Source of the DNA: Pseudomonadota bacterium
GTDB taxonomy: Bacteria > Pseudomonadota > Alphaproteobacteria > Caulobacterales > Caulobacteraceae
Direction of reading: 5' to 3'
DNA: 64,000 nt
Assembly: GCA_020161365.1 (NCBI GenBank)
Contig: JAIUNU010000002.1
Coordinates: 124,001-188,000, forward strand
Positions 1 through 64,000 of the stretch are shown here, piece by piece. A program made the translations under genes and the position numbers. The notes beneath the pieces were generated by a model. The model saw only the letters and a program-made list of their open reading frames with translations. It had not been told where the DNA came from and made no database searches. Every line of letters starts with the position of its first letter. Within the stretch, counting starts at the first letter, position 1.

Positions 1-225
1 GCCTTCGCGCACGAGGATCTTGCTGAGCATGCCGCCTTCCAGGTGCTGGATGGTCTTGCGATTGGCGGTGGTGGTGACGACGCCGTTGGCGATCACGGCG
101 CTGTCCAGCGGCGCGAAGGCGGCCCAACCCAGGACCCCCACGAAGGTGAAGGCGATGACGGCATAGCCGATGCGGGCGATGCCCTTGTAGTTGTCGGTCG
201 GACGCTTGATCTGAGCGGGCTTCAT
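1..225 (-). CDS. rsaE: RsaE, type I secretion membrane-fusion protein (N-terminal part only)
   Basis: This is the first 75 codons of a gene that continues beyond the left edge of the window. Translation from the ATG at 225 begins MKPAQIKRPTDNYKGIARIG, followed by one hydrophobic segment (about residues 20-38). Next comes the HlyD-family start of the periplasmic part, with the motif GVVTTTANRKTIQHLEGG. Proteins of this family bridge the inner-membrane ABC exporter and the outer-membrane tunnel in type I secretion. The gene lies 61 nt downstream of rsaD on the same strand, the order known for the C. crescentus S-layer export genes, so its substrate is inferred to be RsaA. The coiled-coil hairpin and C-terminus are not visible. 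Confidence 0.93.
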   Translation of the reverse strand, partial: MKPAQIKRPTDNYKGIARIGYAVIAFTFVGVLGWAAFAPLDSAVIANGVVTTTANRKTIQHLEGGMLSKILVREG

Positions 226-286
226 GTGAGCTTGAGCCTAAGAGGCGCCAAGGAACCGGCGCCGGTAAAACGGGGAATGGCGGACG

Positions 287-2017
<1,731 letters not shown>

Positions 2018-2204
2018 GCGCTGCTTTCGAGACGGCGACCGCTTCGGCGCCGCTTACGTTTGATCGGGGCTGTTCATCACGCAAATGTGGCGGGATAGCG
2101 CCCGCCCGCCGCTAAATCACAGTTTGTGACAAGCGACAAGCCGCCGGGCGTTTGCGCGCGAGCCGCGCGTCGCCCACTCCCCTGAGACGCGACCCTTCCC
2201 GCAT

Positions 2205-2239
2205 AAAAAGACCCCGCCGTTCCGAGGAACGACGGGGTC
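2205..2239 (-). terminator. Rho-independent terminator after rsaA
   Basis: On the minus strand GACCCCGTCGTTCC, a short loop and GGAACGGCGGGGTC form a long stem followed by TTTTT. It sits 47 nt past the rsaA stop, in the 268-nt gap before rsaD. This is where a terminator is expected to limit readthrough from the very abundant S-layer message into the exporter genes. The rest of the gap (2018-2204) shows no gene. Confidence 0.9.
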
Positions 2240-2285
2240 CGATAGTCCGGCTCGGGCCGAAGCCCGAGCCGTTCCTGGTTGCCGA

Positions 2286-5200
2286 TTAGGCGCCCAGGGT
2301 GAAGTTCGCAGCGCCGAGCGCGCCAACGGCGATGCCGTTGAACGTGCCGATCAGAGCGATTTCGGTCGACGCCAGGGTCGTGTCACCGTTGTTGGTGAAG
2401 GCGTACAGGTAGGCGTTACCAGCGTCATAGGCCACGATGTAGCCGACTTGGTTGGCAACGACCGTGATGGCGCCGGTGTTGTTGATCAGCGCCGCACCGT
2501 CGGTCGAGGTGCCGATCACGTTCACCGCACCGCCGAGGTCGACGTTGACGACAGTGACGTCAGCCGTGTTGCTGGCCGTGAAGGCGCCGGCGGTGCCGAC
2601 GACTTGCAGGACCGGCTGAGCGGCAGCGGCCGTACCAGCGTCCGTCTGGGTGACGTCCAGCTGGATCTTGTCGTTGGCGACCAGGAAGTTGTTCACGACG
2701 TCGCGGTTAGCCGCAGCGACGATACCAACACCACCAGCGTCGCTGAAGATGATGGTGTCGGCCGAGGCCGTAGCAGCGTTCAGCGTGAAGGTGTCCACGC
2801 CGTCGCCGCCCGTCACGGTCACGGCGCCCGAACCGGTCACGGTCAGGGTGTCGTTATCCGCGCCGGCGACGAAGGTGACGGCGCCCGACGACGAAACGGT
2901 CAGCGAGTCAGCACCGGCGTTGCCGTTGACGGTGGCCGTGGCCGTGCCGCTGACGGTGACGGTGTCAGCAGCCGAACCGCCGTTGTAGGTGTTGGTGCCG
3001 GTGGCCGCCAGGGTCGCCGTCGTCGCGTTGTTCGACGCGGTGACGGTTTGGTTGCCCGTGCCGGTGCCGTTGAAGGTACCAGCGGCGCCCAGGGTGTACG
3101 CACCCGCAACGCTCACGTTGTGAACGGCGCCGACGGTGGCGGCGAAGGTCAGCGTGTTGACCGTTTGAGCGGCCGTCACGTTGACGGTTTCGAAGCCGGT
3201 GCCGCCCAGGGTGACGTTACCGCCAGCCGTCAGGTCAGCCGTCAGGTTCAGGACGTCAGCAGCGCCGTTGGCGGTGATGGCGCCAGCCTTGGCGTTGGTG
3301 TCGACCTGGAACGTGGTGTTGTTGGCGGCCAGGGTCGTGAACAGGGTGTTCGTGACCGTGGTGTCAACGAGGTTCACCGTACCAGCGTTCGTCACGTTGA
3401 TGGTGAAGTTGTTACCACCAGCCGTGCGAGCAACCGTCGTCATGGCGTCCAGCTTCGCAGCCGTCGTGTTGACCACCATCGTGCCGTTGGTGGTGTCGGC
3501 GTTCAGCGTAGCGATGCCCGAACCCAGACCGTCCGAGTTGGCGGTAGCGCCACCTTGAACCACAACGTTACCAGCGGCTTGACCCAGGTTCACGACTTCG
3601 AAGTTCGAAGCCTTCGTCAGGTCCAGCGTACCAGCGGCGATGCCGTTGGCCAGCGTCAGGGTGTCGATATCGGCCGCGGCCGTACCGATGCCCGTGCCGC
3701 CGCCGTCGAACGAAGCGCCAGTGGCTTCGATCTGAGCCTTCGAGACGCCCGTCAGGGTGTCAGCACCAGCGCCCAGAGCGACAGCGCCGCCCGTGGCGAA
3801 GTTGGTGAAGGTGACGGTGTCGTTGCCGGTGCCGCCCGTGATGTTCTTGATGGTCGAGGCCGCAGCGGCCGACACGGTGTTCGCGCCGTTCGCCAGGGTC
3901 AGACCTTCGAAGTTCGTCACGGTCGCCGCGATGGAGACAGTGCCGGCGTCGGAGATAACCAGAACGTCGTTGGTGCCAGCGGCAGCGTTGATGCCCACGG
4001 CGCCGTTCAGGTTGGCGATCGTGGTGGTCACGGTGTCGTTGTCGTTCGTGGTGACGCCGGTGGCGCCCGTCTGGGTCGTCAGGTTCACGTTGGCCGCCAG
4101 GGCGTTCAGCGTGATCGAGTTACCCGTCAGGCCCAGGCTCAGATCACCAGCGGTGATCGTGCTGTTGCCGGTCAGAATGATACGGAAATCGCTCTGGTCC
4201 AGCTGGCCGTTCGAGTCGAGGTCGACCCACAGGGTGTTGGTGTCGGCTTGGAACACGGCTTGGACGCCGTCGATCGCGGTCGTCAGAGCGCCCTGAGCCA
4301 GAGCGAACGACGAACGAACGCCAACGAACTGGGTGCCCGACGTCAGGCCGAGACCGATCAGGTCCAGCTTGTCGGTGCCCGACACGAAGTCGGTGATGGT
4401 GTCGGTCGACTTGTCGGTCGACTGAGCCAGCGCCGTGTAGATCACGGTGTCGGCGCCAGCGCCGAGAGTGATCGTGTCGCCGCCGGTGGCGGTGCCCGAG
4501 TTGGTGACAACCAGACGGTCAGCGCCCGAACCCAGCTTGATCGTCGCGCCGCCAACGGCGGTCGTGATCGTGGTGGCGGTGAAGTCGATCTTACCCGTGA
4601 CGGTCGAAGCGTCGAAGCTGGTCAGAGCCGCGCCACCGACAGCGCCGGTGAACGTGACATTGGCGTCGCTGGCCAGCGTGATCGACGTCGCGTTAGCGGC
4701 GGTCAGACCAGCCGAGGTCAGGGTGCCTTGACCGGCGACAGCAGCGTCGTCAGCCACGTTGACCTTGATGACATCCCAGTTGGCGGCCGTGATGGCGCCA
4801 ACAGCGTCAGCGGCGCCGACCTTGTTGATGTTCAGGGTCAGGTTGTCGGCAGCGCCGTTGGTCGCCAGAGCGGCCGACAGGGTTTGACCGACGGTGCCAG
4901 CGTCTTGCGAGACCGTGAGGGTCGCACGAGCGTTGGTGATCGTGGTCGCGCCTTGCAGGCTGGCGCCGTTGGCTTGGCCGGTGCTGGTGTAGTTGACGGT
5001 GTCGATCGAGGCGAAGTTCGCCAGGTTGACGTTGCCCGTGCCGCCGCCCGAAACTTCGAGGACTTCAACGGCCGTCAGGACGCCGCCGGTGCTGCCGGTG
5101 GCCACGGCTTGGCTCAGGACGACCGTATCGGTGCCCGCGCCGCCGTTGAACGAGTCGCCGGTGGCGAAGCCGTTCGAGAAGTCAGCGCGGTCAGCGCCCG

Positions 5201-6680
5201 TACCACCCGTGACGGTCGCGTTGATGGCGCCCGAGTTGGTCATGACGACGTTGATGCCGCCGGTGTTCTTCGAACCGTCGACCGTGCCGGTGGCGCCGGC
5301 GAAGGTCAGGGCGTCGATCTTCACGCCTTGGCCGCCGTCGATGTTGACGGTGGTCAGGGTGTTCGAGTTCAGCGCCGTCAGGTTCGACGTGGCCGAGCCC
5401 GAGCCCGTGACGTTGAAGATTTCGACGCCGTTGACGGTCACGGCCGACTTCGAAGCCGTACCAGCCGCTTGAGCCGGGTCGAACACGTTTTCCAGGACCA
5501 GGGCCTGGGTCGTGGTCGTGCCGGCGACGACGGCGGCGTTGTAGTTGACGGTCGTGTTGACGGTGGCCGTCGACTGGCTGGTGTTGCGCACGACGATGGT
5601 CGCGGCTTCATTCAGGCCGGTCAGGGTCAGGTCGAACGAGCTGTCGTCGTTGACGATGCGCGTAGCGCCGGTGACGCCCGACATGTCGAAGGTGGTGCCG
5701 CCAACAGCGCCAGCGCCCGCGTCGCTGGTGATGTTGTAGACTTCGATGCCCGAAGCCTTGAAGCCGGCTTGGTTCACGGCGACGTTGCCGTTCGAGGCGT
5801 AGTTCAGGGTGTCGACGCCAGCGCCGCCCGTCAGGCTGTCAGCAGCCGACAGCGTGGTGTTGGTGGCGACGAAGGTGTCAGCGCCAGCAGCGCCGTTCAG
5901 CGTGTCAGCAGCCGCGGTCAGCGTCAGGGTTTGAGCAACCGGGCTCACGCCGTAGTTGTCGAACAGGGCGATGCCGCTGGCGTTGTCGGCGGTCAGAGCG
6001 CCGTCGTCAGCCAGGTCCTTCACCAGGTTGTTGGCGGCAGTCGCGTACGAGCCGAGGCCAGCGCCGTTGTTGAAGATCGTGGCCTGATAGATGATTTCGC
6101 CGACGATGGCGGCCTTGACGGCCAGAGCGACGTCAGCCGCGGCCAGGCCCGGGACGTTCGCCTTCACGAAGGCTTCGTAGTAAGCGACCGAAGCGGGGCT
6201 CGACAGGAAGGCCACGGCGTTGGCGACGTTGACGCCAGCGGCGGCAGCGGCGGCGTTGCCAATGATCACGTTGTAGGCGGCGGCGGTGGCGTCAGCGACC
6301 GACGACGAACCGTAGGCGGCGGTGAAGCTGGCCTTGGCGGTCGGGTTTTGCAGAGCCAGCGAAACGGCTTGCGCGATGAAGCGGTTTTCGCCGTTCAGGC
6401 CGGCTTGGGCGCCCGAACCGACGTAAGCGGCGTTCAGAGCCTTCAGACCAGCGACGCTCGGCGCGAAGCCGAGGAAGAACTGGTACGACTGGACGCTGAC
6501 GGCCGTCGTGATGTCCGAACCGAGGTCGATGGCCGACTGCAGCGCTTGAGCGTCGCTCAGCGTGCCGGTGGCGTTTTGGTTGGCGATGCTCTGAAGGCCG
6601 GTCAGCTGAGCGGCGGTCGGAGCAGTGCCAGCGTTGGCGTTCGTGAAGAACGTCGTCAGCTGGGTCAAAGTGTAAGCCAT
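2286..6680 (-). CDS. rsaA: RsaA-type S-layer protein with RTX repeats (unusually long)
   Basis: A 1464-aa Ala/Thr/Gly/Asn/Val-rich protein with almost no charged or sulphur residues, as expected for a paracrystalline surface-layer subunit. It starts MAYTLTQLTTFFTNANAG, like C. crescentus RsaA. The first roughly 240 residues match the LPS-anchoring region (for example IIGNAAAAAAGVNVANAVAFL). The rest contains scattered Ca-binding RTX nonamers (GGAGVDTLN, GGTGADRAD, GGTGNDTVT, GNAGADSLT, GGDGVDTFT). The far C-terminus, after VNNFLVANDKIQLD, is the likely uncleaved type I secretion signal, read by RsaD/E/F. The start at 6680 is chosen because of GGGAG in the leader and homology; an upstream in-frame ATG at 6710 is unlikely. 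Length is about 1.4 times that of C. crescentus RsaA. An extra RTX module in the middle (about residues 735-850) is discussed in the findings. Confidence 0.94.
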   Translation of the reverse strand: MAYTLTQLTTFFTNANAGTAPTAAQLTGLQSIANQNATGTLSDAQALQSAIDLGSDITTAVSVQSYQFFLGFAPSVAGLKALNAAYVGSGAQAGLNGENRFIAQAVSLALQNPTAKASFTAAYGSSSVADATAAAYNVIIGNAAAAAAGVNVANAVAFLSSPASVAYYEAFVKANVPGLAAADVALAVKAAIVGEIIYQATIFNNGAGLGSYATAANNLVKDLADDGALTADNASGIALFDNYGVSPVAQTLTLTAAADTLNGAAGADTFVATNTTLSAADSLTGGAGVDTLNYASNGNVAVNQAGFKASGIEVYNITSDAGAGAVGGTTFDMSGVTGATRIVNDDSSFDLTLTGLNEAATIVVRNTSQSTATVNTTVNYNAAVVAGTTTTQALVLENVFDPAQAAGTASKSAVTVNGVEIFNVTGSGSATSNLTALNSNTLTTVNIDGGQGVKIDALTFAGATGTVDGSKNTGGINVVMTNSGAINATVTGGTGADRADFSNGFATGDSFNGGAGTDTVVLSQAVATGSTGGVLTAVEVLEVSGGGTGNVNLANFASIDTVNYTSTGQANGASLQGATTITNARATLTVSQDAGTVGQTLSAALATNGAADNLTLNINKVGAADAVGAITAANWDVIKVNVADDAAVAGQGTLTSAGLTAANATSITLASDANVTFTGAVGGAALTSFDASTVTGKIDFTATTITTAVGGATIKLGSGADRLVVTNSGTATGGDTITLGAGADTVIYTALAQSTDKSTDTITDFVSGTDKLDLIGLGLTSGTQFVGVRSSFALAQGALTTAIDGVQAVFQADTNTLWVDLDSNGQLDQSDFRIILTGNSTITAGDLSLGLTGNSITLNALAANVNLTTQTGATGVTTNDNDTVTTTIANLNGAVGINAAAGTNDVLVISDAGTVSIAATVTNFEGLTLANGANTVSAAAASTIKNITGGTGNDTVTFTNFATGGAVALGAGADTLTGVSKAQIEATGASFDGGGTGIGTAAADIDTLTLANGIAAGTLDLTKASNFEVVNLGQAAGNVVVQGGATANSDGLGSGIATLNADTTNGTMVVNTTAAKLDAMTTVARTAGGNNFTINVTNAGTVNLVDTTVTNTLFTTLAANNTTFQVDTNAKAGAITANGAADVLNLTADLTAGGNVTLGGTGFETVNVTAAQTVNTLTFAATVGAVHNVSVAGAYTLGAAGTFNGTGTGNQTVTASNNATTATLAATGTNTYNGGSAADTVTVSGTATATVNGNAGADSLTVSSSGAVTFVAGADNDTLTVTGSGAVTVTGGDGVDTFTLNAATASADTIIFSDAGGVGIVAAANRDVVNNFLVANDKIQLDVTQTDAGTAAAAQPVLQVVGTAGAFTASNTADVTVVNVDLGGAVNVIGTSTDGAALINNTGAITVVANQVGYIVAYDAGNAYLYAFTNNGDTTLASTEIALIGTFNGIAVGALGAANFTLGA

Positions 6681-6748
6681 CTGGCTTGTCTCCCAAAATA
6701 AATCCCACACCCCCCTGCGACCGTTTGGCGCGCATGGGAGCAGAGATG

Positions 6749-6777
6749 CCTATAGAGCAAACGTCATACGTCCACAA
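6749..6777 (-). promoter_or_regulatory. rsaA promoter
   Basis: On the minus strand TTGTGG (6772-6777) and TATAGG (6749-6754) are separated by 17 bp, and a leader of about 60 nt follows before the rsaA ATG at 6680. The leader contains GGGAG as ribosome-binding site. From memory, the order and much of the sequence (TATGACGTTTGCTCTATAG, CTGCTCCCATGCGCGCCA, GTGTGGGATTT) match the published C. crescentus rsaA promoter and leader. The transcription start itself is inferred. Confidence 0.8.
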
Positions 6778-6793
6778 TACCCGAAATCGCGCC

Positions 6794-6821
6794 GTACAGC
6801 ATTTTCATAACCGGTACAGCA
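6794..6821. promoter_or_regulatory. Direct repeat upstream of the rsaA promoter, candidate operator
   Basis: GTACAGCA occurs at 6794-6801 and again at 6814-6821, exactly 20 bp (about two helical turns) apart, each followed by AT-rich bases. The pair lies just upstream of the rsaA -35 box and between rsaA and the divergent XRE regulator. A 10-bp perfect palindrome, GCTATATAGC, follows at 6827-6836. Function is inferred from position and spacing only. Confidence 0.45.
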
Positions 6822-6935
6822 AATTGGCTATATAGCGTTCCTTGTACCCCCCCTCGGAATGCGCTATAGGATAATGTGAATTCGCCCGTCGCGCGGGCTG
6901 TCTCGCGCGTCGCCCGGCTAGCAAGGCTTTATAAT

Positions 6936-7235
6936 ATGTACGGCAACCCACAACGTCGCAGCGCCCCGGAGGTCCAGGACCTTCGCCGCGAAGGCGGTCG
7001 ATGGCTGAAGGAGATGCGCGAGGCCGCCGGCCTGTCGCAGCGCCAGCTGGCCGCAAAGGTCGGCGCCGACTATTACACCTTCATCTCGCAGCTGGAGACC
7101 GGCCGCGGCCGCATTCCGCCGGACCGCTACCGCGACTGGGCGGTGGCCCTGGGCACGCCTGAGCGGGCGTTCGTGCAGGAACTGATGCGGTTTTACGATC
7201 CCATCACCTACGAAATCCTGTTCGGCGAAGAATAG
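6936..7235 (+). CDS. XRE-family helix-turn-helix regulator
   Basis: A 99-aa protein beginning MYGNPQRRSAPEVQDLRREG. The HTH_3 domain occupies most of it: LKEMREAAGLSQRQLAAKVG (helices 1-2), then ADYYTFISQLETGRGRIP (recognition helix and turn) and a helix ending in the ILFGEE C-terminus. ATG 6936 is preferred because AAGG lies 9 nt upstream; a GTG at 6876 would add 20 residues and lacks a clear ribosome-binding site. It is transcribed away from rsaA across a roughly 250-bp region that holds the rsaA promoter and a phased direct repeat. It could therefore regulate the S-layer gene or itself; this is inference. The next gene starts 71 nt downstream. Confidence 0.85.
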   Translation: MYGNPQRRSAPEVQDLRREGGRWLKEMREAAGLSQRQLAAKVGADYYTFISQLETGRGRIPPDRYRDWAVALGTPERAFVQELMRFYDPITYEILFGEE

Positions 7236-7306
7236 TTCGTTTAGGGTGACGTCCGACCGTCCGGGGGGATGGTCGCCTTTTCAACGCGTGGGGAACCGTC
7301 CGACGC

Positions 7307-8839
7307 ATGGCCGCACAGGTCCTTTCGTTCTTTCAGCGCGCGCCGCGCATCCAGCCGAGTCACAGCGACTGGACGCAGCAGGAGCTTGCCGAGTTCTACC
7401 GCGTGGAGAGCGCGCTGATCCGCGCCGGCATCCGTGTCGGCACCGACCGCGGGATGAGCGACGAGAACGATCCCTGGTTCATCTTCTATCGCGCCGACGA
7501 CAACGAGGTGGTGATCCACTTCGCCCGCATCGATGGCGAGTACATCATCGCCGGTCCGGCGTATGAAGAAGTCGCGCGCGGCTTCGACTTCAGCGCCCTG
7601 GTGCGCAACATGGTGGCGCGCCACCCGCTGATTAAGCGTCCCGAGCGCGGCGACAACGTGTCGATCCACCCGGCCGCCTTGCTGGTGGCGATCGTCGGCA
7701 CCGCCTTCTTCAAGAGCGGCGAGGCGCGCGCGGCCGAGAGCGGCGCGACGACGTCGGCTCCGACCACGCACCGGCCCACCCTGCTCAGCACCAGCTCGCC
7801 GGCCAGCATCACCGGCGGCGTGGCCGCTGCGCCTCAGATCGCCGCCTCCGCCCAGGTGCCGGTCAGCCAAGCCGTGATGATCCTGGCCGCGGCGATGATG
7901 GCCGCCGAGATCAAGGTCGACTCGACCAGCCTCGCCCCGGCCGCGCGCGACGCGATCGCCCAAGCGGCGGCGGCGCTGGACTTCAGCGACCACGCCGTCG
8001 ACGGCACGGTCAACCTGGCGACGCGCTCGGTCGGCACGACGCCGGTCACCGCCCCGGCCCCGACGCCGGCCGAGACGGTGTCGTCGGTGCTGGCGCTGGT
8101 GGCGCTGCTGAGCACCCTGCCGACGCCGGAACAGACCTTCGCCCAGGCCGACAACGGCACGGCCGGCGCCGTATCTTCAGTCGGGCTGGAGAGCGCGGCT
8201 CAGAACCTGTCGCAGATCGGCCAGTGGACCATCGACGTGCGCTTCGCCGCGAGCGGCTCGGCCGAGGTCGAGGCGGTGCATCTGGTGCGCACCCTGGTGG
8301 CCGGCGCCGCGTCGGAGCAGGTGGCGGTGATCCAGGTGGAGAAGCTGCCGCAGATCCTGCTCGACATGATCGAGCGCGGCCCGCACTACAGTGTGACCGC
8401 CGATCCGAGCGCGCCGGTCAGCGGCGCGCCCAACACGCCGGCCCCCGCCCCCGCGGTCGAGACGCCGCCTCCGGCGCAGGACAATGCGCCCGCGCCGGTG
8501 GACAACGCAGCGCCGACTCCGGTCGACCCGACGCCGCCGCCGGTGTCCGTGGATCCGACCCCCGCGCCCGTCGCACAGCCGAAGCCGGCTCTGCCCGCGT
8601 TCAGCGGTTTCGCCAGCCAGGAGCTGGTGAAGCAGTTCGTCGACTACTTCATCGCGCACACCGATCAGGTCTCGATGATGCTGAAGGGCCTGCAGGTCGT
8701 GATCTTCGACAGCCGCGTGACGAGCGCGCCCGAGACGATCGACCACATGACGAGCATGACCTTCACCTTCTTCGACGGCAGCTCGGTCAATCTGGTGGGC
8801 GCGCAGTCGGCGTTCCTGCACCACGACGGCCTGACCTGA
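7307..8839 (+). CDS. Protein of unknown function with Pro/Ala-rich linker
   Basis: A 510-aa protein I do not recognise. Visible parts: an N-terminal globular segment (about residues 1-120, with RVGTDRGMSDENDPWFIFYR and VVIHFARIDGEYIIAGP); a hydrophobic alanine-rich stretch around residues 125-145; and a second alanine-rich region with hydrophobic helices (about 175-285). A long low-complexity linker of repeated PxP and PAPV units follows (about 370-430). A small C-terminal domain (about 430-510) ends in MTFTFFDGSSVNLVGAQSAF. There is no signal peptide. The ATG at 7307 follows the XRE gene by 71 nt on the same strand, so the two may be co-transcribed. Its place beside the S-layer locus hints at a surface role but nothing in the sequence proves it. 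Confidence 0.8.
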   Translation: MAAQVLSFFQRAPRIQPSHSDWTQQELAEFYRVESALIRAGIRVGTDRGMSDENDPWFIFYRADDNEVVIHFARIDGEYIIAGPAYEEVARGFDFSALVRNMVARHPLIKRPERGDNVSIHPAALLVAIVGTAFFKSGEARAAESGATTSAPTTHRPTLLSTSSPASITGGVAAAPQIAASAQVPVSQAVMILAAAMMAAEIKVDSTSLAPAARDAIAQAAAALDFSDHAVDGTVNLATRSVGTTPVTAPAPTPAETVSSVLALVALLSTLPTPEQTFAQADNGTAGAVSSVGLESAAQNLSQIGQWTIDVRFAASGSAEVEAVHLVRTLVAGAASEQVAVIQVEKLPQILLDMIERGPHYSVTADPSAPVSGAPNTPAPAPAVETPPPAQDNAPAPVDNAAPTPVDPTPPPVSVDPTPAPVAQPKPALPAFSGFASQELVKQFVDYFIAHTDQVSMMLKGLQVVIFDSRVTSAPETIDHMTSMTFTFFDGSSVNLVGAQSAFLHHDGLT

Positions 8840-9006
8840 GGCGTCTCGCGCGGGCTTGCGCCGCCGCGCCGTCCGCTATCCCTCGCCTCGCGACCGCGCG
8901 CCTGCCATAGTGCGGCCGATCCGGCGTTCACGGTCGGACGCCGTCGCTTCAGTTCACGAGAATCCCCTTGCGTCCGCCCCGCCTTGATCTTGCGATACGT
9001 TCCGCC

Positions 9007-10356
9007 ATGGCCCCCGCGCCGTCGTGGAGCGCCGAGGCCGCGCCGTCGGGCGCCAAGCAAGCCCCCTCGCCCGCCGAGACCGCAGCCGCTGCGGCCACGC
9101 CGGGCCGTCGCCGGCTGGCCCTCCCTCGCCGGATCGCCGCCAAGCTGTTCGGCCGCGTCGCAGACTATGGGCGGCGGTACCTGCAGGCCCCCGTACTACA
9201 TGAACTGGGCGAGCAACGCGCGCTGAGCCATGCCTTGCTGGACGAGCTGCGCCATACGCGGCTTCACGTCGTTCAGCTCGAGCGACAACTGGAGGCGCTG
9301 GCGATCGAGCACGGCCGATCCGTCTCGGCCCTGGCCGCGCTGGCCAACGGTCATGGCCAGCAGATGACCGCAATGCTGGCGGCGCAGGACGCCCTGGCCT
9401 TGCGGCAGGAGCGCATGGCCGAAGAGCAGGGCCAGATCGCCCGGACGCACTCGGAGCGCCTGTTCGCGATCGAGGGGATCGCCGCGACCTCCGTCACCCA
9501 TCTTGAGACCCTGCCCGCCCTGTTCGGCCCGCGCTTTGACGAGCTTGAGATCAAGCAGCGACCGCTGATCGCCTATGACGACGAGTCGATGGCGATCCGC
9601 ATGCGCGACGGCTACGTAATGGCGCCGCGCCATCTGCCGACCTTCGTCACCATGCTGGCCAACGCCACCAGCCGTGGCCTCGAGCCGGGCACCGGCGACG
9701 TGCTGCGTCGCCTGATCCAGCCGGGCATGGTGGTGGCCGATGTCGGCGCCAATATCGGCCTTCTGACCCTGGTGATGGCCTGGGCGACCGGGCCCAGCGG
9801 CCACGTCATCGCCTTCGAGCCCGAGGCCGTGCCGCGCTCCAACCTCGAAAAGATGAAGCATCTCAACGGCCTGTCCTGGGTCGAGGTGCGCGATCAGGCC
9901 GTTGGCGAAAGCGCCGGGCGCCTGACGTTCCACGTCAGCGACATCATCGGCCACAGCTCGCTCTACGCCCTGCCCGACGCCGAGGAGGCGCGCACGGTCG
10001 AGGTTGAGGTCGTGCGCCTGGACGACGTGGCGCCGGCCCAGCGGCTGGATGTGGTCAAGATCGACGTCGAGGGCGCCGAGCTGGACGTTCTGGCCGGCAT
10101 GAAGGGCGTGATCGCCAAGAACCCGGATCTGGCCATTGTCGCCGAGTTCGGACCGGAGCACTTGAAGCGCGTCGGCCAGACGCCGGCCCAGTGGTTCAAG
10201 GCGTTCGGCGACGCGGGCTTCACCCCCTACATGATCGACGAGACCCGCGGCGATTGCGTGAAGACCAACGCCAAGGCCGCCGCCAAGGTGGTCTCGGCCA
10301 ATATCGCCTTCGTGCGCGCCGGCGGCGACGCCCAGAAGCGCTTGCTGAACCGCTAG
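9007..10356 (+). CDS. FkbM-family SAM-dependent methyltransferase with N-terminal coiled coil
   Basis: About 449 aa. The N-terminal 60 residues are Ala/Pro/Arg-rich. Residues about 70-170 are a helical, Gln/Glu/Leu-rich stretch likely to form a coiled coil. The C-terminal half is the FkbM methyltransferase: motif I VVADVGANIGLLTLV, a post-I acidic strand VIAFEPEAVP, and the signature VKIDVEGAELDVL. FkbM enzymes O-methylate sugars, often in surface polysaccharides. It is followed after 9 nt by a glycosyltransferase, so the pair probably modifies a surface glycan, possibly the LPS to which the S-layer attaches (inference). A TTG at 8968 would add 13 residues; neither start has a strong ribosome-binding site. 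The 167 nt before the ATG hold no other gene. Confidence 0.85.
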   Translation: MAPAPSWSAEAAPSGAKQAPSPAETAAAAATPGRRRLALPRRIAAKLFGRVADYGRRYLQAPVLHELGEQRALSHALLDELRHTRLHVVQLERQLEALAIEHGRSVSALAALANGHGQQMTAMLAAQDALALRQERMAEEQGQIARTHSERLFAIEGIAATSVTHLETLPALFGPRFDELEIKQRPLIAYDDESMAIRMRDGYVMAPRHLPTFVTMLANATSRGLEPGTGDVLRRLIQPGMVVADVGANIGLLTLVMAWATGPSGHVIAFEPEAVPRSNLEKMKHLNGLSWVEVRDQAVGESAGRLTFHVSDIIGHSSLYALPDAEEARTVEVEVVRLDDVAPAQRLDVVKIDVEGAELDVLAGMKGVIAKNPDLAIVAEFGPEHLKRVGQTPAQWFKAFGDAGFTPYMIDETRGDCVKTNAKAAAKVVSANIAFVRAGGDAQKRLLNR

Positions 10357-10365
10357 GACCGCCCG

Positions 10366-11670
10366 ATGAAGATCTGCTGGGTGACGCCCTTCGTCCTGCG
10401 CTCGTCCATCGGCCGCGTCAGCGCCGAGGTCGCCAAGCAACTCGCCGCGCGCGGGCACGAGGTCGAGATCCTGCGCTGCGAGGACCAGAACGATCCGGCC
10501 GAGCCGCTACATCCGACCGCCCTGCCCGTCCACCACTGGCGCAGCTACGATTTGAACCGCCTACGGACCGAGTTCGACGTGGTCGTCGTCAATATCGGCG
10601 ACAACTATCCCTTCCACGCCGGCGTGTTCGCGATCCTGGACGCCGCGCCGTGCCTGGGGATCTTCCACGACTTCTATATCTACAACCTGTTCTCGGGCTG
10701 GCTGTACTACAACGGCCTGGACTACCAGCGTCACGACGCCGAGATCGTGGCCACCTACGGGCCGGCCGCGCAGCCGTACGCCGTGGCCGTGCGCTCGGGC
10801 CAGATGCTGGATATGGGCGAGATCGCCAAGCACCTGCCGATGACGGAATGGCTGGCGGGCCGCTGCGAGGCCGCGCTAGCGCACGCCCATTTCTACGCGC
10901 CGAAGCTGGAGGCCGTGTGCCTTGGCCCCGTCGCGGTGACGCCGTTGTGCTGCCCCGACCGCGCGACGCCTCCGGGTCCGCCCAAGGCGAAGTCGCAGCT
11001 TACCATCACGACCGTCGGGGTGATGAACCCGAACAAGCGGGTCGCCGACGTCATCCAGGCACTGGGCGGGTCGGATACGCTGAAGGCCTGCGTCTACCGC
11101 CTGGTCGGCCCGATCTCCGATGAAGAGCGCGCGCGACTGGAAGCGCTCGCCGTCGAGGTCGGCTTTGACAACCTGGTCATCGACGGCGCGGTGGACGATG
11201 AAACACTCGACCGACGCCTTGACGAGGCTGACATCATGGTCGCGCTGCGCAAGCCGGTGCTGGAAGGCGCTTCGGGCTCGGCCTGCGAGGGCATGCTGAG
11301 CGGTCGGCCGACGGTGGTCGCTCGCGCCGGCTTCTACGGCGAACTGCCCGACGACCTCGTGTTCAAGATCGACGGTGACATCGTGGTCGACGAGCTGCGA
11401 TCGACGCTGGAGCGACTGGTTTCCGACGACGCCCTGCGGCGCAAAACCGGCAAGGCCGCCCGGGCCTGGGCGCTTGAGACCCTCAACGCCGCGCGATACG
11501 CCGAAGCGGTCGAGGCCCTCGCGCAAGCTCAGGTCACCAGCCGCCCGCTACTGGCGGTCGGCCGGCGGATCGGAGGCGAGTTGAAGGCGATGGGCCTGCC
11601 GGCGGAAGACCCCGCCGCCGCGCGCATCGGGGCGACCTTGCAGAAGCTCTTCGCCCCCCTGCCGCAATAG
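10366..11670 (+). CDS. Glycosyltransferase, GT4-like GT-B fold
   Basis: A 434-aa cytoplasmic enzyme. The N-terminus MKICWVTPFVLRSSIGRVSA with VAKQLAARGHEVEIL is the first Rossmann fold of GT-B retaining glycosyltransferases, including the loop that normally binds the acceptor. The second half contains ITTVGVMNPNKRVADVIQAL (nucleotide-sugar domain start), YRLVGP, and the donor-site segment VALRKPVLEGASGSACEGMLSGRPTVV with the E-x7-E-like arrangement of GT4. The donor and acceptor cannot be read from the sequence. It follows the FkbM methyltransferase by 9 nt, implying joint work on a methylated surface glycan. A hairpin overlapping its stop probably ends the transcript. Confidence 0.88.
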   Translation: MKICWVTPFVLRSSIGRVSAEVAKQLAARGHEVEILRCEDQNDPAEPLHPTALPVHHWRSYDLNRLRTEFDVVVVNIGDNYPFHAGVFAILDAAPCLGIFHDFYIYNLFSGWLYYNGLDYQRHDAEIVATYGPAAQPYAVAVRSGQMLDMGEIAKHLPMTEWLAGRCEAALAHAHFYAPKLEAVCLGPVAVTPLCCPDRATPPGPPKAKSQLTITTVGVMNPNKRVADVIQALGGSDTLKACVYRLVGPISDEERARLEALAVEVGFDNLVIDGAVDDETLDRRLDEADIMVALRKPVLEGASGSACEGMLSGRPTVVARAGFYGELPDDLVFKIDGDIVVDELRSTLERLVSDDALRRKTGKAARAWALETLNAARYAEAVEALAQAQVTSRPLLAVGRRIGGELKAMGLPAEDPAAARIGATLQKLFAPLPQ

Positions 11671-11692
11671 AGCGCCTTCGCGTCAGGCGCTC
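11670..11692 (+). terminator. Hairpin between convergent genes
   Basis: GAGCGCC and GGCGCTC (7-bp stem, 9-nt loop) overlap the stop of the glycosyltransferase and lie inside the last codons of the convergent halogenase-like gene. Only a short TCTT follows, so terminator strength is uncertain. Confidence 0.5.
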
Positions 11693-13182
11693 TTGCTGAC
11701 CGTCGGCGCGCAGTAGTGATCGAGGAACGCCTGGTGCTGCGGCAGGCGTGACACGGCGCCGGCGATGTTGCGTTTCAGGTCGTCCAGCGCCTGTTTCAGC
11801 TGCTGCGGCGGCATCATGCGGCCCATGTGGTGATAGGCCCTGGGTATGATCCGCTGCCCCAGCATCACCTGCAGCCAGGAATCGACCTGGAACAGCTCGC
11901 CCGGCGCCTGGAAAACATGGCCGCTCTCCTGGAACAGAGCGATCCGGTGGGCCAGGCTGTCGGGGATGTCCATGGTCCGGACGCGGTCCCAGAACGCGCT
12001 GTCGGTGCGCTCGGTCACCTTGTAGTGCAGGATGATGAAATCGCGGATCTTCTCGAGTTCGTCGTCGGCCTGTCGGTTGTAGCGATCGATTATCGCCTGG
12101 CTGATCCCCCCGAACGGAAACAGCTGCATTAGCCGCGTCACCCCAATCATGATCAGGTGGATGGAGGTCGACTCCAAAGGCTCGACGAAGCCGCTGGAGA
12201 GGCCCAGCGCCACGACGTTCTTGTCCCAGGTCTTGCGACGGCGGCCGGTGCGGTAGCGGATCAGACGCGGCGAGATCAGGGTCTCACCCTCGATCTCGCG
12301 GGTCAGCATGTCCATCGCCTCGTCGTCCGACATGTGATCGCTGCAATAGACGAGCCCGTTGCCCACGCGATGCTGCAGCGGGATCTTCCAGCGCCAGCCC
12401 GCGCCGTGGGCGATGGCGCGGGTATAGGGAACCGCAGGCCCGGTCGAGCGGGTTTGCACCGCCAGCGCGCTGTTGGTCGGCAGCCAGTGGCTCCAGTCCT
12501 CATAGCCCGCCTTCAGGGTCTGCTCGATCAGCAGCCCCCGGAAGCCCGTGCAGTCGATGAAGAGGTCGCCCTCGACCACCTGGCCGGACTCCATGACCAG
12601 GGCGTCGACGAAGCCGTCCGTTTCCCGCTGGCGAACGCTGGCGATCTTGCCTTCGACACGGCGGACGCCATCAGCCTCGGCCATGCGGCGCAGGAACTGC
12701 CCATAGAGGCCGGCGTCCAGGTGGTAGGCATAGTTCAGCGGGCTCTCCTCGCCCGTGTAGAACCGCTGGGCCTCGGCCGCCTTCAGCTCGAAGCAGTAGT
12801 CGCCCAGATCGCCGCCGAACCCCTGAGCCACGGCCTGCAGCCAGAAGTGATGGAAGCCGCCCATCCAGGTGGATTTGCCGACCTGACCGAACGAGTGGAT
12901 GTAGCGGTCACCGATCTCGCCCCAGTTCTCGAACGAGATGCCGAGCTTGAAGGTCGCCTGGGTGGCCCGCATGAACTCGGCTTCGTCAATCCCCAGCAGC
13001 GCATTGAAGGTCCGCGCCGTGGGAATCGTCGACTCCCCCACCCCGACGGTGCCGATGTCTTCGGACTCCACCAGGGTGATATCCAGCAGCGAACCCAGTT
13101 GCCGACCTAGCGCTGCGGCGGCCATCCAGCCGGCCGTGCCGCCGCCAGCGATCACCACCTTGCGGATCCGTTGGGACTCCAT
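11683..13182 (-). CDS. Flavin-dependent tryptophan halogenase-like protein
   Basis: 499 aa of the tryptophan halogenase family. The FAD-binding loop GGGTAGW is at residues 13-19. The lysine equivalent to the catalytic Lys79 of PrnA is at residue 79 (ATFKLG). The WxWxIP motif that separates halogenases from monooxygenases is present as WRWKIP. ATG 13182 is chosen for its GAGGA ribosome-binding site; ATG 13203 lies only 3 nt after the upstream gene and lacks one. It is the last gene of the minus-strand series TonB receptor, sapC, cupin-like, halogenase. In this setting the family is repeatedly linked to TonB receptors, and its true substrate is unknown; it may not be free tryptophan. Confidence 0.9.
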   Translation of the reverse strand: MESQRIRKVVIAGGGTAGWMAAAALGRQLGSLLDITLVESEDIGTVGVGESTIPTARTFNALLGIDEAEFMRATQATFKLGISFENWGEIGDRYIHSFGQVGKSTWMGGFHHFWLQAVAQGFGGDLGDYCFELKAAEAQRFYTGEESPLNYAYHLDAGLYGQFLRRMAEADGVRRVEGKIASVRQRETDGFVDALVMESGQVVEGDLFIDCTGFRGLLIEQTLKAGYEDWSHWLPTNSALAVQTRSTGPAVPYTRAIAHGAGWRWKIPLQHRVGNGLVYCSDHMSDDEAMDMLTREIEGETLISPRLIRYRTGRRRKTWDKNVVALGLSSGFVEPLESTSIHLIMIGVTRLMQLFPFGGISQAIIDRYNRQADDELEKIRDFIILHYKVTERTDSAFWDRVRTMDIPDSLAHRIALFQESGHVFQAPGELFQVDSWLQVMLGQRIIPRAYHHMGRMMPPQQLKQALDDLKRNIAGAVSRLPQHQAFLDHYCAPTVSKSA

Positions 13183-13205
13183 GGCTTCCTCTTCTCTGGA
13201 CATGG

Positions 13206-14240
13206 CTATCGGTTCAGCCGGTCGATCAGCCAGGCGCGCAGGCGTCGGGCCTTGAGGTCGTCGAGCGGCCCCAGCGGACCGCGCGCCGTCTCGGGCAGAT
13301 GCGCGCCGGCCCGCTCACCGGGGCCGAACACATAGTAGTCGAACAGGGCCTTCCAGCCCTGCTTCTCGAAATCTGGCCGGTCGCGCAGGCTGAGCAGGCC
13401 GTGCAGCAGCGTCGTCATCGGCGTGTCGACAAAGGCCGGCGTGGTGTTCCACCAGTAGTTCATCAGCACGTTGAACTGGCCCAACGCCTCGACCTGGTGC
13501 CACCACAGCGCCGGATAGACCAGCACGTCGCCCGGCTCCATCTCGGCGACCTGGGCGCTGGCCAGCGCCTCGCGAAACAGCGGGTGGCGGTCGAAATCCG
13601 GCTTTTCGAAGTCGACCATGCTGACGACCTGACCGCCCGGCGTCGGCTCCAGCGGGCCGGGGTAGAGGTTGCCCGCCTGGTCGGGCGGAAACAGCGTGAA
13701 GCGCCGGCGGCCCACCGCGCAGACGGCGATGTTGTTGGACATGTCGTAATGGGCGGCCGCCACGGTCCGGTTGCCGATCCAGATTCCCGCCATGGGCGGC
13801 TGCGGACCATAGACCTCGGGGCCCAGGCCCAGATCGTTTTCGGCCTTCAGGCCTGGAAAATAGGCGTCGAGATCGGTCGAGCCGATGTAGATCGACGGGG
13901 CGTCGTGCTGGTCCTCGGCGGCCTCGATCCGCCGCAGAAAGTCCTCAAGCGTCGCGCGTTCGGCCTTGAAGTTCAGGCCCGTCAACGTCTCGTCATAGAA
14001 GAAGCGGCCCTTGATGCCGGGGTCGCCCGTATAGCCCACGACCGGGACGCCGCGATCATGGACGCAGATATAGTCGCGGGCGGCTTGTGAAGATTGAAGC
14101 CCGGCCTGGACGATCGGCCAGTGACACGCCAGGCCTTTGAACAGCATCGGCGTCTGTCCGGCCAGGACGGCGTCGAACGGGATCTCGGCCGGCGTCGCGA
14201 CCTTGACCTCCAGCGTCCGCTTCGCCGTCAGCGCGATCAT
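13206..14240 (-). CDS. Cupin-like (JmjC-type) domain protein
   Basis: 344 aa. A Cupin_8/JmjC-like double-stranded beta helix with an Fe(II)-type facial triad visible as HYD (in AAHYDMSNNIAV) and the later His in LWWHQVEAL. Also seen are the conserved motifs GIWIGNRT, RRRFTLFPPDQ and EPGDVLVYPALWWH. Such proteins are usually 2-oxoglutarate-dependent hydroxylases. The start ATG 14240 overlaps the sapC stop in an ATGA, indicating translational coupling; a longer reading to 14312 would lie inside sapC. The stop is 21 nt before the halogenase start. The tight order suggests that the cupin-like protein and the halogenase-like protein act in one pathway attached to the upstream receptor. Confidence 0.88.
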   Translation of the reverse strand: MIALTAKRTLEVKVATPAEIPFDAVLAGQTPMLFKGLACHWPIVQAGLQSSQAARDYICVHDRGVPVVGYTGDPGIKGRFFYDETLTGLNFKAERATLEDFLRRIEAAEDQHDAPSIYIGSTDLDAYFPGLKAENDLGLGPEVYGPQPPMAGIWIGNRTVAAAHYDMSNNIAVCAVGRRRFTLFPPDQAGNLYPGPLEPTPGGQVVSMVDFEKPDFDRHPLFREALASAQVAEMEPGDVLVYPALWWHQVEALGQFNVLMNYWWNTTPAFVDTPMTTLLHGLLSLRDRPDFEKQGWKALFDYYVFGPGERAGAHLPETARGPLGPLDDLKARRLRAWLIDRLNR

Positions 14241-14959
14241 GCCAAGCTGGCCCGGCGCCGGTTCTTGCGAGCGATCAGGTCCTCGATATTGCCCATCGAT
14301 GAGACGATCCACTGCGCGGCGCGCAACAGCCCGGACTGATGAAGCCGCTCCAGGGCCTCGCCGGTCATCGCGTTGAGCCGATCCGGCGCGATCGTGAAGA
14401 CATCGGGGACGTCGTAGCTGGCGTGATCATCGAGCTTGATCTCGATGTCGATCGGCTCGATCAGGCCGTACTGCTCGAACGCCGCGAACATCGGATCGGC
14501 GATCTCCAGCCCGTCATGAATCTGGCCCAGGGTCTGGCTGACGCTCTGAAGATAGGGCGAATTGCCCCCTGCCGGCAGGAACAGGCGCTCTCCGTCCGTT
14601 CGGCTCACACGCGGGTGATCGAGGTCGACATGGATCATCGGCCGCGGCTGACCACCAAGCGCATCTCGCTGCAAGGCGATCGAGAAGGGTCCGCGACGCT
14701 GCACGGCCGGGATGTAGCGCGCGTTCCAGCCGGTCTCGTCGAGAAAGAGGTTTTCGTCGCGGTCCAGGCCCAGCAGCGCCACGGCCTGGTAGGCGCCCGA
14801 TGGGTCCTTGCGGATCAGGATCGGATATTCGCGCTGCGCGGCTTCGAACTCGGTCGGCAGCAGCAGGGTCTGGTTGACGCCGTCGCCGAAGTCGACGCCG
14901 TGGGCGGCGATCACCCGCAGATCAGCATGATCGACATTGTTGAGAAGCACACGGTTCAT
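14237..14959 (-). CDS. SapC-family protein
   Basis: A 240-aa protein with the SapC family layout: the N-terminal HxxLRV-like segment VDHADLRVIAAHGVDFGDGVNQTLLLPTEF is spread over the first 45 residues. It is followed by the AQREYPILIRKDP strand and the block YQAVALLGLDRDENLFLD. The family name comes from a Campylobacter S-layer cluster, but in Caulobacter and Xanthomonas relatives such genes sit next to TonB receptors. Biochemical function is unknown. It is 89 nt downstream of the receptor gene, after a probable attenuating terminator, and overlaps the cupin-like gene by 4 nt. A short clear start at ATG 14959 is used. Confidence 0.85.
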   Translation of the reverse strand: MNRVLLNNVDHADLRVIAAHGVDFGDGVNQTLLLPTEFEAAQREYPILIRKDPSGAYQAVALLGLDRDENLFLDETGWNARYIPAVQRRGPFSIALQRDALGGQPRPMIHVDLDHPRVSRTDGERLFLPAGGNSPYLQSVSQTLGQIHDGLEIADPMFAAFEQYGLIEPIDIEIKLDDHASYDVPDVFTIAPDRLNAMTGEALERLHQSGLLRAAQWIVSSMGNIEDLIARKNRRRASLA

Positions 14960-14991
14960 GAACGCCCACCCACGCTGAATACGCTCACTTC

Positions 14992-15026
14992 AAAGGAAGA
15001 AAGGGGCCGCCGCAAGCGGCGACCCC
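14992..15026 (-). terminator. Terminator or attenuator after the TonB receptor gene
   Basis: On the minus strand GGGGTCGCC, a 6-nt loop and GGCGGCCCC form a 9-bp stem with one G-T pair, followed by TTTCTTCCTTT. It lies between the receptor stop and sapC, so the downstream three genes probably receive only part of the transcripts. Confidence 0.75.
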
Positions 15027-15048
15027 ATCCTGACTTCCGGTCCCGAGA

Positions 15049-18000
15049 TTAGAAGCGGTAGCGCGCGCCAAGCAGGATCCGGCGATCCAGCTCTTGGGCG
15101 AACCACAGCTCGTTCTCGTCGCGAGCATAGGTGCGCAGGCTTTCCTTGGTCAGGTTGATGCCTTCCAGCGAGATCGCCAGCTTCGGCGTCACGTCGTAGC
15201 TGACGCTGATGTCTAGCTGGCCGAACGGCGCGGTGTAGACGGGGTTCCGCGAGCCGCCACGGTTGGTGGCCGCCAGGAACTTGTCACGCCAGTTGTAGGC
15301 GACCCGGGCCGAGATCCCGTTCTTGTCGTAGATCAGGGTGGCGTTGGCCGTGTCCGACAGACCCAGCAACGCGAACTGATCTTGCGACGGGTTCGCGCCG
15401 TTGTCGAAGCTCACGTCGCCCCGCACCATCGTGTACGCCCCCGACACACCAAAGCCGGTGTCGCCGAAGAAGTGCTGGGCGGCGATTTCGAAGCCGTGGA
15501 TCTTGCCGGTCCGGTTGTTGATCGGCTTGGAGACCTGGAAGTTGAACAGCGGATCGGTGCTGTTGGGCGAAATGTCGACCGCCGCCAGGATCTGGTCCAC
15601 GAAGGCCTGGTTCAGGTCACCCGTGACGCCGCGGTTGGCCTGGAACTGGGCCTGGGCCGCGGCCGCCGAACCGGTGGTCTGCAGCAGGGCCGTCATCGTG
15701 AACAGGTTCACGTCGGTCTGGTCGGCGCCGATCGCCGTCAGGATCGCCTTGGCGGTCCCCGAACGGGTGCCCGCCGCACCGGAGCTGACGTCACGCAGGC
15801 CGAACAGGTTTTGCGAAACGGTGCCGGTGCCGACGAAATTGTTCACGCGCTTCTCGAAGAAGCCGGCCGTGATGTAGCTGCTGGGTTTGTAGTACCACTC
15901 GAGCGAGACGTCGAAGTTGTCCGAGATCAGCGGCTCCAGGTCCGGGTTGCCGCTGGTGCCGAGCGGAATGGCGCCGTTGGACACCGGACGGTTGGGCGTA
16001 CCCGCCGTCTGAGCGGCGAACAGGTTGCCGTAGTCCGGACGCGCGATCGTGCGGCTGAACGAGAAGCGACCGACGAGGTTCTCGCGGAGGTCGACGCTGA
16101 AATCCAGGGCCGGCAGCAGGTTGGAGTACTTGCCCTTGCCCGCCAGCGGCGCATAGGTCGCCGAGGTGTCGAGACGGAAGTCGTTGTCCGCCGTCCAGAC
16201 GATCGCGCTAGGCGTACGGATCAGCGACGTCGAGGTGACCTCGGTCTCTTCATAGCGGACGCCCGTCACCAGGGTGGCCGGCATGCCGCCCAGTTCCGAC
16301 TTCCAGGTCACCTGGGCGTAACCGGCCAGGATGTCCTCGTCGACGCGGTTGTTGGCTTGCCCCGTGATCGACACGGCGTTGCCCCGGGCGACATAGGCCT
16401 TCGACATCGCGTTGTAGAGGTCGATGGCGTCCGCGCGGAACGACACCAGGCCGGCGCCGCTCTGCTTCAGGTCGAACTCGTTGAACTGGCAGGCCATGCA
16501 GAAGGCCTTGACCAGGCCCGGGGCGAACTGAGCCACGTCGCGCGGGTTCGAGATGCCCCAGCTGCCCAGGTCCTGCTGCGTCGAGCTGCCCGCCTGAACC
16601 ATCTTCGACGTACGGTAGTTGAAACCGAAGTCGAAGCGGCTGCCGTTGTCGTCGAGGTCATAGGTGACGTCGGCGCGGATTTCCTTGATCTCGTGCTGCT
16701 GGCTGTTGGTCCAGGTGCGGGCCACCTGGCTGCCCAGGTCGCCCACATCCAGGGCGCCGTTGCCGTTGCCGCGCGGGGCCGCGTCGTTGATCGTGATCGA
16801 CTGGACCGGAACCTTGCCGCTGTAGTCCACCGAGTGCGACGAAACGATCGGCGCGCCGATGGAAACGGTGGTCGAGCTGGTGCCGTTCGACGAGTGCGGA
16901 CCGGAGTCGGCCTTCGAGATATGGCCGTCCAGCTTGACGCGCAGGCGGTCGGACAGATCCCACTCGGCGCTCAGGCCGTAGGACTTCAGGGTGTCTTCGT
17001 TGCTGCGATACTGCTGCTCGAAGCCCATGTCCTTGGTGCCGCTCAGTTGTTCCTGCAGCAGCACGGCGGTCGCGACGACGGGGTTGTTGTCGAAGGTGAC
17101 CTTGTCGAACGGACGGTTGAACCAGTTGGTGCTGTCGTTACGGCGTTCGAAGGACTTGTTCACCGCATAGAGCACGTCGGCCGTAACCGTGAAGTTCTCG
17201 GTCGGGCGATACTGCGCCGTGAGCTGGCCGTTGATCCGCTCGCGCTCGCCTTGCGAGAAGTGGTAGCGGCTGTCGTTCGGGATCGCGACGAGGGTCGAAC
17301 CGCTGGACGGCGCGTTTGTGATCTGCGTCGCGCCGCCGTTGCGGACAAAGCCGTTGGCCGGGTTGATGAAGTCGGCGTAGGTGCGGATGTTCCAGTCGTT
17401 CGAGGTGACGCTGCGGCTGGTGAAGTCGCGCTTCTGATAGGCGCCGAACAGCGCCACGCCGAACTTCTCGCTCTCGTCGGCCCAGTTGAGCAGGCCCGAG
17501 ACTTCCGGCGTGATCTTGCTGCCGCCGTCGTCGACCTTCTTGTCCATGCTCTGGTCATAGACGGCCTTGACGCCGAGGCTGCCGGTCAGGCCCGGCTTGC
17601 CCTCCAGCGGGCGACGGGTCTTGACGTTGATCGCCGCGCCGATGCCGCCCGACGGCACCGCCGCGCGGCCGGTCTTGTAGACTTCCAGCGTAGTGACGCC
17701 TTCCGAGGCCAGGTTCGAGAAGTCGAACGAACGGCTGGTGCCGCCGGCGGTGTCGGACGACTGGTCGCCACCGACCGTGGCCACGTTGGCCGTCGGCATC
17801 GTGCGGCCGTTCAGGGTGACGAGGTTGAAGCCGCCGCCGAAGCCGCGGACCGTGACCTGCGAGCCTTCGCCGTTGGTCCGGTCGATCGACACGCCGGTGA
17901 TCCGCTGCAGGGATTCAGCCAGGTTGGTGTCCGGGAACTTGCCCATGTCTTCGGCGGAAATGGCGTCGACGACGCCCGAATTGGTCCGCTTGATCTCGAT

Positions 18001-18150
18001 CGACCGCTCCAGCGACGCGCGGATGCCGGTGATGATGACCTGATCGACGGTGTTGTCTTGAGCCTGCTGGGCCAGCACCGGGCTGGCGAACATGGCCGCC
18101 GTGATGGCGACGCACGAGGCAGACGCATGCAAGCGACGAAGCCGCTTCAT
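15049..18150 (-). CDS. TonB-dependent receptor (Xanthomonas-Caulobacter type)
   Basis: 1033 aa. Signal peptide MKRLRRLHASASCVAITAAM with cleavage likely after SPVLAQ. The TonB-box region follows as DQVIITGIRASLERSIEIKR. The plug has the conserved VVDAISAEDMGKFPDTNLAESLQRITGV and the VTVRGFGGGFNLVTLNGR motif. The barrel ends in the aromatic ILLGARYRF, typical of outer-membrane proteins. Its length and plug match the large carbohydrate-uptake receptors of Caulobacter. AGGGGGA precedes the ATG. Substrate is unknown. A LacI-type half-palindrome in the 456-nt upstream region and the downstream SapC, cupin-like and halogenase-like genes suggest a sugar-inducible locus. Confidence 0.93.
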   Translation of the reverse strand: MKRLRRLHASASCVAITAAMFASPVLAQQAQDNTVDQVIITGIRASLERSIEIKRTNSGVVDAISAEDMGKFPDTNLAESLQRITGVSIDRTNGEGSQVTVRGFGGGFNLVTLNGRTMPTANVATVGGDQSSDTAGGTSRSFDFSNLASEGVTTLEVYKTGRAAVPSGGIGAAINVKTRRPLEGKPGLTGSLGVKAVYDQSMDKKVDDGGSKITPEVSGLLNWADESEKFGVALFGAYQKRDFTSRSVTSNDWNIRTYADFINPANGFVRNGGATQITNAPSSGSTLVAIPNDSRYHFSQGERERINGQLTAQYRPTENFTVTADVLYAVNKSFERRNDSTNWFNRPFDKVTFDNNPVVATAVLLQEQLSGTKDMGFEQQYRSNEDTLKSYGLSAEWDLSDRLRVKLDGHISKADSGPHSSNGTSSTTVSIGAPIVSSHSVDYSGKVPVQSITINDAAPRGNGNGALDVGDLGSQVARTWTNSQQHEIKEIRADVTYDLDDNGSRFDFGFNYRTSKMVQAGSSTQQDLGSWGISNPRDVAQFAPGLVKAFCMACQFNEFDLKQSGAGLVSFRADAIDLYNAMSKAYVARGNAVSITGQANNRVDEDILAGYAQVTWKSELGGMPATLVTGVRYEETEVTSTSLIRTPSAIVWTADNDFRLDTSATYAPLAGKGKYSNLLPALDFSVDLRENLVGRFSFSRTIARPDYGNLFAAQTAGTPNRPVSNGAIPLGTSGNPDLEPLISDNFDVSLEWYYKPSSYITAGFFEKRVNNFVGTGTVSQNLFGLRDVSSGAAGTRSGTAKAILTAIGADQTDVNLFTMTALLQTTGSAAAAQAQFQANRGVTGDLNQAFVDQILAAVDISPNSTDPLFNFQVSKPINNRTGKIHGFEIAAQHFFGDTGFGVSGAYTMVRGDVSFDNGANPSQDQFALLGLSDTANATLIYDKNGISARVAYNWRDKFLAATNRGGSRNPVYTAPFGQLDISVSYDVTPKLAISLEGINLTKESLRTYARDENELWFAQELDRRILLGARYRF

Positions 18151-18266
18151 AGCCGTTCCCCCTAATAAGCCCTCTCTGGGGCGCTGTTTTTGTTACGGTC
18201 CGGAAGCATTCCCGGAGCGCTCTTCCCGCTCACGTACGCCAGGCGACACCCCACGCACGAGAGACC

Positions 18267-18280
18267 AGTTAGCGGTAACA
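18267..18280. promoter_or_regulatory. LacI-type operator candidate (XylR-like)
   Basis: AGTTAGCGGTAACA, a partial palindrome with central CG, lies 117 bp upstream of the TonB receptor start. It differs at three of 14 positions from the C. crescentus XylR operator TGTTAGCGCTACCA as I remember it, and shares GTTAGCGGTA with the site at 48035-48048. Confidence 0.5.
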
Positions 18281-18448
18281 TCGGTATCGGATGGCCGCAA
18301 TGGCCAATTGACAGCGCTAGCAATCTTTTTTCAGCGCAGTTTTCGAGCGTTTTTTTGACGAGGGTGTTGAAAGAACAGGCCCAAAGCGTACGACCTGAGC
18401 GCACTTTGTTTTCAGATCCGCGCCTGAGTTGCGCCTCGTTTCGCGGTC

Positions 18449-18480
18449 GTAACCGATTACACGCGACGAATGTCGCGTGT
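18449..18480. promoter_or_regulatory. Overlapping palindromes upstream of the TonB receptor
   Basis: GTAACCGATTAC (18449-18460) is a near-palindrome with central CG of the LacI operator kind. It overlaps a perfect 9-bp inverted repeat, ACACGCGAC-GAAT-GTCGCGTGT (18459-18480), which could be an operator or a small hairpin. There is no T-run, so a terminator is unlikely. Confidence 0.4.
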
Positions 18481-18606
18481 CGGGCCGTCTTCAGGGGAGA
18501 ATCCGATCATCAGCCATGACGCGCCAGGACGGCGCGCGGCGGGCTCCACGCGGGTTTGGCTAAAGCCAACCAAGCCAGACAAACAGACTCTGGATTTCTG
18601 TGGACT

Positions 18607-20235
<1,629 letters not shown>

Positions 20236-20321
20236 GGGCGCCCTGCTATAGCGCGCGGGGCCGGAACGCTAGAGCCTCTCTGGTTCGCCGATCGCCATGC
20301 GACGCGCGACAGGCGCGGGCT

Positions 20322-21131
20322 TCACGGCCGCTCGCCCCGCGCGATGCGCGACTCAATCTCGGCGAGAACGGGACCAAGCTGGGCGACGCTTTCGACCACA
20401 TAGTGGGCTCCGGCCTCCCGCAGGGCCACATCGGCAGCCCGGATCCGCTGGGCGCGGTCGTCGGCGGGTAGCGCCGCCAGGCTGTCCTGGTCCAGACCCA
20501 CGCCGTTGCCAGACGCCGAGAGACCCACGGTCCAGGCCCCAACCTCGCGCCCCTCGGCGATCCCGACGACGGCGTCGTCCACCTTGACGCAGGCGCGGGC
20601 CGGCCAAGCGCCCAGCTCGACCAAGGCCTTCCACATCATCAGCGGCGAGGGCCGCCCCGCCGCCGTCTCGCCGGCGCAAACCACCGCCTCGGGCGCGTAG
20701 CCCTGGCGCGCGGCCAAGGGGAGAATGTCGGCCATCATGGGCCGGGTGTAGCCGGTGGTCGAACCGATCCTGACGCCCCGGGCGCTTAGCACGGCGGCGA
20801 TCTCGGCGGCGCCCGGGATGAGCTGGGCGCAGTCGCGGGCGGCCACACGCATGAGGGGTTCGACCGCGTCGTGCAGTCGATCGACGTCCGACTCGGTCGG
20901 CGGCGCGCCGTGGCGCTCGCGCCAGAGCGCCGCGATCCGAGGCGAGGCCAGCAGCCCGCGCACATGGTCCCGTTTGGCCTTGCCCATGTCGGCGCGCGCC
21001 TCGGCCTCGGAGACCTCGATCCCCGCGTCGGCGAAGACGTGGCGCAAGGCGACGACCGGCGCGCGGCAGCCAAAGTCGATCATGGTGCCGGCCCAGTCGA
21101 AGACCACGGCCTGAAGGGTGTTGACCGTCAC
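20322..21131 (-). CDS. phnX: Phosphonoacetaldehyde hydrolase (phosphonatase)
   Basis: 269 aa, HAD superfamily. The nucleophile motif is FDWAGTMIDFG with Asp12, and MGKAKRDHVRGLL supplies the Schiff-base lysine at Lys53; both positions equal those of the characterised Bacillus enzyme. GSTTGYTRPMM and VKVDDAVVGIAEG are the other HAD motifs. It hydrolyses phosphonoacetaldehyde to acetaldehyde and phosphate, the last step of 2-aminoethylphosphonate breakdown, in the cytoplasm. The start is GTG 21131, overlapping the stop of the FAD oxidoreductase gene (GTGA), so the two are translationally coupled. No phnW transaminase is present nearby, which matters for interpreting the partner enzyme. Confidence 0.92.
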   Translation of the reverse strand: MTVNTLQAVVFDWAGTMIDFGCRAPVVALRHVFADAGIEVSEAEARADMGKAKRDHVRGLLASPRIAALWRERHGAPPTESDVDRLHDAVEPLMRVAARDCAQLIPGAAEIAAVLSARGVRIGSTTGYTRPMMADILPLAARQGYAPEAVVCAGETAAGRPSPLMMWKALVELGAWPARACVKVDDAVVGIAEGREVGAWTVGLSASGNGVGLDQDSLAALPADDRAQRIRAADVALREAGAHYVVESVAQLGPVLAEIESRIARGERP

Positions 21132-22264
21132 GATGCGGCTCCCTGGGTTGCCGGGTCGAACAGACCCGAAATGACGTCCTCGGCCAGGCCAAAGGCGGTC
21201 GACGCCCCGGTCCCGCCCGTCACGGTCACCAGTCGGACGCCCGGCATGGGGCTCTCGACAAGGCTGTGCCGGTTGGCCGAGGCGTAGGTGCCCGTCCAGC
21301 GCTCCAGCACCGGCGGCGGGGCCTGGCCGAACACGGCGGCGAACTCGTCCAGGATCAACGCGTCCACATCGTCGCGGCTGAACGGATCCGGCGTGGGGGC
21401 GTAGTGGTGGCTGTCGCCCACCACCAGCGAGCCGTCGGCGCTCTGCGCGACGATCAGGTGGACGCCATGCTCCAGGTGCGCGCCCTGCTCGCGCTTCAGC
21501 CGCGCCAGCAGCGCCTGGGCCTGCGGCAGGTCGGCATAGCCGAGATAGCGGATCAGGCCGAGGTCGGACATCACCGGGGCCGGCAGGCGCCAACCCGGAT
21601 CGGCCAGACGCAACATCTGCAACTTGCAGCGCGTGACCCCGGCCCGGGCGAAGCTGTCGGGGAACAGGGTGATCAGGTCGTCCCCGGGACAGACCACGAT
21701 CGCCTCCGCCAGCACCGGCCCGGCGGAGGTCTCCAGGCGTCCGGTCTCGACTCCGCGCACAGCCACGCCCCGCAGGAAGGTGACGCCGTGCGCGGCCTCC
21801 AGCCATGCGGCCAGACGAGGAATGGCGGTCCGGGACTCAACACGCAAATCCACCGCGCTGGTCAACGCGCCCAGCACCTCACCCCGCGCGGGCAGGCGAT
21901 CGGTCAGCGCGTTAGCGTCCCGCCAGGCGCATCCGTCGGCCATCTCGGTTTCCAGAAAGGCCTCCAGAACCGCGCGCGCCTCGGGCCGGCGCGCCACCAT
22001 GGTCAGACCGCGTTGCAGCACCGCGATCCCAGCCGGGCCGGCGATCTCGTCCCACACCTGGGCCGAGCGCCGCGCCCGCCGCCAGACCTCACCGCGCGCC
22101 TGGCCGGTCACCGTGACGAAGCCGAAGTTGCGAACCGAGGCGCCGTTGGCCTGGAAGTCGCGGTCGATGACCGCCACGCGCTTTCCCAGGCGCGCGGCGG
22201 CCAAGGCGTGGGCCAAGCCCACGATACCGGCGCCGACGACGGCGAAATCGAACGGTTGTCGCAC
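21128..22264 (-). CDS. FAD-dependent oxidoreductase linked to phosphonate use (TIGR03364-like)
   Basis: 378 aa, glycine/D-amino-acid oxidase-like fold. The dinucleotide motif VVGAGIVGLAHALAAARLG and the acidic end VIDRD start the protein, and GGTGASTAFGLAEDVISGL is the C-terminal FAD-contact motif. Members of this family sit beside phosphonatase genes; in other bacteria related flavoenzymes have been reported to oxidise aminoethylphosphonate or its N-methyl form to phosphonoacetaldehyde. With phnX overlapping downstream and no PhnW in view, that is the likely role here (inference). The gene is divergent from a LysR regulator, with 206 nt between them. Confidence 0.85.
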   Translation of the reverse strand: MRQPFDFAVVGAGIVGLAHALAAARLGKRVAVIDRDFQANGASVRNFGFVTVTGQARGEVWRRARRSAQVWDEIAGPAGIAVLQRGLTMVARRPEARAVLEAFLETEMADGCAWRDANALTDRLPARGEVLGALTSAVDLRVESRTAIPRLAAWLEAAHGVTFLRGVAVRGVETGRLETSAGPVLAEAIVVCPGDDLITLFPDSFARAGVTRCKLQMLRLADPGWRLPAPVMSDLGLIRYLGYADLPQAQALLARLKREQGAHLEHGVHLIVAQSADGSLVVGDSHHYAPTPDPFSRDDVDALILDEFAAVFGQAPPPVLERWTGTYASANRHSLVESPMPGVRLVTVTGGTGASTAFGLAEDVISGLFDPATQGAAS

Positions 22265-22470
22265 TGTGCTGGTCCCCGGCGTTCAAGCGGCGCGATCGTC
22301 GCCCGGAAGGGCCTCTCCGCGAAAGGCGGAACCGTCATGCGCCGCGATGACGCCGGACGCCAAGCGTTTGCCCATATGGGCGGCATAGGCGGGACCTATC
22401 GAACCGCCGATCGGCCGTGCTGGACCCCGTCACGGCGCCGTCATGAGCACGGCCTACGGCTCTGCGCACC

Positions 22471-23358
22471 ATGGCCGCCAACTACCAGCACCTGCGCACC
22501 TTCCACGCGATCGCGCTCGAAGGCAGCGTGACCCGCGCCGCGCGCCGGCTGAACGTCGCCCAGCCCACGCTCTCGCAACAGCTGAAGGCGCTTGAGGAGC
22601 GCCACGGCGTCACCCTGTTCGAAAGCCGCCGCGCGCCGCTCAAGCTGACCCAAGCGGGCCGCGACCTGTTCGCCCTGACCGAGCGCCTGTTCGCTGCGGC
22701 CGCCGATGTCGACGACATGCTGGGCGAAGCGGTCGGCGTGCGCGCCGGCGTGCTGCGGATCGGCGGCGACAGCCCGCCCCAAGTGGCGCGCCTCGTGGCG
22801 GCCTTTCGCGCGCAGCATCCGGAGGCGCGGGTGCAGGTGCGGATGGGCAATGCGCGCGAGACCATGCGCTGGCTGGGCGCGGCCGAGATCGACGCCGCCA
22901 TCGCCAGCGACCCGCCGGCGGACGGCCAGTTCACCTACGACCCTCTCTATACCGATAGCTTGAACGTGGCCCTGCCGATCGGCCATCCCCTGGCCGCCCT
23001 GGACGCCACGCCGATCGAGCGCCTCGCCGCCGAGACCCTGCTGCTCCGCGAGCCCACTTCCAAGACCCGCGCCTTCACCGAACAGGCCCTGGGCGCGGCC
23101 GGGATCGCGGTGCGCGAGACTCTTGAACTGCACTGCCGCGAGACGATCCGCGAGGCGGTGGCTCTGGGACTTGGCGTCAGTCTCTTCTGCTCGTCGGAAT
23201 GCCCGCCCGACCCGCGCGTGGTCTACCGGCCCCTCGTCAGCCCGATCCGCCAACACCCTCTGCGCGGCTACCTGGTCTGCCAACAAGACCGCCGCCGCAG
23301 CACGCTCATCCGCTCTCTGAGAGCGATCGCGAAGGCCTTGAGCACGGTGTCGGACTGA
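22471..23358 (+). CDS. LysR-family transcriptional regulator of the phosphonate unit
   Basis: 295 aa. The winged helix-turn-helix is at the N-terminus: YQHLRTFHAIALEGSVTRAARRLNVAQPTLSQQLKALEERHGVTLF, spread over residues 5-50. A linker helix and a periplasmic-binding-protein-like effector domain follow (from about residue 90, GVLRIGGDSPPQVARL). It is transcribed away from the FAD oxidoreductase/phnX pair across 206 nt, the classic LysR arrangement, so it probably activates them in response to a phosphonate. The effector cannot be read from the sequence. No clear T-N11-A palindrome stood out to me in the intergenic region. Confidence 0.9.
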   Translation: MAANYQHLRTFHAIALEGSVTRAARRLNVAQPTLSQQLKALEERHGVTLFESRRAPLKLTQAGRDLFALTERLFAAAADVDDMLGEAVGVRAGVLRIGGDSPPQVARLVAAFRAQHPEARVQVRMGNARETMRWLGAAEIDAAIASDPPADGQFTYDPLYTDSLNVALPIGHPLAALDATPIERLAAETLLLREPTSKTRAFTEQALGAAGIAVRETLELHCRETIREAVALGLGVSLFCSSECPPDPRVVYRPLVSPIRQHPLRGYLVCQQDRRRSTLIRSLRAIAKALSTVSD

Positions 23359-23397
23359 CATCCTCAAACCGGGCCACATCGTCATTCCAATTTGCAC

Positions 23398-23412
23398 ATT
23401 GGTTTGACCAAT
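23398..23412. promoter_or_regulatory. FadR/UxuR-type operator candidate upstream of glpD
   Basis: ATTGGT-TTG-ACCAAT is a perfect 6-bp inverted repeat with a 3-bp centre, 65 bp upstream of the glpD start. It is the best-conserved copy of a motif found at several other promoters in this window (26559, 35065, 40763, 51660, 51705, 55169). Confidence 0.6.
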
Positions 23413-23477
23413 ATTGATTACAGTTTATGACAGGTGGCCGACAGAAGCTCGAACCGCGGGCCCGGAGGGAAGATGTG

Positions 23478-25028
23478 ATGGTCCAGGACAACCAATCTAG
23501 CGATGGCGCGCCTTGGGACTACGACCTTCTGGTGGTCGGCGGCGGCGTCAACGGCGCGGGGGTGGCGCGCGACGCCGCCGGGCGCGGACTGAAGGTGCTG
23601 CTGGTCGAGCGTGACGATCTGGCCGCCCATACCTCCTCGGCCAGCACCAAGCTGATCCACGGCGGCCTGCGCTATCTGGAATATTACGAGTTCCGTCTGG
23701 TGCGCGAGGCGCTGCAGGAGCGCGAGCGGCTGATCCGCATCGCGCCGCATATCAGCTGGCCCATGCGCTTCGTCCTGCCGCGCCCCAAGGGCGGACGTCC
23801 CGACTGGATGATCCGCGCCGGGCTCTGGCTGTACGACCATCTCGGCGGCAAGTCCTCGCTGCCGCGCTCGCGCGCCGTGGACCTGCGCGAACCGATCCTG
23901 GCCGACGGGCTCAAGCCTGGCCTCAAGCGAGGCTATGTCTATTCCGACGCCTGGGTCGATGACGCGCGGCTGGTGGCGCTGAACGCGCTGGACGCCGCCG
24001 AGCGCGGCGCGACGATCTGGACGGGCGTCGCCATGACCCAGGCGCGGGTTCAAGGCGAGGCGTGGGAGGTCGAGCTGACACCGACCGCCACCGCGCCGCG
24101 CCCGGCCATCGACGCCCCGCGCACGGTCCGGGCCCGGGCCGTGGTCAACGCCGCAGGCCCCTGGGCGGACGAGGCCCTGGGCCTGTTCGACGCCGCGCGC
24201 GCCGAGGGCGGAGTGCGGCTGGTCAAGGGCAGCCACATCGTGGTGCGGAAGCTCTATGCCGGCGACCACGCCTTTCTGCTGCAGAACGCCGATGGCCGCG
24301 TGGTCTTCACCATCCCCTACGAAGGCGAGTTCACCCTGATCGGCACCACCGACGTGATCGTCGGCGAAGACCAGCGCGCTCGCCCCCGGATCAGCGCCGA
24401 GGAGACCGCCTATCTGTGCGCGGCGGTGAGCGGCTATTTCGAGCGCGTCCTGACGCCGGCCGACGTCGTGTTCAGCTATTCAGGCGTGCGGCCGCTGTTC
24501 GACGACGGCGAGAGCGAAGCCAAGGCCATCACCCGCGACTATGTGCTGAAGCTCGGCCGCGACAGCGGCCCGCAGGTGCTCAGCGCGTTCGGCGGCAAGC
24601 TGACCACCTATCGGCGCCTGGCCGAGCATGCGCTGGAGAAGCTGGCGCCGTTCCTGCCGCCGATGCGGCCGGCCTGGACCGACCAGGCGCCCTTGCCCGG
24701 CGGCGACCTGCCCCCCGGAGGCTTCGACGCCTTCGTGGCCGGAGTCCTGGAGCGCTGGCCTTTCCTCGAGGAGCCGATCGCGCGGCGCCTGGCCCACGCC
24801 TATGGCGCGCGGATCAGCGATGTGCTGGGCGACGCCACCGCCTGGTCGGACCTGGGCGAGGACTTCGGCGGCGGCCTGACCGAGGCCGAGGCGCGCTATC
24901 TGGTCGAGGTCGAATGGGCGCGCTCGGCGACCGCGATCCTCTGGCGGCGCAGCAAGGTCGGGCTGAGGTGCGACAAGGACACGCCTCAGAGGTTGGCCGA
25001 CTGGCTGGCCCGGTCGGGCCTGGGCTAG
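23478..25028 (+). CDS. glpD: Aerobic glycerol-3-phosphate dehydrogenase
   Basis: 516 aa. FAD-binding motif DLLVVGGGVNGAGVARDAAGRG near the N-terminus, followed by the family signature STKLIHGGLRYLEYYEFRLV. Further family blocks are LVKGSHIVV, TIPYEGEFTLIGTTD and the C-terminal RRSKVGL. The enzyme oxidises glycerol 3-phosphate to dihydroxyacetone phosphate at the inner membrane and passes electrons to quinone. ATG 23478 is chosen because GGAGG lies 9 nt upstream; an in-frame ATG at 23427 has no ribosome-binding site. glpK begins 9 nt after its stop. No glpF or glpR is seen; instead a FadR-type palindrome stands upstream. Confidence 0.95.
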   Translation: MVQDNQSSDGAPWDYDLLVVGGGVNGAGVARDAAGRGLKVLLVERDDLAAHTSSASTKLIHGGLRYLEYYEFRLVREALQERERLIRIAPHISWPMRFVLPRPKGGRPDWMIRAGLWLYDHLGGKSSLPRSRAVDLREPILADGLKPGLKRGYVYSDAWVDDARLVALNALDAAERGATIWTGVAMTQARVQGEAWEVELTPTATAPRPAIDAPRTVRARAVVNAAGPWADEALGLFDAARAEGGVRLVKGSHIVVRKLYAGDHAFLLQNADGRVVFTIPYEGEFTLIGTTDVIVGEDQRARPRISAEETAYLCAAVSGYFERVLTPADVVFSYSGVRPLFDDGESEAKAITRDYVLKLGRDSGPQVLSAFGGKLTTYRRLAEHALEKLAPFLPPMRPAWTDQAPLPGGDLPPGGFDAFVAGVLERWPFLEEPIARRLAHAYGARISDVLGDATAWSDLGEDFGGGLTEAEARYLVEVEWARSATAILWRRSKVGLRCDKDTPQRLADWLARSGLG

Positions 25029-25037
25029 GGGGCGGCC

Positions 25038-26504
25038 ATGGCGGACCACATCCTGGCCATCGACCAAGGCACCACCTCGACCCGCGCCCTGGTGTTCGAT
25101 CCGGCGCGGCGCGTGGTGGGCTCGGCCCAGCGTGAACTCGTCCAGCACTATCCCGCCGACGGCTGGGTCGAGCACGACGCCGAGGATATCTGGCGCGACG
25201 CGCTCGCGCTGTCGCAGCAGGCGCTGGAGCACGCCGGGCTATCCCCCGACGACATTGCGGCGATCGGCATCACCAACCAGCGCGAGACCGTGGTTCTGTG
25301 GGACCGGACGACCGGCGAGCCCTTGCATCGCGCCATTGTCTGGCAAGATCGCCGCACTGCCGAGGCCTGCGCCCGCCTGCACGCCGAGGGCCACGAGGCT
25401 CTGGTCCAGGCCCGTACCGGCCTGCTGCTGGATCCCTATTTCTCGGCGACCAAGCTGGCCTGGCTGCTCGACAACGTCCCTGGGGCGCGCGCCCGGGCCG
25501 AGCGCGGGGAACTGGCCTTCGGCACGATCGACACCTTTCTGCTGTGGCGGCTGACCGAGGGACGGGCCCACCGTACCGACGTCACCAACGCCAGCCGCAC
25601 GCTTCTGTTCGACATCGAGCGCCAGGTCTGGTCGTCCGAGCTCTTGACCCTGTTCCGCATTCCCGAGGCGGTGCTGCCCGACGTGCTCGACAGCGCCGCC
25701 GACTTTGGAACGACGCGCCTGCTGGGCGGCGAGATCCCGATCGCGGGCATGGCCGGCGATCAGCAGGCGGCGCTGGTGGGCCAGGGGTGCCTGACGGCTG
25801 GCCAGGCCAAGATCACCTACGGCACCGGCGGCTTCATGCTGATGAACAGCGGCGACAAGCCGGTGCGCTCTCGCAACCGCCTCCTGACCACCATCGCCTA
25901 TCGGCTGGACGGCCAGGTCGCCTACGCCATGGAAGGCTCGCTGTTCGTGGCCGGCGCGGCGGTCAAGTGGTTGCGCGACGGCCTGGGGATCATCATCGAG
26001 GCGCGCCAGACCCAGGAGATGGCCCAGCGCCTGCCGGACAATGGCGGCGTCTACATGGTGCCGGCGTTCGTGGGCCTGGGCGCCCCGCACTGGCGCACCG
26101 AGGCGCGCGGCCTGCTCACTGGCCTGACCTTTGACAGCGGCGCGGCCCACATCGCGCGGGCGGCGCTGGAGTCGGTGGCCTTCCAGACCGCCGATCTGGT
26201 CGAGGCCATGCAAGCCGACGGCGCCGGGGCGCTGGGATCGCTGAAGGTGGACGGCGGCATGGCGGCCAACGGCTGGTTCTGCCAGTTCCTGGCCGACGTG
26301 CTGGCGATCGAGGTCGAACGTCCCGCCAATCTGGAGACCACGGCCCTGGGCGCGGCGCTGCTGGCGGCCCGTCAGGTCGGCGTCTGGACCGAGACTGCGG
26401 GCGACCAGGGCGGCGTCCGATTCAGCCCCCGCATGGACGCCGAGACGCGCGAGCGGGTGCTCGGGGGATGGCGCGCGGCGATCCGTCGCGCGGTCGCGAG
26501 CTAG
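25038..26504 (+). CDS. glpK: Glycerol kinase
   Basis: 488 aa, FGGY kinase family. N-terminal [17 protein letters not shown], the substrate-site block [17 protein letters not shown] with [13 protein letters not shown], and the ATP-domain blocks [29 protein letters not shown] and [19 protein letters not shown] are all present. It phosphorylates cytoplasmic glycerol to glycerol 3-phosphate, the GlpD substrate, and is co-transcribed with glpD (9-nt spacing). Length is normal for the family (about 500 aa). A TonB receptor follows after 123 nt with its own motif-bearing upstream region. Confidence 0.95.
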
Positions 26505-26558
26505 CGCCTGTGACAGCTTCGCCGCAGCGGTCGACAAAGTGTCCAGACCGTACCCAAA

Positions 26559-26573
26559 ATTGGCTTGACCAGT
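26559..26573. promoter_or_regulatory. FadR/UxuR-type operator candidate upstream of a TonB receptor
   Basis: ATTGGCTTGACCAGT matches the site before glpD at 13 of 15 positions. It lies 54 bp upstream of the receptor start, in the 123-nt gap after glpK, suggesting a separate, co-regulated promoter for the receptor. Confidence 0.55.
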
Positions 26574-26627
26574 CCAGGGCGCGGGGTTAGCCAAGCTTAA
26601 CGACAAAAAAATCTAGGGAGGGAATCC

Positions 26628-28973
26628 ATGCTAAGAACAATCCTATTCGCCAGCGCCGCCGCCGGCGTGCTGGCCGCTCCGGCCCTGGCCCAGGCTCAGG
26701 ACAAGTCCGAAACCACCGGCCTCGCCGAAATCGTCGTCACCGCCACCAAGCGTTCGGCCAATCTGCAGAGCGTCCCGGTCGCCGTGACCGCCCTGACCGG
26801 CGAAACCATCCAGAACCAACGCATCAACGAGTTCGGCGACCTGACGCGCGCCGCGGCCTCGCTGACCCTGACCCAGAGCACGGCCTCGCCGAACAACGCC
26901 ATCATCCTGCGCGGCATCGGCACCTACGCCTTCTCGATCGGCGTCGAGCCGTCGGTGGCCGTCATCGTCGACGACGTGCCGGTGGTTCAGCAGGCCCAGG
27001 CTTTCGACAACCTGTCCGACGTCGAGCGCATTGAAGTGCTGCGCGGCCCGCAGGGCACGCTGTTCGGCAAGAACGCCAGCGCCGGCGCGATCAACATCGT
27101 CACCCGCGACCCGTCGGTGACGTTCAGCGGCCACGCCTCTGCCACGGTCACGAGCGACGACGGCTATAAGGCCGACGGGGCGATTTCTGGCCCGCTCAGC
27201 GAAAAGACCGGTTTCCGCCTGGGCGCCTATTACAGCCACTGGGACGGCAACGTCGAAAACCTGTTCAACGGCAAGACGCTGAACGACAACACCTCGTACG
27301 GCGTGCGCGGGAAGCTGCGGTCGGAACTGACCGAAAAGCTAGTGCTGTCGCTGAACGGCGCCTACTCCAAGTCCAAGTCTGACGGTACGGCCGCCACGCT
27401 GCGCTCCATCGACCTGAACTACATCCCGGCCGGCGCCACGACCCCGGTGATCCCGCGCTACAACGGCGTGGCGATCGCCCCCGCCCTGGTCGGCATCAAG
27501 CCGGGCGCGGACAATCGCAAGACCCGTGTCGACAACCCCGGCTTCACCGACAACAAGCAGGCCAGCTTCAGCGGCAAGCTCAGCTATGATCTCGACTTCG
27601 CCAGCCTGATCTCGGTCACCTCGTACCAGGACTGGAAGTACAACTTCTCGGCCGATGTCGACGGCACCGACCTTGCGGTCAACGGCACGGCGCCGAACGT
27701 GACCAGCCCGATCGCCCCCGGCGTCGGCGTCAGCAACTCGGGGCCGTATCACTCGACCTCGTTCACCCAGGAATTCCGCCTGACGTCGAAGGGCGAAGGC
27801 CCGCTGTCGTACGTGGTCGGCGCCTTCTACGCCGACGCCAAGACCACCCGCGACTTCCAGCGCGGCCCGGCTCTGATCCTGGCCAAGTGGACCGGCTGGC
27901 AGAGCACCCGCAGCATCGCGGCCTTCGCCGGCGTCGACTACAAGTTCGAAAGCAACACTACGGTCAGCGGCGCCGTGCGCCTCAACAGCGAGCGGATCAA
28001 AGACAGCTTCGTCAACCTGCTGCCGAGCGCCACCGTCTACACCTCGCCGACCAGCCTCGGCACCTGTGGCGCGGGCAGCCAGCTGTGCGCCGGCAGCAAC
28101 AAGGACACGGTCGCCACCTGGAAGCTGTCGGTGAACCAGGAAGTGGCGCCGCGCGTCTCGGTCTACGCCAGCGCGGCCACCGGCTATAAGGGCTACGCCT
28201 ACGACATCTCGTCTGGCTACACCCCGCTGCGCACCCAAAATCCGGTGCAGCCCGAGAAGTCGAAGTCCTACGAAGCTGGCCTCAAGAGCCGCTTCCTGGA
28301 TAACCGGGTCCAGCTGAACGTCGCGGCCTTCTACACCGACTACGACAACTTCCAGGCCCAGTCGTCGCAGTACATCAACGGCGCGCTGCAGCAGAAGCTG
28401 AACAACGTCGGCAAGCTGCGGACCAAGGGTCTGGAAATCGAAGCCCAGGCCATGCCGGTCGAATGGCTGCGCCTGGACGCCTCGGCGGCCTATACCGACG
28501 CCAAGGTGGTCTCGTTCCCGAACGCGGCCTGCTATCCCGGCCAGGCCCAGACCGGTACGGGCTGCGCGCCTTCGACCAACCCAGTCGGGCTCGGCAACGT
28601 CCAGGACCGCTCGAACACCCAGCTGCCCAACAGCCCGAAGTTCAAGGTCAATCTGGGCGGCACGATCACCCGTGACCTGGCCAGCGACCTGAAGGGCGTG
28701 TTCACGGTCAACTACCAGTACCAGAGCAAGGTCAATTTCGACCTGCTCGGCAATCCGCTGGCCGAACAGAAAGCCTATGGCATTCTGAACGCCTCGGCTT
28801 CGCTCGAGCGCGGCAACGTCAAGGGCACGCTGTTCGTCAACAACCTGTTCAACGAGCACTTCGTCTCCGGCATCGGCGACGGGTTCGGCTCGTACGGCGT
28901 CCACTTTGTGACCCAGGTGCTGTCGCGTGAAAGCGACCGCTACTTCGGTCTGAAGGTCGACACCAAGTTCTAG
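26628..28973 (+). CDS. TonB-dependent receptor
   Basis: 781 aa. Signal peptide MLRTILFASAAAGVLAAPALAQA, then the TonB-box region LAEIVVTATKRSANLQSVPV. The plug has the motifs IILRGIGTYAFSIGVEPSV, VERIEVLRGPQGTLFGKNASAGAINIVTRDP, and the barrel ends YFGLKVDTKF. This is the iron-complex/sugar receptor type of medium length. GGGAGGG precedes the ATG. It follows glpK but has its own probable operator and a strong terminator downstream. Substrate is not evident; the promoter motif shared with uronate genes suggests an oligosaccharide (inference). Confidence 0.93.
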   Translation: MLRTILFASAAAGVLAAPALAQAQDKSETTGLAEIVVTATKRSANLQSVPVAVTALTGETIQNQRINEFGDLTRAAASLTLTQSTASPNNAIILRGIGTYAFSIGVEPSVAVIVDDVPVVQQAQAFDNLSDVERIEVLRGPQGTLFGKNASAGAINIVTRDPSVTFSGHASATVTSDDGYKADGAISGPLSEKTGFRLGAYYSHWDGNVENLFNGKTLNDNTSYGVRGKLRSELTEKLVLSLNGAYSKSKSDGTAATLRSIDLNYIPAGATTPVIPRYNGVAIAPALVGIKPGADNRKTRVDNPGFTDNKQASFSGKLSYDLDFASLISVTSYQDWKYNFSADVDGTDLAVNGTAPNVTSPIAPGVGVSNSGPYHSTSFTQEFRLTSKGEGPLSYVVGAFYADAKTTRDFQRGPALILAKWTGWQSTRSIAAFAGVDYKFESNTTVSGAVRLNSERIKDSFVNLLPSATVYTSPTSLGTCGAGSQLCAGSNKDTVATWKLSVNQEVAPRVSVYASAATGYKGYAYDISSGYTPLRTQNPVQPEKSKSYEAGLKSRFLDNRVQLNVAAFYTDYDNFQAQSSQYINGALQQKLNNVGKLRTKGLEIEAQAMPVEWLRLDASAAYTDAKVVSFPNAACYPGQAQTGTGCAPSTNPVGLGNVQDRSNTQLPNSPKFKVNLGGTITRDLASDLKGVFTVNYQYQSKVNFDLLGNPLAEQKAYGILNASASLERGNVKGTLFVNNLFNEHFVSGIGDGFGSYGVHFVTQVLSRESDRYFGLKVDTKF

Positions 28974-29002
28974 GCCTCGTTCCTCCCCGAACGAACCCTG
29001 AT

Positions 29003-29034
29003 GGGGAGCGGGCCAATGCCCGCTCCCCTTTTTT
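29003..29034 (+). terminator. Rho-independent terminator after the TonB receptor
   Basis: GGGGAGCGGGC-CAAT-GCCCGCTCCCC, a perfect 11-bp stem, is followed by TTTTTT. It ends the receptor transcript 30 nt past the stop; the hydrolase gene begins 29 nt further on. Confidence 0.95.
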
Positions 29035-29062
29035 ACGCGCCGAAAGACACCCGGAGATCCGC

Positions 29063-29995
29063 ATGCGAACCGTCCTCTCCCGTCGCCGTTTTGGACTCTT
29101 GGCCGGTGTGTCGGCCGGGCTGTTCGCCATGGGCGCGCGCGCCGCGCCCGGCGATTGGGTCAATGGTGTTCTGGCCATCCCCACCCCCAGGGAGCCGCCC
29201 GCCTTCGCCCTGCCGGTGACCACGCCCCTAGACAACCCCGCCCGCGAGGCCTGGGCGCAGCAAGACCCGACCCAGCGCTTGGTCTACAACGTCTCGCGTC
29301 CCAGCTTGACGCGGATGCCCGGCGGTCCGGCGGCGACCAAGGCCGCGCCGGCCGTGATCCTCGTGCCGGGCGGCGGCTTCCAGTTCCTGGCCATGGACAA
29401 TGAGGGCTATGACGTGGCCAAGCGCTTGGCGCCGCTGGGCGTGCGGGTCTTCATCCTGAAGTACCGGACCCAACCGCTGCCCGACAGTTTCGAAGGTTTC
29501 AAGGCCGCCTTGGCCGGCACATTCCAGCGGGGTGAAGGCGCCGAGGCGCGGGCTCGGCAGATCCCCTACGCCGTCGCCGACGCCCAGGCCGCGATCCGCG
29601 CCGTGCGCGCCCACGCGGCCGAGTGGGGTGTGGACCCCAAGCGCGTCGGTGTGCTGGGCTTCTCGGCCGGCGCGATGACGGTGCTGGGCGCGCTGCAGGC
29701 CAACGCCGCCGACGCCCGGCCCGACTTCGCCGGCATGGTCTACGGCCCCACCGAGGCCGCCGAGGTTCCGGCCAACGCTCCCCCGCTGTTCGCCGCCATC
29801 GCCGCCGACGACCGCTTCTTCCGCAGTCAGGACCTCAGCCTAATCCACAACTGGCGGCGCGCGGGCGGCGCGGTGGAGCTGCACCTCTACAGCGGCGGCG
29901 GCCACGGCTTCGCCTCACAGCCGCACGGCACGACCAGCGACGCCTGGTTCGACCAGTACGCCCTGTGGCTGAAGGCGATGAAGCTGGCGCCGTAG
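29063..29995 (+). CDS. Exported alpha/beta hydrolase (esterase-like)
   Basis: 310 aa. A twin-Arg-containing N-terminus (SRRRFGLLAGVSAGLFAMGARA) indicates export, possibly by Tat. The hydrolase core shows the oxyanion-hole strand VILVPGGGFQFLAM, the nucleophile elbow GFSAG, and a C-terminal His in GGGHGFAS. Together these match the BD-FAE/acetyl-xylan-esterase-like group that acts on acyl esters of sugars. The acid residue is probably in the ADDRFF segment. CGGAG precedes the ATG at 29063. It follows a TonB receptor but is separated by a strong terminator, so it needs its own promoter or readthrough. The precise substrate is unknown. Confidence 0.85.
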   Translation: MRTVLSRRRFGLLAGVSAGLFAMGARAAPGDWVNGVLAIPTPREPPAFALPVTTPLDNPAREAWAQQDPTQRLVYNVSRPSLTRMPGGPAATKAAPAVILVPGGGFQFLAMDNEGYDVAKRLAPLGVRVFILKYRTQPLPDSFEGFKAALAGTFQRGEGAEARARQIPYAVADAQAAIRAVRAHAAEWGVDPKRVGVLGFSAGAMTVLGALQANAADARPDFAGMVYGPTEAAEVPANAPPLFAAIAADDRFFRSQDLSLIHNWRRAGGAVELHLYSGGGHGFASQPHGTTSDAWFDQYALWLKAMKLAP

Positions 29996-30014
29996 CGTTT
30001 AAGCCAAACCCCGC

Positions 30015-30053
30015 TGTCATCCCGGACGGCCAAGAGGCCGATCCGGGATGACA
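30015..30053. repeat. Long hairpin of a dispersed-repeat type between convergent genes
   Basis: TGTCATCCCGGA and TCCGGGATGACA form a perfect 12-bp outer stem, enclosing CGGCC-AAGA-GGCCG. It lies between the hydrolase stop and the convergent GH31 stop. Sequences of this look (TGTCATCCCGGA...) are common intergenic repeats in alphaproteobacterial genomes, from general knowledge. It may act as a bidirectional terminator. Confidence 0.7.
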
Positions 30054-30061
30054 CGGTGAAT

Positions 30062-32476
30062 TCAAACCGCCCAGCGCAACACGCGCCGCTGGACGCCCAG
30101 CACGCTGTCGAGGCGCGGGGTCGTGACCTCGCCGTTCAAGACGATGGCGCGGGACTCGGCGGCGGGCAGCACCAGCGTCAGGGTCTGCGCCGGCGGGGGC
30201 GTTTCACCGGCCCAGGCGACCGTGAGCGTCAGCGCGTCGGCGCTGGCGTCGACAGTTACACGCCAGCCCTGCGGCCGGGCGGGATCGCGCCAGCCGGAGT
30301 CGGCCTCGTCGAAGCCGCGCCAGTCCATCACGCCCGAGACGGGCGGATAGAGCAGCACCGCAGGCTCCGGCGGGGCGGGGGCGAAGCCGACCGGCGCCAG
30401 GTCCAGGAACACGCCCGAACCCTCGCGGGCCAGCATCGGCGGCAGGCCCTCAAGCGGCGCGGCCAGCGCGACCTCCGCCCCTCCGACATAGGCTTGATCA
30501 TCCCGCAGGTCGCGCCAGACCGCCCCGGCGGGCAGATAGGCGCGCACTTGGTCGATCCCCGGATCCATGGCCGGCGCCACCACAATGTCGGGCCCCAGGA
30601 GATGGACGTCGCCGTCCTCCCAGGCCTTGGGGTCTTGAGGGAAGTTTAGCCAGAGCGGACGGGTCACCGGCGCATAGTCGGCGTGGTGGCGCCACAGCAG
30701 GTCATGCAGCAGCGGCTGCAGGGCGCGCCGTAGCTTCATCATCCCGACGATGGCGGGCGTCGCCTCCGGATACATCCAAGGCTCGTTGACCGTGCCGTCG
30801 GTGTTCCAGCTGTGGATCGAGAAGCGCGGCATCACGATCCCGGCCTGCACCCAGCGCAGCAGCAGCTCCGGCTCCGGCGCGGGGCCGGCGAAGCCGCCGA
30901 TGTCGTGACCGGTGTTGGAGACGCCCGACAGCGCCATGCCGATCGCCATCTTTTGATTGAAGCGCAGGGTCTTCCAGGCGGTGTAGTTGTCGCCGGACCA
31001 GGTCTGGGCGTAACGCTGCATGCCCGCCATGCCCGACCGGGTCACGACATAGGGCCGCTCGTTCGGACGATAGGCGACCTGGGCCGCACGGCTGGCGCGC
31101 ATCATCAGCAACGTCTGAACCGGCCTCTCACCCGCCGCCGACCGCGCCGCGCCGAAGCCGTGGATGCAGGCGCGCTTGTCCCAGATCTCGTACTCGTTGT
31201 TGTCGTTCCAGGTGGACCGCATGCCGTAAGCCAGCAGTTGCTCGGTGACCTGCTGGCGCCACCAGGCCGTGGCTTCGGGATGGGTGAAGTCGACATAGCT
31301 GCCGACCTCGTCCCAGAACTGGCAGACGATCGGGTCGCCGTCGGCGTCGCGTACGAACCAGCCCTTGGCGGCCAGCGCGTCATAGCGGGGATGGTTGACC
31401 AGCAGGGCCGGCTTGATGTTCGGAACCAGCTGAACCCCGGCGTCGGCGTAGCCGCGCACGAAGCCCTCCACATCGGGGAACTTGTCGCGGTTCCAGTGGA
31501 ACACGTAGCGCTTGTCGCCGATCGAGGTGTAGCCCGACGACAGGTGGAAGGACTCGCACGGGATGTCGTGGCGGCTCACGCCCGCGATGAACTCGCCCAT
31601 CCGGACCTGGGCGTCCGGCGCGTCGGTATAGGTCATGGTCGAGCCGGAATAGCCGACGGCCCAGCGCGGCATCAGGGCCGGGCGGCCGGTCAGCCAGGTG
31701 TAGCGGCGCGTCACCGCGGCGGCGTCGGGCCCCGCGATCATGTAGTAGTCGAGATCCCCGCTGTCGGCCCGCATGTAGCGGTAGGGCGGGTGGTAGTTGT
31801 CGTGCTCGTGGCCGAAGTCGAACACCGGGTCGGCGGTGGTGTCGTAGAAGACCCCGTGGGCCTGGTTGTCGGCGTCGACCACCAACACGTAGGGGATCGA
31901 CTTGTAGAGCGGGTCGTTGGCCTCGGCGTCATAGCCCATCGGGTCGAGATTGGTCAGGCGGAAGCGACGCCCGGCCCGATCCGTGGCCCCGGCCCGTTCG
32001 CCCAGACCGTAGTAGCGCTCTCCCGTCCGGCGCTTGACGTAGTGGTAGACCCCATCGTCCCACCAGCCGAAGTTATAGGCCTGGGTCGGACGATCCTCGG
32101 CCATCGGGCACCAGGCGCCCGCGACCTGCTGCGACCAGCGGCAGAACCCGCCCTCCAGCGTATACTCCAGCCGCAGACGCGTGGTGGAGATAACGAGGTG
32201 GGTCTCGGTCTCCTCGAGCGTGAAGTCGGGGGCCGAGAAGCCCGCGGCGTCCATGCGGTCGCGCCCCGGCTCGGCGATGTCTTCCTGCCCCGGCGCCACG
32301 GCCCAGCTGGGCGGCGAGGTGACCGCGCCGCTGGTCAGCAGCAGCACGCGGACGACATCCTCTTCGAGGACGAACAGGTGAGACACGGCGCCGGTGTCGG
32401 CGCGCAGGGTCACGCGGGGCCCGTCCCGTTCGGCCAAGGCGAAACGGGGCGGCCGCGCCAGGCTGGCTTTGCGCAT
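30062..32476 (-). CDS. Glycoside hydrolase family 31 enzyme
   Basis: 804 aa without an evident signal peptide. The GH31 (beta/alpha)8 core is clear: nucleophile Asp in STWNDNNEYEIWD and acid/base Asp in TWSGDNYTAW. Additional blocks are MPRWAVGYSGSTMTY and MPRFSIHSWNTDGTVNEPW. The N-terminal beta-sandwich precedes it, and beta domains follow to the end. Family members cleave alpha-glucosides, alpha-xylosides or alpha-galactosides; the exact sugar cannot be read. It starts 3 nt after the MFS transporter gene and is the last gene of the ManD-MFS-GH31 operon. It is therefore likely to trim a uronate- or xylose-containing oligosaccharide in the cytoplasm after import (inference). Confidence 0.92.
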   Translation of the reverse strand: MRKASLARPPRFALAERDGPRVTLRADTGAVSHLFVLEEDVVRVLLLTSGAVTSPPSWAVAPGQEDIAEPGRDRMDAAGFSAPDFTLEETETHLVISTTRLRLEYTLEGGFCRWSQQVAGAWCPMAEDRPTQAYNFGWWDDGVYHYVKRRTGERYYGLGERAGATDRAGRRFRLTNLDPMGYDAEANDPLYKSIPYVLVVDADNQAHGVFYDTTADPVFDFGHEHDNYHPPYRYMRADSGDLDYYMIAGPDAAAVTRRYTWLTGRPALMPRWAVGYSGSTMTYTDAPDAQVRMGEFIAGVSRHDIPCESFHLSSGYTSIGDKRYVFHWNRDKFPDVEGFVRGYADAGVQLVPNIKPALLVNHPRYDALAAKGWFVRDADGDPIVCQFWDEVGSYVDFTHPEATAWWRQQVTEQLLAYGMRSTWNDNNEYEIWDKRACIHGFGAARSAAGERPVQTLLMMRASRAAQVAYRPNERPYVVTRSGMAGMQRYAQTWSGDNYTAWKTLRFNQKMAIGMALSGVSNTGHDIGGFAGPAPEPELLLRWVQAGIVMPRFSIHSWNTDGTVNEPWMYPEATPAIVGMMKLRRALQPLLHDLLWRHHADYAPVTRPLWLNFPQDPKAWEDGDVHLLGPDIVVAPAMDPGIDQVRAYLPAGAVWRDLRDDQAYVGGAEVALAAPLEGLPPMLAREGSGVFLDLAPVGFAPAPPEPAVLLYPPVSGVMDWRGFDEADSGWRDPARPQGWRVTVDASADALTLTVAWAGETPPPAQTLTLVLPAAESRAIVLNGEVTTPRLDSVLGVQRRVLRWAV

Positions 32477-32479
32477 GGT

Positions 32480-33727
32480 CTAGGCCTTCTGAACGATGAG
32501 ATGGCGGCGCATGGCGAACAGCCACGCCGCGCCGATGAGGTCGAAGACGCCCAGGCACGCGAACAGCGGCGCGAAACCGATCTTGTCGGCCAGCTGTCCG
32601 ATCGCCAGCGAGAACAGGAGGCCACCGGTCCAGCCGGCCATGCCCACCAGCCCGTTGGCCTTGGCGATGTCGCCTTGGGGAAACACGTCGGCCGACAGGG
32701 TGTTGATCAGCACCGAGATCACCTGGTGCGCGAAGCCGCCGATGGCCAGAAGCGCGATAGCCGCCATCGGATGGCCCACGATCCCGACAAAGCCCGGAGC
32801 GATCATCAGCACAGCCCCCAGGGCCACGCCCGCGATCCGCGAGCCCTCCAGCGACAGCCCCCGCCACTTTTGTAGGAACGGCGCAAGATAGCCGCCCAGG
32901 ATTCCGCCGGCGTCGGCCGCCAGGAACGGCATCCAGGCGAACAGGGCGATGTGGGTCAGGTCCATCCCCCGCTCCTTGGCCAGGTAGAGCGGGATCCAGA
33001 AGGAGAAGGTCTGCCAGGCCGGTTCGGCCAGGAAGCGGGGCACAGCGATAGCCCAGAAGCGCGGGGTCACAGCGATGGCGCGCAAGGTGGTGGCGCTGGC
33101 CGGGACCGTGCGCTGCCCTTCCTGGATCTGGGCCAGTTCCTGGGTCGAGACGTATGACGCCTGGGTCGGCGAGCGGTAGAACCGCCACCAGACCCCGGCG
33201 AACACCACGCCGATCGCGCCTGTGACCACGAAGGCCGACTGCCAGCCCCAGTGCTTGGCGACCAGAGCCACCAGGATCGGCGCGATCACCGCCCCCAGCG
33301 ACGTGCCGGCGTTGAACCAGCCCACGGCCACCGAGCGCTCACGATCGGGGAACCACTCGCCGATCGACTTCATGCCGGCGGGAATCGCGGCGGCCTCGGC
33401 CATGCCCAACAGGCCCCGGAACGCGGCCAGGGAGAACCATCCCTTGGCCGTCCCATGCAACATGTTGGCCAAGCTCCAGGCCAGGGCGAACAGCGCGAAA
33501 CCGGCGGTCAGGCCAATCTTGTCGATCAGGAGACCAGCGATCGGCTGCATGACCGTATAGGCCAGCTGGAAGGCCGCGACGATGTAGCTGTACTGCTCCG
33601 TCGTGATCGCCAGCTCTTGCTTCAGCTGGGGAGCCAGGACCCCCAACGAGTTGCGCGCGATATAGTTGATGATCGTCCCCACGATCACCAGCAGCAGGAT
33701 CCGCACCCGCACTGAACGCCAGTTCAT
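32480..33727 (-). CDS. MFS transporter, hexuronate (ACS/ExuT-like) type
   Basis: 415 aa with about 12 membrane helices. The early block INYIARNSLGVLAPQLKQEL and the loop GMAEAAAIPAGMKSIGEWFPDRERSVAVGWFNAG are characteristic of the anion:cation symporter family that includes the hexuronate transporter ExuT. Between ManD (50 nt upstream) and GH31 (3 nt downstream) on one strand, it probably imports glucuronate, galacturonate or a small glycoside by proton symport at the inner membrane. A related transporter lies at 46735-47997 next to a xylosidase. The exact substrate is inferred from neighbours. Confidence 0.9.
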   Translation of the reverse strand: MNWRSVRVRILLLVIVGTIINYIARNSLGVLAPQLKQELAITTEQYSYIVAAFQLAYTVMQPIAGLLIDKIGLTAGFALFALAWSLANMLHGTAKGWFSLAAFRGLLGMAEAAAIPAGMKSIGEWFPDRERSVAVGWFNAGTSLGAVIAPILVALVAKHWGWQSAFVVTGAIGVVFAGVWWRFYRSPTQASYVSTQELAQIQEGQRTVPASATTLRAIAVTPRFWAIAVPRFLAEPAWQTFSFWIPLYLAKERGMDLTHIALFAWMPFLAADAGGILGGYLAPFLQKWRGLSLEGSRIAGVALGAVLMIAPGFVGIVGHPMAAIALLAIGGFAHQVISVLINTLSADVFPQGDIAKANGLVGMAGWTGGLLFSLAIGQLADKIGFAPLFACLGVFDLIGAAWLFAMRRHLIVQKA

Positions 33728-33777
33728 TGTGTCTTTCCCCCTTCGCGACGCCGCTTGTCTTTATTTTCGGCGCGCGG

Positions 33778-34986
33778 CTACCAGTTCCACATGGTCCCGT
33801 CTCCCAGACGGGCCACCGGCAGGTAAGCCGGCTTGTACGGATGCTTGGCCGCCTCGGCTTCGTCGATGTCGACGCCGTGGCCGGGGGTCTCGCCGCAATA
33901 GAGGAAGCCGTCCTCGAAGCGATAGTCGTGCGGGAAGACCGCGTCCGTCGCCTCGGTGTGGCGCATGTATTCTTGGATGCCGAAGTTGGGGACCCAGGTG
34001 TCGAAATGCAGGGCCGTGCCCATGGTCACCGGCGACAGATCGGTGGCGCCGTGGCAGCCGGTGCGGATCTGGTAGAGGCTGGCGAGGTCGGCGATCCGGC
34101 GCAGATGGGTCACGCCGCCCGCCCCGACGATGGTCGAGCGGATGTAGTCGATCAGCTGATTCTGGATCAGGTCCTTGGCGTCCCAGATCGTGTTGAAGAT
34201 CTCGCCGACCGCCAGAGGGGTCGTCGTGTGCTGGCGGATCAGCTTGAAGGCTTCCTGGTTCTCGGCCGGGGTCACGTCCTCCAGCCAGAACAGCGAATAG
34301 GGCTCCAGCGCCTTGCCCAGCTGGGCGGCCTCGGTCGGGCTGTAGCGGTGGTGGCCGTCGTGCAGCAGGTGGTGGTCGAAGCCGTAGGTCTCGCGCAGCT
34401 TGTCGAACAGCTTGGGCACATAGTTCAGCGCCTTGCGCGTGTCCCAGCCGGTCACCGAGGGCAGGGCCGCGTCGGCCGGCTCGTAGAACAGCTTGCCGCG
34501 ACCCACGCCGTAGGCGTCCTTGACGCCCGGAATGCCGGTCTGGGCCCGGATGGCCTTGTAGCCGAGGTCGATATAGGCGCCGACGGCCTCGACGGTCTCG
34601 GCGATGTCGCCGCCGTTGGCGTGGCCATAGACCATCACGCCGTCACGGCTGCGGCCGCCCAGCAGTTGGTACAGCGGCATGCCGGCCATCTTGGCCTTGA
34701 TATCCCACAGCGCCACGTCGACGGCCGCGATGGCCCGCATGGTCACCGGACCCCGGCGCCAGTAGGCGCCGCGATAGAGATACTGCCAGATGTCCTCGAT
34801 CCGGCGCGGGTCCTTGCCGATCAGGCAGGGGATCACGTGGTCGTCCAGATACGAGACCACCGCCTTCTCGCGGCCGTTCAGGGTGGCGTCGCCGATTCCA
34901 TAGACGCCCTGGTCGGTCTCGATCTTCAGGGTGACGAAGTTGCGGCCCGGACAGGTGACGATAGTGCGTGCGGATAGGATCTTCAT
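33778..34986 (-). CDS. manD: D-mannonate dehydratase, enolase superfamily (ManD)
   Basis: 402 aa. Counting from the ATG, the metal ligands fall at Asp210, Glu236 and Glu262. Catalytic residues Arg147, Tyr159 and His212 also occur at the positions reported for the Novosphingobium ManD, so this is an authentic high-similarity member rather than a generic mandelate-racemase-like protein. It dehydrates D-mannonate to 2-keto-3-deoxygluconate, the step after uronate isomerase and fructuronate reductase in glucuronate catabolism. It is first in a minus-strand operon with the MFS and GH31 genes and divergent from a FadR-type regulator; a candidate operator lies between them. No uxaC or uxuB is inside the window. 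Confidence 0.95.
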
Positions 34987-35064
34987 GGGCCGCTTTCCGG
35001 TCTGATTGAGTTATGGCACGGTCCATCCATTGCTAACTGCCGCTGGTCTGTCAATTTCTGCGGA

Positions 35065-35079
35065 GTTGGTCAGGCCGAT
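35065..35079. promoter_or_regulatory. FadR/UxuR-type operator candidate between manD and gntR
   Basis: GTTGGTCAGGCCGAT, an imperfect palindrome, matches the glpD site at 10 of 15 positions. It lies 78 bp upstream of the manD start and 15 bp upstream of the divergent regulator start, a position suited to control both. Confidence 0.45.
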
Positions 35080-35094
35080 TTTAGGGCGAACAAA

Positions 35095-35850
35095 GTGGTT
35101 GATGGTGAAGCTGCGCACGTGCGCCTCTATCAGGAAATGGCGCGTAGGCTGGTGGTCGAGCTTTCCAGCGGGCGCTACCAGGTGGGCGACCGCCTGCCGC
35201 CCGAACGCGAGCTTTCCATCCAGTACAACGTATCGCGGCCGACGGTGCGCGAGGCGATCATAGCCCTGGAAGTGCAGGGGTTGCTCGAGGTCCGGGTCGG
35301 CGCCGGGTCCTACGTCAAGCGCCTCCCGGGCAACGAGGACGTGCCTGGCTTCAATATCACCGCCTTCGAACTGACCGAGGCCCGCCTGCTGATCGAAGGC
35401 GAAGCCGCCGCCCTGGCCGCGACTCAGATCACGGCGGAAGGCTTGCAGCAGTTGGCGGGTCTCGTGAGCGACATCGAACGCGAGAATCAGAACCCGCACG
35501 GGACCGAACGCGCCGACCGCGAGTTCCATATCACCATCGCCCGGGCCACACGGAACACGGCGATGGCCGAGGCGGTCGAGCGCCTGTGGGACCTGCGCTC
35601 CAATTCTCCGGAAAGCGCTCTGCTGCACGAGAAGGCGCGGTCGGCCAATATCAAGCCAGTGGTCAACGAGCATACGGCGATCCTCGAGGCCCTGCGGGCC
35701 GGCGACCCGGTCGCGGCCCGTTCAGCCATGCGCGCACACCTCTCCGCCGTGCTGGAAAGCTTGCTGTTCGCGACCGAAGAGCGGGCCATCGCCGAGGCGC
35801 GCCGCGCAGCGACGGCGAAGCGGGAGCGCTATATCAAGGTGACGAGTTGA
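35095..35850 (+). CDS. GntR-family regulator, FadR subfamily (UxuR/ExuR-like)
   Basis: 251 aa. Winged helix-turn-helix at the N-terminus: LPPERELSIQYNVSRPTVREAIIALEVQGLLEVRVGAGSYV, spread over residues 38-78. An all-helical FCD effector domain follows, beginning ELTEARLLIEGEAAALAA, with metal-site residues in DREFHITIA, EHTAIL and MRAHL. The start is GTG 35095; a later GTG at 35119 is possible. It is divergent from the mannonate dehydratase operon, so it is probably the uronate-responsive repressor of that operon. The second FadR-type regulator in this window (51824) is clearly similar in the DNA-binding helix (SRPTVREA), so both may read similar operators. Confidence 0.9.
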   Translation: MVDGEAAHVRLYQEMARRLVVELSSGRYQVGDRLPPERELSIQYNVSRPTVREAIIALEVQGLLEVRVGAGSYVKRLPGNEDVPGFNITAFELTEARLLIEGEAAALAATQITAEGLQQLAGLVSDIERENQNPHGTERADREFHITIARATRNTAMAEAVERLWDLRSNSPESALLHEKARSANIKPVVNEHTAILEALRAGDPVAARSAMRAHLSAVLESLLFATEERAIAEARRAATAKRERYIKVTS

Positions 35851-35975
35851 TCGTCTGGCGCTGACAGTCGGCGCCGGGACGCCAGCGCCAAGGCTTTCGG
35901 CCGAAATCGTCACTGAGGCGACCGAGCCCTATCGCCACCCAGGCGCTGCGTTCTGGCGGAGCGGGGGGAGCTGCG

Positions 35976-36065
35976 TGGCGGTGAGAGAGGGATTCGAACC
36001 CTCGATAGAGTTTCCCCTATACACGCGTTCCAGGCGTGCGCCTTCAACCACTCGGCCACCTCACC
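35976..36065 (-). tRNA. tRNA-Ser (anticodon GGA)
   Basis: Read on the minus strand, the 90-nt cloverleaf starts GGTGAGG and ends in an encoded CCA. The anticodon stem CACGC/GCGTG closes a loop CTGGAAC with anticodon GGA, and the T loop is GTTCGAATC-like. A long variable arm (TATAGGGGAAACTCTAT) fits a class II serine tRNA. It reads UCC and UCU codons. No integrase or repeated 3' tRNA fragment is seen nearby, so there is no sign of an integration site. The 125 nt to its right side of the regulator gene hold nothing else. Confidence 0.95.
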
Positions 36066-36220
36066 AGCGCACTCGGGTCGGGGGTGGTTGAGACCCCCGG
36101 CGCGGGAAGGCGCGCAATATACTCAGGGGCTCGCCCGTAGCAAGCGCGTTGCGGGATGAAACCGTCGACGAGCGCGCCTATATCTGTCGCCGAAGTGTTT
36201 TCCGCCGCGAAAGGCCCGTC

Positions 36221-36874
36221 ATGCTGTCGCTCCAAAAGACCCTCGAGCTGCCCTCCGCCGCCACCGCCCTGCCCGGTCGCGCGGCCCCGATTCCGACGGC
36301 CGACGTCCATTTCATCAACGGCCACGCGCTGAGGGGGCCCTATCCCGAGGGCCTGGAGACGGCGATCTTCGCCATGGGCTGCTTCTGGGGCGTGGAGCGC
36401 GTGTTCTGGAAGGTCCCAGGCGTCTATGTGACCGCCGCCGGCTACGCCGCCGGGATCACCCCCAACCCGACCTATGAAGAGGTGTGCACCGGCCGCACCG
36501 GCCACACCGAAGTGGTGCTGGTGGTGTTCGACCCGAAGATCGTCACCTACGAGGCGCTGCTGAAAACCTTCTGGGAAAACCACGACCCGACCCAGGGGAT
36601 GCGCCAGGGCAACGACATCGGCACCCAGTATCGCTCGGGGATCTATGTGACCAGCGACGCCCAGGCCGCCGCGGCTGCGGCGTCGAAGGACGCCTATCAG
36701 CAGGCTCTGTCGGCGCGGGGTCTTGGGACGATCACCACTGAAATCGAAGCCGCCGGCCCGTTCTATTTCGCCGAGGACTATCACCAGCAGTACCTGGCCA
36801 AGAATCCGAACGGCTATTGCGGCATCGGCGGCACCGGCGTGGTCTGCCCCATCGGCCTGGGCGTAGAGGGCTGA
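36221..36874 (+). CDS. msrA: Peptide methionine sulfoxide reductase A
   Basis: 217 aa. Catalytic motif [11 protein letters not shown] with the active cysteine, the downstream blocks [26 protein letters not shown] and [26 protein letters not shown] (in parts), and resolving cysteines in the C-terminal [13 protein letters not shown]. It reduces the S-isomer of methionine sulfoxide in proteins, using thioredoxin. The start at ATG 36221 follows AAAGG; an in-frame ATG at 36149 is unlikely. The stop overlaps the start of the next gene by 1 nt (TGATG), so the two are translationally coupled. The 155 nt between the tRNA and msrA must hold its promoter. Confidence 0.95.
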
Positions 36875-37218
36875 TGACGCCCGAGGCGTTCGACAAGGCG
36901 TGCCTGGCCCTGCCGGGCGCGAGCCTGTCGATCCAGTGGGGCGATAACCACGTGTTCAAGGTCGGCGACAAGATGTTCGCCGTGCGCGGCGCGGCGGGCG
37001 ACAGCTTCTCGTTCAAGGCCTCGGACGTCGCCTTCGAGGCCCTGACCGAATCGGGGCGCGCCCGGCCCGCGCCCTATCTGGCCCGGGCGCGGTGGGTCTG
37101 GTTCGCCGACATGGCGACCGAGGACGAGGCCGAGGTCGGCGACTGGCTGGCGGCGGCGCATGGACTGGTCGCCGCCAAGCTGACGCGCAAGGCCCGGGCG
37201 GCGCTGGGCCTCATCTGA
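36874..37218 (+). CDS. MmcQ/YjbR-family protein
   Basis: 114 aa, cytoplasmic. It shows the family pattern: a first helix [16 protein letters not shown], the strand pair [31 protein letters not shown] and [10 protein letters not shown], and the last helices with LTRKARAAL. YjbR-like domains have a CyaY-like or double-wing DNA-binding fold; no function is established. It is translationally coupled to msrA (1-nt overlap), which suggests co-expression under oxidative stress. Its 3' end overlaps the convergent TetR gene by 8 nt. Confidence 0.85.
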
Positions 37219-37843
37219 CGCGGGCGAGACCCGACAGCGCCGTCGTCTCCATGGCCTCCAGCAGGCGCTCGTTGGTGAGACCAGGCGTGGTCGGCGTCCA
37301 TTTGGTCAGCCAGATCAGCATGCCCACCAGAAGTTGGACCACCAGACGCGGTTCGCAGTCGGCGATGGTGCCGTCGGCCATGCCCTCCTCTAGGAAGCGC
37401 TCCAGCTTCTTGGCCAGTCGCCCGGTCCAGGTGTCGATGGCCCGCTGCTGGGCCGGCTCCAGATAGGAGTGGTCGCCGAAATAGAGCTGGGGCCCGTTGA
37501 TCACGCCGTCTTCCAGCACGGCGCGCAGGAACCGCCGCAGCTTGCACAGGCCCGTACCGCCGTCGGTCTCGATCGCGATCAGGATGGCCTCGAACCGCTC
37601 CAGCGAGCGCTGGTGGCCCGCATAGGCCAGGGCCTGCTTGTTGGGGAAGTAATAGTAGAGCGCCGCATCGCGCAGATCGAGCGCGGCGGCGATGTCGGTC
37701 ATCGTGGCGGCCGCGAAGCCCTTGGTATTGATGATCTCGATGGCCGCGCGGAGGATCGCCTCGCGCTTCTTGATCGACTTCTGGCTTTGCGCCAAGGGCC
37801 TGACCTCTTCGGTCAGGACGCCAGGGTCCTCGCCCTTCGACAA
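37211..37843 (-). CDS. TetR-family transcriptional regulator
   Basis: About 210 aa. The DNA-binding domain is near the N-terminus: [46 protein letters not shown], spread over residues 27-72, with the usual [10 protein letters not shown] recognition end. The ligand domain follows. Both possible starts are TTG; 37843 is chosen because GGAGAG lies 5 nt upstream, while 37927 has no ribosome-binding site and would place the operator right at the start. A perfect 8-bp inverted repeat stands about 90 nt upstream, between this gene and the divergent TonB receptor. Autoregulation and control of that receptor are likely. The ligand is unknown. Confidence 0.88.
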
Positions 37844-37935
37844 CCGAGCTCTCCTCCGCGACGCCGCCGGTTCTGCCGCCGGACGAACGTCGATCGCCAA
37901 CCTCCGCCGTAATGCGGCGGCGATCAATCGGATAA

Positions 37936-37955
37936 ATTCTAACTTGCGTTAGAAT
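37936..37955. promoter_or_regulatory. TetR operator candidate
   Basis: ATTCTAACTTGCGTTAGAAT is a perfect 8-bp inverted repeat around a 4-bp centre. It sits in the intergenic region between the TetR gene and the divergent TonB receptor, which is where such a site is expected. The rest of the gap up to 38205 shows no convincing gene. Confidence 0.75.
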
Positions 37956-38205
37956 ATCGAGACCATGTTAAGTTCGGATCTGCAACGCTCGGGATGCAAG
38001 ACCGCGCGTGCTGGGGCGATAACATGACGCAAAGCGTCCTCATCCACGGCCAGGCCACGGCGACCGTCCTCAACGGTCGGCCGGATCGGTCAGGATCGCC
38101 CTTCCCCAACGTCAACATGTCGGCTCGTCCCCAAAAGAAACCCGCGATTGCTCGAGGCGGGATGGGACGACGCGCGACCCATAATAAAAAATCAGGGAGT
38201 ATCTC

Positions 38206-40698
38206 ATGAGAAACGTCCACCTGCTGGGGGTGTCCGCCCTGGCGCTCGCCATCGCTTCCCCCGCCCTGGCCCAGAGCCAGTCCAATGACAATTCGATCTC
38301 CGAGATCGTGGTCACCGCCACCAAGCGCGAACAGACGCTGCAGGACGTGCCGATCTCGGTCGCCGTCACCGGCCAACAGACGATCGAACGCGCCCAGGTG
38401 CGCGACCTGATCGACCTGCAGTCGGTCGTTCCGTCGCTGAAGGTTTCGCAGTTCAACGCGACCGGTCAGACCAACTTCGTGATCCGCGGCTTCGGCAACG
38501 GCAACGGCAACGACGGCATCGAAAGCTCGGTCGGCGTGTTCATCGACGGCGTCTACCGCTCGCGCTCGGCCGCGGCCCTGGACGACCTGCCTGAAGTCGA
38601 GCGTATCGAAGTGCTGCGCGGCCCGCAGTCGACCCTGTTCGGCAAGAACGTGTCGGCCGGCGCGATCAGCATCGTCACCAAGAAGCCGCAGTACGAGTTC
38701 GGCGGCAAGATCGAAGGCACCTACGGCAACTTCAACGCCCAGCAGGTCAAGGGCACGATCACCGGCCCGCTCAGCGACACCGTCGCGGTCCGCGTCTCGG
38801 GCAGCTACAACAAGCGCGACGGCCTGTTCACCAACCTGACCACCGGCAGCGACGTCAACAACCGTAACCGCTGGTCCATCCGCGGCGACGTGCTGGTCGA
38901 GCCCACCGACAAGCTGTCGATGCGCTTCATCGCCGACTACAACAAGATCAACGAGCGCTGCTGCGGCGTGTCGTCGATCCTGAACGGCCCGGCCACCCTG
39001 GCCATTGGCGCGGTGCTGCGCAAGCCGATCAGCGACACGACCAAGGTCTACGAGCGCAACGTGATCTTCAACACCGATCCGGAGAACAACCTCTCGGGTC
39101 GCGGCTTCTCGGGCCAGATCGACTATGACCTCAGCTTCGCCAAGCTGACCTCGATCACCGCCTACCGGAACCAGAAGAACGCGTCCTTCCAGGACATCGA
39201 CTTCACCGGCGCCGACATCTCCAACAACCGCACCGCCAACGAGATCAAGACGTTCACCCAGGAAATCCGCCTGGCCTCGAACAGCGAAGGTCCGTTCAAC
39301 TGGCTGGTCGGCGGCTTCTTCCAAGACGAGCGCCTGGATACCGGCCGCACCGTCAGCTACGGCACGGACATCCGCGCTTACGCCGACGTGCTGTCCGGCG
39401 CGGTCCCGGCCACCCTGCTGGGCGCCCTGCCGCCAGCCCTGCGCCCGGCCCTGACTGGTCGTTCGAACCTCTACGCGATCGAGTTCCTGCAAAGCCTCGT
39501 CACGCCGTCGATCCGTCCGGGCGCCACCTATTTCCAGGCCGGCCAAGGTATCGACGACTACTACAAGATGAAGCAGCGCTCGCTCTCGCTGTTCAGCCAG
39601 TTCGACTACAAGGTCACCGAGAAGCTGACCCTGACGGGCGGTCTGGCCTATCTGAAGGACACCAAGAAGGCCCAGTCGTTCGTGACCATGAACGACCCGT
39701 TCTCGGCCCTGAACCTCGGCGCCGTGCCGCAATTCACCGCGCTCGGCCTGCCGGGCAACATCTACAGCGCCCTCGGCGCGCTGCAGTTCTTCTACGGCAA
39801 CACCACCAACCACGGCCCGGTGAACTACCCGAACGCCAACGAGTCGGGTCAGCTGAAGGGTGACAAGATCACCTACGCGATCCGCGCGGCCTACGACTTC
39901 GGCGCCATCAACGCCTATGTCAGCTACTCGACGGGCTGGAAGGCCGGGGCCTACAACCTGTCGTCCGACAGCCGTCCGCCGAACGCCAACGGCGTCGGCC
40001 GCAGCGCCAATCCGGAAGACGTCGACGTTCTGGAAGCGGGCGTGAAGGCCAACTTCCCGGGCGGCTACGCCAACGTCGCGGTGTTCCAGCAGTCGATCAA
40101 GGGCTTCCAGTCCAACGCCTTCACGGGCCTGGGCTATAGCCTGGTCAACGCCGGTGAAGAGTCGGTTCGCGGCTTCGAAATCGACAGCGCCTGGCGTCCG
40201 ACCGGCTGGCTGAACCTGGGCGCTGCGGTCACCTATCTCGACCCGAAGTACGACAGCTTCACGGGCGCGGCCTGCGTGGCCTACGACACCGTGCGCTGCC
40301 CGGTCGATCCGACCACCGGCCGCCGTCCGAACTTCCGCGATCTGACGGGTGACGCCCCGGCTGGTATTCCGAAGTGGACGTTCTCGACCTCGGCGACCGT
40401 CAACCACGAGTTCGGCGACTATCAGGCCTATGCCCGCGTCGAGTACGACTACACCAGCAAGACGCACCTGACGGAAACCACGCCGCCGAACATCGCGACC
40501 TTCGGTCAGAACCTGGTCAACGCCAGCGTCGGCGTGACCAACACGGCCAAGCAGATCGAAGTGATGCTGTGGGCCCGCAACCTGACCAAGGACGACGGTC
40601 TGATCTCGACCTTCCCGACCGTGGCCCAGGACGGCAGCTATAGCGGCTATCCCAACGCCCCGCGCACCTACGGCGTGACGGTCCGCAAGACCTTCTAA
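38206..40698 (+). CDS. TonB-dependent receptor
   Basis: 830 aa. Signal peptide MRNVHLLGVSALALAIASPA ending near LAQSQ, TonB-box region SEIVVTATKREQTLQDVPI, and a plug with FVIRGFGNGNGNDGIESSVGV and VERIEVLRGPQSTLFGKN. The barrel ends in RTYGVTVRKTF with a terminal Phe. GGGAG precedes the ATG. The gene is divergent from the TetR regulator, with its operator between them. Downstream, after a terminator, is the GH2 beta-glucuronidase-like gene, so a glycan or glycoside substrate is plausible but unproven. Confidence 0.93.
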   Translation: MRNVHLLGVSALALAIASPALAQSQSNDNSISEIVVTATKREQTLQDVPISVAVTGQQTIERAQVRDLIDLQSVVPSLKVSQFNATGQTNFVIRGFGNGNGNDGIESSVGVFIDGVYRSRSAAALDDLPEVERIEVLRGPQSTLFGKNVSAGAISIVTKKPQYEFGGKIEGTYGNFNAQQVKGTITGPLSDTVAVRVSGSYNKRDGLFTNLTTGSDVNNRNRWSIRGDVLVEPTDKLSMRFIADYNKINERCCGVSSILNGPATLAIGAVLRKPISDTTKVYERNVIFNTDPENNLSGRGFSGQIDYDLSFAKLTSITAYRNQKNASFQDIDFTGADISNNRTANEIKTFTQEIRLASNSEGPFNWLVGGFFQDERLDTGRTVSYGTDIRAYADVLSGAVPATLLGALPPALRPALTGRSNLYAIEFLQSLVTPSIRPGATYFQAGQGIDDYYKMKQRSLSLFSQFDYKVTEKLTLTGGLAYLKDTKKAQSFVTMNDPFSALNLGAVPQFTALGLPGNIYSALGALQFFYGNTTNHGPVNYPNANESGQLKGDKITYAIRAAYDFGAINAYVSYSTGWKAGAYNLSSDSRPPNANGVGRSANPEDVDVLEAGVKANFPGGYANVAVFQQSIKGFQSNAFTGLGYSLVNAGEESVRGFEIDSAWRPTGWLNLGAAVTYLDPKYDSFTGAACVAYDTVRCPVDPTTGRRPNFRDLTGDAPAGIPKWTFSTSATVNHEFGDYQAYARVEYDYTSKTHLTETTPPNIATFGQNLVNASVGVTNTAKQIEVMLWARNLTKDDGLISTFPTVAQDGSYSGYPNAPRTYGVTVRKTF

Positions 40699-40722
40699 GG
40701 TCCGGCGATTACCTGAAGACCA

Positions 40723-40756
40723 GCGGCCCGGTCCTGTGATCGGGCCGCTTTTCTTT
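40723..40756 (+). terminator. Rho-independent terminator after the TonB receptor
   Basis: GCGGCCCG, a 10-nt loop and CGGGCCGC form an 8-bp stem followed by TTTTCTTT, 24 nt past the receptor stop. Confidence 0.88.
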
Positions 40757-40762
40757 GTGGTG

Positions 40763-40777
40763 AGTGGCCTGACCACT
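40763..40777. promoter_or_regulatory. FadR/UxuR-type operator candidate upstream of the GH2 gene
   Basis: AGTGGCCTGACCACT, an inverted repeat with 5-bp arms, matches the site before the 26.6-kb receptor at 12 of 15 positions. It lies between the preceding terminator and the GH2 start (40847). Confidence 0.5.
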
Positions 40778-40846
40778 TTCAGTTGCGCCCTGACCGCCCC
40801 GCGTGCTTCATCAGCGTCAAACGCCGAACGGCGGCTGGAGGACGCG

Positions 40847-42706
40847 ATGGGGATGGCCAAGAAAACCCTGGCGGGCGCGATCGGCGCCTTGGCGCTCCTG
40901 GCGCCGGCCCTCGGACTGACCGCGCCCCTGACCCTGACCCGCGCCGACACGCGCGCCGGCGTCGATCTCTCCGGAACCTGGCGCTATTCGGTCGATCCTT
41001 ATCGGGATGGGCTGGCGGGCTTCCACCGGGGACCGGCGGGCGAAGGCCACCGGCGCTATGACGATGTCGATGTCGACGCCGTCACCCGGGCGAAGCCGAA
41101 CGCGCTCTACGAGTACGACATGGACCGCAGCCCCACGGCCACGCTGCCGCAGGGCTGGATCGGCCACGACCCCACCCTGCGCTATTACCAGGGCCTGATG
41201 TGGTACCAGCGTCGCTTCGACGCCCCGGCCCTGAAGCCCGGCCAGCGCGCCTTCCTGCGGTTCGAGGCCGTCAACTACACCGCCAAGGTCTATCTGAACG
41301 GCAAGGCCGTCGGCGAGCACGAGGGCGGCTTCACGCCGTTCTCGATGGAGGTCACCGACACCCTGCGCGCCAGCAACAACCAGCTCACCGTTGGGGTCGA
41401 CTCGACGCCCCTGGCTGATGGCGTCCCCCCACCCGTGACCGACTGGGAGAACTATGGCGGCATAACCCGGCCGATGCGCCTGGTGATCACCCCGGCCACC
41501 TTCGTGGACGAGGCCTGGGTGCGCTTGTCCAAGGACGGGAAGATCGCCGCCACGATCCGGCTCAACGGCCCCGAGGCGGCGGGCCGCGAGGTGCGCGTGC
41601 GGATCGGCGAACTAGGCGTTGCGCTGGCGGGCAGAACCGACGCGAACGGCGTGCTGAACGCCGCCGTCGCCGCGCCCCGGAGCCTGGTGCGCTGGTCGCC
41701 CGAAACGCCCCGGCTGTACGATGTCGTGGTCGAGACGGGCGAGGATCGCCTGACCGACCGGATCGGCTTGCGCACCATCGAGACCCGGGGCTCCGAGATC
41801 CTCCTGAACGGCAAGCCGATCTTCCTGCGCGGTATCTCGTTGCATGAGGAGGAGTTCGGCGAGAACCCGACCCGAACGATCACCGAAGCCAGCGCCCGGG
41901 CGCTGCTGTCCGAGGTCAAGCAGGGCCTGCATGGCAACTTCGTACGGCTGGCCCACTACCCGCACAGCGAGATCATGACCCGCGTCGCCGACGAGATGGG
42001 CCTCCTCGTCTGGAGCGAGATCCCGGTCTACTGGCTGGTCGATTTCGACAATCCGCGCACCCTGGCGCTGGCCCGCGGGATGCTGGCCGACAACATCCGC
42101 CGCGACCGCAACCGCGCCTCGATCATCCTGTGGAGCGTGGCCAACGAGACGCCGATCAGCGCGCCGCGCAACCGCTTCCTCTATCAGTTGATCGACGACG
42201 TCCGCGCCCTCGACGACAGCCGGCTGGTGACCGCCGCCCTGCTCACCGATCGCAAGACCGTGGACGGCCAGGTGGTGATGGGCCTCAACGACCCGCTGGC
42301 CGAGAGGCTCGATGTGCTGGCGGCCAACACCTACAACGGCTGGTACAGCAACGACGCGCTCGACGCCCTGCCGGCCATGACCTGGCGCGCGACCGACAAG
42401 CCGATGGTCTTCTCGGAATTCGGAGCCGACGCTCTGGCCGGCTTCACCGACCCCGCGCTGAGGCGCAAGTTCTCCGAGGACTTCCAGAAGACCTACTACG
42501 AAAAGACCTTGGCCATGGCCGACAAGGCCCCGACTCTGCGCGGGATTTCGCCCTGGATCCTCAAGGACTTCCGCGCCCCTCGCCGCCAGCACCCGATCTA
42601 TCAGCAGGGGTGGAACCGCAAGGGCCTGCTGTCGCCCACCGGTCGCCGCAAGCCCGCCTTCTACGTGCTGCGTGACTACTTCAAGGCGCGGGAAGCGGCC
42701 CGGTAG
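40847..42706 (+). CDS. Glycoside hydrolase family 2, beta-glucuronidase-like
   Basis: 619 aa with a signal peptide (MGMAKKTLAGAIGALALLAP). A sugar-binding jelly roll, an Ig-like domain and a TIM barrel can be traced. The acid/base Glu is in ILWSVANETP and the nucleophile Glu in MVFSEFGAD. Near the C-terminus GWNRKGLLSPTGRRKPAFYVL contains the N-x-K motif that in beta-glucuronidases contacts the sugar carboxylate, so glucuronides are favoured over galactosides. ATG 40847 follows GGAGG; the longer in-frame start at 40736 lies in the terminator. A shared FadR-type site upstream ties it to mannonate dehydratase and the uronyl hydrolases. GH3 follows 101 nt downstream. Confidence 0.88.
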   Translation: MGMAKKTLAGAIGALALLAPALGLTAPLTLTRADTRAGVDLSGTWRYSVDPYRDGLAGFHRGPAGEGHRRYDDVDVDAVTRAKPNALYEYDMDRSPTATLPQGWIGHDPTLRYYQGLMWYQRRFDAPALKPGQRAFLRFEAVNYTAKVYLNGKAVGEHEGGFTPFSMEVTDTLRASNNQLTVGVDSTPLADGVPPPVTDWENYGGITRPMRLVITPATFVDEAWVRLSKDGKIAATIRLNGPEAAGREVRVRIGELGVALAGRTDANGVLNAAVAAPRSLVRWSPETPRLYDVVVETGEDRLTDRIGLRTIETRGSEILLNGKPIFLRGISLHEEEFGENPTRTITEASARALLSEVKQGLHGNFVRLAHYPHSEIMTRVADEMGLLVWSEIPVYWLVDFDNPRTLALARGMLADNIRRDRNRASIILWSVANETPISAPRNRFLYQLIDDVRALDDSRLVTAALLTDRKTVDGQVVMGLNDPLAERLDVLAANTYNGWYSNDALDALPAMTWRATDKPMVFSEFGADALAGFTDPALRRKFSEDFQKTYYEKTLAMADKAPTLRGISPWILKDFRAPRRQHPIYQQGWNRKGLLSPTGRRKPAFYVLRDYFKAREAAR

Positions 42707-42746
42707 CCCCGCAACCCTAGACCAAGGTCGCAGTGGCGGCGAAGTG

Positions 42747-42762
42747 ATGACAGCGTTATCAT
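42747..42762. promoter_or_regulatory. LacI-type operator candidate upstream of the GH3 gene
   Basis: ATGACAGCGTTATCAT is palindromic at 14 of 16 positions around a central CG, the usual form of LacI-family operators. It lies 44 bp before the GH3 start. Confidence 0.5.
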
Positions 42763-42806
42763 TCCGCCGTCTCCAGAGACGCAGGCTCAAGTACGGCGGG
42801 GATCGC

Positions 42807-45092
42807 ATGACGACGCGGCGCGATATGATGGCGGGCGGCCTCGCCCTGGCGACCAGCCTTCTGACCCCGCGCCCCGGGACCGCACAGCCCCTGAACGCCG
42901 TCCACGTCCGCAAGGTCGAGGACCTACTCTCGCGCATGACGCTGGACGAGAAGATCGGCCAGATGCACCAGCCGCCTGGCGGTCGGCAGAAGGCGCTGAA
43001 CTCACGGATCGACGCGGCGGCGCTGGATCTCGTCCGCCGGGGCGGCGTGGGCTCGTACCTGCACGTGGCCGGCGCCCAGTTCCTGCGAGACCTGCAGAAG
43101 GTGGCGGTCGAGGAATCGCGGCTGAAGATCCCGCTGCTGTTCGCCATCGATGTCGTGCACGGTTACCGCACGCTCTATCCTGTCCCGCTGGCCATGGCGG
43201 CCACCTTCGATCCCGAGGCCTACCGCGCCTGCGCGCGCATGGCGGCGGTCGAGACCAGCGTCGCCGGGCTGCACTGGACCTTCGCGCCGATGGTCGACGT
43301 GGCTCGCGATCCCCGCTGGGGCCGGGTGGTCGAAGGTGCGGGCGAGGATCCGTATCTTGGCGCGGTTATGGGCGTGGCCCAGACCGAGGGCTTCCAGACC
43401 CGAAACCTCGCCGGCCGCGACACCGTGTTGGCCTGCGTCAAGCACTTCGGGGCCTATGGCGCGGTGGCGGGCGGCCGCGACTACGACAGCGCCGACATCT
43501 CGGAGCGCACGTTGCACGAGGTGATCCTGCCGCCCTTCGCCGCCGGCAAGGCGGCGGGCGCGGGCTCGTTCATGACCGCCTTCAACGACATCGGCGGCGT
43601 GCCGACCACCGCCAATGCGGCCCTGGTGCGCGGCCTGCTGCGCGACAAGTGGGGCTTTGACGGCATCGTGGTCAGCGACTGGAACGCCATCGCCGAGTTG
43701 ATCGCCCACGGCGTGGCCGAGACGCCGGTCCAGGCTGCGGCCCTGGCCCTGAAGGCCGGCGTCGACATGGACATGGCCGGCGGCGTCTATGCCGCGCATC
43801 TGAAGACCGCCGTCGCCGAAGACCCCAGCCTGCTGCCGCTGATCGACCAGGCCGTGACCCACATCCTGATGACCAAGGCCCGCCTGGGGCTGTTCGACGA
43901 TCCCTACCGCTTTGGCGATGTCGCCCGCGAGAAGACCGTGATGGTCTCGGCCCCGCACCGAGCCATCGCCCGCGACGCGGCGCGCAAGTCAGTGGTGCTG
44001 CTGAAGAACGACGGCGGCGTCCTGCCCCTGGCCAGGGGCGCCAAGGTCGCCGTGGTCGGCGCCTTGGCCGACGACGCCCGCAGCGCCATCGGGTCTTGGA
44101 AGGCGCGCGGCGAGGAAACCGACGCTGTCACGCTGGTCACGGCGCTCAGGGCCCGCCTTCCAGACCTCGTCTACGCGCCCGGCGCCGCGCCCCGCGCTGA
44201 CGACCTGGCAGGCGTCGCCACAGCCGTCGAGGCGGCCAAGGCCGCCGATGTCACTGTGCTGGTGGTCGGCGAGGATTTCGACCACAGCGCCGAATCCCGC
44301 AGCCGCTCGGAGCTTTCCCTCCCCGGCGGGCAGAAGGCGTTGGCGGACGCGATCCTGGCCACCGGCAAGCCTGTGGTGCTGCTGATCATGGGCGGTCGGC
44401 CGCTGGCCATCCCCGACCTACTGGGCAAGGCGCCCGCCGCGCTGATGACCTGGCTGCTGGGCGTGGAGAGCGGTACGGCCCTCGCCGACATCCTGCTGGG
44501 CGAGGTTTCACCGGCAGGCCGCCTGCCGATGGGCCTGCCACGTACGGCGGGCGCCCTGCCGGAGACCTATGCCCACTACCCCACCGGCCGCCCCGCCGAC
44601 CCGGATCTGGCCAAGGACACCACGCGCTATCACGACCTGGACGTCGGGCCCGTCTATCCGTTCGGACACGGCCTGTCCTACGCCCGCTTCGACTATTCCG
44701 GGCTTGCGCTCGACAAGGCCGCGATCGGCGACGGCGAAACCCTTTCCGCTACGCTGACCGTCACCAACACCGGCAAGGTGACCGCCGACGAGGTCGTGCA
44801 GCTCTACATGCGCGATCCGGTCGCGGCCGTAGCCCGGCCGGTGATGGCGCTGCGGGGCTTCCGCCGCCTGACGCTGAAGCCTGGCGAGACCCGGCGTCTG
44901 ACCTTCACCCTCTCGGCGCGACAGTGCGCGTTCTGGGACGGGGGGCGCTGGCGGATCGAGAAGGGCCGGATCGACCTGATGGTCGGCGCCTCGTCGGCCG
45001 ACATCCGGGCGCGCGCCGCCTTCATGATCGACCAGGACGGATTGAGCGACACCTCGCCCGCCGCGATCCTGACGCCCGTCACGGTGACCTAA
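42807..45092 (+). CDS. bglX: Glycoside hydrolase family 3 beta-glucosidase/xylosidase
   Basis: 761 aa. A Tat-like or Sec signal (MTTRRDMMAGGLALATSLLT) directs it to the periplasm. The TIM-barrel domain includes LLFAIDVVHGYRTLYPVPLA, GRVVEGAGEDPYLG and the nucleophile motif GFDGIVVSDWNAI. The second alpha/beta domain starts around KSVVLLKNDGGVLPL, and a fibronectin-III-like domain ends the protein (VTNTGKVTADEVVQLYM). It matches BglX in length and layout. The start at 42807 follows GGCGGGG; longer readings to 42672 overlap the GH2 gene. It removes beta-linked glucose or xylose from oligosaccharides. It is convergent with the GH43 gene, 8 nt apart. Confidence 0.92.
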   Translation: MTTRRDMMAGGLALATSLLTPRPGTAQPLNAVHVRKVEDLLSRMTLDEKIGQMHQPPGGRQKALNSRIDAAALDLVRRGGVGSYLHVAGAQFLRDLQKVAVEESRLKIPLLFAIDVVHGYRTLYPVPLAMAATFDPEAYRACARMAAVETSVAGLHWTFAPMVDVARDPRWGRVVEGAGEDPYLGAVMGVAQTEGFQTRNLAGRDTVLACVKHFGAYGAVAGGRDYDSADISERTLHEVILPPFAAGKAAGAGSFMTAFNDIGGVPTTANAALVRGLLRDKWGFDGIVVSDWNAIAELIAHGVAETPVQAAALALKAGVDMDMAGGVYAAHLKTAVAEDPSLLPLIDQAVTHILMTKARLGLFDDPYRFGDVAREKTVMVSAPHRAIARDAARKSVVLLKNDGGVLPLARGAKVAVVGALADDARSAIGSWKARGEETDAVTLVTALRARLPDLVYAPGAAPRADDLAGVATAVEAAKAADVTVLVVGEDFDHSAESRSRSELSLPGGQKALADAILATGKPVVLLIMGGRPLAIPDLLGKAPAALMTWLLGVESGTALADILLGEVSPAGRLPMGLPRTAGALPETYAHYPTGRPADPDLAKDTTRYHDLDVGPVYPFGHGLSYARFDYSGLALDKAAIGDGETLSATLTVTNTGKVTADEVVQLYMRDPVAAVARPVMALRGFRRLTLKPGETRRLTFTLSARQCAFWDGGRWRIEKGRIDLMVGASSADIRARAAFMIDQDGLSDTSPAAILTPVTVT

Positions 45093-45100
45093 GGCAAACG

Positions 45101-46738
45101 CTACGCGATCTCGCGGCGGTAGGCCCGCTCCTCGTAGTCGAACCAGTCGAAGTCCGCCGGAGCGCCCATGCCAGAGCCATCCTGGCAAGCCATACCGACG
45201 AAGGCGCCGGTGAAGTTCGGCGCGCCCGGCGTGGTCGCCTCGTCCGACAGGATGGACGCGTCGAATACCTCGGGCAGCCAGCGCCACGCGCCGCCGTCCT
45301 GCCGATAGCCGAAGCGCAGCCGCTCGAAATCGACCTCGACCCGCAGCTCGACCGGGCCCGCCGCCAGCGCCGTCGGCGTGGTGAAGCTGTCGGTCTGCGG
45401 ACTGTCGGGCGAGCAGGTCATGACCCGCAGATGCTTGCCGTCCTCGGCGTCGTGGGTGACGTGCAGATAGTGAAGCTTTGAGCCGTTGTAGTAGCAGACC
45501 AGCCCGGCCGACTGCTGGAAATGCGCCGGTTCGAAGTCCAGGACCGTGGCGGCGGAGAAGCAGTGCGCCTGCTGGCGGCGCGCGACCAGGGCCTGGGTGA
45601 ACAGGCTGCCCAGGCTCTCGCGTCCGTGGAGCCGCAGAAAGCCTGGCCGCGCCGTCAGGCTGAAGATCGTCTCCGGATAGGGGGTTCGCAGCCACTGGAA
45701 GTCGATCGGCAACCTATCGGCGTCGAAGTCTTCCCGCACCGGAGCGGCGGGCCAGGCGTGATCCGTCAGGCCGGCGCCGGGGGTATCAAGCGTCGGATCG
45801 CCCGAACCATCCAGCGTGCGGGGCCAGCCGTCGGCGCCCCAGGTCAGCTTCTGAATGGCTGTCTCGCGGCCCAGCACGCATCGTCCGCGGCCCGGCAGTG
45901 GCCGCCCGCAGAGATAGACGATGTAGGTCTCGCCGTCGGCGGTCTCGACCAGATCGCCGTGGCCGGCGCGTTGCAGCGGCGCGTGGGGACGGTCCCGCGC
46001 GGTGATCAGATAGGTGTCGGGATGCAGCTCATACGGGCCGTCGATCGCGCGGGACCGGGCCAGTGTCGCGGCGTGACCCCAGCCCGTGCCGCCCTCGGCC
46101 GTGATCAGGTAGTACCAGCCGTCACGCTTGTAGAGGTGCGGCGCTTCAGTGAGGCCGATCGGCGTGCCTTCGAAGATCACCTTGCGCTCGCCCACCAGCC
46201 GCTGCTCGGCGACGGAGAACTCCTGCAGCACGATGCCGGCGAACCGGTTGCGACCAGGGCGGTGATCCCACAGCTGGTTGACGAGCCACTTGCGCCCGTC
46301 GTCGTCGTGGAACAGCGATGGATCGAATCCGGAGCTGTTCAGGTGAACGGGGTCCGACCACGCGCCGTCGATCGTTTCGCAGGTCGTTAGGTAGTTGTGG
46401 AAGTCGCGCAACGAGGCGCCCGAGGCGCCGCCGACCGTGGTGCGGCCGTAGCGCTTCACATCGGTGAAGATCAGCCAGAAGCGGCCGTCGGCGTGCGTCA
46501 GGCATGGCGCCCAGACCCCGCAGCCGTCCGGATCGCCCATCATGTTCAACTGGCTGGGTCTCTGTAGCGGCCGGCTCAGCAGGCGCCAGTTCCGCAGGTC
46601 GCGCGAGTGGTGGATCTGTACGCCGGGGAACCACTCGAAGGTCGAGGTGGCGATGTAATAGTCCTCGCCGACCCGGACGATCGACGGGTCGGGATTGAAG
46701 CCGCGCAGGATCGGGTTGCGGATCAGGTCGTTGTTCAT
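45101..46738 (-). CDS. Glycoside hydrolase family 43 beta-xylosidase/arabinosidase
   Basis: 545 aa, no signal peptide, so cytoplasmic. The five-bladed propeller shows the general base Asp in FNPDPSIVRVGEDYYIATSTF (spread at residues 14-34), the middle Asp in GFDPSLFHDDDGRKWL, and the acid Glu in GLTEAPHLYKRDGWYYL. A C-terminal beta-sandwich (GH43_C2 type) follows from about residue 335. Length and layout match Selenomonas-type beta-xylosidases. The start ATG 46738 overlaps the MFS stop (ATGA), so transporter and enzyme are coupled. A XylR-like operator stands upstream of the transporter, fitting xylo-oligosaccharide import and cleavage. Confidence 0.93.
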   Translation of the reverse strand: MNNDLIRNPILRGFNPDPSIVRVGEDYYIATSTFEWFPGVQIHHSRDLRNWRLLSRPLQRPSQLNMMGDPDGCGVWAPCLTHADGRFWLIFTDVKRYGRTTVGGASGASLRDFHNYLTTCETIDGAWSDPVHLNSSGFDPSLFHDDDGRKWLVNQLWDHRPGRNRFAGIVLQEFSVAEQRLVGERKVIFEGTPIGLTEAPHLYKRDGWYYLITAEGGTGWGHAATLARSRAIDGPYELHPDTYLITARDRPHAPLQRAGHGDLVETADGETYIVYLCGRPLPGRGRCVLGRETAIQKLTWGADGWPRTLDGSGDPTLDTPGAGLTDHAWPAAPVREDFDADRLPIDFQWLRTPYPETIFSLTARPGFLRLHGRESLGSLFTQALVARRQQAHCFSAATVLDFEPAHFQQSAGLVCYYNGSKLHYLHVTHDAEDGKHLRVMTCSPDSPQTDSFTTPTALAAGPVELRVEVDFERLRFGYRQDGGAWRWLPEVFDASILSDEATTPGAPNFTGAFVGMACQDGSGMGAPADFDWFDYEERAYRREIA

Positions 46739-47997
46739 GCGGCGGCCTTGGCGGGGGCGGCGCGGTCCTTGACCAGCGTCCAGAGCAGCACGGCGCCGGC
46801 GATGTCCAGCACGCCCAGGGCGACGAAGAACGGGTCGTAGCCGATCTTGGTCACCAGGCCGCCGATCAGCAGCGAGAACAGCAGCAGGCCCAGATTGCCC
46901 ATCATGCCGGCCAGCCCCGCGACGGTCGCCACCTCGTTTCGCCGGAACAGGTCCGAGGCCATGGTGATCACGGTCACCGACAGCGTCTGGTGAGCGAAAC
47001 CGCCCAGGCACAGCAGGGCGATGGCGGCGTAGGCGCTTTCGACCTTGCCCACGAACATCATGCCCGTCATCAGCACCGCACCCAGGGTGAAGGCGATGCG
47101 GCGGGCGTTGATCAGCGAGACGCCGCGCTTCTGCAGGAACATGGCGATCACCGGCCCGGCCATGCAGCCAAGATCGGCGGCCACGAACGGCATCCAGGCG
47201 AACAGCGCGATCTGCTTCAGGTCGAAACCTCGCGTCTGGGAGAGATAGAGCGGCACCCAGAACGACAGCGTGCCCCAGGTGGGGTCGGCCAGGAAGCGCG
47301 GCAGGGCGATGCCCCAGAACTGTCCTTGCTTGAGGATCGACAGGACGGAGGGGCGGCCCGCCACGGCGTCCAGGTGAGCCTCCTGCCCCGCCGCGATCAG
47401 CGCCCGCTCCTCTTCGGTCATCGACGGATGCTTGTCGGGCGCGCGATAGCAGACCAGCCAGAGCACCACCCAGGCTAGGCCCATCACGCCGGTCAGCACG
47501 AAGGCTGCGCGCCAGTTCCAGGTGAGAACCGCCCAGACGACCAGTGGCGGCGCGAGCACCGAGCCGATCGAGGCGCCGATATTGAACACCCCGCCGGCGA
47601 AGCCGCGTTCCTTGGCGGGAAACCAGGTGGCCACGGCCTTCATGCCCGCCGGCTGCGCCGAGCCCTCGGCCAGGCCGAGCAGGCCGCGCAGCACCGCAAA
47701 GCCCTGCCAGTTGTTGGCCAGACCGTGCGCCATGGCGATCAGCGACCAGGCGGCGGCGAAGACGGCGAAGCCGGTGCGCAGGCCCAGCGTGTCCAGGATA
47801 TAGCCGCAGACCGGCTGCAGCATGATCCCCAGCTGGAAGGCGCTGGTGATCCACGAGTACTCGGTCACCGAGATGCCGAGGTCCTTCATCAGGGTCGGCG
47901 CCGCCACCCCCATCGTCGACCGGGTCAGGTAGTTGACGATCGCGCCCAGCATCACCAGGCCGATGATCCACCAGCGCAGGGCTTTCAGTTTCGGCAA
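46735..47997 (-). CDS. MFS transporter coupled to the GH43 xylosidase
   Basis: 420 aa with about 12 membrane helices. It has the ACS-type blocks NYLTRSTMGVAAPTLMKDLGI and GLAEGSAQPAGMKAVATWFPAKERGFAGG, in the same family as the transporter at 32480-33727. Its stop overlaps the GH43 start by 4 nt, so it probably imports the xylosidase substrate (a short xyloside or xylo-oligosaccharide) across the inner membrane. This is inferred from coupling. Upstream, in the 100-nt gap to the next gene, is a LacI-type operator resembling that of XylR. Confidence 0.9.
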   Translation of the reverse strand: MPKLKALRWWIIGLVMLGAIVNYLTRSTMGVAAPTLMKDLGISVTEYSWITSAFQLGIMLQPVCGYILDTLGLRTGFAVFAAAWSLIAMAHGLANNWQGFAVLRGLLGLAEGSAQPAGMKAVATWFPAKERGFAGGVFNIGASIGSVLAPPLVVWAVLTWNWRAAFVLTGVMGLAWVVLWLVCYRAPDKHPSMTEEERALIAAGQEAHLDAVAGRPSVLSILKQGQFWGIALPRFLADPTWGTLSFWVPLYLSQTRGFDLKQIALFAWMPFVAADLGCMAGPVIAMFLQKRGVSLINARRIAFTLGAVLMTGMMFVGKVESAYAAIALLCLGGFAHQTLSVTVITMASDLFRRNEVATVAGLAGMMGNLGLLLFSLLIGGLVTKIGYDPFFVALGVLDIAGAVLLWTLVKDRAAPAKAAA

Positions 47998-48034
47998 GGC
48001 GGCTCCCCCTTCGGGGCCTCGGCGGCCCCGCTCT

Positions 48035-48048
48035 TGGTACCGCTAACG
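48035..48048. promoter_or_regulatory. LacI-type operator candidate (XylR-like) upstream of MFS-GH43
   Basis: TGGTACCGCTAACG; read on the minus strand CGTTAGCGGTACCA. It agrees with the C. crescentus XylR operator TGTTAGCGCTACCA (from memory) at 12 of 14 positions and lies 38 bp upstream of the transporter start. Confidence 0.6.
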
Positions 48049-48097
48049 CCGAAGCGCGTGACCGTCCACTCCCGACCGGTCAAGATAGACTGAAGTC

Positions 48098-48598
48098 TTA
48101 GTCGGCGGCTTTTCGCCCCACCGCCACCGCCTTGCGCCGACGAGACGTGGGCTGGCGTCGCGTCGCCGTCTTGCGGCCGCCCTTCACGCCCTTTCGCCTC
48201 GCCCTGGCGTCCTTCTCGGCGGCGACCTTCTCGAGAACCTGCTGGTGTCGCTCCGCCCGCGCCTTGCAGCGGCTGTGCATGGCCTCCAGCTCCTTATCGG
48301 TCAGTTCTTCGATGCCCATGAAGGCGTCCTCCGCCTCGGTGGACGCGCGGATCAGCTCGTCGAGCTTGGTCTGAAGCGCGACGCCGTCGCGGTTCTGGGT
48401 GTTCTGGATCAGGAACACCATCAGGAAGGTGACGATGGTGGTGCCGGTGTTGATGACCAGCTGCCAGGTCTCGGAAAACCGGAACAGCGGGCCCGAGATC
48501 GCCCAGACCAGCACCAGCCCGACGCAGATTAGAAACGCCGGCGGACTACCGGTGGCCCTGGCGGTGACATTGGCGAACTTGGCGAAGAGCTTGTCCAC
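48098..48598 (-). CDS. Low-affinity iron permease family protein
   Basis: 166 aa. Two membrane segments (FLICVGLVLVWAISGPLF and LVINTGTTIVTFLMVFLIQ) and the conserved loop NTQNRDGVALQTKLDELIRA match the bacterial low-affinity iron permease family (PF04120). A long, very basic C-terminal tail (KGVKGGRKTATRRQPTSRRR) is predicted cytoplasmic. Transport has been assumed from fungal namesakes but is not well shown for bacteria. Its stop lies 100 nt before the MFS transporter start; the two share strand but the operator between suggests separate control. Confidence 0.87.
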   Translation of the reverse strand: MDKLFAKFANVTARATGSPPAFLICVGLVLVWAISGPLFRFSETWQLVINTGTTIVTFLMVFLIQNTQNRDGVALQTKLDELIRASTEAEDAFMGIEELTDKELEAMHSRCKARAERHQQVLEKVAAEKDARARRKGVKGGRKTATRRQPTSRRRKAVAVGRKAAD

Positions 48599-48626
48599 GG
48601 CGACCTCCCTGTCGCCGTCTGAACGC

Positions 48627-48878
48627 TCAGGTTTCGAGGGAGGCTCCCGACTGTTCGGTCCGATGCGGGGCCAGGTCGTCCTGGCGACGGACTTCGCCGA
48701 CGAAGCGGTCGTAGCGCTGCTCGGTCGCCGGCTCCCAGATGAAGACCCCCGAACAGTCGTGCGCCGCCGCGATCTCGGACGCCAGGATCAGAGCTTCTTT
48801 GTCGGACTTGGCCGCTTCAGCGATGAAAGTCAGCGAAACACCATCGGCGCGATGCGGATAGAACAGATAGGTGGGCAT
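48627..48878 (-). CDS. Small hypothetical protein
   Basis: 83 aa, MPTYLFYPHRADGVSLTFIA onward, with no membrane segment. It shows alternating strands and helices (YLFYPHRADG, SLTFIAEAAKSDKEALILASEI, GVFIWEP) and a polar C-terminal tail. Small proteins of this pattern are common in Caulobacter relatives but I know no function. It is 28 nt upstream of the iron-permease-like gene on the same strand, so co-transcription is likely. Confidence 0.65.
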   Translation of the reverse strand: MPTYLFYPHRADGVSLTFIAEAAKSDKEALILASEIAAAHDCSGVFIWEPATEQRYDRFVGEVRRQDDLAPHRTEQSGASLET

Positions 48879-48977
48879 GGGATTGCTCCAGCCAGACGAG
48901 CGGGAGCGGAAAGCGCCACCTTCCTTCTCTCAGCCACCGACGCTCAAGAAACCGTGCCGATGATGTCGACAGCATAG

Positions 48978-49090
48978 CCACCCAAATTGGGTTTTGCGAG
49001 TTATTATTCCGATTAATTCTAATAAATGTTTGTCGTGAACCCGACATAGAGAAAATTATAGATCAATCTTTCTCATAATACTCTATGTCG
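48978..49090. other. AT-rich island with nested inverted repeats
   Basis: Within the 354-nt gap between the small protein gene and the VOC gene, this stretch is far more AT-rich than its surroundings. CGACATAGAG (49042-49051) and CTCTATGTCG (49081-49090) are a perfect 10-bp inverted repeat 29 nt apart, and GAGAAA (49049-49054) with TTTCTC (49069-49074) lies inside. ACCCAAATTGGGT (48980-48992) is a further palindrome. I see no gene in it; it may be a promoter or operator region, or a short foreign remnant. Confidence 0.55.
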
Positions 49091-49232
49091 CCAAGCGCAC
49101 ACATCAACCGCTTGATCCGCCGATCACCTCGGTTTTTCCTTACCTCGCGCCCCCTGTGGCGACCGGATTTTGGGCTGGTCCAGCCGCCGCGCCTCGGCCA
49201 ATCTTGCGCGCCCGAAGCGATAGGAGGACGCG

Positions 49233-49622
49233 ATGATCGGCTACACCCTGGTAGGCGCCAACGACCTGGAAAAGGCCAAGGCCTTCTACGACGACCTGTT
49301 CGGCGCCATCGGCGTCAAGCGCCTGATGGAGTTCCCGACGGGCGGCTGCGCCTGGGGGGCGGACTGGACCAAGCCGATGTTCGGGGTCGGCAAGCCCTAC
49401 AACGGCGAGGCCGCGACGTTCGGCAACGGCACGATGATCGCCCTGGTGCTCGACGAACGCGCCAAGGTCGACAGCCTGTACGACAAGGCGATCAGCCTCG
49501 GCGCTCAGTGCGAGGGCAAGCCGGGCGTGCGCGGCGAAGAGGGCCCGCAGGCCTTCTATGCCGCCTATTTCCGCGACCTGGACGGCAACAAGCTTTGCGC
49601 GTTCCGCGTCGGCCCGGCCTAG
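49233..49622 (+). CDS. VOC (glyoxalase/dioxygenase superfamily) protein
   Basis: 129 aa with the two babbab units of the vicinal-oxygen-chelate fold. The first begins MIGYTLVGANDLEKAKAFYDDLF, and the second includes FGNGTMIALVLDERAKVDSLYDKA and the C-terminal AAYFRDLDGNKLCAFRV. Metal-ligand residues of glyoxalase I are only partly recognisable, so its activity is not assignable. GGAGG lies just before the ATG. It is preceded by the AT-rich region and followed by hairpins that end its transcript. Confidence 0.88.
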   Translation: MIGYTLVGANDLEKAKAFYDDLFGAIGVKRLMEFPTGGCAWGADWTKPMFGVGKPYNGEAATFGNGTMIALVLDERAKVDSLYDKAISLGAQCEGKPGVRGEEGPQAFYAAYFRDLDGNKLCAFRVGPA

Positions 49623-49659
49623 AGCCCTTTGGCTCTAGAGGGCTCTGAATGTCTGACCT

Positions 49660-49710
49660 TAGAGCCTGTTCATCTGGTCTAGATGGCTCCATCTAAACCA
49701 GAACGCTCTA
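49660..49710. repeat. Extended hairpin repeat between convergent genes
   Basis: The inner stem TCTGGT-C-TAGATGG / CCATCTA-A-ACCAGA (49673-49702) and the outer arms TAGAGC / GCTCTA (49660-49665 and 49705-49710) form a 51-nt imperfect hairpin. It includes the stop codon of the lyase gene. A shorter hairpin AGAGCC/GGCTCT (49621-49636) overlaps the VOC stop. From general knowledge, similar AGAGCG...CCATCTAAACCAGAACGCTCT elements are frequent in Caulobacter genomes. Confidence 0.65.
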
Positions 49711-51597
49711 GCGGTAGCGGAGCGTCCAGCGCACCGTGATCGTCCCCTGAGCATCCTGCGCGCCCGTGCAGGTGGTCAGGGCGGTCATCGGCCCGGTGAC
49801 GGAGCGGTAGGCGGGCTCGTTGTCCAGCTCGCGCGTCGCGCAGGTCAGGCCTTGCACGTCGAACGTCCTCACCGCGCCGCGCGCGAAGCGAGTCGCGCCG
49901 CCCCGGCTGACGCCGCCATGCGAGAAGCTGGCGAAGGCGAGGTCCACGGTCTTCGCCGAAACCCCGGGCTTGAGGGTGAACATGTCGGTCCGCTGGATCC
50001 GGCCCGGCTCGAGCACATAGGTCGTCCGGGCGCTGACCCGATCGTCGGGCACGGGCGCCTTCTGGCCCAGGCGGTCCAGTTGGTCCTGCCCATAGGTGAT
50101 CACGGTCCGCGCGCCCTGTTCGACCACCTTGGCGTCCTTGGCGTAGGCCAGCGGCGCCAGGGACGCGCCGTCGGACAGGGTGACGCGGGGCAGGAGCTGC
50201 GGGAAGGCGGCGTCGGCCACGTGTTGCAGCATGCCGGGCGACGACGGGATCGGATAGTAGGGCGAGTTCATGTGCTGGCCCTCGCCGCCATTGATGATCG
50301 GCAACCCGATCACCCGCGTCTCGCCCTTGCGGCGACGATCTCGGATCGTCACCAGCAGGCGGTCATACTGGCCCTTGGCGAACCAGGTGACCGTACGGGG
50401 CGGCAGGCGGTCCAGCCAGGCGCCGTAGCCCGGATCGGCGGCCTGGTCCTTGAAGCCCAGATCGTTCCAGATGGCGTTGGTGTAGATGTACTGGCGCCCG
50501 AGACTGAGGTTCTCGCCCAGGATTCGGTGCTTGCCGCGATAGGCGTCCGTGCGGCGGCCGTGCTCCCACAGGTTCACCGAGCCCATCGCCGGGTCGAACC
50601 AGAAGTCCATGTAGCGCGCAGCCACCCGAGCGCTGAACGCATAGGCCATGCGCTTCTCCTCGGGAGTCAGCACATCCAGCTTGGCCGCCGCCGTCAGCAC
50701 CTCCAGGAAGGCGGTCTCGCCATAGGTCCCGATGCTGCGGCCATATTCGAAGCCTTCGCCGCGTAGGTTGAGGCGCGGCAGCATCAGGTCGACGGATCGG
50801 CGCAGCCACGTCCGCACCTCGGGCGTCGCGGGCATGCCCGCCTCGATCAGACGGTGAGCGATCTCGCCGATCAGCAGCACGCTGTAGCGGTCGAACCGCC
50901 CCTGCCCGTCGGTCTCATCGGCGAAACCATACTCGCCGGAATATTTCCGGTAGTGGTCCAGCGTCTTGCCCAGCAGAGCCTCGCTGGCCCAGGCGTCCTC
51001 CCAGCCCAGCCGGTAGCGAAGCCGCGCCACGCTGAAGGCGACGCCGTAGTAGTTGTTGGGCAGGTTGATCAGCGTCAGGTCGTCGGTGCGGACAAAGCGT
51101 CGCCAGTCCAGCTTGAGCTTCAGCGCCGCCAGCGTCGCCGGCGACACGGCCTGATCCAGCAGCCCGGCCTCCTGCAGCATCACCAGGGCCTGGCAGTAGT
51201 AGTAGACACCCCAGGTGTCGTTGGGGTCGGCCACCGTCATGTCGGCGATCTCGCGATAGGCGGCCAGATATCGGGCGAGGCGCGGATCATCGCGCGGCGT
51301 ATCGACGATCAGATAAGCCAGGCCGATGGCGATCTTGCCGGGCAGGAACTTGTCATCGGCTTCGAAGACCTTGACCCCGTCCAGCGTCATGCCGCGCTTC
51401 TCGGCCATCAGCTTGTCGAGCAGCACGGCCATGCGCGGCAGGATGCGGGCCTCGACCGTCTGGTTCATCGGCGGGACGGCGGCGTAGAGGGGGCCACGAG
51501 CATCCGGCGCGGCTGCGGGCTTGGCCGCCAGGGCGAGGGACGCCGTCGCCGAGCTCAGGACGGCCACGGTCAGGAACAGGCAGGAACGTCGTCGCAT
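49708..51597 (-). CDS. Exported toroid-type protein, putative polysaccharide lyase
   Basis: 629 aa. Signal peptide MRRRSCLFLTVAVLSSATAS. The middle (about residues 40-380) is mostly helical pairs, as in alpha/alpha-toroid lyases, with conserved-looking patches LTLINLPNNYYGVAFSVARL, QGRFDRYSVLLIGEIAHRLI and GEGFEYGRSIGTYGETAFLE. From about residue 400 it turns to beta strands (GGEGQHMNSPYYPIPSS, AKVVEQGARTVITYG). That order, toroid then beta-sandwich, is shared by heparinase- and hyaluronate-lyase-like families, but I cannot assign a family. Start 51597 is chosen for the signal peptide; ATG 51660 is alternative. Divergent from the GntR regulator with two operator-like sites between. Confidence 0.82.
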   Translation of the reverse strand: MRRRSCLFLTVAVLSSATASLALAAKPAAAPDARGPLYAAVPPMNQTVEARILPRMAVLLDKLMAEKRGMTLDGVKVFEADDKFLPGKIAIGLAYLIVDTPRDDPRLARYLAAYREIADMTVADPNDTWGVYYYCQALVMLQEAGLLDQAVSPATLAALKLKLDWRRFVRTDDLTLINLPNNYYGVAFSVARLRYRLGWEDAWASEALLGKTLDHYRKYSGEYGFADETDGQGRFDRYSVLLIGEIAHRLIEAGMPATPEVRTWLRRSVDLMLPRLNLRGEGFEYGRSIGTYGETAFLEVLTAAAKLDVLTPEEKRMAYAFSARVAARYMDFWFDPAMGSVNLWEHGRRTDAYRGKHRILGENLSLGRQYIYTNAIWNDLGFKDQAADPGYGAWLDRLPPRTVTWFAKGQYDRLLVTIRDRRRKGETRVIGLPIINGGEGQHMNSPYYPIPSSPGMLQHVADAAFPQLLPRVTLSDGASLAPLAYAKDAKVVEQGARTVITYGQDQLDRLGQKAPVPDDRVSARTTYVLEPGRIQRTDMFTLKPGVSAKTVDLAFASFSHGGVSRGGATRFARGAVRTFDVQGLTCATRELDNEPAYRSVTGPMTALTTCTGAQDAQGTITVRWTLRYR

Positions 51598-51659
51598 CGG
51601 GGGCTCGCGGGGCCCGCCGTCGCGGGTCTTCTGGGTGACCGCGCCGCCGGAGCAGCGCA

Positions 51660-51719
51660 TTTGGCGTTACCAATTTCGCTTACCACATCAAGATGTCAAG
51701 CCAATTTGGTATTACCAGT
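51660..51719. promoter_or_regulatory. Two FadR/UxuR-type operator candidates between lyase and gntR
   Basis: TTTGGCGTTACCAAT (51660-51674) and TTTGGTATTACCAGT (51705-51719) each match the glpD site at 11 of 15 positions, and their starts are 45 bp apart. The second contains TGGTA-T-TACCA, close to E. coli UxuR/ExuR sites as I remember them. They lie in the roughly 230-bp region between the divergent lyase and regulator genes. Confidence 0.6.
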
Positions 51720-51823
51720 TATCCCCAAGGCGGCGGACAGCCGGCTCGCCAGACGGTAGCGCCGCGCCATCTCATGCAATAGGATTCTCGCAACCGACGC
51801 GACGTCGGCGGGATCGTAGACAC

Positions 51824-52585
51824 ATGACCACTTCGACGGCGGAAACCCGTAAACTCTATCAGCAGGTCGCCAACTCGATCGCCGACGCAATTCGCGACGG
51901 CGTCCACAGGCCCGGCCAGCGGTTGCCTTCCGAACGTGATCTCGCGGAGGACTACAAGGTTAGCCGTCCCACCGTGCGCGAGGCGATGATCGCCCTGGAA
52001 ATCCGCGGTCTGGTCGAGGCCCGCCATGGCTCGGGCGTCTATGTCACCGACACCCCGCGCCCCGAAAGCCCCGCGCCGGAGCTGGACATCGGCGCCTTCG
52101 AGCTGACAGAGGCCCGCCGCCTGATCGAGGGCGAAGTCGCCGCCTTGGCGGCCGCCACCATCACCGACGAGGAGCTGGCCGAACTGGCCGCGATCATGGA
52201 CGACATGGTCGTGGAGAACGACAACAACGTGAAGGGCGAACGGGCAGACCGCCGCTTCCACGTGACCATCGCCCAGGCCAGCCGCAACAGCGCCCTCGTC
52301 ACCGTGGTCGAGAACCTGTGGGACCTGCGCTACAAGTCGCCGCTGTGCCGCGCCATGCTGGAGCGCGCGCGTCAGGTCGGCGTGCGGCCGCTGATCGACG
52401 ACCACCAGGAGATCCTGCTGGCCCTGAAGGAGCGCAACCCCACCAGCGCCCGCAACGCCATGCGAGAGCACCTGGGCCGGGTCATCGACAACTTGCTGAC
52501 CGCCACCGAGATCGACGCCCTGGAGCGCGCCCGCAGCGAAGTGGCCGCGCGGCGCACCGAACTGGCCAGACGCTCGGCGATCTGA
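51824..52585 (+). CDS. GntR-family regulator, FadR subfamily (second copy)
   Basis: 253 aa. Winged helix: LPSERDLAEDYKVSRPTVREAMIALEIRGLVEARHGSGVYV, spread over residues 35-75. The FCD effector domain follows, beginning ELTEARRLIEGEVAALAA, with likely metal-site residues in DRRFHVTIA, DDHQEI and MREHL. It is plainly related to the regulator at 35095, including ELTEARxLIEGE and WDLR blocks. ATG 51824 is the first start that makes sense; the open frame extends left without homology. It is divergent from the putative lyase with two operator-like palindromes between, so autoregulation and lyase control are likely, with a uronate-type ligand (inference). Confidence 0.9.
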   Translation: MTTSTAETRKLYQQVANSIADAIRDGVHRPGQRLPSERDLAEDYKVSRPTVREAMIALEIRGLVEARHGSGVYVTDTPRPESPAPELDIGAFELTEARRLIEGEVAALAAATITDEELAELAAIMDDMVVENDNNVKGERADRRFHVTIAQASRNSALVTVVENLWDLRYKSPLCRAMLERARQVGVRPLIDDHQEILLALKERNPTSARNAMREHLGRVIDNLLTATEIDALERARSEVAARRTELARRSAI

Positions 52586-52606
52586 AGTTTCCTCAGCTCG
52601 GCCTTG

Positions 52607-53383
52607 TCACGCGCGACGCAGGATGTCCGGAAGCGCGCGCTTCAACGTACCAAAGTGACCAAGGCCTGGCAGCACCACCACTTGCGCCGCCGGCAAGGCC
52701 TGGGCCAGCGCGCGCGCCATGTCGAGCGGCGCCCAACGATCCTCGTCGCCGTGCCAGAGCCTGACAGGACAGCGGACGCCCGACAGGACCTCGGACCAAG
52801 GCCGCACATAGGTCCTCAGCTCATCTTCGTAAGCCCAACGAGACGATCCGAGGCTCTTGCTCAGGCCATCGCGCACCATGGCCCGGAAGTCGGCGTTCGC
52901 AAGCAAGGCCTGCTCGGAAGGGCCAACGCCGGCGAACATGACCTTCATCAGCAACCCCGGCGCGACGGCGTTCAGGAGTGACTGAGCGCGACCCAGCCGC
53001 CGAAGCGCTCCGGGGCTGGTCGTCGCCGCCGTGAACACGGCCTTGCCGGCCATGCTCGGCAGAAAGTCGCCAAGCTCCAGAGGCGCGGCCGCTGAGATAA
53101 GGTCTAGCCGCTCGATCGCCTCGGGACGCTTGGCGGCGATGTGCAAGGCCGACATCGCGCCCAACGAGAACCCTGCGAGCCGAACGGTCGGGCGGCCGAC
53201 GCGCCCTCTGACCGCGTCAAAGGCCGCCAACAGGCGCTCCTGCCCATCGCCGAGACCATCGCCTGCCATCAACCGATCAAGACAGATGGCCGGGAGTCCG
53301 TCAGGCTGGCCGCCGCCGAACAGGTGAAGCTCCGCAGCCGATCCAGGCAGGCCGTGACAGTAAATGACGTGCGAGGCGCTCAT
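52607..53383 (-). CDS. Alpha/beta hydrolase
   Basis: 258 aa. It shows the classical pattern: oxyanion strand HVIYCHGLPGSAAEL at the N-terminus, nucleophile elbow GFSLGAMSAL, acid strand VRLWHGDEDRWAPLD, and the catalytic His in LPGLGHFGTL. It is cytoplasmic, with no signal. The substrate is unknown. Start 53383 gives the normal N-terminus; an alternative at 53443 adds 20 residues and would sit 3 nt after the DUF2200 stop, so translational coupling is possible either way. It converges on the GntR gene, 21 nt apart. Confidence 0.88.
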   Translation of the reverse strand: MSASHVIYCHGLPGSAAELHLFGGGQPDGLPAICLDRLMAGDGLGDGQERLLAAFDAVRGRVGRPTVRLAGFSLGAMSALHIAAKRPEAIERLDLISAAAPLELGDFLPSMAGKAVFTAATTSPGALRRLGRAQSLLNAVAPGLLMKVMFAGVGPSEQALLANADFRAMVRDGLSKSLGSSRWAYEDELRTYVRPWSEVLSGVRCPVRLWHGDEDRWAPLDMARALAQALPAAQVVVLPGLGHFGTLKRALPDILRRA

Positions 53384-53446
53384 CGCCAGCTTGGTGCTCC
53401 GAAGACGACTGACCGATAGGGATGGACGCACCAGAACGACCATGCG

Positions 53447-53797
53447 CTATCGGCGCAGGATCTTGTCCATGGCTTTTCCCTTGGCCAGCTCGTCGATGAG
53501 CTTGTCGAGATAGCGGATCTCCCGCATCAGCGGTTCTTCGATCTCTTCGACCCGCACGCCGCAGACGACGCCCTTGATCAGCGCCCGCGCCGGATTGAGC
53601 GCTGGCGCCTCGGCGAAGAAGGTCGCGAAATCGGCTTTGGCGGCGATCTGCGCCTCCAACGCAGCAGGGCCATAGCCCGTCAGCCACAGCAGGATGTCAT
53701 CGACTTCCGAGCGGGTGCGACCCTTGCGCTCGGCCTTGGCGACGTAAAGCGGATAAACGCTGGCGAAGCTGGTCGTGTAGATGCGGTGCTGGGTCAT
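53447..53797 (-). CDS. DUF2200 family protein
   Basis: 116 aa, beginning [20 protein letters not shown], with the family blocks [34 protein letters not shown] and [19 protein letters not shown]. It is a small soluble helical protein seen in many bacteria with no known function. It is probably co-transcribed with the downstream alpha/beta hydrolase (3 to 63 nt apart, depending on start). The gap of 52 nt to the lyase gene holds nothing else. Confidence 0.88.
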
Positions 53798-53849
53798 CGG
53801 GCGCGATCATTGGCGAACGCCCGAAGGCTAGCACCGCATAGGTGAGCGT

Positions 53850-55112
53850 TCACTTCCTAAAGGGCGCGATCGTCAGACGGCTTTGAGCCGTCGGCGACTG
53901 GCCCGCGATCATCTCCGCCTTCGCCGCGAAACCGGCGTCGCCATAAGCAGCGGCGGCGAGGTCGTAGAGCGGCAGGGCCTCGCGTGTCGCGTCCTCTGGT
54001 TTCAGGTCCGTGTAGGGGAAGGCCGCCTCATTGCCGACGAACTGGCCCAGGTACGTCAGCGCCGCCCGGATCCCCTGCCCCTGCGGACCGCGATAGCCCC
54101 ACAGATCGACGCCGACGCAGGGGCCCAACTCGGCCATGCCGATCAGAGGTTCCAGCGCGAAGTAGCTGTAGTGCAGCGCCTTGGTGCGAGACAGCTCCTC
54201 GGGCATCTTGCCATCGGGCGCGATCTCGGGGTCGATGCGGTTGGGACCCACGCTGGCGAGCACCTCGCGGGCCAGGTCCGGCCGGCGCGCGAACAGGGCG
54301 AAGGTCGCCAGCTGGTAGTCGTACCAGAGGCCGTGATTGTTCTTGGCCGCCCGCTCTTCCTTGCCGGTCGGCGCGGTTTGCATCCAGTCGGCATAGGCGC
54401 CGAACCAGGCTTCAAGGCCCGCCTGCTCCGACGCAGTCAAGGCGTTGGAGGGGACCAGCACGCCGACCGCTTCGATCACGCGGAGCAGGCGATAGGTGTC
54501 CAGCACGCCCTCGGCGCGCCCGAGCGTGCGGCCCGGCACGCCTTGCGCATAGGTCATGGCCGGGTTCATCCGCGTGGCGGGGTCCAGAAACCAGACCCGG
54601 AGCAACTGGGCGGCCTTGGTCGCGTAGCGGGTCTCGCCGGTGAAATAGAAGGCCAGGGCCAAAGCCTCGACGGCGCCGGCCATGGACTCCATGCGATTGG
54701 CGTCGAAGGCGTTGGTGTTCCGCTCAGGATTCACTTCGCCGTCCTTGCGGATATAGGGCTCGCCGTTGGGCCGTGAGGGGTCAGGCCACCAGTAGGGTCC
54801 CATCGAGATGTAGTCGCGCTTGTCGCCGCTGGGCGGGGTGCGGCTCTTGTCGACCACGCTGTAGACGGGGCCGGCCAACGCCTTCTCGGCGCGAGCGATC
54901 AGCGCCTTGTAGGCCGGGGCCAGCTCCGGCTCGGCGAGCCGGACCTTGGCGGCGCGCAACGCCGGGGGCTTCCAGCGGAAGGTGCGTCGCCCGTCGAAGT
55001 CGGCGGCATAGCCCTGCTCGGCCCGGCAGACCGGCGCGGCGGTCGCGGCTGTCGGAACCGCCGCCAGGAGCGCGACGCAGCTGGCAGCCAGCGCCATCGA
55101 ATACCGGACCAT
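53850..55112 (-). CDS. Alginate lyase family protein (PF05426 type)
   Basis: 420 aa with a signal peptide (MVRYSMALAASCVALLAAVP, cut near ATAAP). The alpha/alpha-toroid family signature is clear: ISMGPYWWPDPSRPNGEPYI, the active-site patch KNNHGLWYDYQLATFALF with the Asn-His pair, and LSRTKALHYSYFALEPL with the Arg and Tyr used in beta-elimination. Members (PL5, PL38) cleave alginate or glucuronan. It acts in the periplasm and yields unsaturated uronides. It is divergent from the GH88/105 unsaturated uronyl hydrolase, which would take the next step, with FadR-type sites between them. Which polymer is cut is not readable. Confidence 0.9.
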   Translation of the reverse strand: MVRYSMALAASCVALLAAVPTAATAAPVCRAEQGYAADFDGRRTFRWKPPALRAAKVRLAEPELAPAYKALIARAEKALAGPVYSVVDKSRTPPSGDKRDYISMGPYWWPDPSRPNGEPYIRKDGEVNPERNTNAFDANRMESMAGAVEALALAFYFTGETRYATKAAQLLRVWFLDPATRMNPAMTYAQGVPGRTLGRAEGVLDTYRLLRVIEAVGVLVPSNALTASEQAGLEAWFGAYADWMQTAPTGKEERAAKNNHGLWYDYQLATFALFARRPDLAREVLASVGPNRIDPEIAPDGKMPEELSRTKALHYSYFALEPLIGMAELGPCVGVDLWGYRGPQGQGIRAALTYLGQFVGNEAAFPYTDLKPEDATREALPLYDLAAAAYGDAGFAAKAEMIAGQSPTAQSRLTIAPFRK

Positions 55113-55168
55113 GCAACACCTCCCCGCCGTCCCGCGCGGTTTCCGGCGACCATAGCGCGCGGCGACAG

Positions 55169-55197
55169 ATTGGCTAGGCCAAATTGGTCAAACTGGT
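55169..55197. promoter_or_regulatory. Two adjacent FadR/UxuR-type operator candidates
   Basis: ATTGGCTAGGCCAAA (55169-55183) is close to the glpD-type motif. Overlapping its end, the minus strand reads ACCAGTTTGACCAAT (55183-55197), whose right half TTTGACCAAT is identical to the glpD site. They lie between the divergent alginate-lyase-family gene (start 55112) and the GH88/105 gene (start 55279). Confidence 0.55.
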
Positions 55198-55278
55198 CTT
55201 GGCGATTGCCTGCGACAGGACTTGCCCTTTAAGACAAACGCGAAGCGCTCGCAGATAGCGCCACGGAGGGGAGCCGTC

Positions 55279-56439
55279 ATGCGCGCCAAAATCACCGCGT
55301 TCCTGGTGGGCCTGAGCCTGGCTTGCGCCCCCGCCTTGGCCGGCTCCGCCCTCGCGCGACCGAACAGCGAGCGGGCGGATGTCGCGGCCTCGGCGCTGAC
55401 CCTGGGCCGCGCGGTCGCCGACTGGCAGCTGCGCCACATGGACGGCCGGTTCGACTACGTCCAGACCCATCGCCCCGGCACACAGAACCCGCGCGGCTGG
55501 ATCCAGGGGGCCTTCTATGTGGGCCTGACCGCCTTCGCCGAGCGGACCAACGATGCAAGCTACCTTCAGGCCCTGCGCGCCCACGGCGAGGCGCAGGCCT
55601 GGGGCCTGGGCAAACGCCCCCTGCACGCCGACGACCATGTGATCGCCCAAAGCTGGCTTTGGCTGCACGCCCGCGACCAAGACCCGGTCCAACTGGCGCC
55701 GGTCAAGGCGCGGTTCGACGCCATCCTGGCCGATCCGCCCCGCGCGGACCTGACCTTCATCGACGGGACCGAGGACCAGCCATGCCAGGCCCGCTGGTGC
55801 TGGAGCGACGCCCTGTTCATGGCCCCGCCGACCTGGACCGCCCTGTCGGCCGCGACCGGCGATCCGCGCTACGCCGCTTACGGCGACCACGAGTTCTGGT
55901 CGGCGACGGACTGGCTGCTCGACCGGGAGCACGGCCTCTATTTCCGCGACAGCCGCTATTTCGACCGCCGCGACGACAAGGGCCGCAAGATCTTCTGGAG
56001 CCGGGGCAACGGGTGGGCCTATGCCGGGATCGTCAACATCCTGAAGACCCTGCCCGCGAACCATCCTTCGCGCCCGCGCTATGTCGCCCTGTTCAAGCGG
56101 ATGTCGGCCAAGCTGGTCGCGCTGCAGAAGGCTGACGGCTACTGGTCGGTGTCGCTGCTTGCGCCTGAGAACAGTCCGCCCGAGACCAGCGGCACCGGCT
56201 TCTTCGTCTATGGCCTGGCCTGGGGCGTGAACCAGGGGCTGCTTAAGGATCCTCGCTACGCGCGGTCGGCGCGGCGGGGCTGGGACGCCTTGGCGCGGGC
56301 GGTCGGGCCCGACGGCAAGCTCGGCTGGGTGCAGCAGGTCGGCTACGCGCCCGACCATGTCGCCGCCGACGACACCCAGCTCTATGGCGCCGGCGCTTTC
56401 CTCCTGGCCGCGTCCGAGGTGTCGCGCGGGCGCTTCTGA
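55279..56439 (+). CDS. Glycoside hydrolase family 88/105 unsaturated uronyl hydrolase
   Basis: 386 aa with a signal peptide (MRAKITAFLVGLSLACAPAL). The (alpha/alpha)6 barrel shows the active-site blocks HADDHVIAQSWLWL, CWSDALFMAPPTWTAL, FWSRGNGWAYAGIVN and SGTGFFVYGLAWG, the arrangement of YteR/YesR-type rhamnogalacturonyl hydrolases. It removes the terminal unsaturated uronic acid from lyase products by hydration. ATG 55279 follows GGAGGGG; an in-frame ATG at 55222 lacks a ribosome-binding site. It is divergent from the alginate-lyase-family gene and shares its operator region, which couples lyase and uronyl hydrolase. Confidence 0.92.
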   Translation: MRAKITAFLVGLSLACAPALAGSALARPNSERADVAASALTLGRAVADWQLRHMDGRFDYVQTHRPGTQNPRGWIQGAFYVGLTAFAERTNDASYLQALRAHGEAQAWGLGKRPLHADDHVIAQSWLWLHARDQDPVQLAPVKARFDAILADPPRADLTFIDGTEDQPCQARWCWSDALFMAPPTWTALSAATGDPRYAAYGDHEFWSATDWLLDREHGLYFRDSRYFDRRDDKGRKIFWSRGNGWAYAGIVNILKTLPANHPSRPRYVALFKRMSAKLVALQKADGYWSVSLLAPENSPPETSGTGFFVYGLAWGVNQGLLKDPRYARSARRGWDALARAVGPDGKLGWVQQVGYAPDHVAADDTQLYGAGAFLLAASEVSRGRF

Positions 56440-56557
56440 GGTCGATGAAAAAATGGGCTGGCCCGCCGGTTGCTCCGGCTGCGGAAATCCAGTCCTCCTT
56501 CGTCTTAGAACAAGAGGGCCGCGCACACGCGCGCCACGGGTTGATGGGGCGAAAGCG

Positions 56558-59314
56558 ATGAAACGAAGTGCGGTGATGGCCGGAGCGGCCCTCGGCGTGG
56601 TGCTGGCCTTCGGGGCGATGGGAGGGGCCACGGCGTCCGACCTGCCCTCGCCGGCGACGGCCTTCGCCCAGCCGGTCGGCAGCGACTATTTCCTGGCCGA
56701 CTACACCGCTTATGAGGCCTATCTGAAGGCGCTGGCCGCCAAGTCCGACCGCATGAAGCTGGTCGACATCGGCAAGACCGAGGAGGGCCGCACCCAATGG
56801 ATGGCGATCGTCTCCTCGCCCGCCAACCTGGCCAAGCTGGACCAGTACAAGACCATCGCCCGCAAGCTGGCCAAGGCCGACGGCGTCAGCGAGGCCGAGG
56901 CCCGCAAGCTGGCCGCCGAGGGCAAGGCCGTGGTGTGGATCGACGCAGGCCTGCACGCCAACGAGACCGTGACCTCGCAAGGCCAGATCCAGGTCATCCA
57001 CCAGATGCTGACGGGGACCGATCCTGAGACCCTGCGGTTCCTGGATGACTGCATCATCCTGTTCGCGCACGACAATCCCGATGGGATGGAGATGATCTCC
57101 GACTGGTACATGCGCAACGAGGACCCCAAGAAGCGGGAGTTCGGCTCGCTGCCGCGCCTGTACCACAAGTACATCGGCCACGATAACAACCGCGACAGCT
57201 TCATGTCGGCGATGGCCGAGACGACCAACGTCAACAGCCAGCTGTTCCGCGAGTGGTTCCCGCAGATCGTCTACAACCAGCACCAGACCGCGCCCAACGG
57301 CATGGTCGTGTTCGTGCCGCCGTTCCGCGATCCGGCCAACCACAACTACGACCCGCTGGTCATGACCATGCTGCAGGAAGTCGGCATGGCCATGCACAGC
57401 CGCCTGGTGGCCGAGGACAAGCCCGGCACCGGCGCGCGCAGCGCCGCCCCCTACTCCACCTGGCACAACGGGATGGAGCGCTCGATCGCCTATTTCCACA
57501 ACTCGATCGGCCTCTTGACCGAGATCACCGGCGGCCCGACCCCGTCGCCGATCAATCTGGTCCCCGATGTGCAGTTGCCCAGCAACGACCGGCCGGTTCC
57601 GATCGCGCCCCAGATGTGGCGCCTGCAGCAGACGCTCGACTACCAGGCCAGCCTGAACCGCTCGGTGCTCGACTACGCCTCGCGCAACCGCGAGCGACTG
57701 CTCTTCAACATCTGGAAGATGGGCGACAACAGCATCAAGCGCGGCAATCGCGACACCTGGACCATCACTCCCACCAAGGTCGACGCGCTGGCGGCGGCGG
57801 GTAAGGACAAGCCCCTGGCGGGCAGCCGGGGCGCGGTGGATCCTTCGCTCTACAAGACGATCATGCAGGCGCCCGAGCAACGCGACCCGCGCGGCTTCAT
57901 CCTGCCCGCCGACCAGGCCGACATGCCGACCGTGGTCGCCTTCCTGAACGCCCTGATCAAGGCTGGCGTCGACGTCGATGTCGCCGACAAGGCCTTCACC
58001 GTCGCCGGCAAGACCTATCCGGCGGGCTCCTATGTTGTGCGCACGGCCCAGGCCTATCGCCCGCATGTGATGGACATGTTCGAGCCGCAGGACCACCCGC
58101 ACGACACCGAGTATCCGGGCGGCCCGCCCAAGGCGCCATACGACGTCACCGGCTACACCCTGGCCTACCAGATGGGGATCAAGTTCGACCGCGTGCTGGA
58201 CGCGTTCGAGGCGCCGACCAAGCGCGTGCCCGACCTGATCAAGGTCGCGCCGGGTTCGGTGAAGGGCGCGGGCGGCGCGGGCTGGCTGATCAGCCACGAA
58301 ACCAACGCCAGCTTCACCCTGACCAACCGCCTGCTGAAGGCCGGCGCCAAGGTCCAGTGGCTCAAGGACGGCGCCAAGGCCGGCGGCAAGACCTTCGGGG
58401 CCGGCGCGATCTGGGTCCCCGCCTCCCCCGCCGCCAAGGCGGTGATCGACAAGGGCGTCAAGGACCTGGGGATCGACGCCTGGGCCGTCGCCGCCAAGCC
58501 GGCGGGCGCCGCCATCGCGCTGAAGCCGATCCGCGTAGGCCTGGTCGACATCTATGGCGGCTCGATGCCGTCGGGCTGGAACCGCTGGATGTTCGAGCAG
58601 TTCGAAGCGCCCTTCCAGGTCGTCTATCCGCAGCGCCTGGACGCCGGCGACATCGGCAAGGACTTCGACGTGCTGGTCTTCGCCGACGGCGTGGTGCCCG
58701 CCCCGGCCGATGGTCCGTTCCGCGCCGGCCGCGGCGGGGCCCAGCCCAAGCCCGAGGACATTCCGGCCGAGTACCGGTCGTGGCTGGGCCGCGTGACCGA
58801 TGAGAAGACCGTCCCCAAGATCGCCGAGTTCGTGAAGGGCGGCGGCACAGTCGTGGCCATCGGCGCCTCGACGCGCCTGGCCACCGCTCTGGGCGCGCCG
58901 GTCGAGGTGGCCACGGCCAAGACCGAGAACGGCCAGCTCAAGGCCCTCTCCAATCGCGAGCTCTACATCCCCGGCTCGATCCTGCGGGCCAAGGTCGATC
59001 CCAAGCAGCCCCTGGCCTATGGCGCGGGCGAGGAGGTCGACGTGTTCTTCGACCGCAGCCCGACCTTCACGATCAAGAGCGACGCCAAGGGGATCTCGCG
59101 GGTCTCGTGGTTCGACAGCGACAAGCCGCTGCGCAGCGGCTGGGCGGTCGGCGAGGAGCGGCTGAAGGGCTCGACGGCGATGCTCGACATCACCGTGGGC
59201 AAGGGCAAGGTCTTCGCCTTCGGCCCCGAGATCACCCAGCGCGCCCAGTCGTGGGGTACCTTCAAGTTCCTGTTCAACGGCCTGCTCTACGGGCCGGCGG
59301 TGAGCGGGAAGTAG
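56558..59314 (+). CDS. M14-family zinc carboxypeptidase, large exported form
   Basis: 918 aa with a signal peptide (MKRSAVMAGAALGVVLAFGA). Zinc-site elements are GLHANETVTSQG (His and Glu) and the later His in NQHQTAPNG. HDNNRDSF and HDNPDGMEMI are further family blocks, and the catalytic Glu is probable in LLTEITGG. The catalytic domain takes about the first 350 residues. The remainder contains more alpha/beta domains of unknown function, as in large M14 peptidases of Xanthomonas and Sphingomonas relatives. A weak GAAAG precedes ATG 56558. It acts in the periplasm on peptides. It is convergent with the gamma-glutamyltransferase gene. Confidence 0.88.
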   Translation: MKRSAVMAGAALGVVLAFGAMGGATASDLPSPATAFAQPVGSDYFLADYTAYEAYLKALAAKSDRMKLVDIGKTEEGRTQWMAIVSSPANLAKLDQYKTIARKLAKADGVSEAEARKLAAEGKAVVWIDAGLHANETVTSQGQIQVIHQMLTGTDPETLRFLDDCIILFAHDNPDGMEMISDWYMRNEDPKKREFGSLPRLYHKYIGHDNNRDSFMSAMAETTNVNSQLFREWFPQIVYNQHQTAPNGMVVFVPPFRDPANHNYDPLVMTMLQEVGMAMHSRLVAEDKPGTGARSAAPYSTWHNGMERSIAYFHNSIGLLTEITGGPTPSPINLVPDVQLPSNDRPVPIAPQMWRLQQTLDYQASLNRSVLDYASRNRERLLFNIWKMGDNSIKRGNRDTWTITPTKVDALAAAGKDKPLAGSRGAVDPSLYKTIMQAPEQRDPRGFILPADQADMPTVVAFLNALIKAGVDVDVADKAFTVAGKTYPAGSYVVRTAQAYRPHVMDMFEPQDHPHDTEYPGGPPKAPYDVTGYTLAYQMGIKFDRVLDAFEAPTKRVPDLIKVAPGSVKGAGGAGWLISHETNASFTLTNRLLKAGAKVQWLKDGAKAGGKTFGAGAIWVPASPAAKAVIDKGVKDLGIDAWAVAAKPAGAAIALKPIRVGLVDIYGGSMPSGWNRWMFEQFEAPFQVVYPQRLDAGDIGKDFDVLVFADGVVPAPADGPFRAGRGGAQPKPEDIPAEYRSWLGRVTDEKTVPKIAEFVKGGGTVVAIGASTRLATALGAPVEVATAKTENGQLKALSNRELYIPGSILRAKVDPKQPLAYGAGEEVDVFFDRSPTFTIKSDAKGISRVSWFDSDKPLRSGWAVGEERLKGSTAMLDITVGKGKVFAFGPEITQRAQSWGTFKFLFNGLLYGPAVSGK

Positions 59315-59329
59315 GGCTGAAAATAAGAT

Positions 59330-59566
59330 CGGCGCCGGACGGGGAAGTCCGGCGCCGAGTTCGTCTCGGGACGGTTGGAGACATCCGCGAGACGGCTACC
59401 GCTCCGGGGGTTGGCGTGAGCCGGAGCGGCCTGGTGTCGCCGGGGAGCTGGACCGGCGTCGGCGACGACCAAGGCGAAGGTGCGCCCGGCGCACCGCCCG
59501 GACATTGAGACAAATCAAACACGCTCGAAACGAAGTCGGCGCCGGAGGGGCAGCTCCGGCGCCGAC
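59330..59566. other. Run of five strong hairpins between convergent peptidase genes
   Basis: The 292-nt gap holds no gene but five inverted repeats in order. They are: CGGCGCCGGAC/GTCCGGCGCCG (59330-59357); CCGCTCCGG/CCGGAGCGG (59399-59429); GTCGCCG/CGGCGAC (59436-59466); GGTGCGC/GCGCACC (59479-59495); and GTCGGCGCCGGAG/CTCCGGCGCCGAC (59535-59566). The first and last are near-copies of each other. None has a long T-run. They could be bidirectional terminators or a structured small RNA. Confidence 0.6.
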
Positions 59567-59606
59567 AGATCGCGTCCCCTTGGATCAAAGGGGGGGAGGT
59601 AGACCC

Positions 59607-61343
59607 TCAGGGCGCGATCGCCTCGGCCCCCGGGCGACGCGGATCGGCGCCGCCGAGATAGAGACCCTGCTCGATCATGATCGACTGGGCCGAGCCCATG
59701 GTCTCGTCGGAGGTTATCGGGTGACCCATCGCCTTCAGGATGGCGACGGTGTCTGGATTGAAGTTCGGCTCGACGCGCAGGGTGTCGCTGGCGTCCTGGA
59801 AAATGCGCGGCTGGTGGGTGGCCTCGGCCACGTTCAGCTTGAAGTCGACGACGTTGACGATGACCTGCAGCACCGTGTCGATGATCGTGCTGCCGCCCGG
59901 CGTGCCGGTGATCAGCCACGGCTTGCCGTCCTTGAAGATCATGGTCGGCATCATGGTCGAGAGCACGCGCTTGCCCGGCTGCAGGGCGTTGGGCGGCGCA
60001 GGCTTGCCGCTCTTCTGCGCGCGCCACGCGGCCTCGTGAGCGTAGTTGTTCATCTGGTTGTTCAGCACGAAGCCCGCGCCGGCCACCATAACGCCCGAGC
60101 CGAAATCGGCTCCCAGTGTATAGGTGTTGGAGACCGCGTTGCCCTCGGCGTCGGCGACCGAGAAGTGCGTGGTGTTGGGGCTTTCGAACGCCCAGGGATC
60201 GCCGGCGCCCAGGTCCTTGGCGGGCGTGGCCTTGTCGGGATTGATCAGCTTGGCGCGCGCCGCGCCATAGGCCTTTGACGTGAAGCCCTGCAGCGGGACC
60301 TTCACGAAATCGGTGTCGCCCAAATACTTGTAGCGGTCGGCATAGGCCATCTTCATGGCCTCGGCCTGAAGGTGCAGGGTCTTGGCCGAGCCCAGGCCCG
60401 TCGCCTTCAGGTCGAAGGTCTCCAGGATGTTGAGCATCTCCAAGAGGGTCGCGCCGCCGGCGCTGGCGGGCGGCGAGGTCTTGACCGTCAGGCCGCGATA
60501 GCTGCCGACCAGCGGCTGGCGGATCTCGGCCTTGTAGGCGGCCAGGTCCTCCAGGGTGATCAGGCCACCATGGACCTTCATGTCGGCGGCGAAGCGCTGG
60601 GCGATCTCGCCGCGGTAGAAGGCGTCGGCGCCCTTGTCGGCGATCTGGCGCAGCGACCAGGCCAGCTCGGGCTGCTTGAGGACCTCGCCGGCGCGATAGA
60701 GCTCACCGCCGGCCTTGTAGAAGGTCTGCTTGCCGGCCTCGCTCTCGGACAGGCGCTGCTTGCCCCAGCTGAAGACGAACGCCTCGTCGGGCGACAGGGC
60801 CACACCGTCGGCGGCCAGGCGATAGGCCGGTTCGACCACCTGCTTCCAGGGCAAGCGACCATACTTCTGATGGGCCAGATAGAGGCCCGCGACCGTGCCC
60901 GGAACGGTGGGCGCGCGATAGCCGCGCGACGCCACGTCGTCCATCTCCTTGCCATTCTCGTCGACGAAGGTCTCAAGCTTGGCGGCCTTGGGCGCGACGC
61001 CGCGATAGTCGATGAAGATCGTCTCACCCGTCTTGGCCAGGTGGACCATCATGAAGCCGTCGCCGCCGATATTGCCGGCGCGCGGCAGGGTCACGGCCAG
61101 AGCAAAGGCGGTGGCGACGGCGGCGTCCACGGCGTTGCCGCCCTGGCGCAGGATGTCGCCGCCGACCTTGGTGGCGATGGCGTTCTGGCTGACCACCATG
61201 CCCCGCTCGCCCACCACCGGCGAGTGGATGCTGGGATACTCCAGCAGCTGCTTCTTCTGGGCCAGCGCCTCGGACGAGACGATGGGCGAGAGCGCCAGGG
61301 CGAAGACCGTGGCGGCTGTGGCGAGAAGGCGGAAGGGTTTCAA
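59607..61343 (-). CDS. ggt: Gamma-glutamyltransferase
   Basis: 578 aa, Ntn-hydrolase family. Signal peptide MKPFRLLATAATVFALALSP. The N-terminal subunit has the blocks GNAVDAAVATAFALAVTLP and DYRGVAPKAAKLETF. The autocleavage nucleophile is the Thr in NTTHFSVADAEGNAVSNTYTL, and GSGVMVAGAGFVLNNQMNNY and GTPGGSTIIDTVLQVIVNVVD close the small subunit. It transfers or hydrolyses gamma-glutamyl groups of glutathione-like compounds in the periplasm. It lies 65 nt downstream of a TonB receptor on the same strand, so the two are probably co-transcribed and may serve peptide or glutathione use. Confidence 0.94.
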   Translation of the reverse strand: MKPFRLLATAATVFALALSPIVSSEALAQKKQLLEYPSIHSPVVGERGMVVSQNAIATKVGGDILRQGGNAVDAAVATAFALAVTLPRAGNIGGDGFMMVHLAKTGETIFIDYRGVAPKAAKLETFVDENGKEMDDVASRGYRAPTVPGTVAGLYLAHQKYGRLPWKQVVEPAYRLAADGVALSPDEAFVFSWGKQRLSESEAGKQTFYKAGGELYRAGEVLKQPELAWSLRQIADKGADAFYRGEIAQRFAADMKVHGGLITLEDLAAYKAEIRQPLVGSYRGLTVKTSPPASAGGATLLEMLNILETFDLKATGLGSAKTLHLQAEAMKMAYADRYKYLGDTDFVKVPLQGFTSKAYGAARAKLINPDKATPAKDLGAGDPWAFESPNTTHFSVADAEGNAVSNTYTLGADFGSGVMVAGAGFVLNNQMNNYAHEAAWRAQKSGKPAPPNALQPGKRVLSTMMPTMIFKDGKPWLITGTPGGSTIIDTVLQVIVNVVDFKLNVAEATHQPRIFQDASDTLRVEPNFNPDTVAILKAMGHPITSDETMGSAQSIMIEQGLYLGGADPRRPGAEAIAP

Positions 61344-61408
61344 GTCGGGCCTCGCAGAACGGACGCGCGAAGGGACGGGGCGACCATCAGGCCGCCCCGC
61401 TCACAGGG

Positions 61409-64000
61409 TTAGAACCGCTTGGAGAGGTTCATGTACCAGTAGCGACCCGTCGCGTTGTGCAGCGCGCCCGAGTAGCCGAAGTTCGAGGCCGACAGCGGCG
61501 GGTCCTTGTCGAAGGCGTTACGCACGCCCACCCGGACCGTGGAGCCGTCGAACATGCCGTCCTTGAACGCGTACTGGCCGTAGAAGCTGACGGTCGTCCA
61601 TTCCTTGATCGGGAAGTACTGGCCGTTCACCTGCGCCGGGCCGGTGTCGTAGACCTCGCCGACATAGTTGACGAACGCGCCCGCGCCCCAGCCGTCCTTG
61701 CGCCAGGAGACGCTGGCCGTGCCGCGGAACTCGGGGAAGCCGTCGAACTGGATCTGGTTGCCGGCGCTGGCGATCGTGATGCCCGGCAGCTTGCCGGCCG
61801 CAACCGCCTGCAGAAGGATGCTCTCGGTCTGACCCGGGGCCTGGTCATACTTCAGGAGCTTGGCGACATTGATCGACAGGCCGAAGTCGCCCCAGGGGGT
61901 GTCGTCCAGGTCGTAGTCCAGGCTGAAGTCGGCGCCCTGCACCATGCGCGGCTGCAGGTTCGAGTAGGTGTCGCTGATGTAGGCGATGTTGCCGACCGTG
62001 GCCGTGCCCACCGGCGCGTCGCGCACGACGTTCGGGTTGGACGAGCCGCTCTGGCGCAGCAACCAGTCGTAGGCGATCTGGTTGTAGCCGCCCAGGATAC
62101 CCACGATGTTCTTCTCGCGGATCGACCAGAAGTCGCTGGTCAGGGTCAGCTTGCCGTACTGGCGCGGAATGAAGGTGGGCTGATAGACGAAGCCGATCGT
62201 GGCGTTGTCGGCCTCTTCCGGCTTCAGGTTCTTGTTGCCGCTGCGCACTTCGATCGTGCTGGCGCTGGGGCAGGAGGTCGCGGTCGGCGTGTTGATCCGG
62301 CAGGCTGCGAAGTCGGTGCGGGTGTTCGAGACCGTCGTGCCGTCGCTGTAGAACTGCGGCAGGTTCGGCGCACGGAAGCTTTGCGAGACCGAACCGCGGA
62401 TCGCGAAGCCCTGGCCGACCTTCCAGTAGATCGCGCCCTTGGGCTTCAGCACGTTGCCAAAGTCCGAATACTCTTCGTCGCGCGCGGCGATCTGCAGGCT
62501 GATCTCCTCGACGAACGGGATGTTCATCTCGGGCGAGACGATCGGCACGGCCAGTTCGAAGAAGGCCGAGGCGACCGACCGGTGCGCGTTGACGTCCGGC
62601 GCGCCCGAGGCGCCCATGACGTCCGTGCCGTAGGTCACGCCGGTGACGCTGTTGGTGTACTTGATCGTGCCGTCCAGGCGCTTGTCGCGGTCGTCCTTGT
62701 AGGTCTCGCGACGCCACTCGACGCCCGCCGCGATCCCGACGTCGCCGCCCGGCAGGGTGAAGAGGTCCTTCTTGGAGATCTTGAAGTCAGCCAGGGTCAG
62801 CGAGGTTTCGCTGATGCGATAGACGTTGATCAGGAACGAGTTGATCGTCGCGCGGTCGTTCGGCGTTCCGTCGCCCAGCGAGTAGTTGGGCTGGCTGCCG
62901 CCGTTGAACGGATTGTACGCCGTCGCATCCGTGCGGTTCAGGGCCGCCTGGAACGCGGTGTTGCTGATCGCGTCGTGCGTCATGTCCTTGGTGCGGGCCT
63001 TGGAATACAGCAGCGCCGAATCCCACTTCCAGCCCTTCCAGCCGCCCTTCAGCCCGCCCAGCAGGCGGTAGCTGTCGTCCGTGACCGTATAGGTGCGCGG
63101 ACCGGTGTCGACCGGGCGATAGGTGGTGATGTTCATCGCAATGCCGGTGGTCGGCACGCCGGTCAGGTTGGCCAGACGGTTGGGGCTGGTCGTCGGACCG
63201 AAGGGGTTCCAGTAGGCGTTGGCGGCGATGCTGATCGGCGCGGTGCTGAGCGGCGCCGACTGTTCGCGGCTGCCGGTGAACAGGGCGTGGTAGTAGCCCA
63301 CTTCGCCATAGCCGGTGATGTCGCCGAAGTCGTGCTCAACCGTCGAGAACAGGTTGGTGCGCTCGACGCCGCCCTTCAGGGTGCGATCGGGGTTTTCGTC
63401 ATAGCGCAGCACGCGGCTGGTGGCGCCGGTGATCGTGCCCGAGCGGATGCAGAGGTTGCCAGTCAGCACGGTGCTGGAGCAGCCGGCGGCGGTGTTGGCG
63501 GTCGGCTCGATGTGGAACACGCCCGAGGTCGTCAGCGTCGCCGTTCCCTGGCGCACCACGGTGGTCGGCGGGATCAAGGTGAACGAGCCCCAGGGGCTGG
63601 AGGTCGAACGGCTGTCGAAGGTGGTGTTGTCCACCCAGGGCGTGTTGGCCACCTGCGCCCGATGATCTTCGCTGGCCGAATAGTCGCGCTCCGACGCCAT
63701 CAGGCGGCTGCGGCCGGTGTAGTTGCCGAAGAAGGTCAGGCGCGTGCCGTCCGCCAGACGCGTGCCGGCCTTCACATTGAACGAGCCTTCGCGGTAGCTG
63801 GTGCCTTCCGAGCCGCCGTACTGGGCTTCCATCTTCAGGCCACGGAACTTGGTGTCGAGCACGGTGTTGACCACGCCGGCCACCGCGTCGGCGCCATAGA
63901 TGGCCGCCGCGCCGTCGCGCAGCACTTCCACCCGCTTGATGCCCGCCACGGGGAACGCGTTGGTGTTGACCGTCTGGACCGGAACCAGGTTCTCGGTCTG
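61409..64000 (-). CDS. TonB-dependent receptor (N-terminus outside the window)
   Basis: 864 codons of an open frame that runs off the right edge, so the signal peptide, TonB box and first part of the plug are missing. Visible are the plug blocks VAGIKRVEVLRDGAAAIYGADAVAGVVN and the large beta barrel. The protein ends in ATGRYWYMNLSKRF with the terminal Phe of outer-membrane proteins. The region around 62-63 kb has long loops with cysteine pairs. Plug type and length match receptors of roughly 950 aa. It is followed after 65 nt by ggt on the same strand. The substrate may be a peptide, from the peptidase-rich neighbourhood (inference). Confidence 0.9.
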   Translation of the reverse strand, partial: QTENLVPVQTVNTNAFPVAGIKRVEVLRDGAAAIYGADAVAGVVNTVLDTKFRGLKMEAQYGGSEGTSYREGSFNVKAGTRLADGTRLTFFGNYTGRSRLMASERDYSASEDHRAQVANTPWVDNTTFDSRSTSSPWGSFTLIPPTTVVRQGTATLTTSGVFHIEPTANTAAGCSSTVLTGNLCIRSGTITGATSRVLRYDENPDRTLKGGVERTNLFSTVEHDFGDITGYGEVGYYHALFTGSREQSAPLSTAPISIAANAYWNPFGPTTSPNRLANLTGVPTTGIAMNITTYRPVDTGPRTYTVTDDSYRLLGGLKGGWKGWKWDSALLYSKARTKDMTHDAISNTAFQAALNRTDATAYNPFNGGSQPNYSLGDGTPNDRATINSFLINVYRISETSLTLADFKISKKDLFTLPGGDVGIAAGVEWRRETYKDDRDKRLDGTIKYTNSVTGVTYGTDVMGASGAPDVNAHRSVASAFFELAVPIVSPEMNIPFVEEISLQIAARDEEYSDFGNVLKPKGAIYWKVGQGFAIRGSVSQSFRAPNLPQFYSDGTTVSNTRTDFAACRINTPTATSCPSASTIEVRSGNKNLKPEEADNATIGFVYQPTFIPRQYGKLTLTSDFWSIREKNIVGILGGYNQIAYDWLLRQSGSSNPNVVRDAPVGTATVGNIAYISDTYSNLQPRMVQGADFSLDYDLDDTPWGDFGLSINVAKLLKYDQAPGQTESILLQAVAAGKLPGITIASAGNQIQFDGFPEFRGTASVSWRKDGWGAGAFVNYVGEVYDTGPAQVNGQYFPIKEWTTVSFYGQYAFKDGMFDGSTVRVGVRNAFDKDPPLSASNFGYSGALHNATGRYWYMNLSKRF

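Follow-up and report, generated by a model that had tools for sequence, protein, structure and literature searches.

A predicted small RNA with a putative FixK-activated promoter in a hairpin-rich gap of a Caulobacter clade

The question raised by this locus is what a series of GC-rich hairpins does between two convergent genes. In the window, the stretch of 64,000 nucleotides that was analysed, these genes are an M14 zinc-carboxypeptidase gene (PF00246; 56357-59314, plus strand) and the gamma-glutamyltransferase gene ggt (59607-61343, minus strand), the product of which matches TIGR00066 above its cut-off. An earlier note on this DNA had described several GC-rich inverted repeats in the gap, the first and last being near-identical, and both observations were confirmed. 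The gap contains five long hairpins, all GC-rich, and a short palindrome, and the 295 nt from 59312 to 59606 have a folding z of -5.61 on the plus strand and -6.33 on the minus strand, i.e., about -6 on both, none of 200 dinucleotide shuffles being equal in either case. The outer hairpins (59329-59358 and 59535-59566) have the arm CGGCGCCGGA in common, with 77% identity between the 43-nt stretches that surround them. These hairpins are several parts and not one element, and the two outer ones are separate terminators, not the ends of one element. The best explanation is that the gap contains, on the minus strand, the gene of a small RNA about 150 nt long, with its own class II promoter activated by an FNR-family protein, most likely FixK, and ending at the left hairpin, the right hairpin being the terminator of the upstream gene. 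Judged from the sequence, this reading has a probability of about three in four. The promoter footprint, the four covarying stem-loops, the directional terminator and the persistence of the unit without ggt are features of the DNA itself.

Relatives of the locus were sought by a DNA search of 61 genomes and by a search of each flanking protein in 61 genomes of the genus, and the matching gaps were read. The whole unit was retrieved in ten of 75 Caulobacter genomes (G000, G078, G069, G026, G032, G071, G080, G081, G003, and G030), and no such unit was found in the other 65; G029, with its gap at contig ends, lay outside this judgement. A peptidase fragment with an identity of 82% or more is present in 18 genomes; ten of them possess the unit, which is about half of the close relatives, and the remaining eight, despite having the most similar peptidase neighbour, do not. 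Because ten of these 18 carry the unit, it looks ancestral to the clade defined by the peptidase and was probably lost more than once. The promoter is present in Caulobacter sp. 602-1 (L089) and in a metagenome-assembled genome labelled C. vibrioides 32-67-7 (L093); C. vibrioides DSM 9893 (L088) has neither unit nor promoter at the place adjacent to the peptidase gene. In the stretches read, the unit lies in the gap adjoining that gene in nine of the ten genomes, and in G030 it is found about 1.4 kb away from it. Furthermore, half of the ten have no ggt orthologue: G003 and G030 showed no ggt match at E <= 1e-100, and the best ggt-like proteins of G071, G080, and G081 are only 47-48% identical. 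Therefore, the RNA does not depend on ggt, and G080 has lost this gene and retained the small RNA.

The predicted RNA (59319-59470, minus strand), with its start deduced from the promoter and its end from the U tract, consists of four stem-loops. Stem-loop 1 (59433-59470) contains GGUCC in its loop (59450-59454), and six of its 13 pairs are changed on both sides; stem-loop 2 (59398-59430) contains CGCCA in its loop (59412-59416), with eight of 14 pairs changed on both sides; and stem-loop 3 (59362-59394) contains the C-containing loop UCUCCAAC, with five of ten pairs changed in this way. Stem-loop 4 (59329-59358), the predicted intrinsic terminator of the small RNA, has a perfect stem of 12 bp followed by a U tract (59319-59328). 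Folded alone, the 152-nt transcript has a z of -6.39, with none of 200 shuffles as good, and each of the ten predicted transcripts, folded singly, forms four stem-loops. GGTCC (loop region 1) and CGCCA (loop 2) are present in all ten. Similarly, loop 3 has CUCC or a C run in all of them (CCCCC or CCCUA in most relatives), and loop 4 contains C in some. The idea of C-rich loops is weakened by G080, G003, and G030, as in these three the share of C is no higher in the unpaired part than in the whole RNA. A protein-coding transcript was rejected, no ATG, GTG, or TTG position being common to all ten predicted RNAs. A TTG at 13-15 is shared by G080, G003, G030, and G081, its frame being open to the end in three of them and 38 codons long in G003; a minus-strand frame of 72 amino acids has its start at 59505, upstream of that predicted for the RNA.

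Both outer hairpins possess the features of an intrinsic terminator, namely a GC-rich stem and then a U-rich tract in the direction of transcription. Stem-loop 4 was matched in a terminator scan on the minus strand only, and in the nine genomes that keep it, the next 10 nt contain seven to eight T on the minus strand and three to five on the plus strand; in G081, the 3' hairpin is replaced, giving a different 3' end. The predicted ggt terminator (59535-59566, minus strand), with a perfect stem of 13 bp and the U-rich tail TTCGTTTCG, was also matched in the scan on the minus strand, and the corresponding counts in the ten genomes are five to seven and one to four. This hairpin is retained in relatives without the small RNA (e.g., L088, L062, L065, and L068).

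The earlier note had proposed covariation in related genomes as a check, with a lack of conserved pairing as the adverse outcome, and the pairing turned out to be conserved. As MAFFT placed stem-loop 1 wrongly when all sequences were aligned, a covariance model (R1) was built from three close sequences, eight sequences were aligned to it, and the model was rebuilt as R2. The fitting of this alignment of eight sequences (R1/A6) to the R1 structure biases it towards that structure. Of its 371 cells, 94.9% are paired, and changes on both sides occur in 21 of 52 pairs and in 28 cells, 19 of these 21 pairs falling within stems 1-3. Shuffled controls gave means of 6.0 pairs and 6.5 cells (none of 500 as high), and controls with slid alignments gave at most five pairs and six cells. 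The alignment includes G081 despite its replaced 3' hairpin; G000 and G078 are absent from it, as they missed its E-value limit.

R1, for which three of the ten had served, reached E <= 0.01 in 13 of the 75 Caulobacter genomes, namely the ten and G090, G001, and G064. The match in G090 lies inside a coding sequence, and those in G001 and G064 overlap the ggt-side hairpin. The seven unit genomes outside the training of R1 had E values from 1.6e-10 to 5e-3. Similarly, R2, built from eight sequences, ranked the same ten at the top of the 75 (E <= 3.1e-8) and, built without the window genome, matched 59320-59473 on the minus strand at an E value of 3.0e-9. Neither G000 nor G078 was in its training set, and their scores of 50.6-54.9 bits are modestly above the 45 bits that palindromic terminators alone can reach with R2 (an opposite-strand match), their membership resting also on synteny, promoter and loops. 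At E <= 0.01, R2 had a match in 34 of the 75 genomes, ten of which are real units; the matches from 5.1e-7 down, part of which were inspected, include opposite-strand and neighbouring-terminator matches. The weak matches L147, L161, L163, L164, L165, and L166 were checked by hand and rejected, having no box-plus-CAnnnT promoter, and this promoter was not found at L149, L150, L162, and L167-L169 either. Among 199 genomes of the family, the genus included, R2 had a match at E <= 0.001 in 12, five from the genus and seven others; the best E value of these seven was 6.0e-5, and the three inspected were all without the promoter.

Upstream of the predicted RNA, an FNR/FixK-type box (TTGATTTGTCTCAA; 59505-59518, minus strand) was found, with TTG-N7-TCAA at the equal place in all ten genomes that carry the unit. 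A predicted -10 element, CACCTT (59477-59482, minus strand), lies 22 nt past the box, and CAnnnT occurs at that spacing in all ten. Class II activator sites of the FNR family are centred at -41.5, which places the -10 element exactly at CACCTT and the start of the RNA near 59470. The ten-genome footprint reads TTG.......TCAA.G.c...g..........ggcGCA...T (capitals being identical in all ten), the half-sites of the box and the -10 element standing out against a variable spacer. The short palindrome GTGCGCCCGGCGCAC (59480-59494) lies in this spacer, overlapping the -10 element and outside the predicted RNA; it is not intact in G078. The box of the window genome has one departure from TTGAY-N4-RTCAA, and a TTGCG form occurs in five of the ten genomes. 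This TTGCG form is also tabulated for the FnrL site of hemN of Rhodobacter sphaeroides (TTGCGcaggATCAA; table in PMC2908626).

As a yardstick for this promoter, the cbb3 oxidase gene ccoN was located in the window genome and the 34 kb around it were read. The boxes upstream of ccoN, an OmpW gene, and a CRP-family gene agree with TTGAY-N4-RTCAA at ten, nine, and ten of the ten positions, respectively, the sequences 22 nt past them being CATCCA, CAAATT, and CAAGAA; by its place, the CRP-family gene is probably ftrB. According to PMC3751524, ccoN, ompW, and the CRP-family gene ftrB of C. crescentus are activated by FixK and possess a FixK site; this species reportedly uses FixK and has no FNR (PMC2908626). 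One further nine-of-ten box in the 34 kb, as well as a box at the fixK locus, has no CA at the 22-nt distance. In the whole genome of 4.43 Mb, the box with its spacing was matched 12 times and a reversed control pattern not at all, and at this rate about 0.0008 matches are expected per 295 bases. Several of the 12 sites fall inside long open frames; at six of them, ten frames were examined, one being the M14 peptidase, and the only other proteins identified were a cell wall hydrolase and an oxidoreductase with a flavodoxin fold.

The regulators are encoded in the window genome as well, a FixJ-like and a FixK-like protein side by side. The former has a response receiver and a LuxR-type domain, and the latter is closest to FixK2 among solved structures (E value of 1.9e-52 versus 1.5e-23 for the best FNR-type entry). 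The fixK-like frame is preceded by a ten-of-ten box, and beside this frame lies a small cysteine-bearing one, with no Pfam match, which is read as FixT-like. Cytochrome bd subunit I (PF01654) was not found in G000, the window genome; it is present in a named C. vibrioides control genome. For the small RNA, we infer transcription, induction at low oxygen and dependence on FixK.

An activator from the CRP/FNR family other than FixK, for a small RNA otherwise as described, is unlikely. The boxes of such proteins overlap and the genome has six matches above cut-off to the CRP helix-turn-helix family; however, of the five CRP-like proteins among these six, FixK alone lies beside FixJ in the regions read, and the reported lack of FNR in C. 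crescentus (PMC2908626) also speaks for FixK. It is quite unlikely that a FixK-controlled minus-strand RNA acts in cis, e.g., on read-through or on the 3' end of the mRNA from the convergent M14 peptidase gene. Indeed, the RNA would end on the opposite strand within a few bases of the stop codon of this gene (59314), and nine of the ten units adjoin the peptidase gene, but the unit of G030 is about 1.4 kb distant, and constant loops on drifting stems are not required of a simple antisense RNA. The chances are just as low that the gap contains terminators only, with outer hairpins ending the flanking genes and middle hairpins that are functionless GC-rich sequence. Both outer hairpins are good terminators and the genes are convergent, yet this would not account for middle stems that covary in ten genomes, for the conserved promoter footprint, or for a unit that persists where ggt is gone.

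A dispersed repetitive palindromic element (REP- or BIME-like) is by far the least probable. Near-identical outer hairpins in inverted orientation would suit such an element, but the genome-wide hairpin search suggested in the earlier note retrieved CGGCGCCGGA-N2..9-TCCGGCGCCG at two places only in 4.43 Mb, both inside the peptidase-ggt gap, which contradicts a dispersed repeat for the window genome, and nothing else in the genome convincingly matches the gap as a whole (best E value on another contig, 0.05). A plasmid-borne copy was rejected too, the one match being to the peptidase coding sequence. An RNA-processing element, also proposed in that note, gained no support; the small RNA that it suggested finds support in ten genomes, where pairing and promoter footprint are conserved and the terminator is directional.

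At the gathering score, Rfam 15 matched one tRNA elsewhere in the window and nothing in the gap, and gave no matches in nine homologous loci. No published account of this RNA was found in a literature search largely without preprints and subscription papers. The small RNA appears to be new, but small RNAs under FNR-family control are already known. FnrS of Escherichia coli, an FNR-activated small RNA according to PMC8139620, is likewise a small RNA with an FNR-family box (here in a predicted promoter) and a low-oxygen response (here presumed), whereas the activator here is most likely FixK. Similarly, RSs0019 and RSs2461 of R. sphaeroides, presented in PMC4263372 as FnrL-bound and uncharacterised, are by description alphaproteobacterial small RNAs with FNR-family sites in putative promoters, but with FnrL instead of FixK. 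SisA-D (alphaR8 family) and RusT of C. crescentus resemble the present RNA as Caulobacter small RNAs with intrinsic terminators (PMC12559287 and PMC11005374); the main texts of these papers do not mention FixK or hypoxia, and the present RNA, in contrast, has no Rfam match.

The sX13 RNA of Xanthomonadaceae (RF02232), the C-rich loops of which are described as Hfq-independent repressors of mRNAs that have G-rich motifs close to the start (PMC3771888), also has strong stem-loops with C-containing apical loops. Full-length matches to sX13 reached 27 bits in the window and 35.5 bits in L145 (G069), with none for L139 (G080) among the matches listed. Membership was rejected, the best score being below the gathering score of 50, and these sub-threshold matches point to a similar shape, not to membership. 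sX13 has three stem-loops and the present RNA four, the locus is another one, and a FixK-type promoter is found here.

The most likely course of events is that FixL and FixJ sense low oxygen and FixK is made, which would bind the box and start minus-strand transcription; this transcription would stop at stem-loop 4, and the right hairpin would stop transcription from the upstream gene. More tentatively, the constant loops (GGUCC, CGCCA, and the C-containing loop 3) on changing stems may pair with other mRNAs, and the C-containing loop might pair with G-rich ribosome-binding sites, lowering translation when oxygen is scarce. The latter is a guess that draws on two analogies, sX13 and the anti-Shine-Dalgarno motif reported to be in use in Caulobacter Sis RNAs (PMC12559287). 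It is conceivable, though rather doubtful, that this new small RNA family is the RNA branch of the low-oxygen response run by FixLJ and FixK in a single Caulobacter clade. Its four rigid stem-loops would then carry constant loops on drifting stems as separate sites that bind mRNAs or a protein and, as in sX13, would act by loop contacts and not through a long single-stranded seed. Caulobacter is a model genus, the FixK response of which is known through protein-coding genes. If true, control of a small RNA by FixK would bring a post-transcriptional layer into this response and could account for those genes that fall at low oxygen but have no FixK site. The absence of the unit from C. vibrioides DSM 9893 at this place may partly explain why the RNA went unnoticed, and laboratory strains of C. 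crescentus probably do not have it either.

Some further observations concern the gap and the box. In loci without the small RNA (L088, L062, L065, L068, and L116), the gap contains other inverted repeats, e.g., of the GGGGGAGG/CCTCCCCC and CCCCGGCGAAAGCCGGGG types; the gap after the M14 peptidase gene is a site of frequent replacement in these loci, the right hairpin staying. In G080, a 29-residue remnant of the ggt C-terminus lies beside the small RNA (L121, 2711-2797). In most genomes having both terminators, that of the small RNA and that of the upstream gene have their stem arms in common and differ in loops and tails, the likeness of the arms perhaps resulting from duplication or gene conversion. 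Lastly, in G000 (C7:114370-114411, L178) a box (TTGATCAGGGTCAA) is followed after 22 nt by CAAGCT, ahead of the flavodoxin-fold oxidoreductase frame, which may be a further FixK target.
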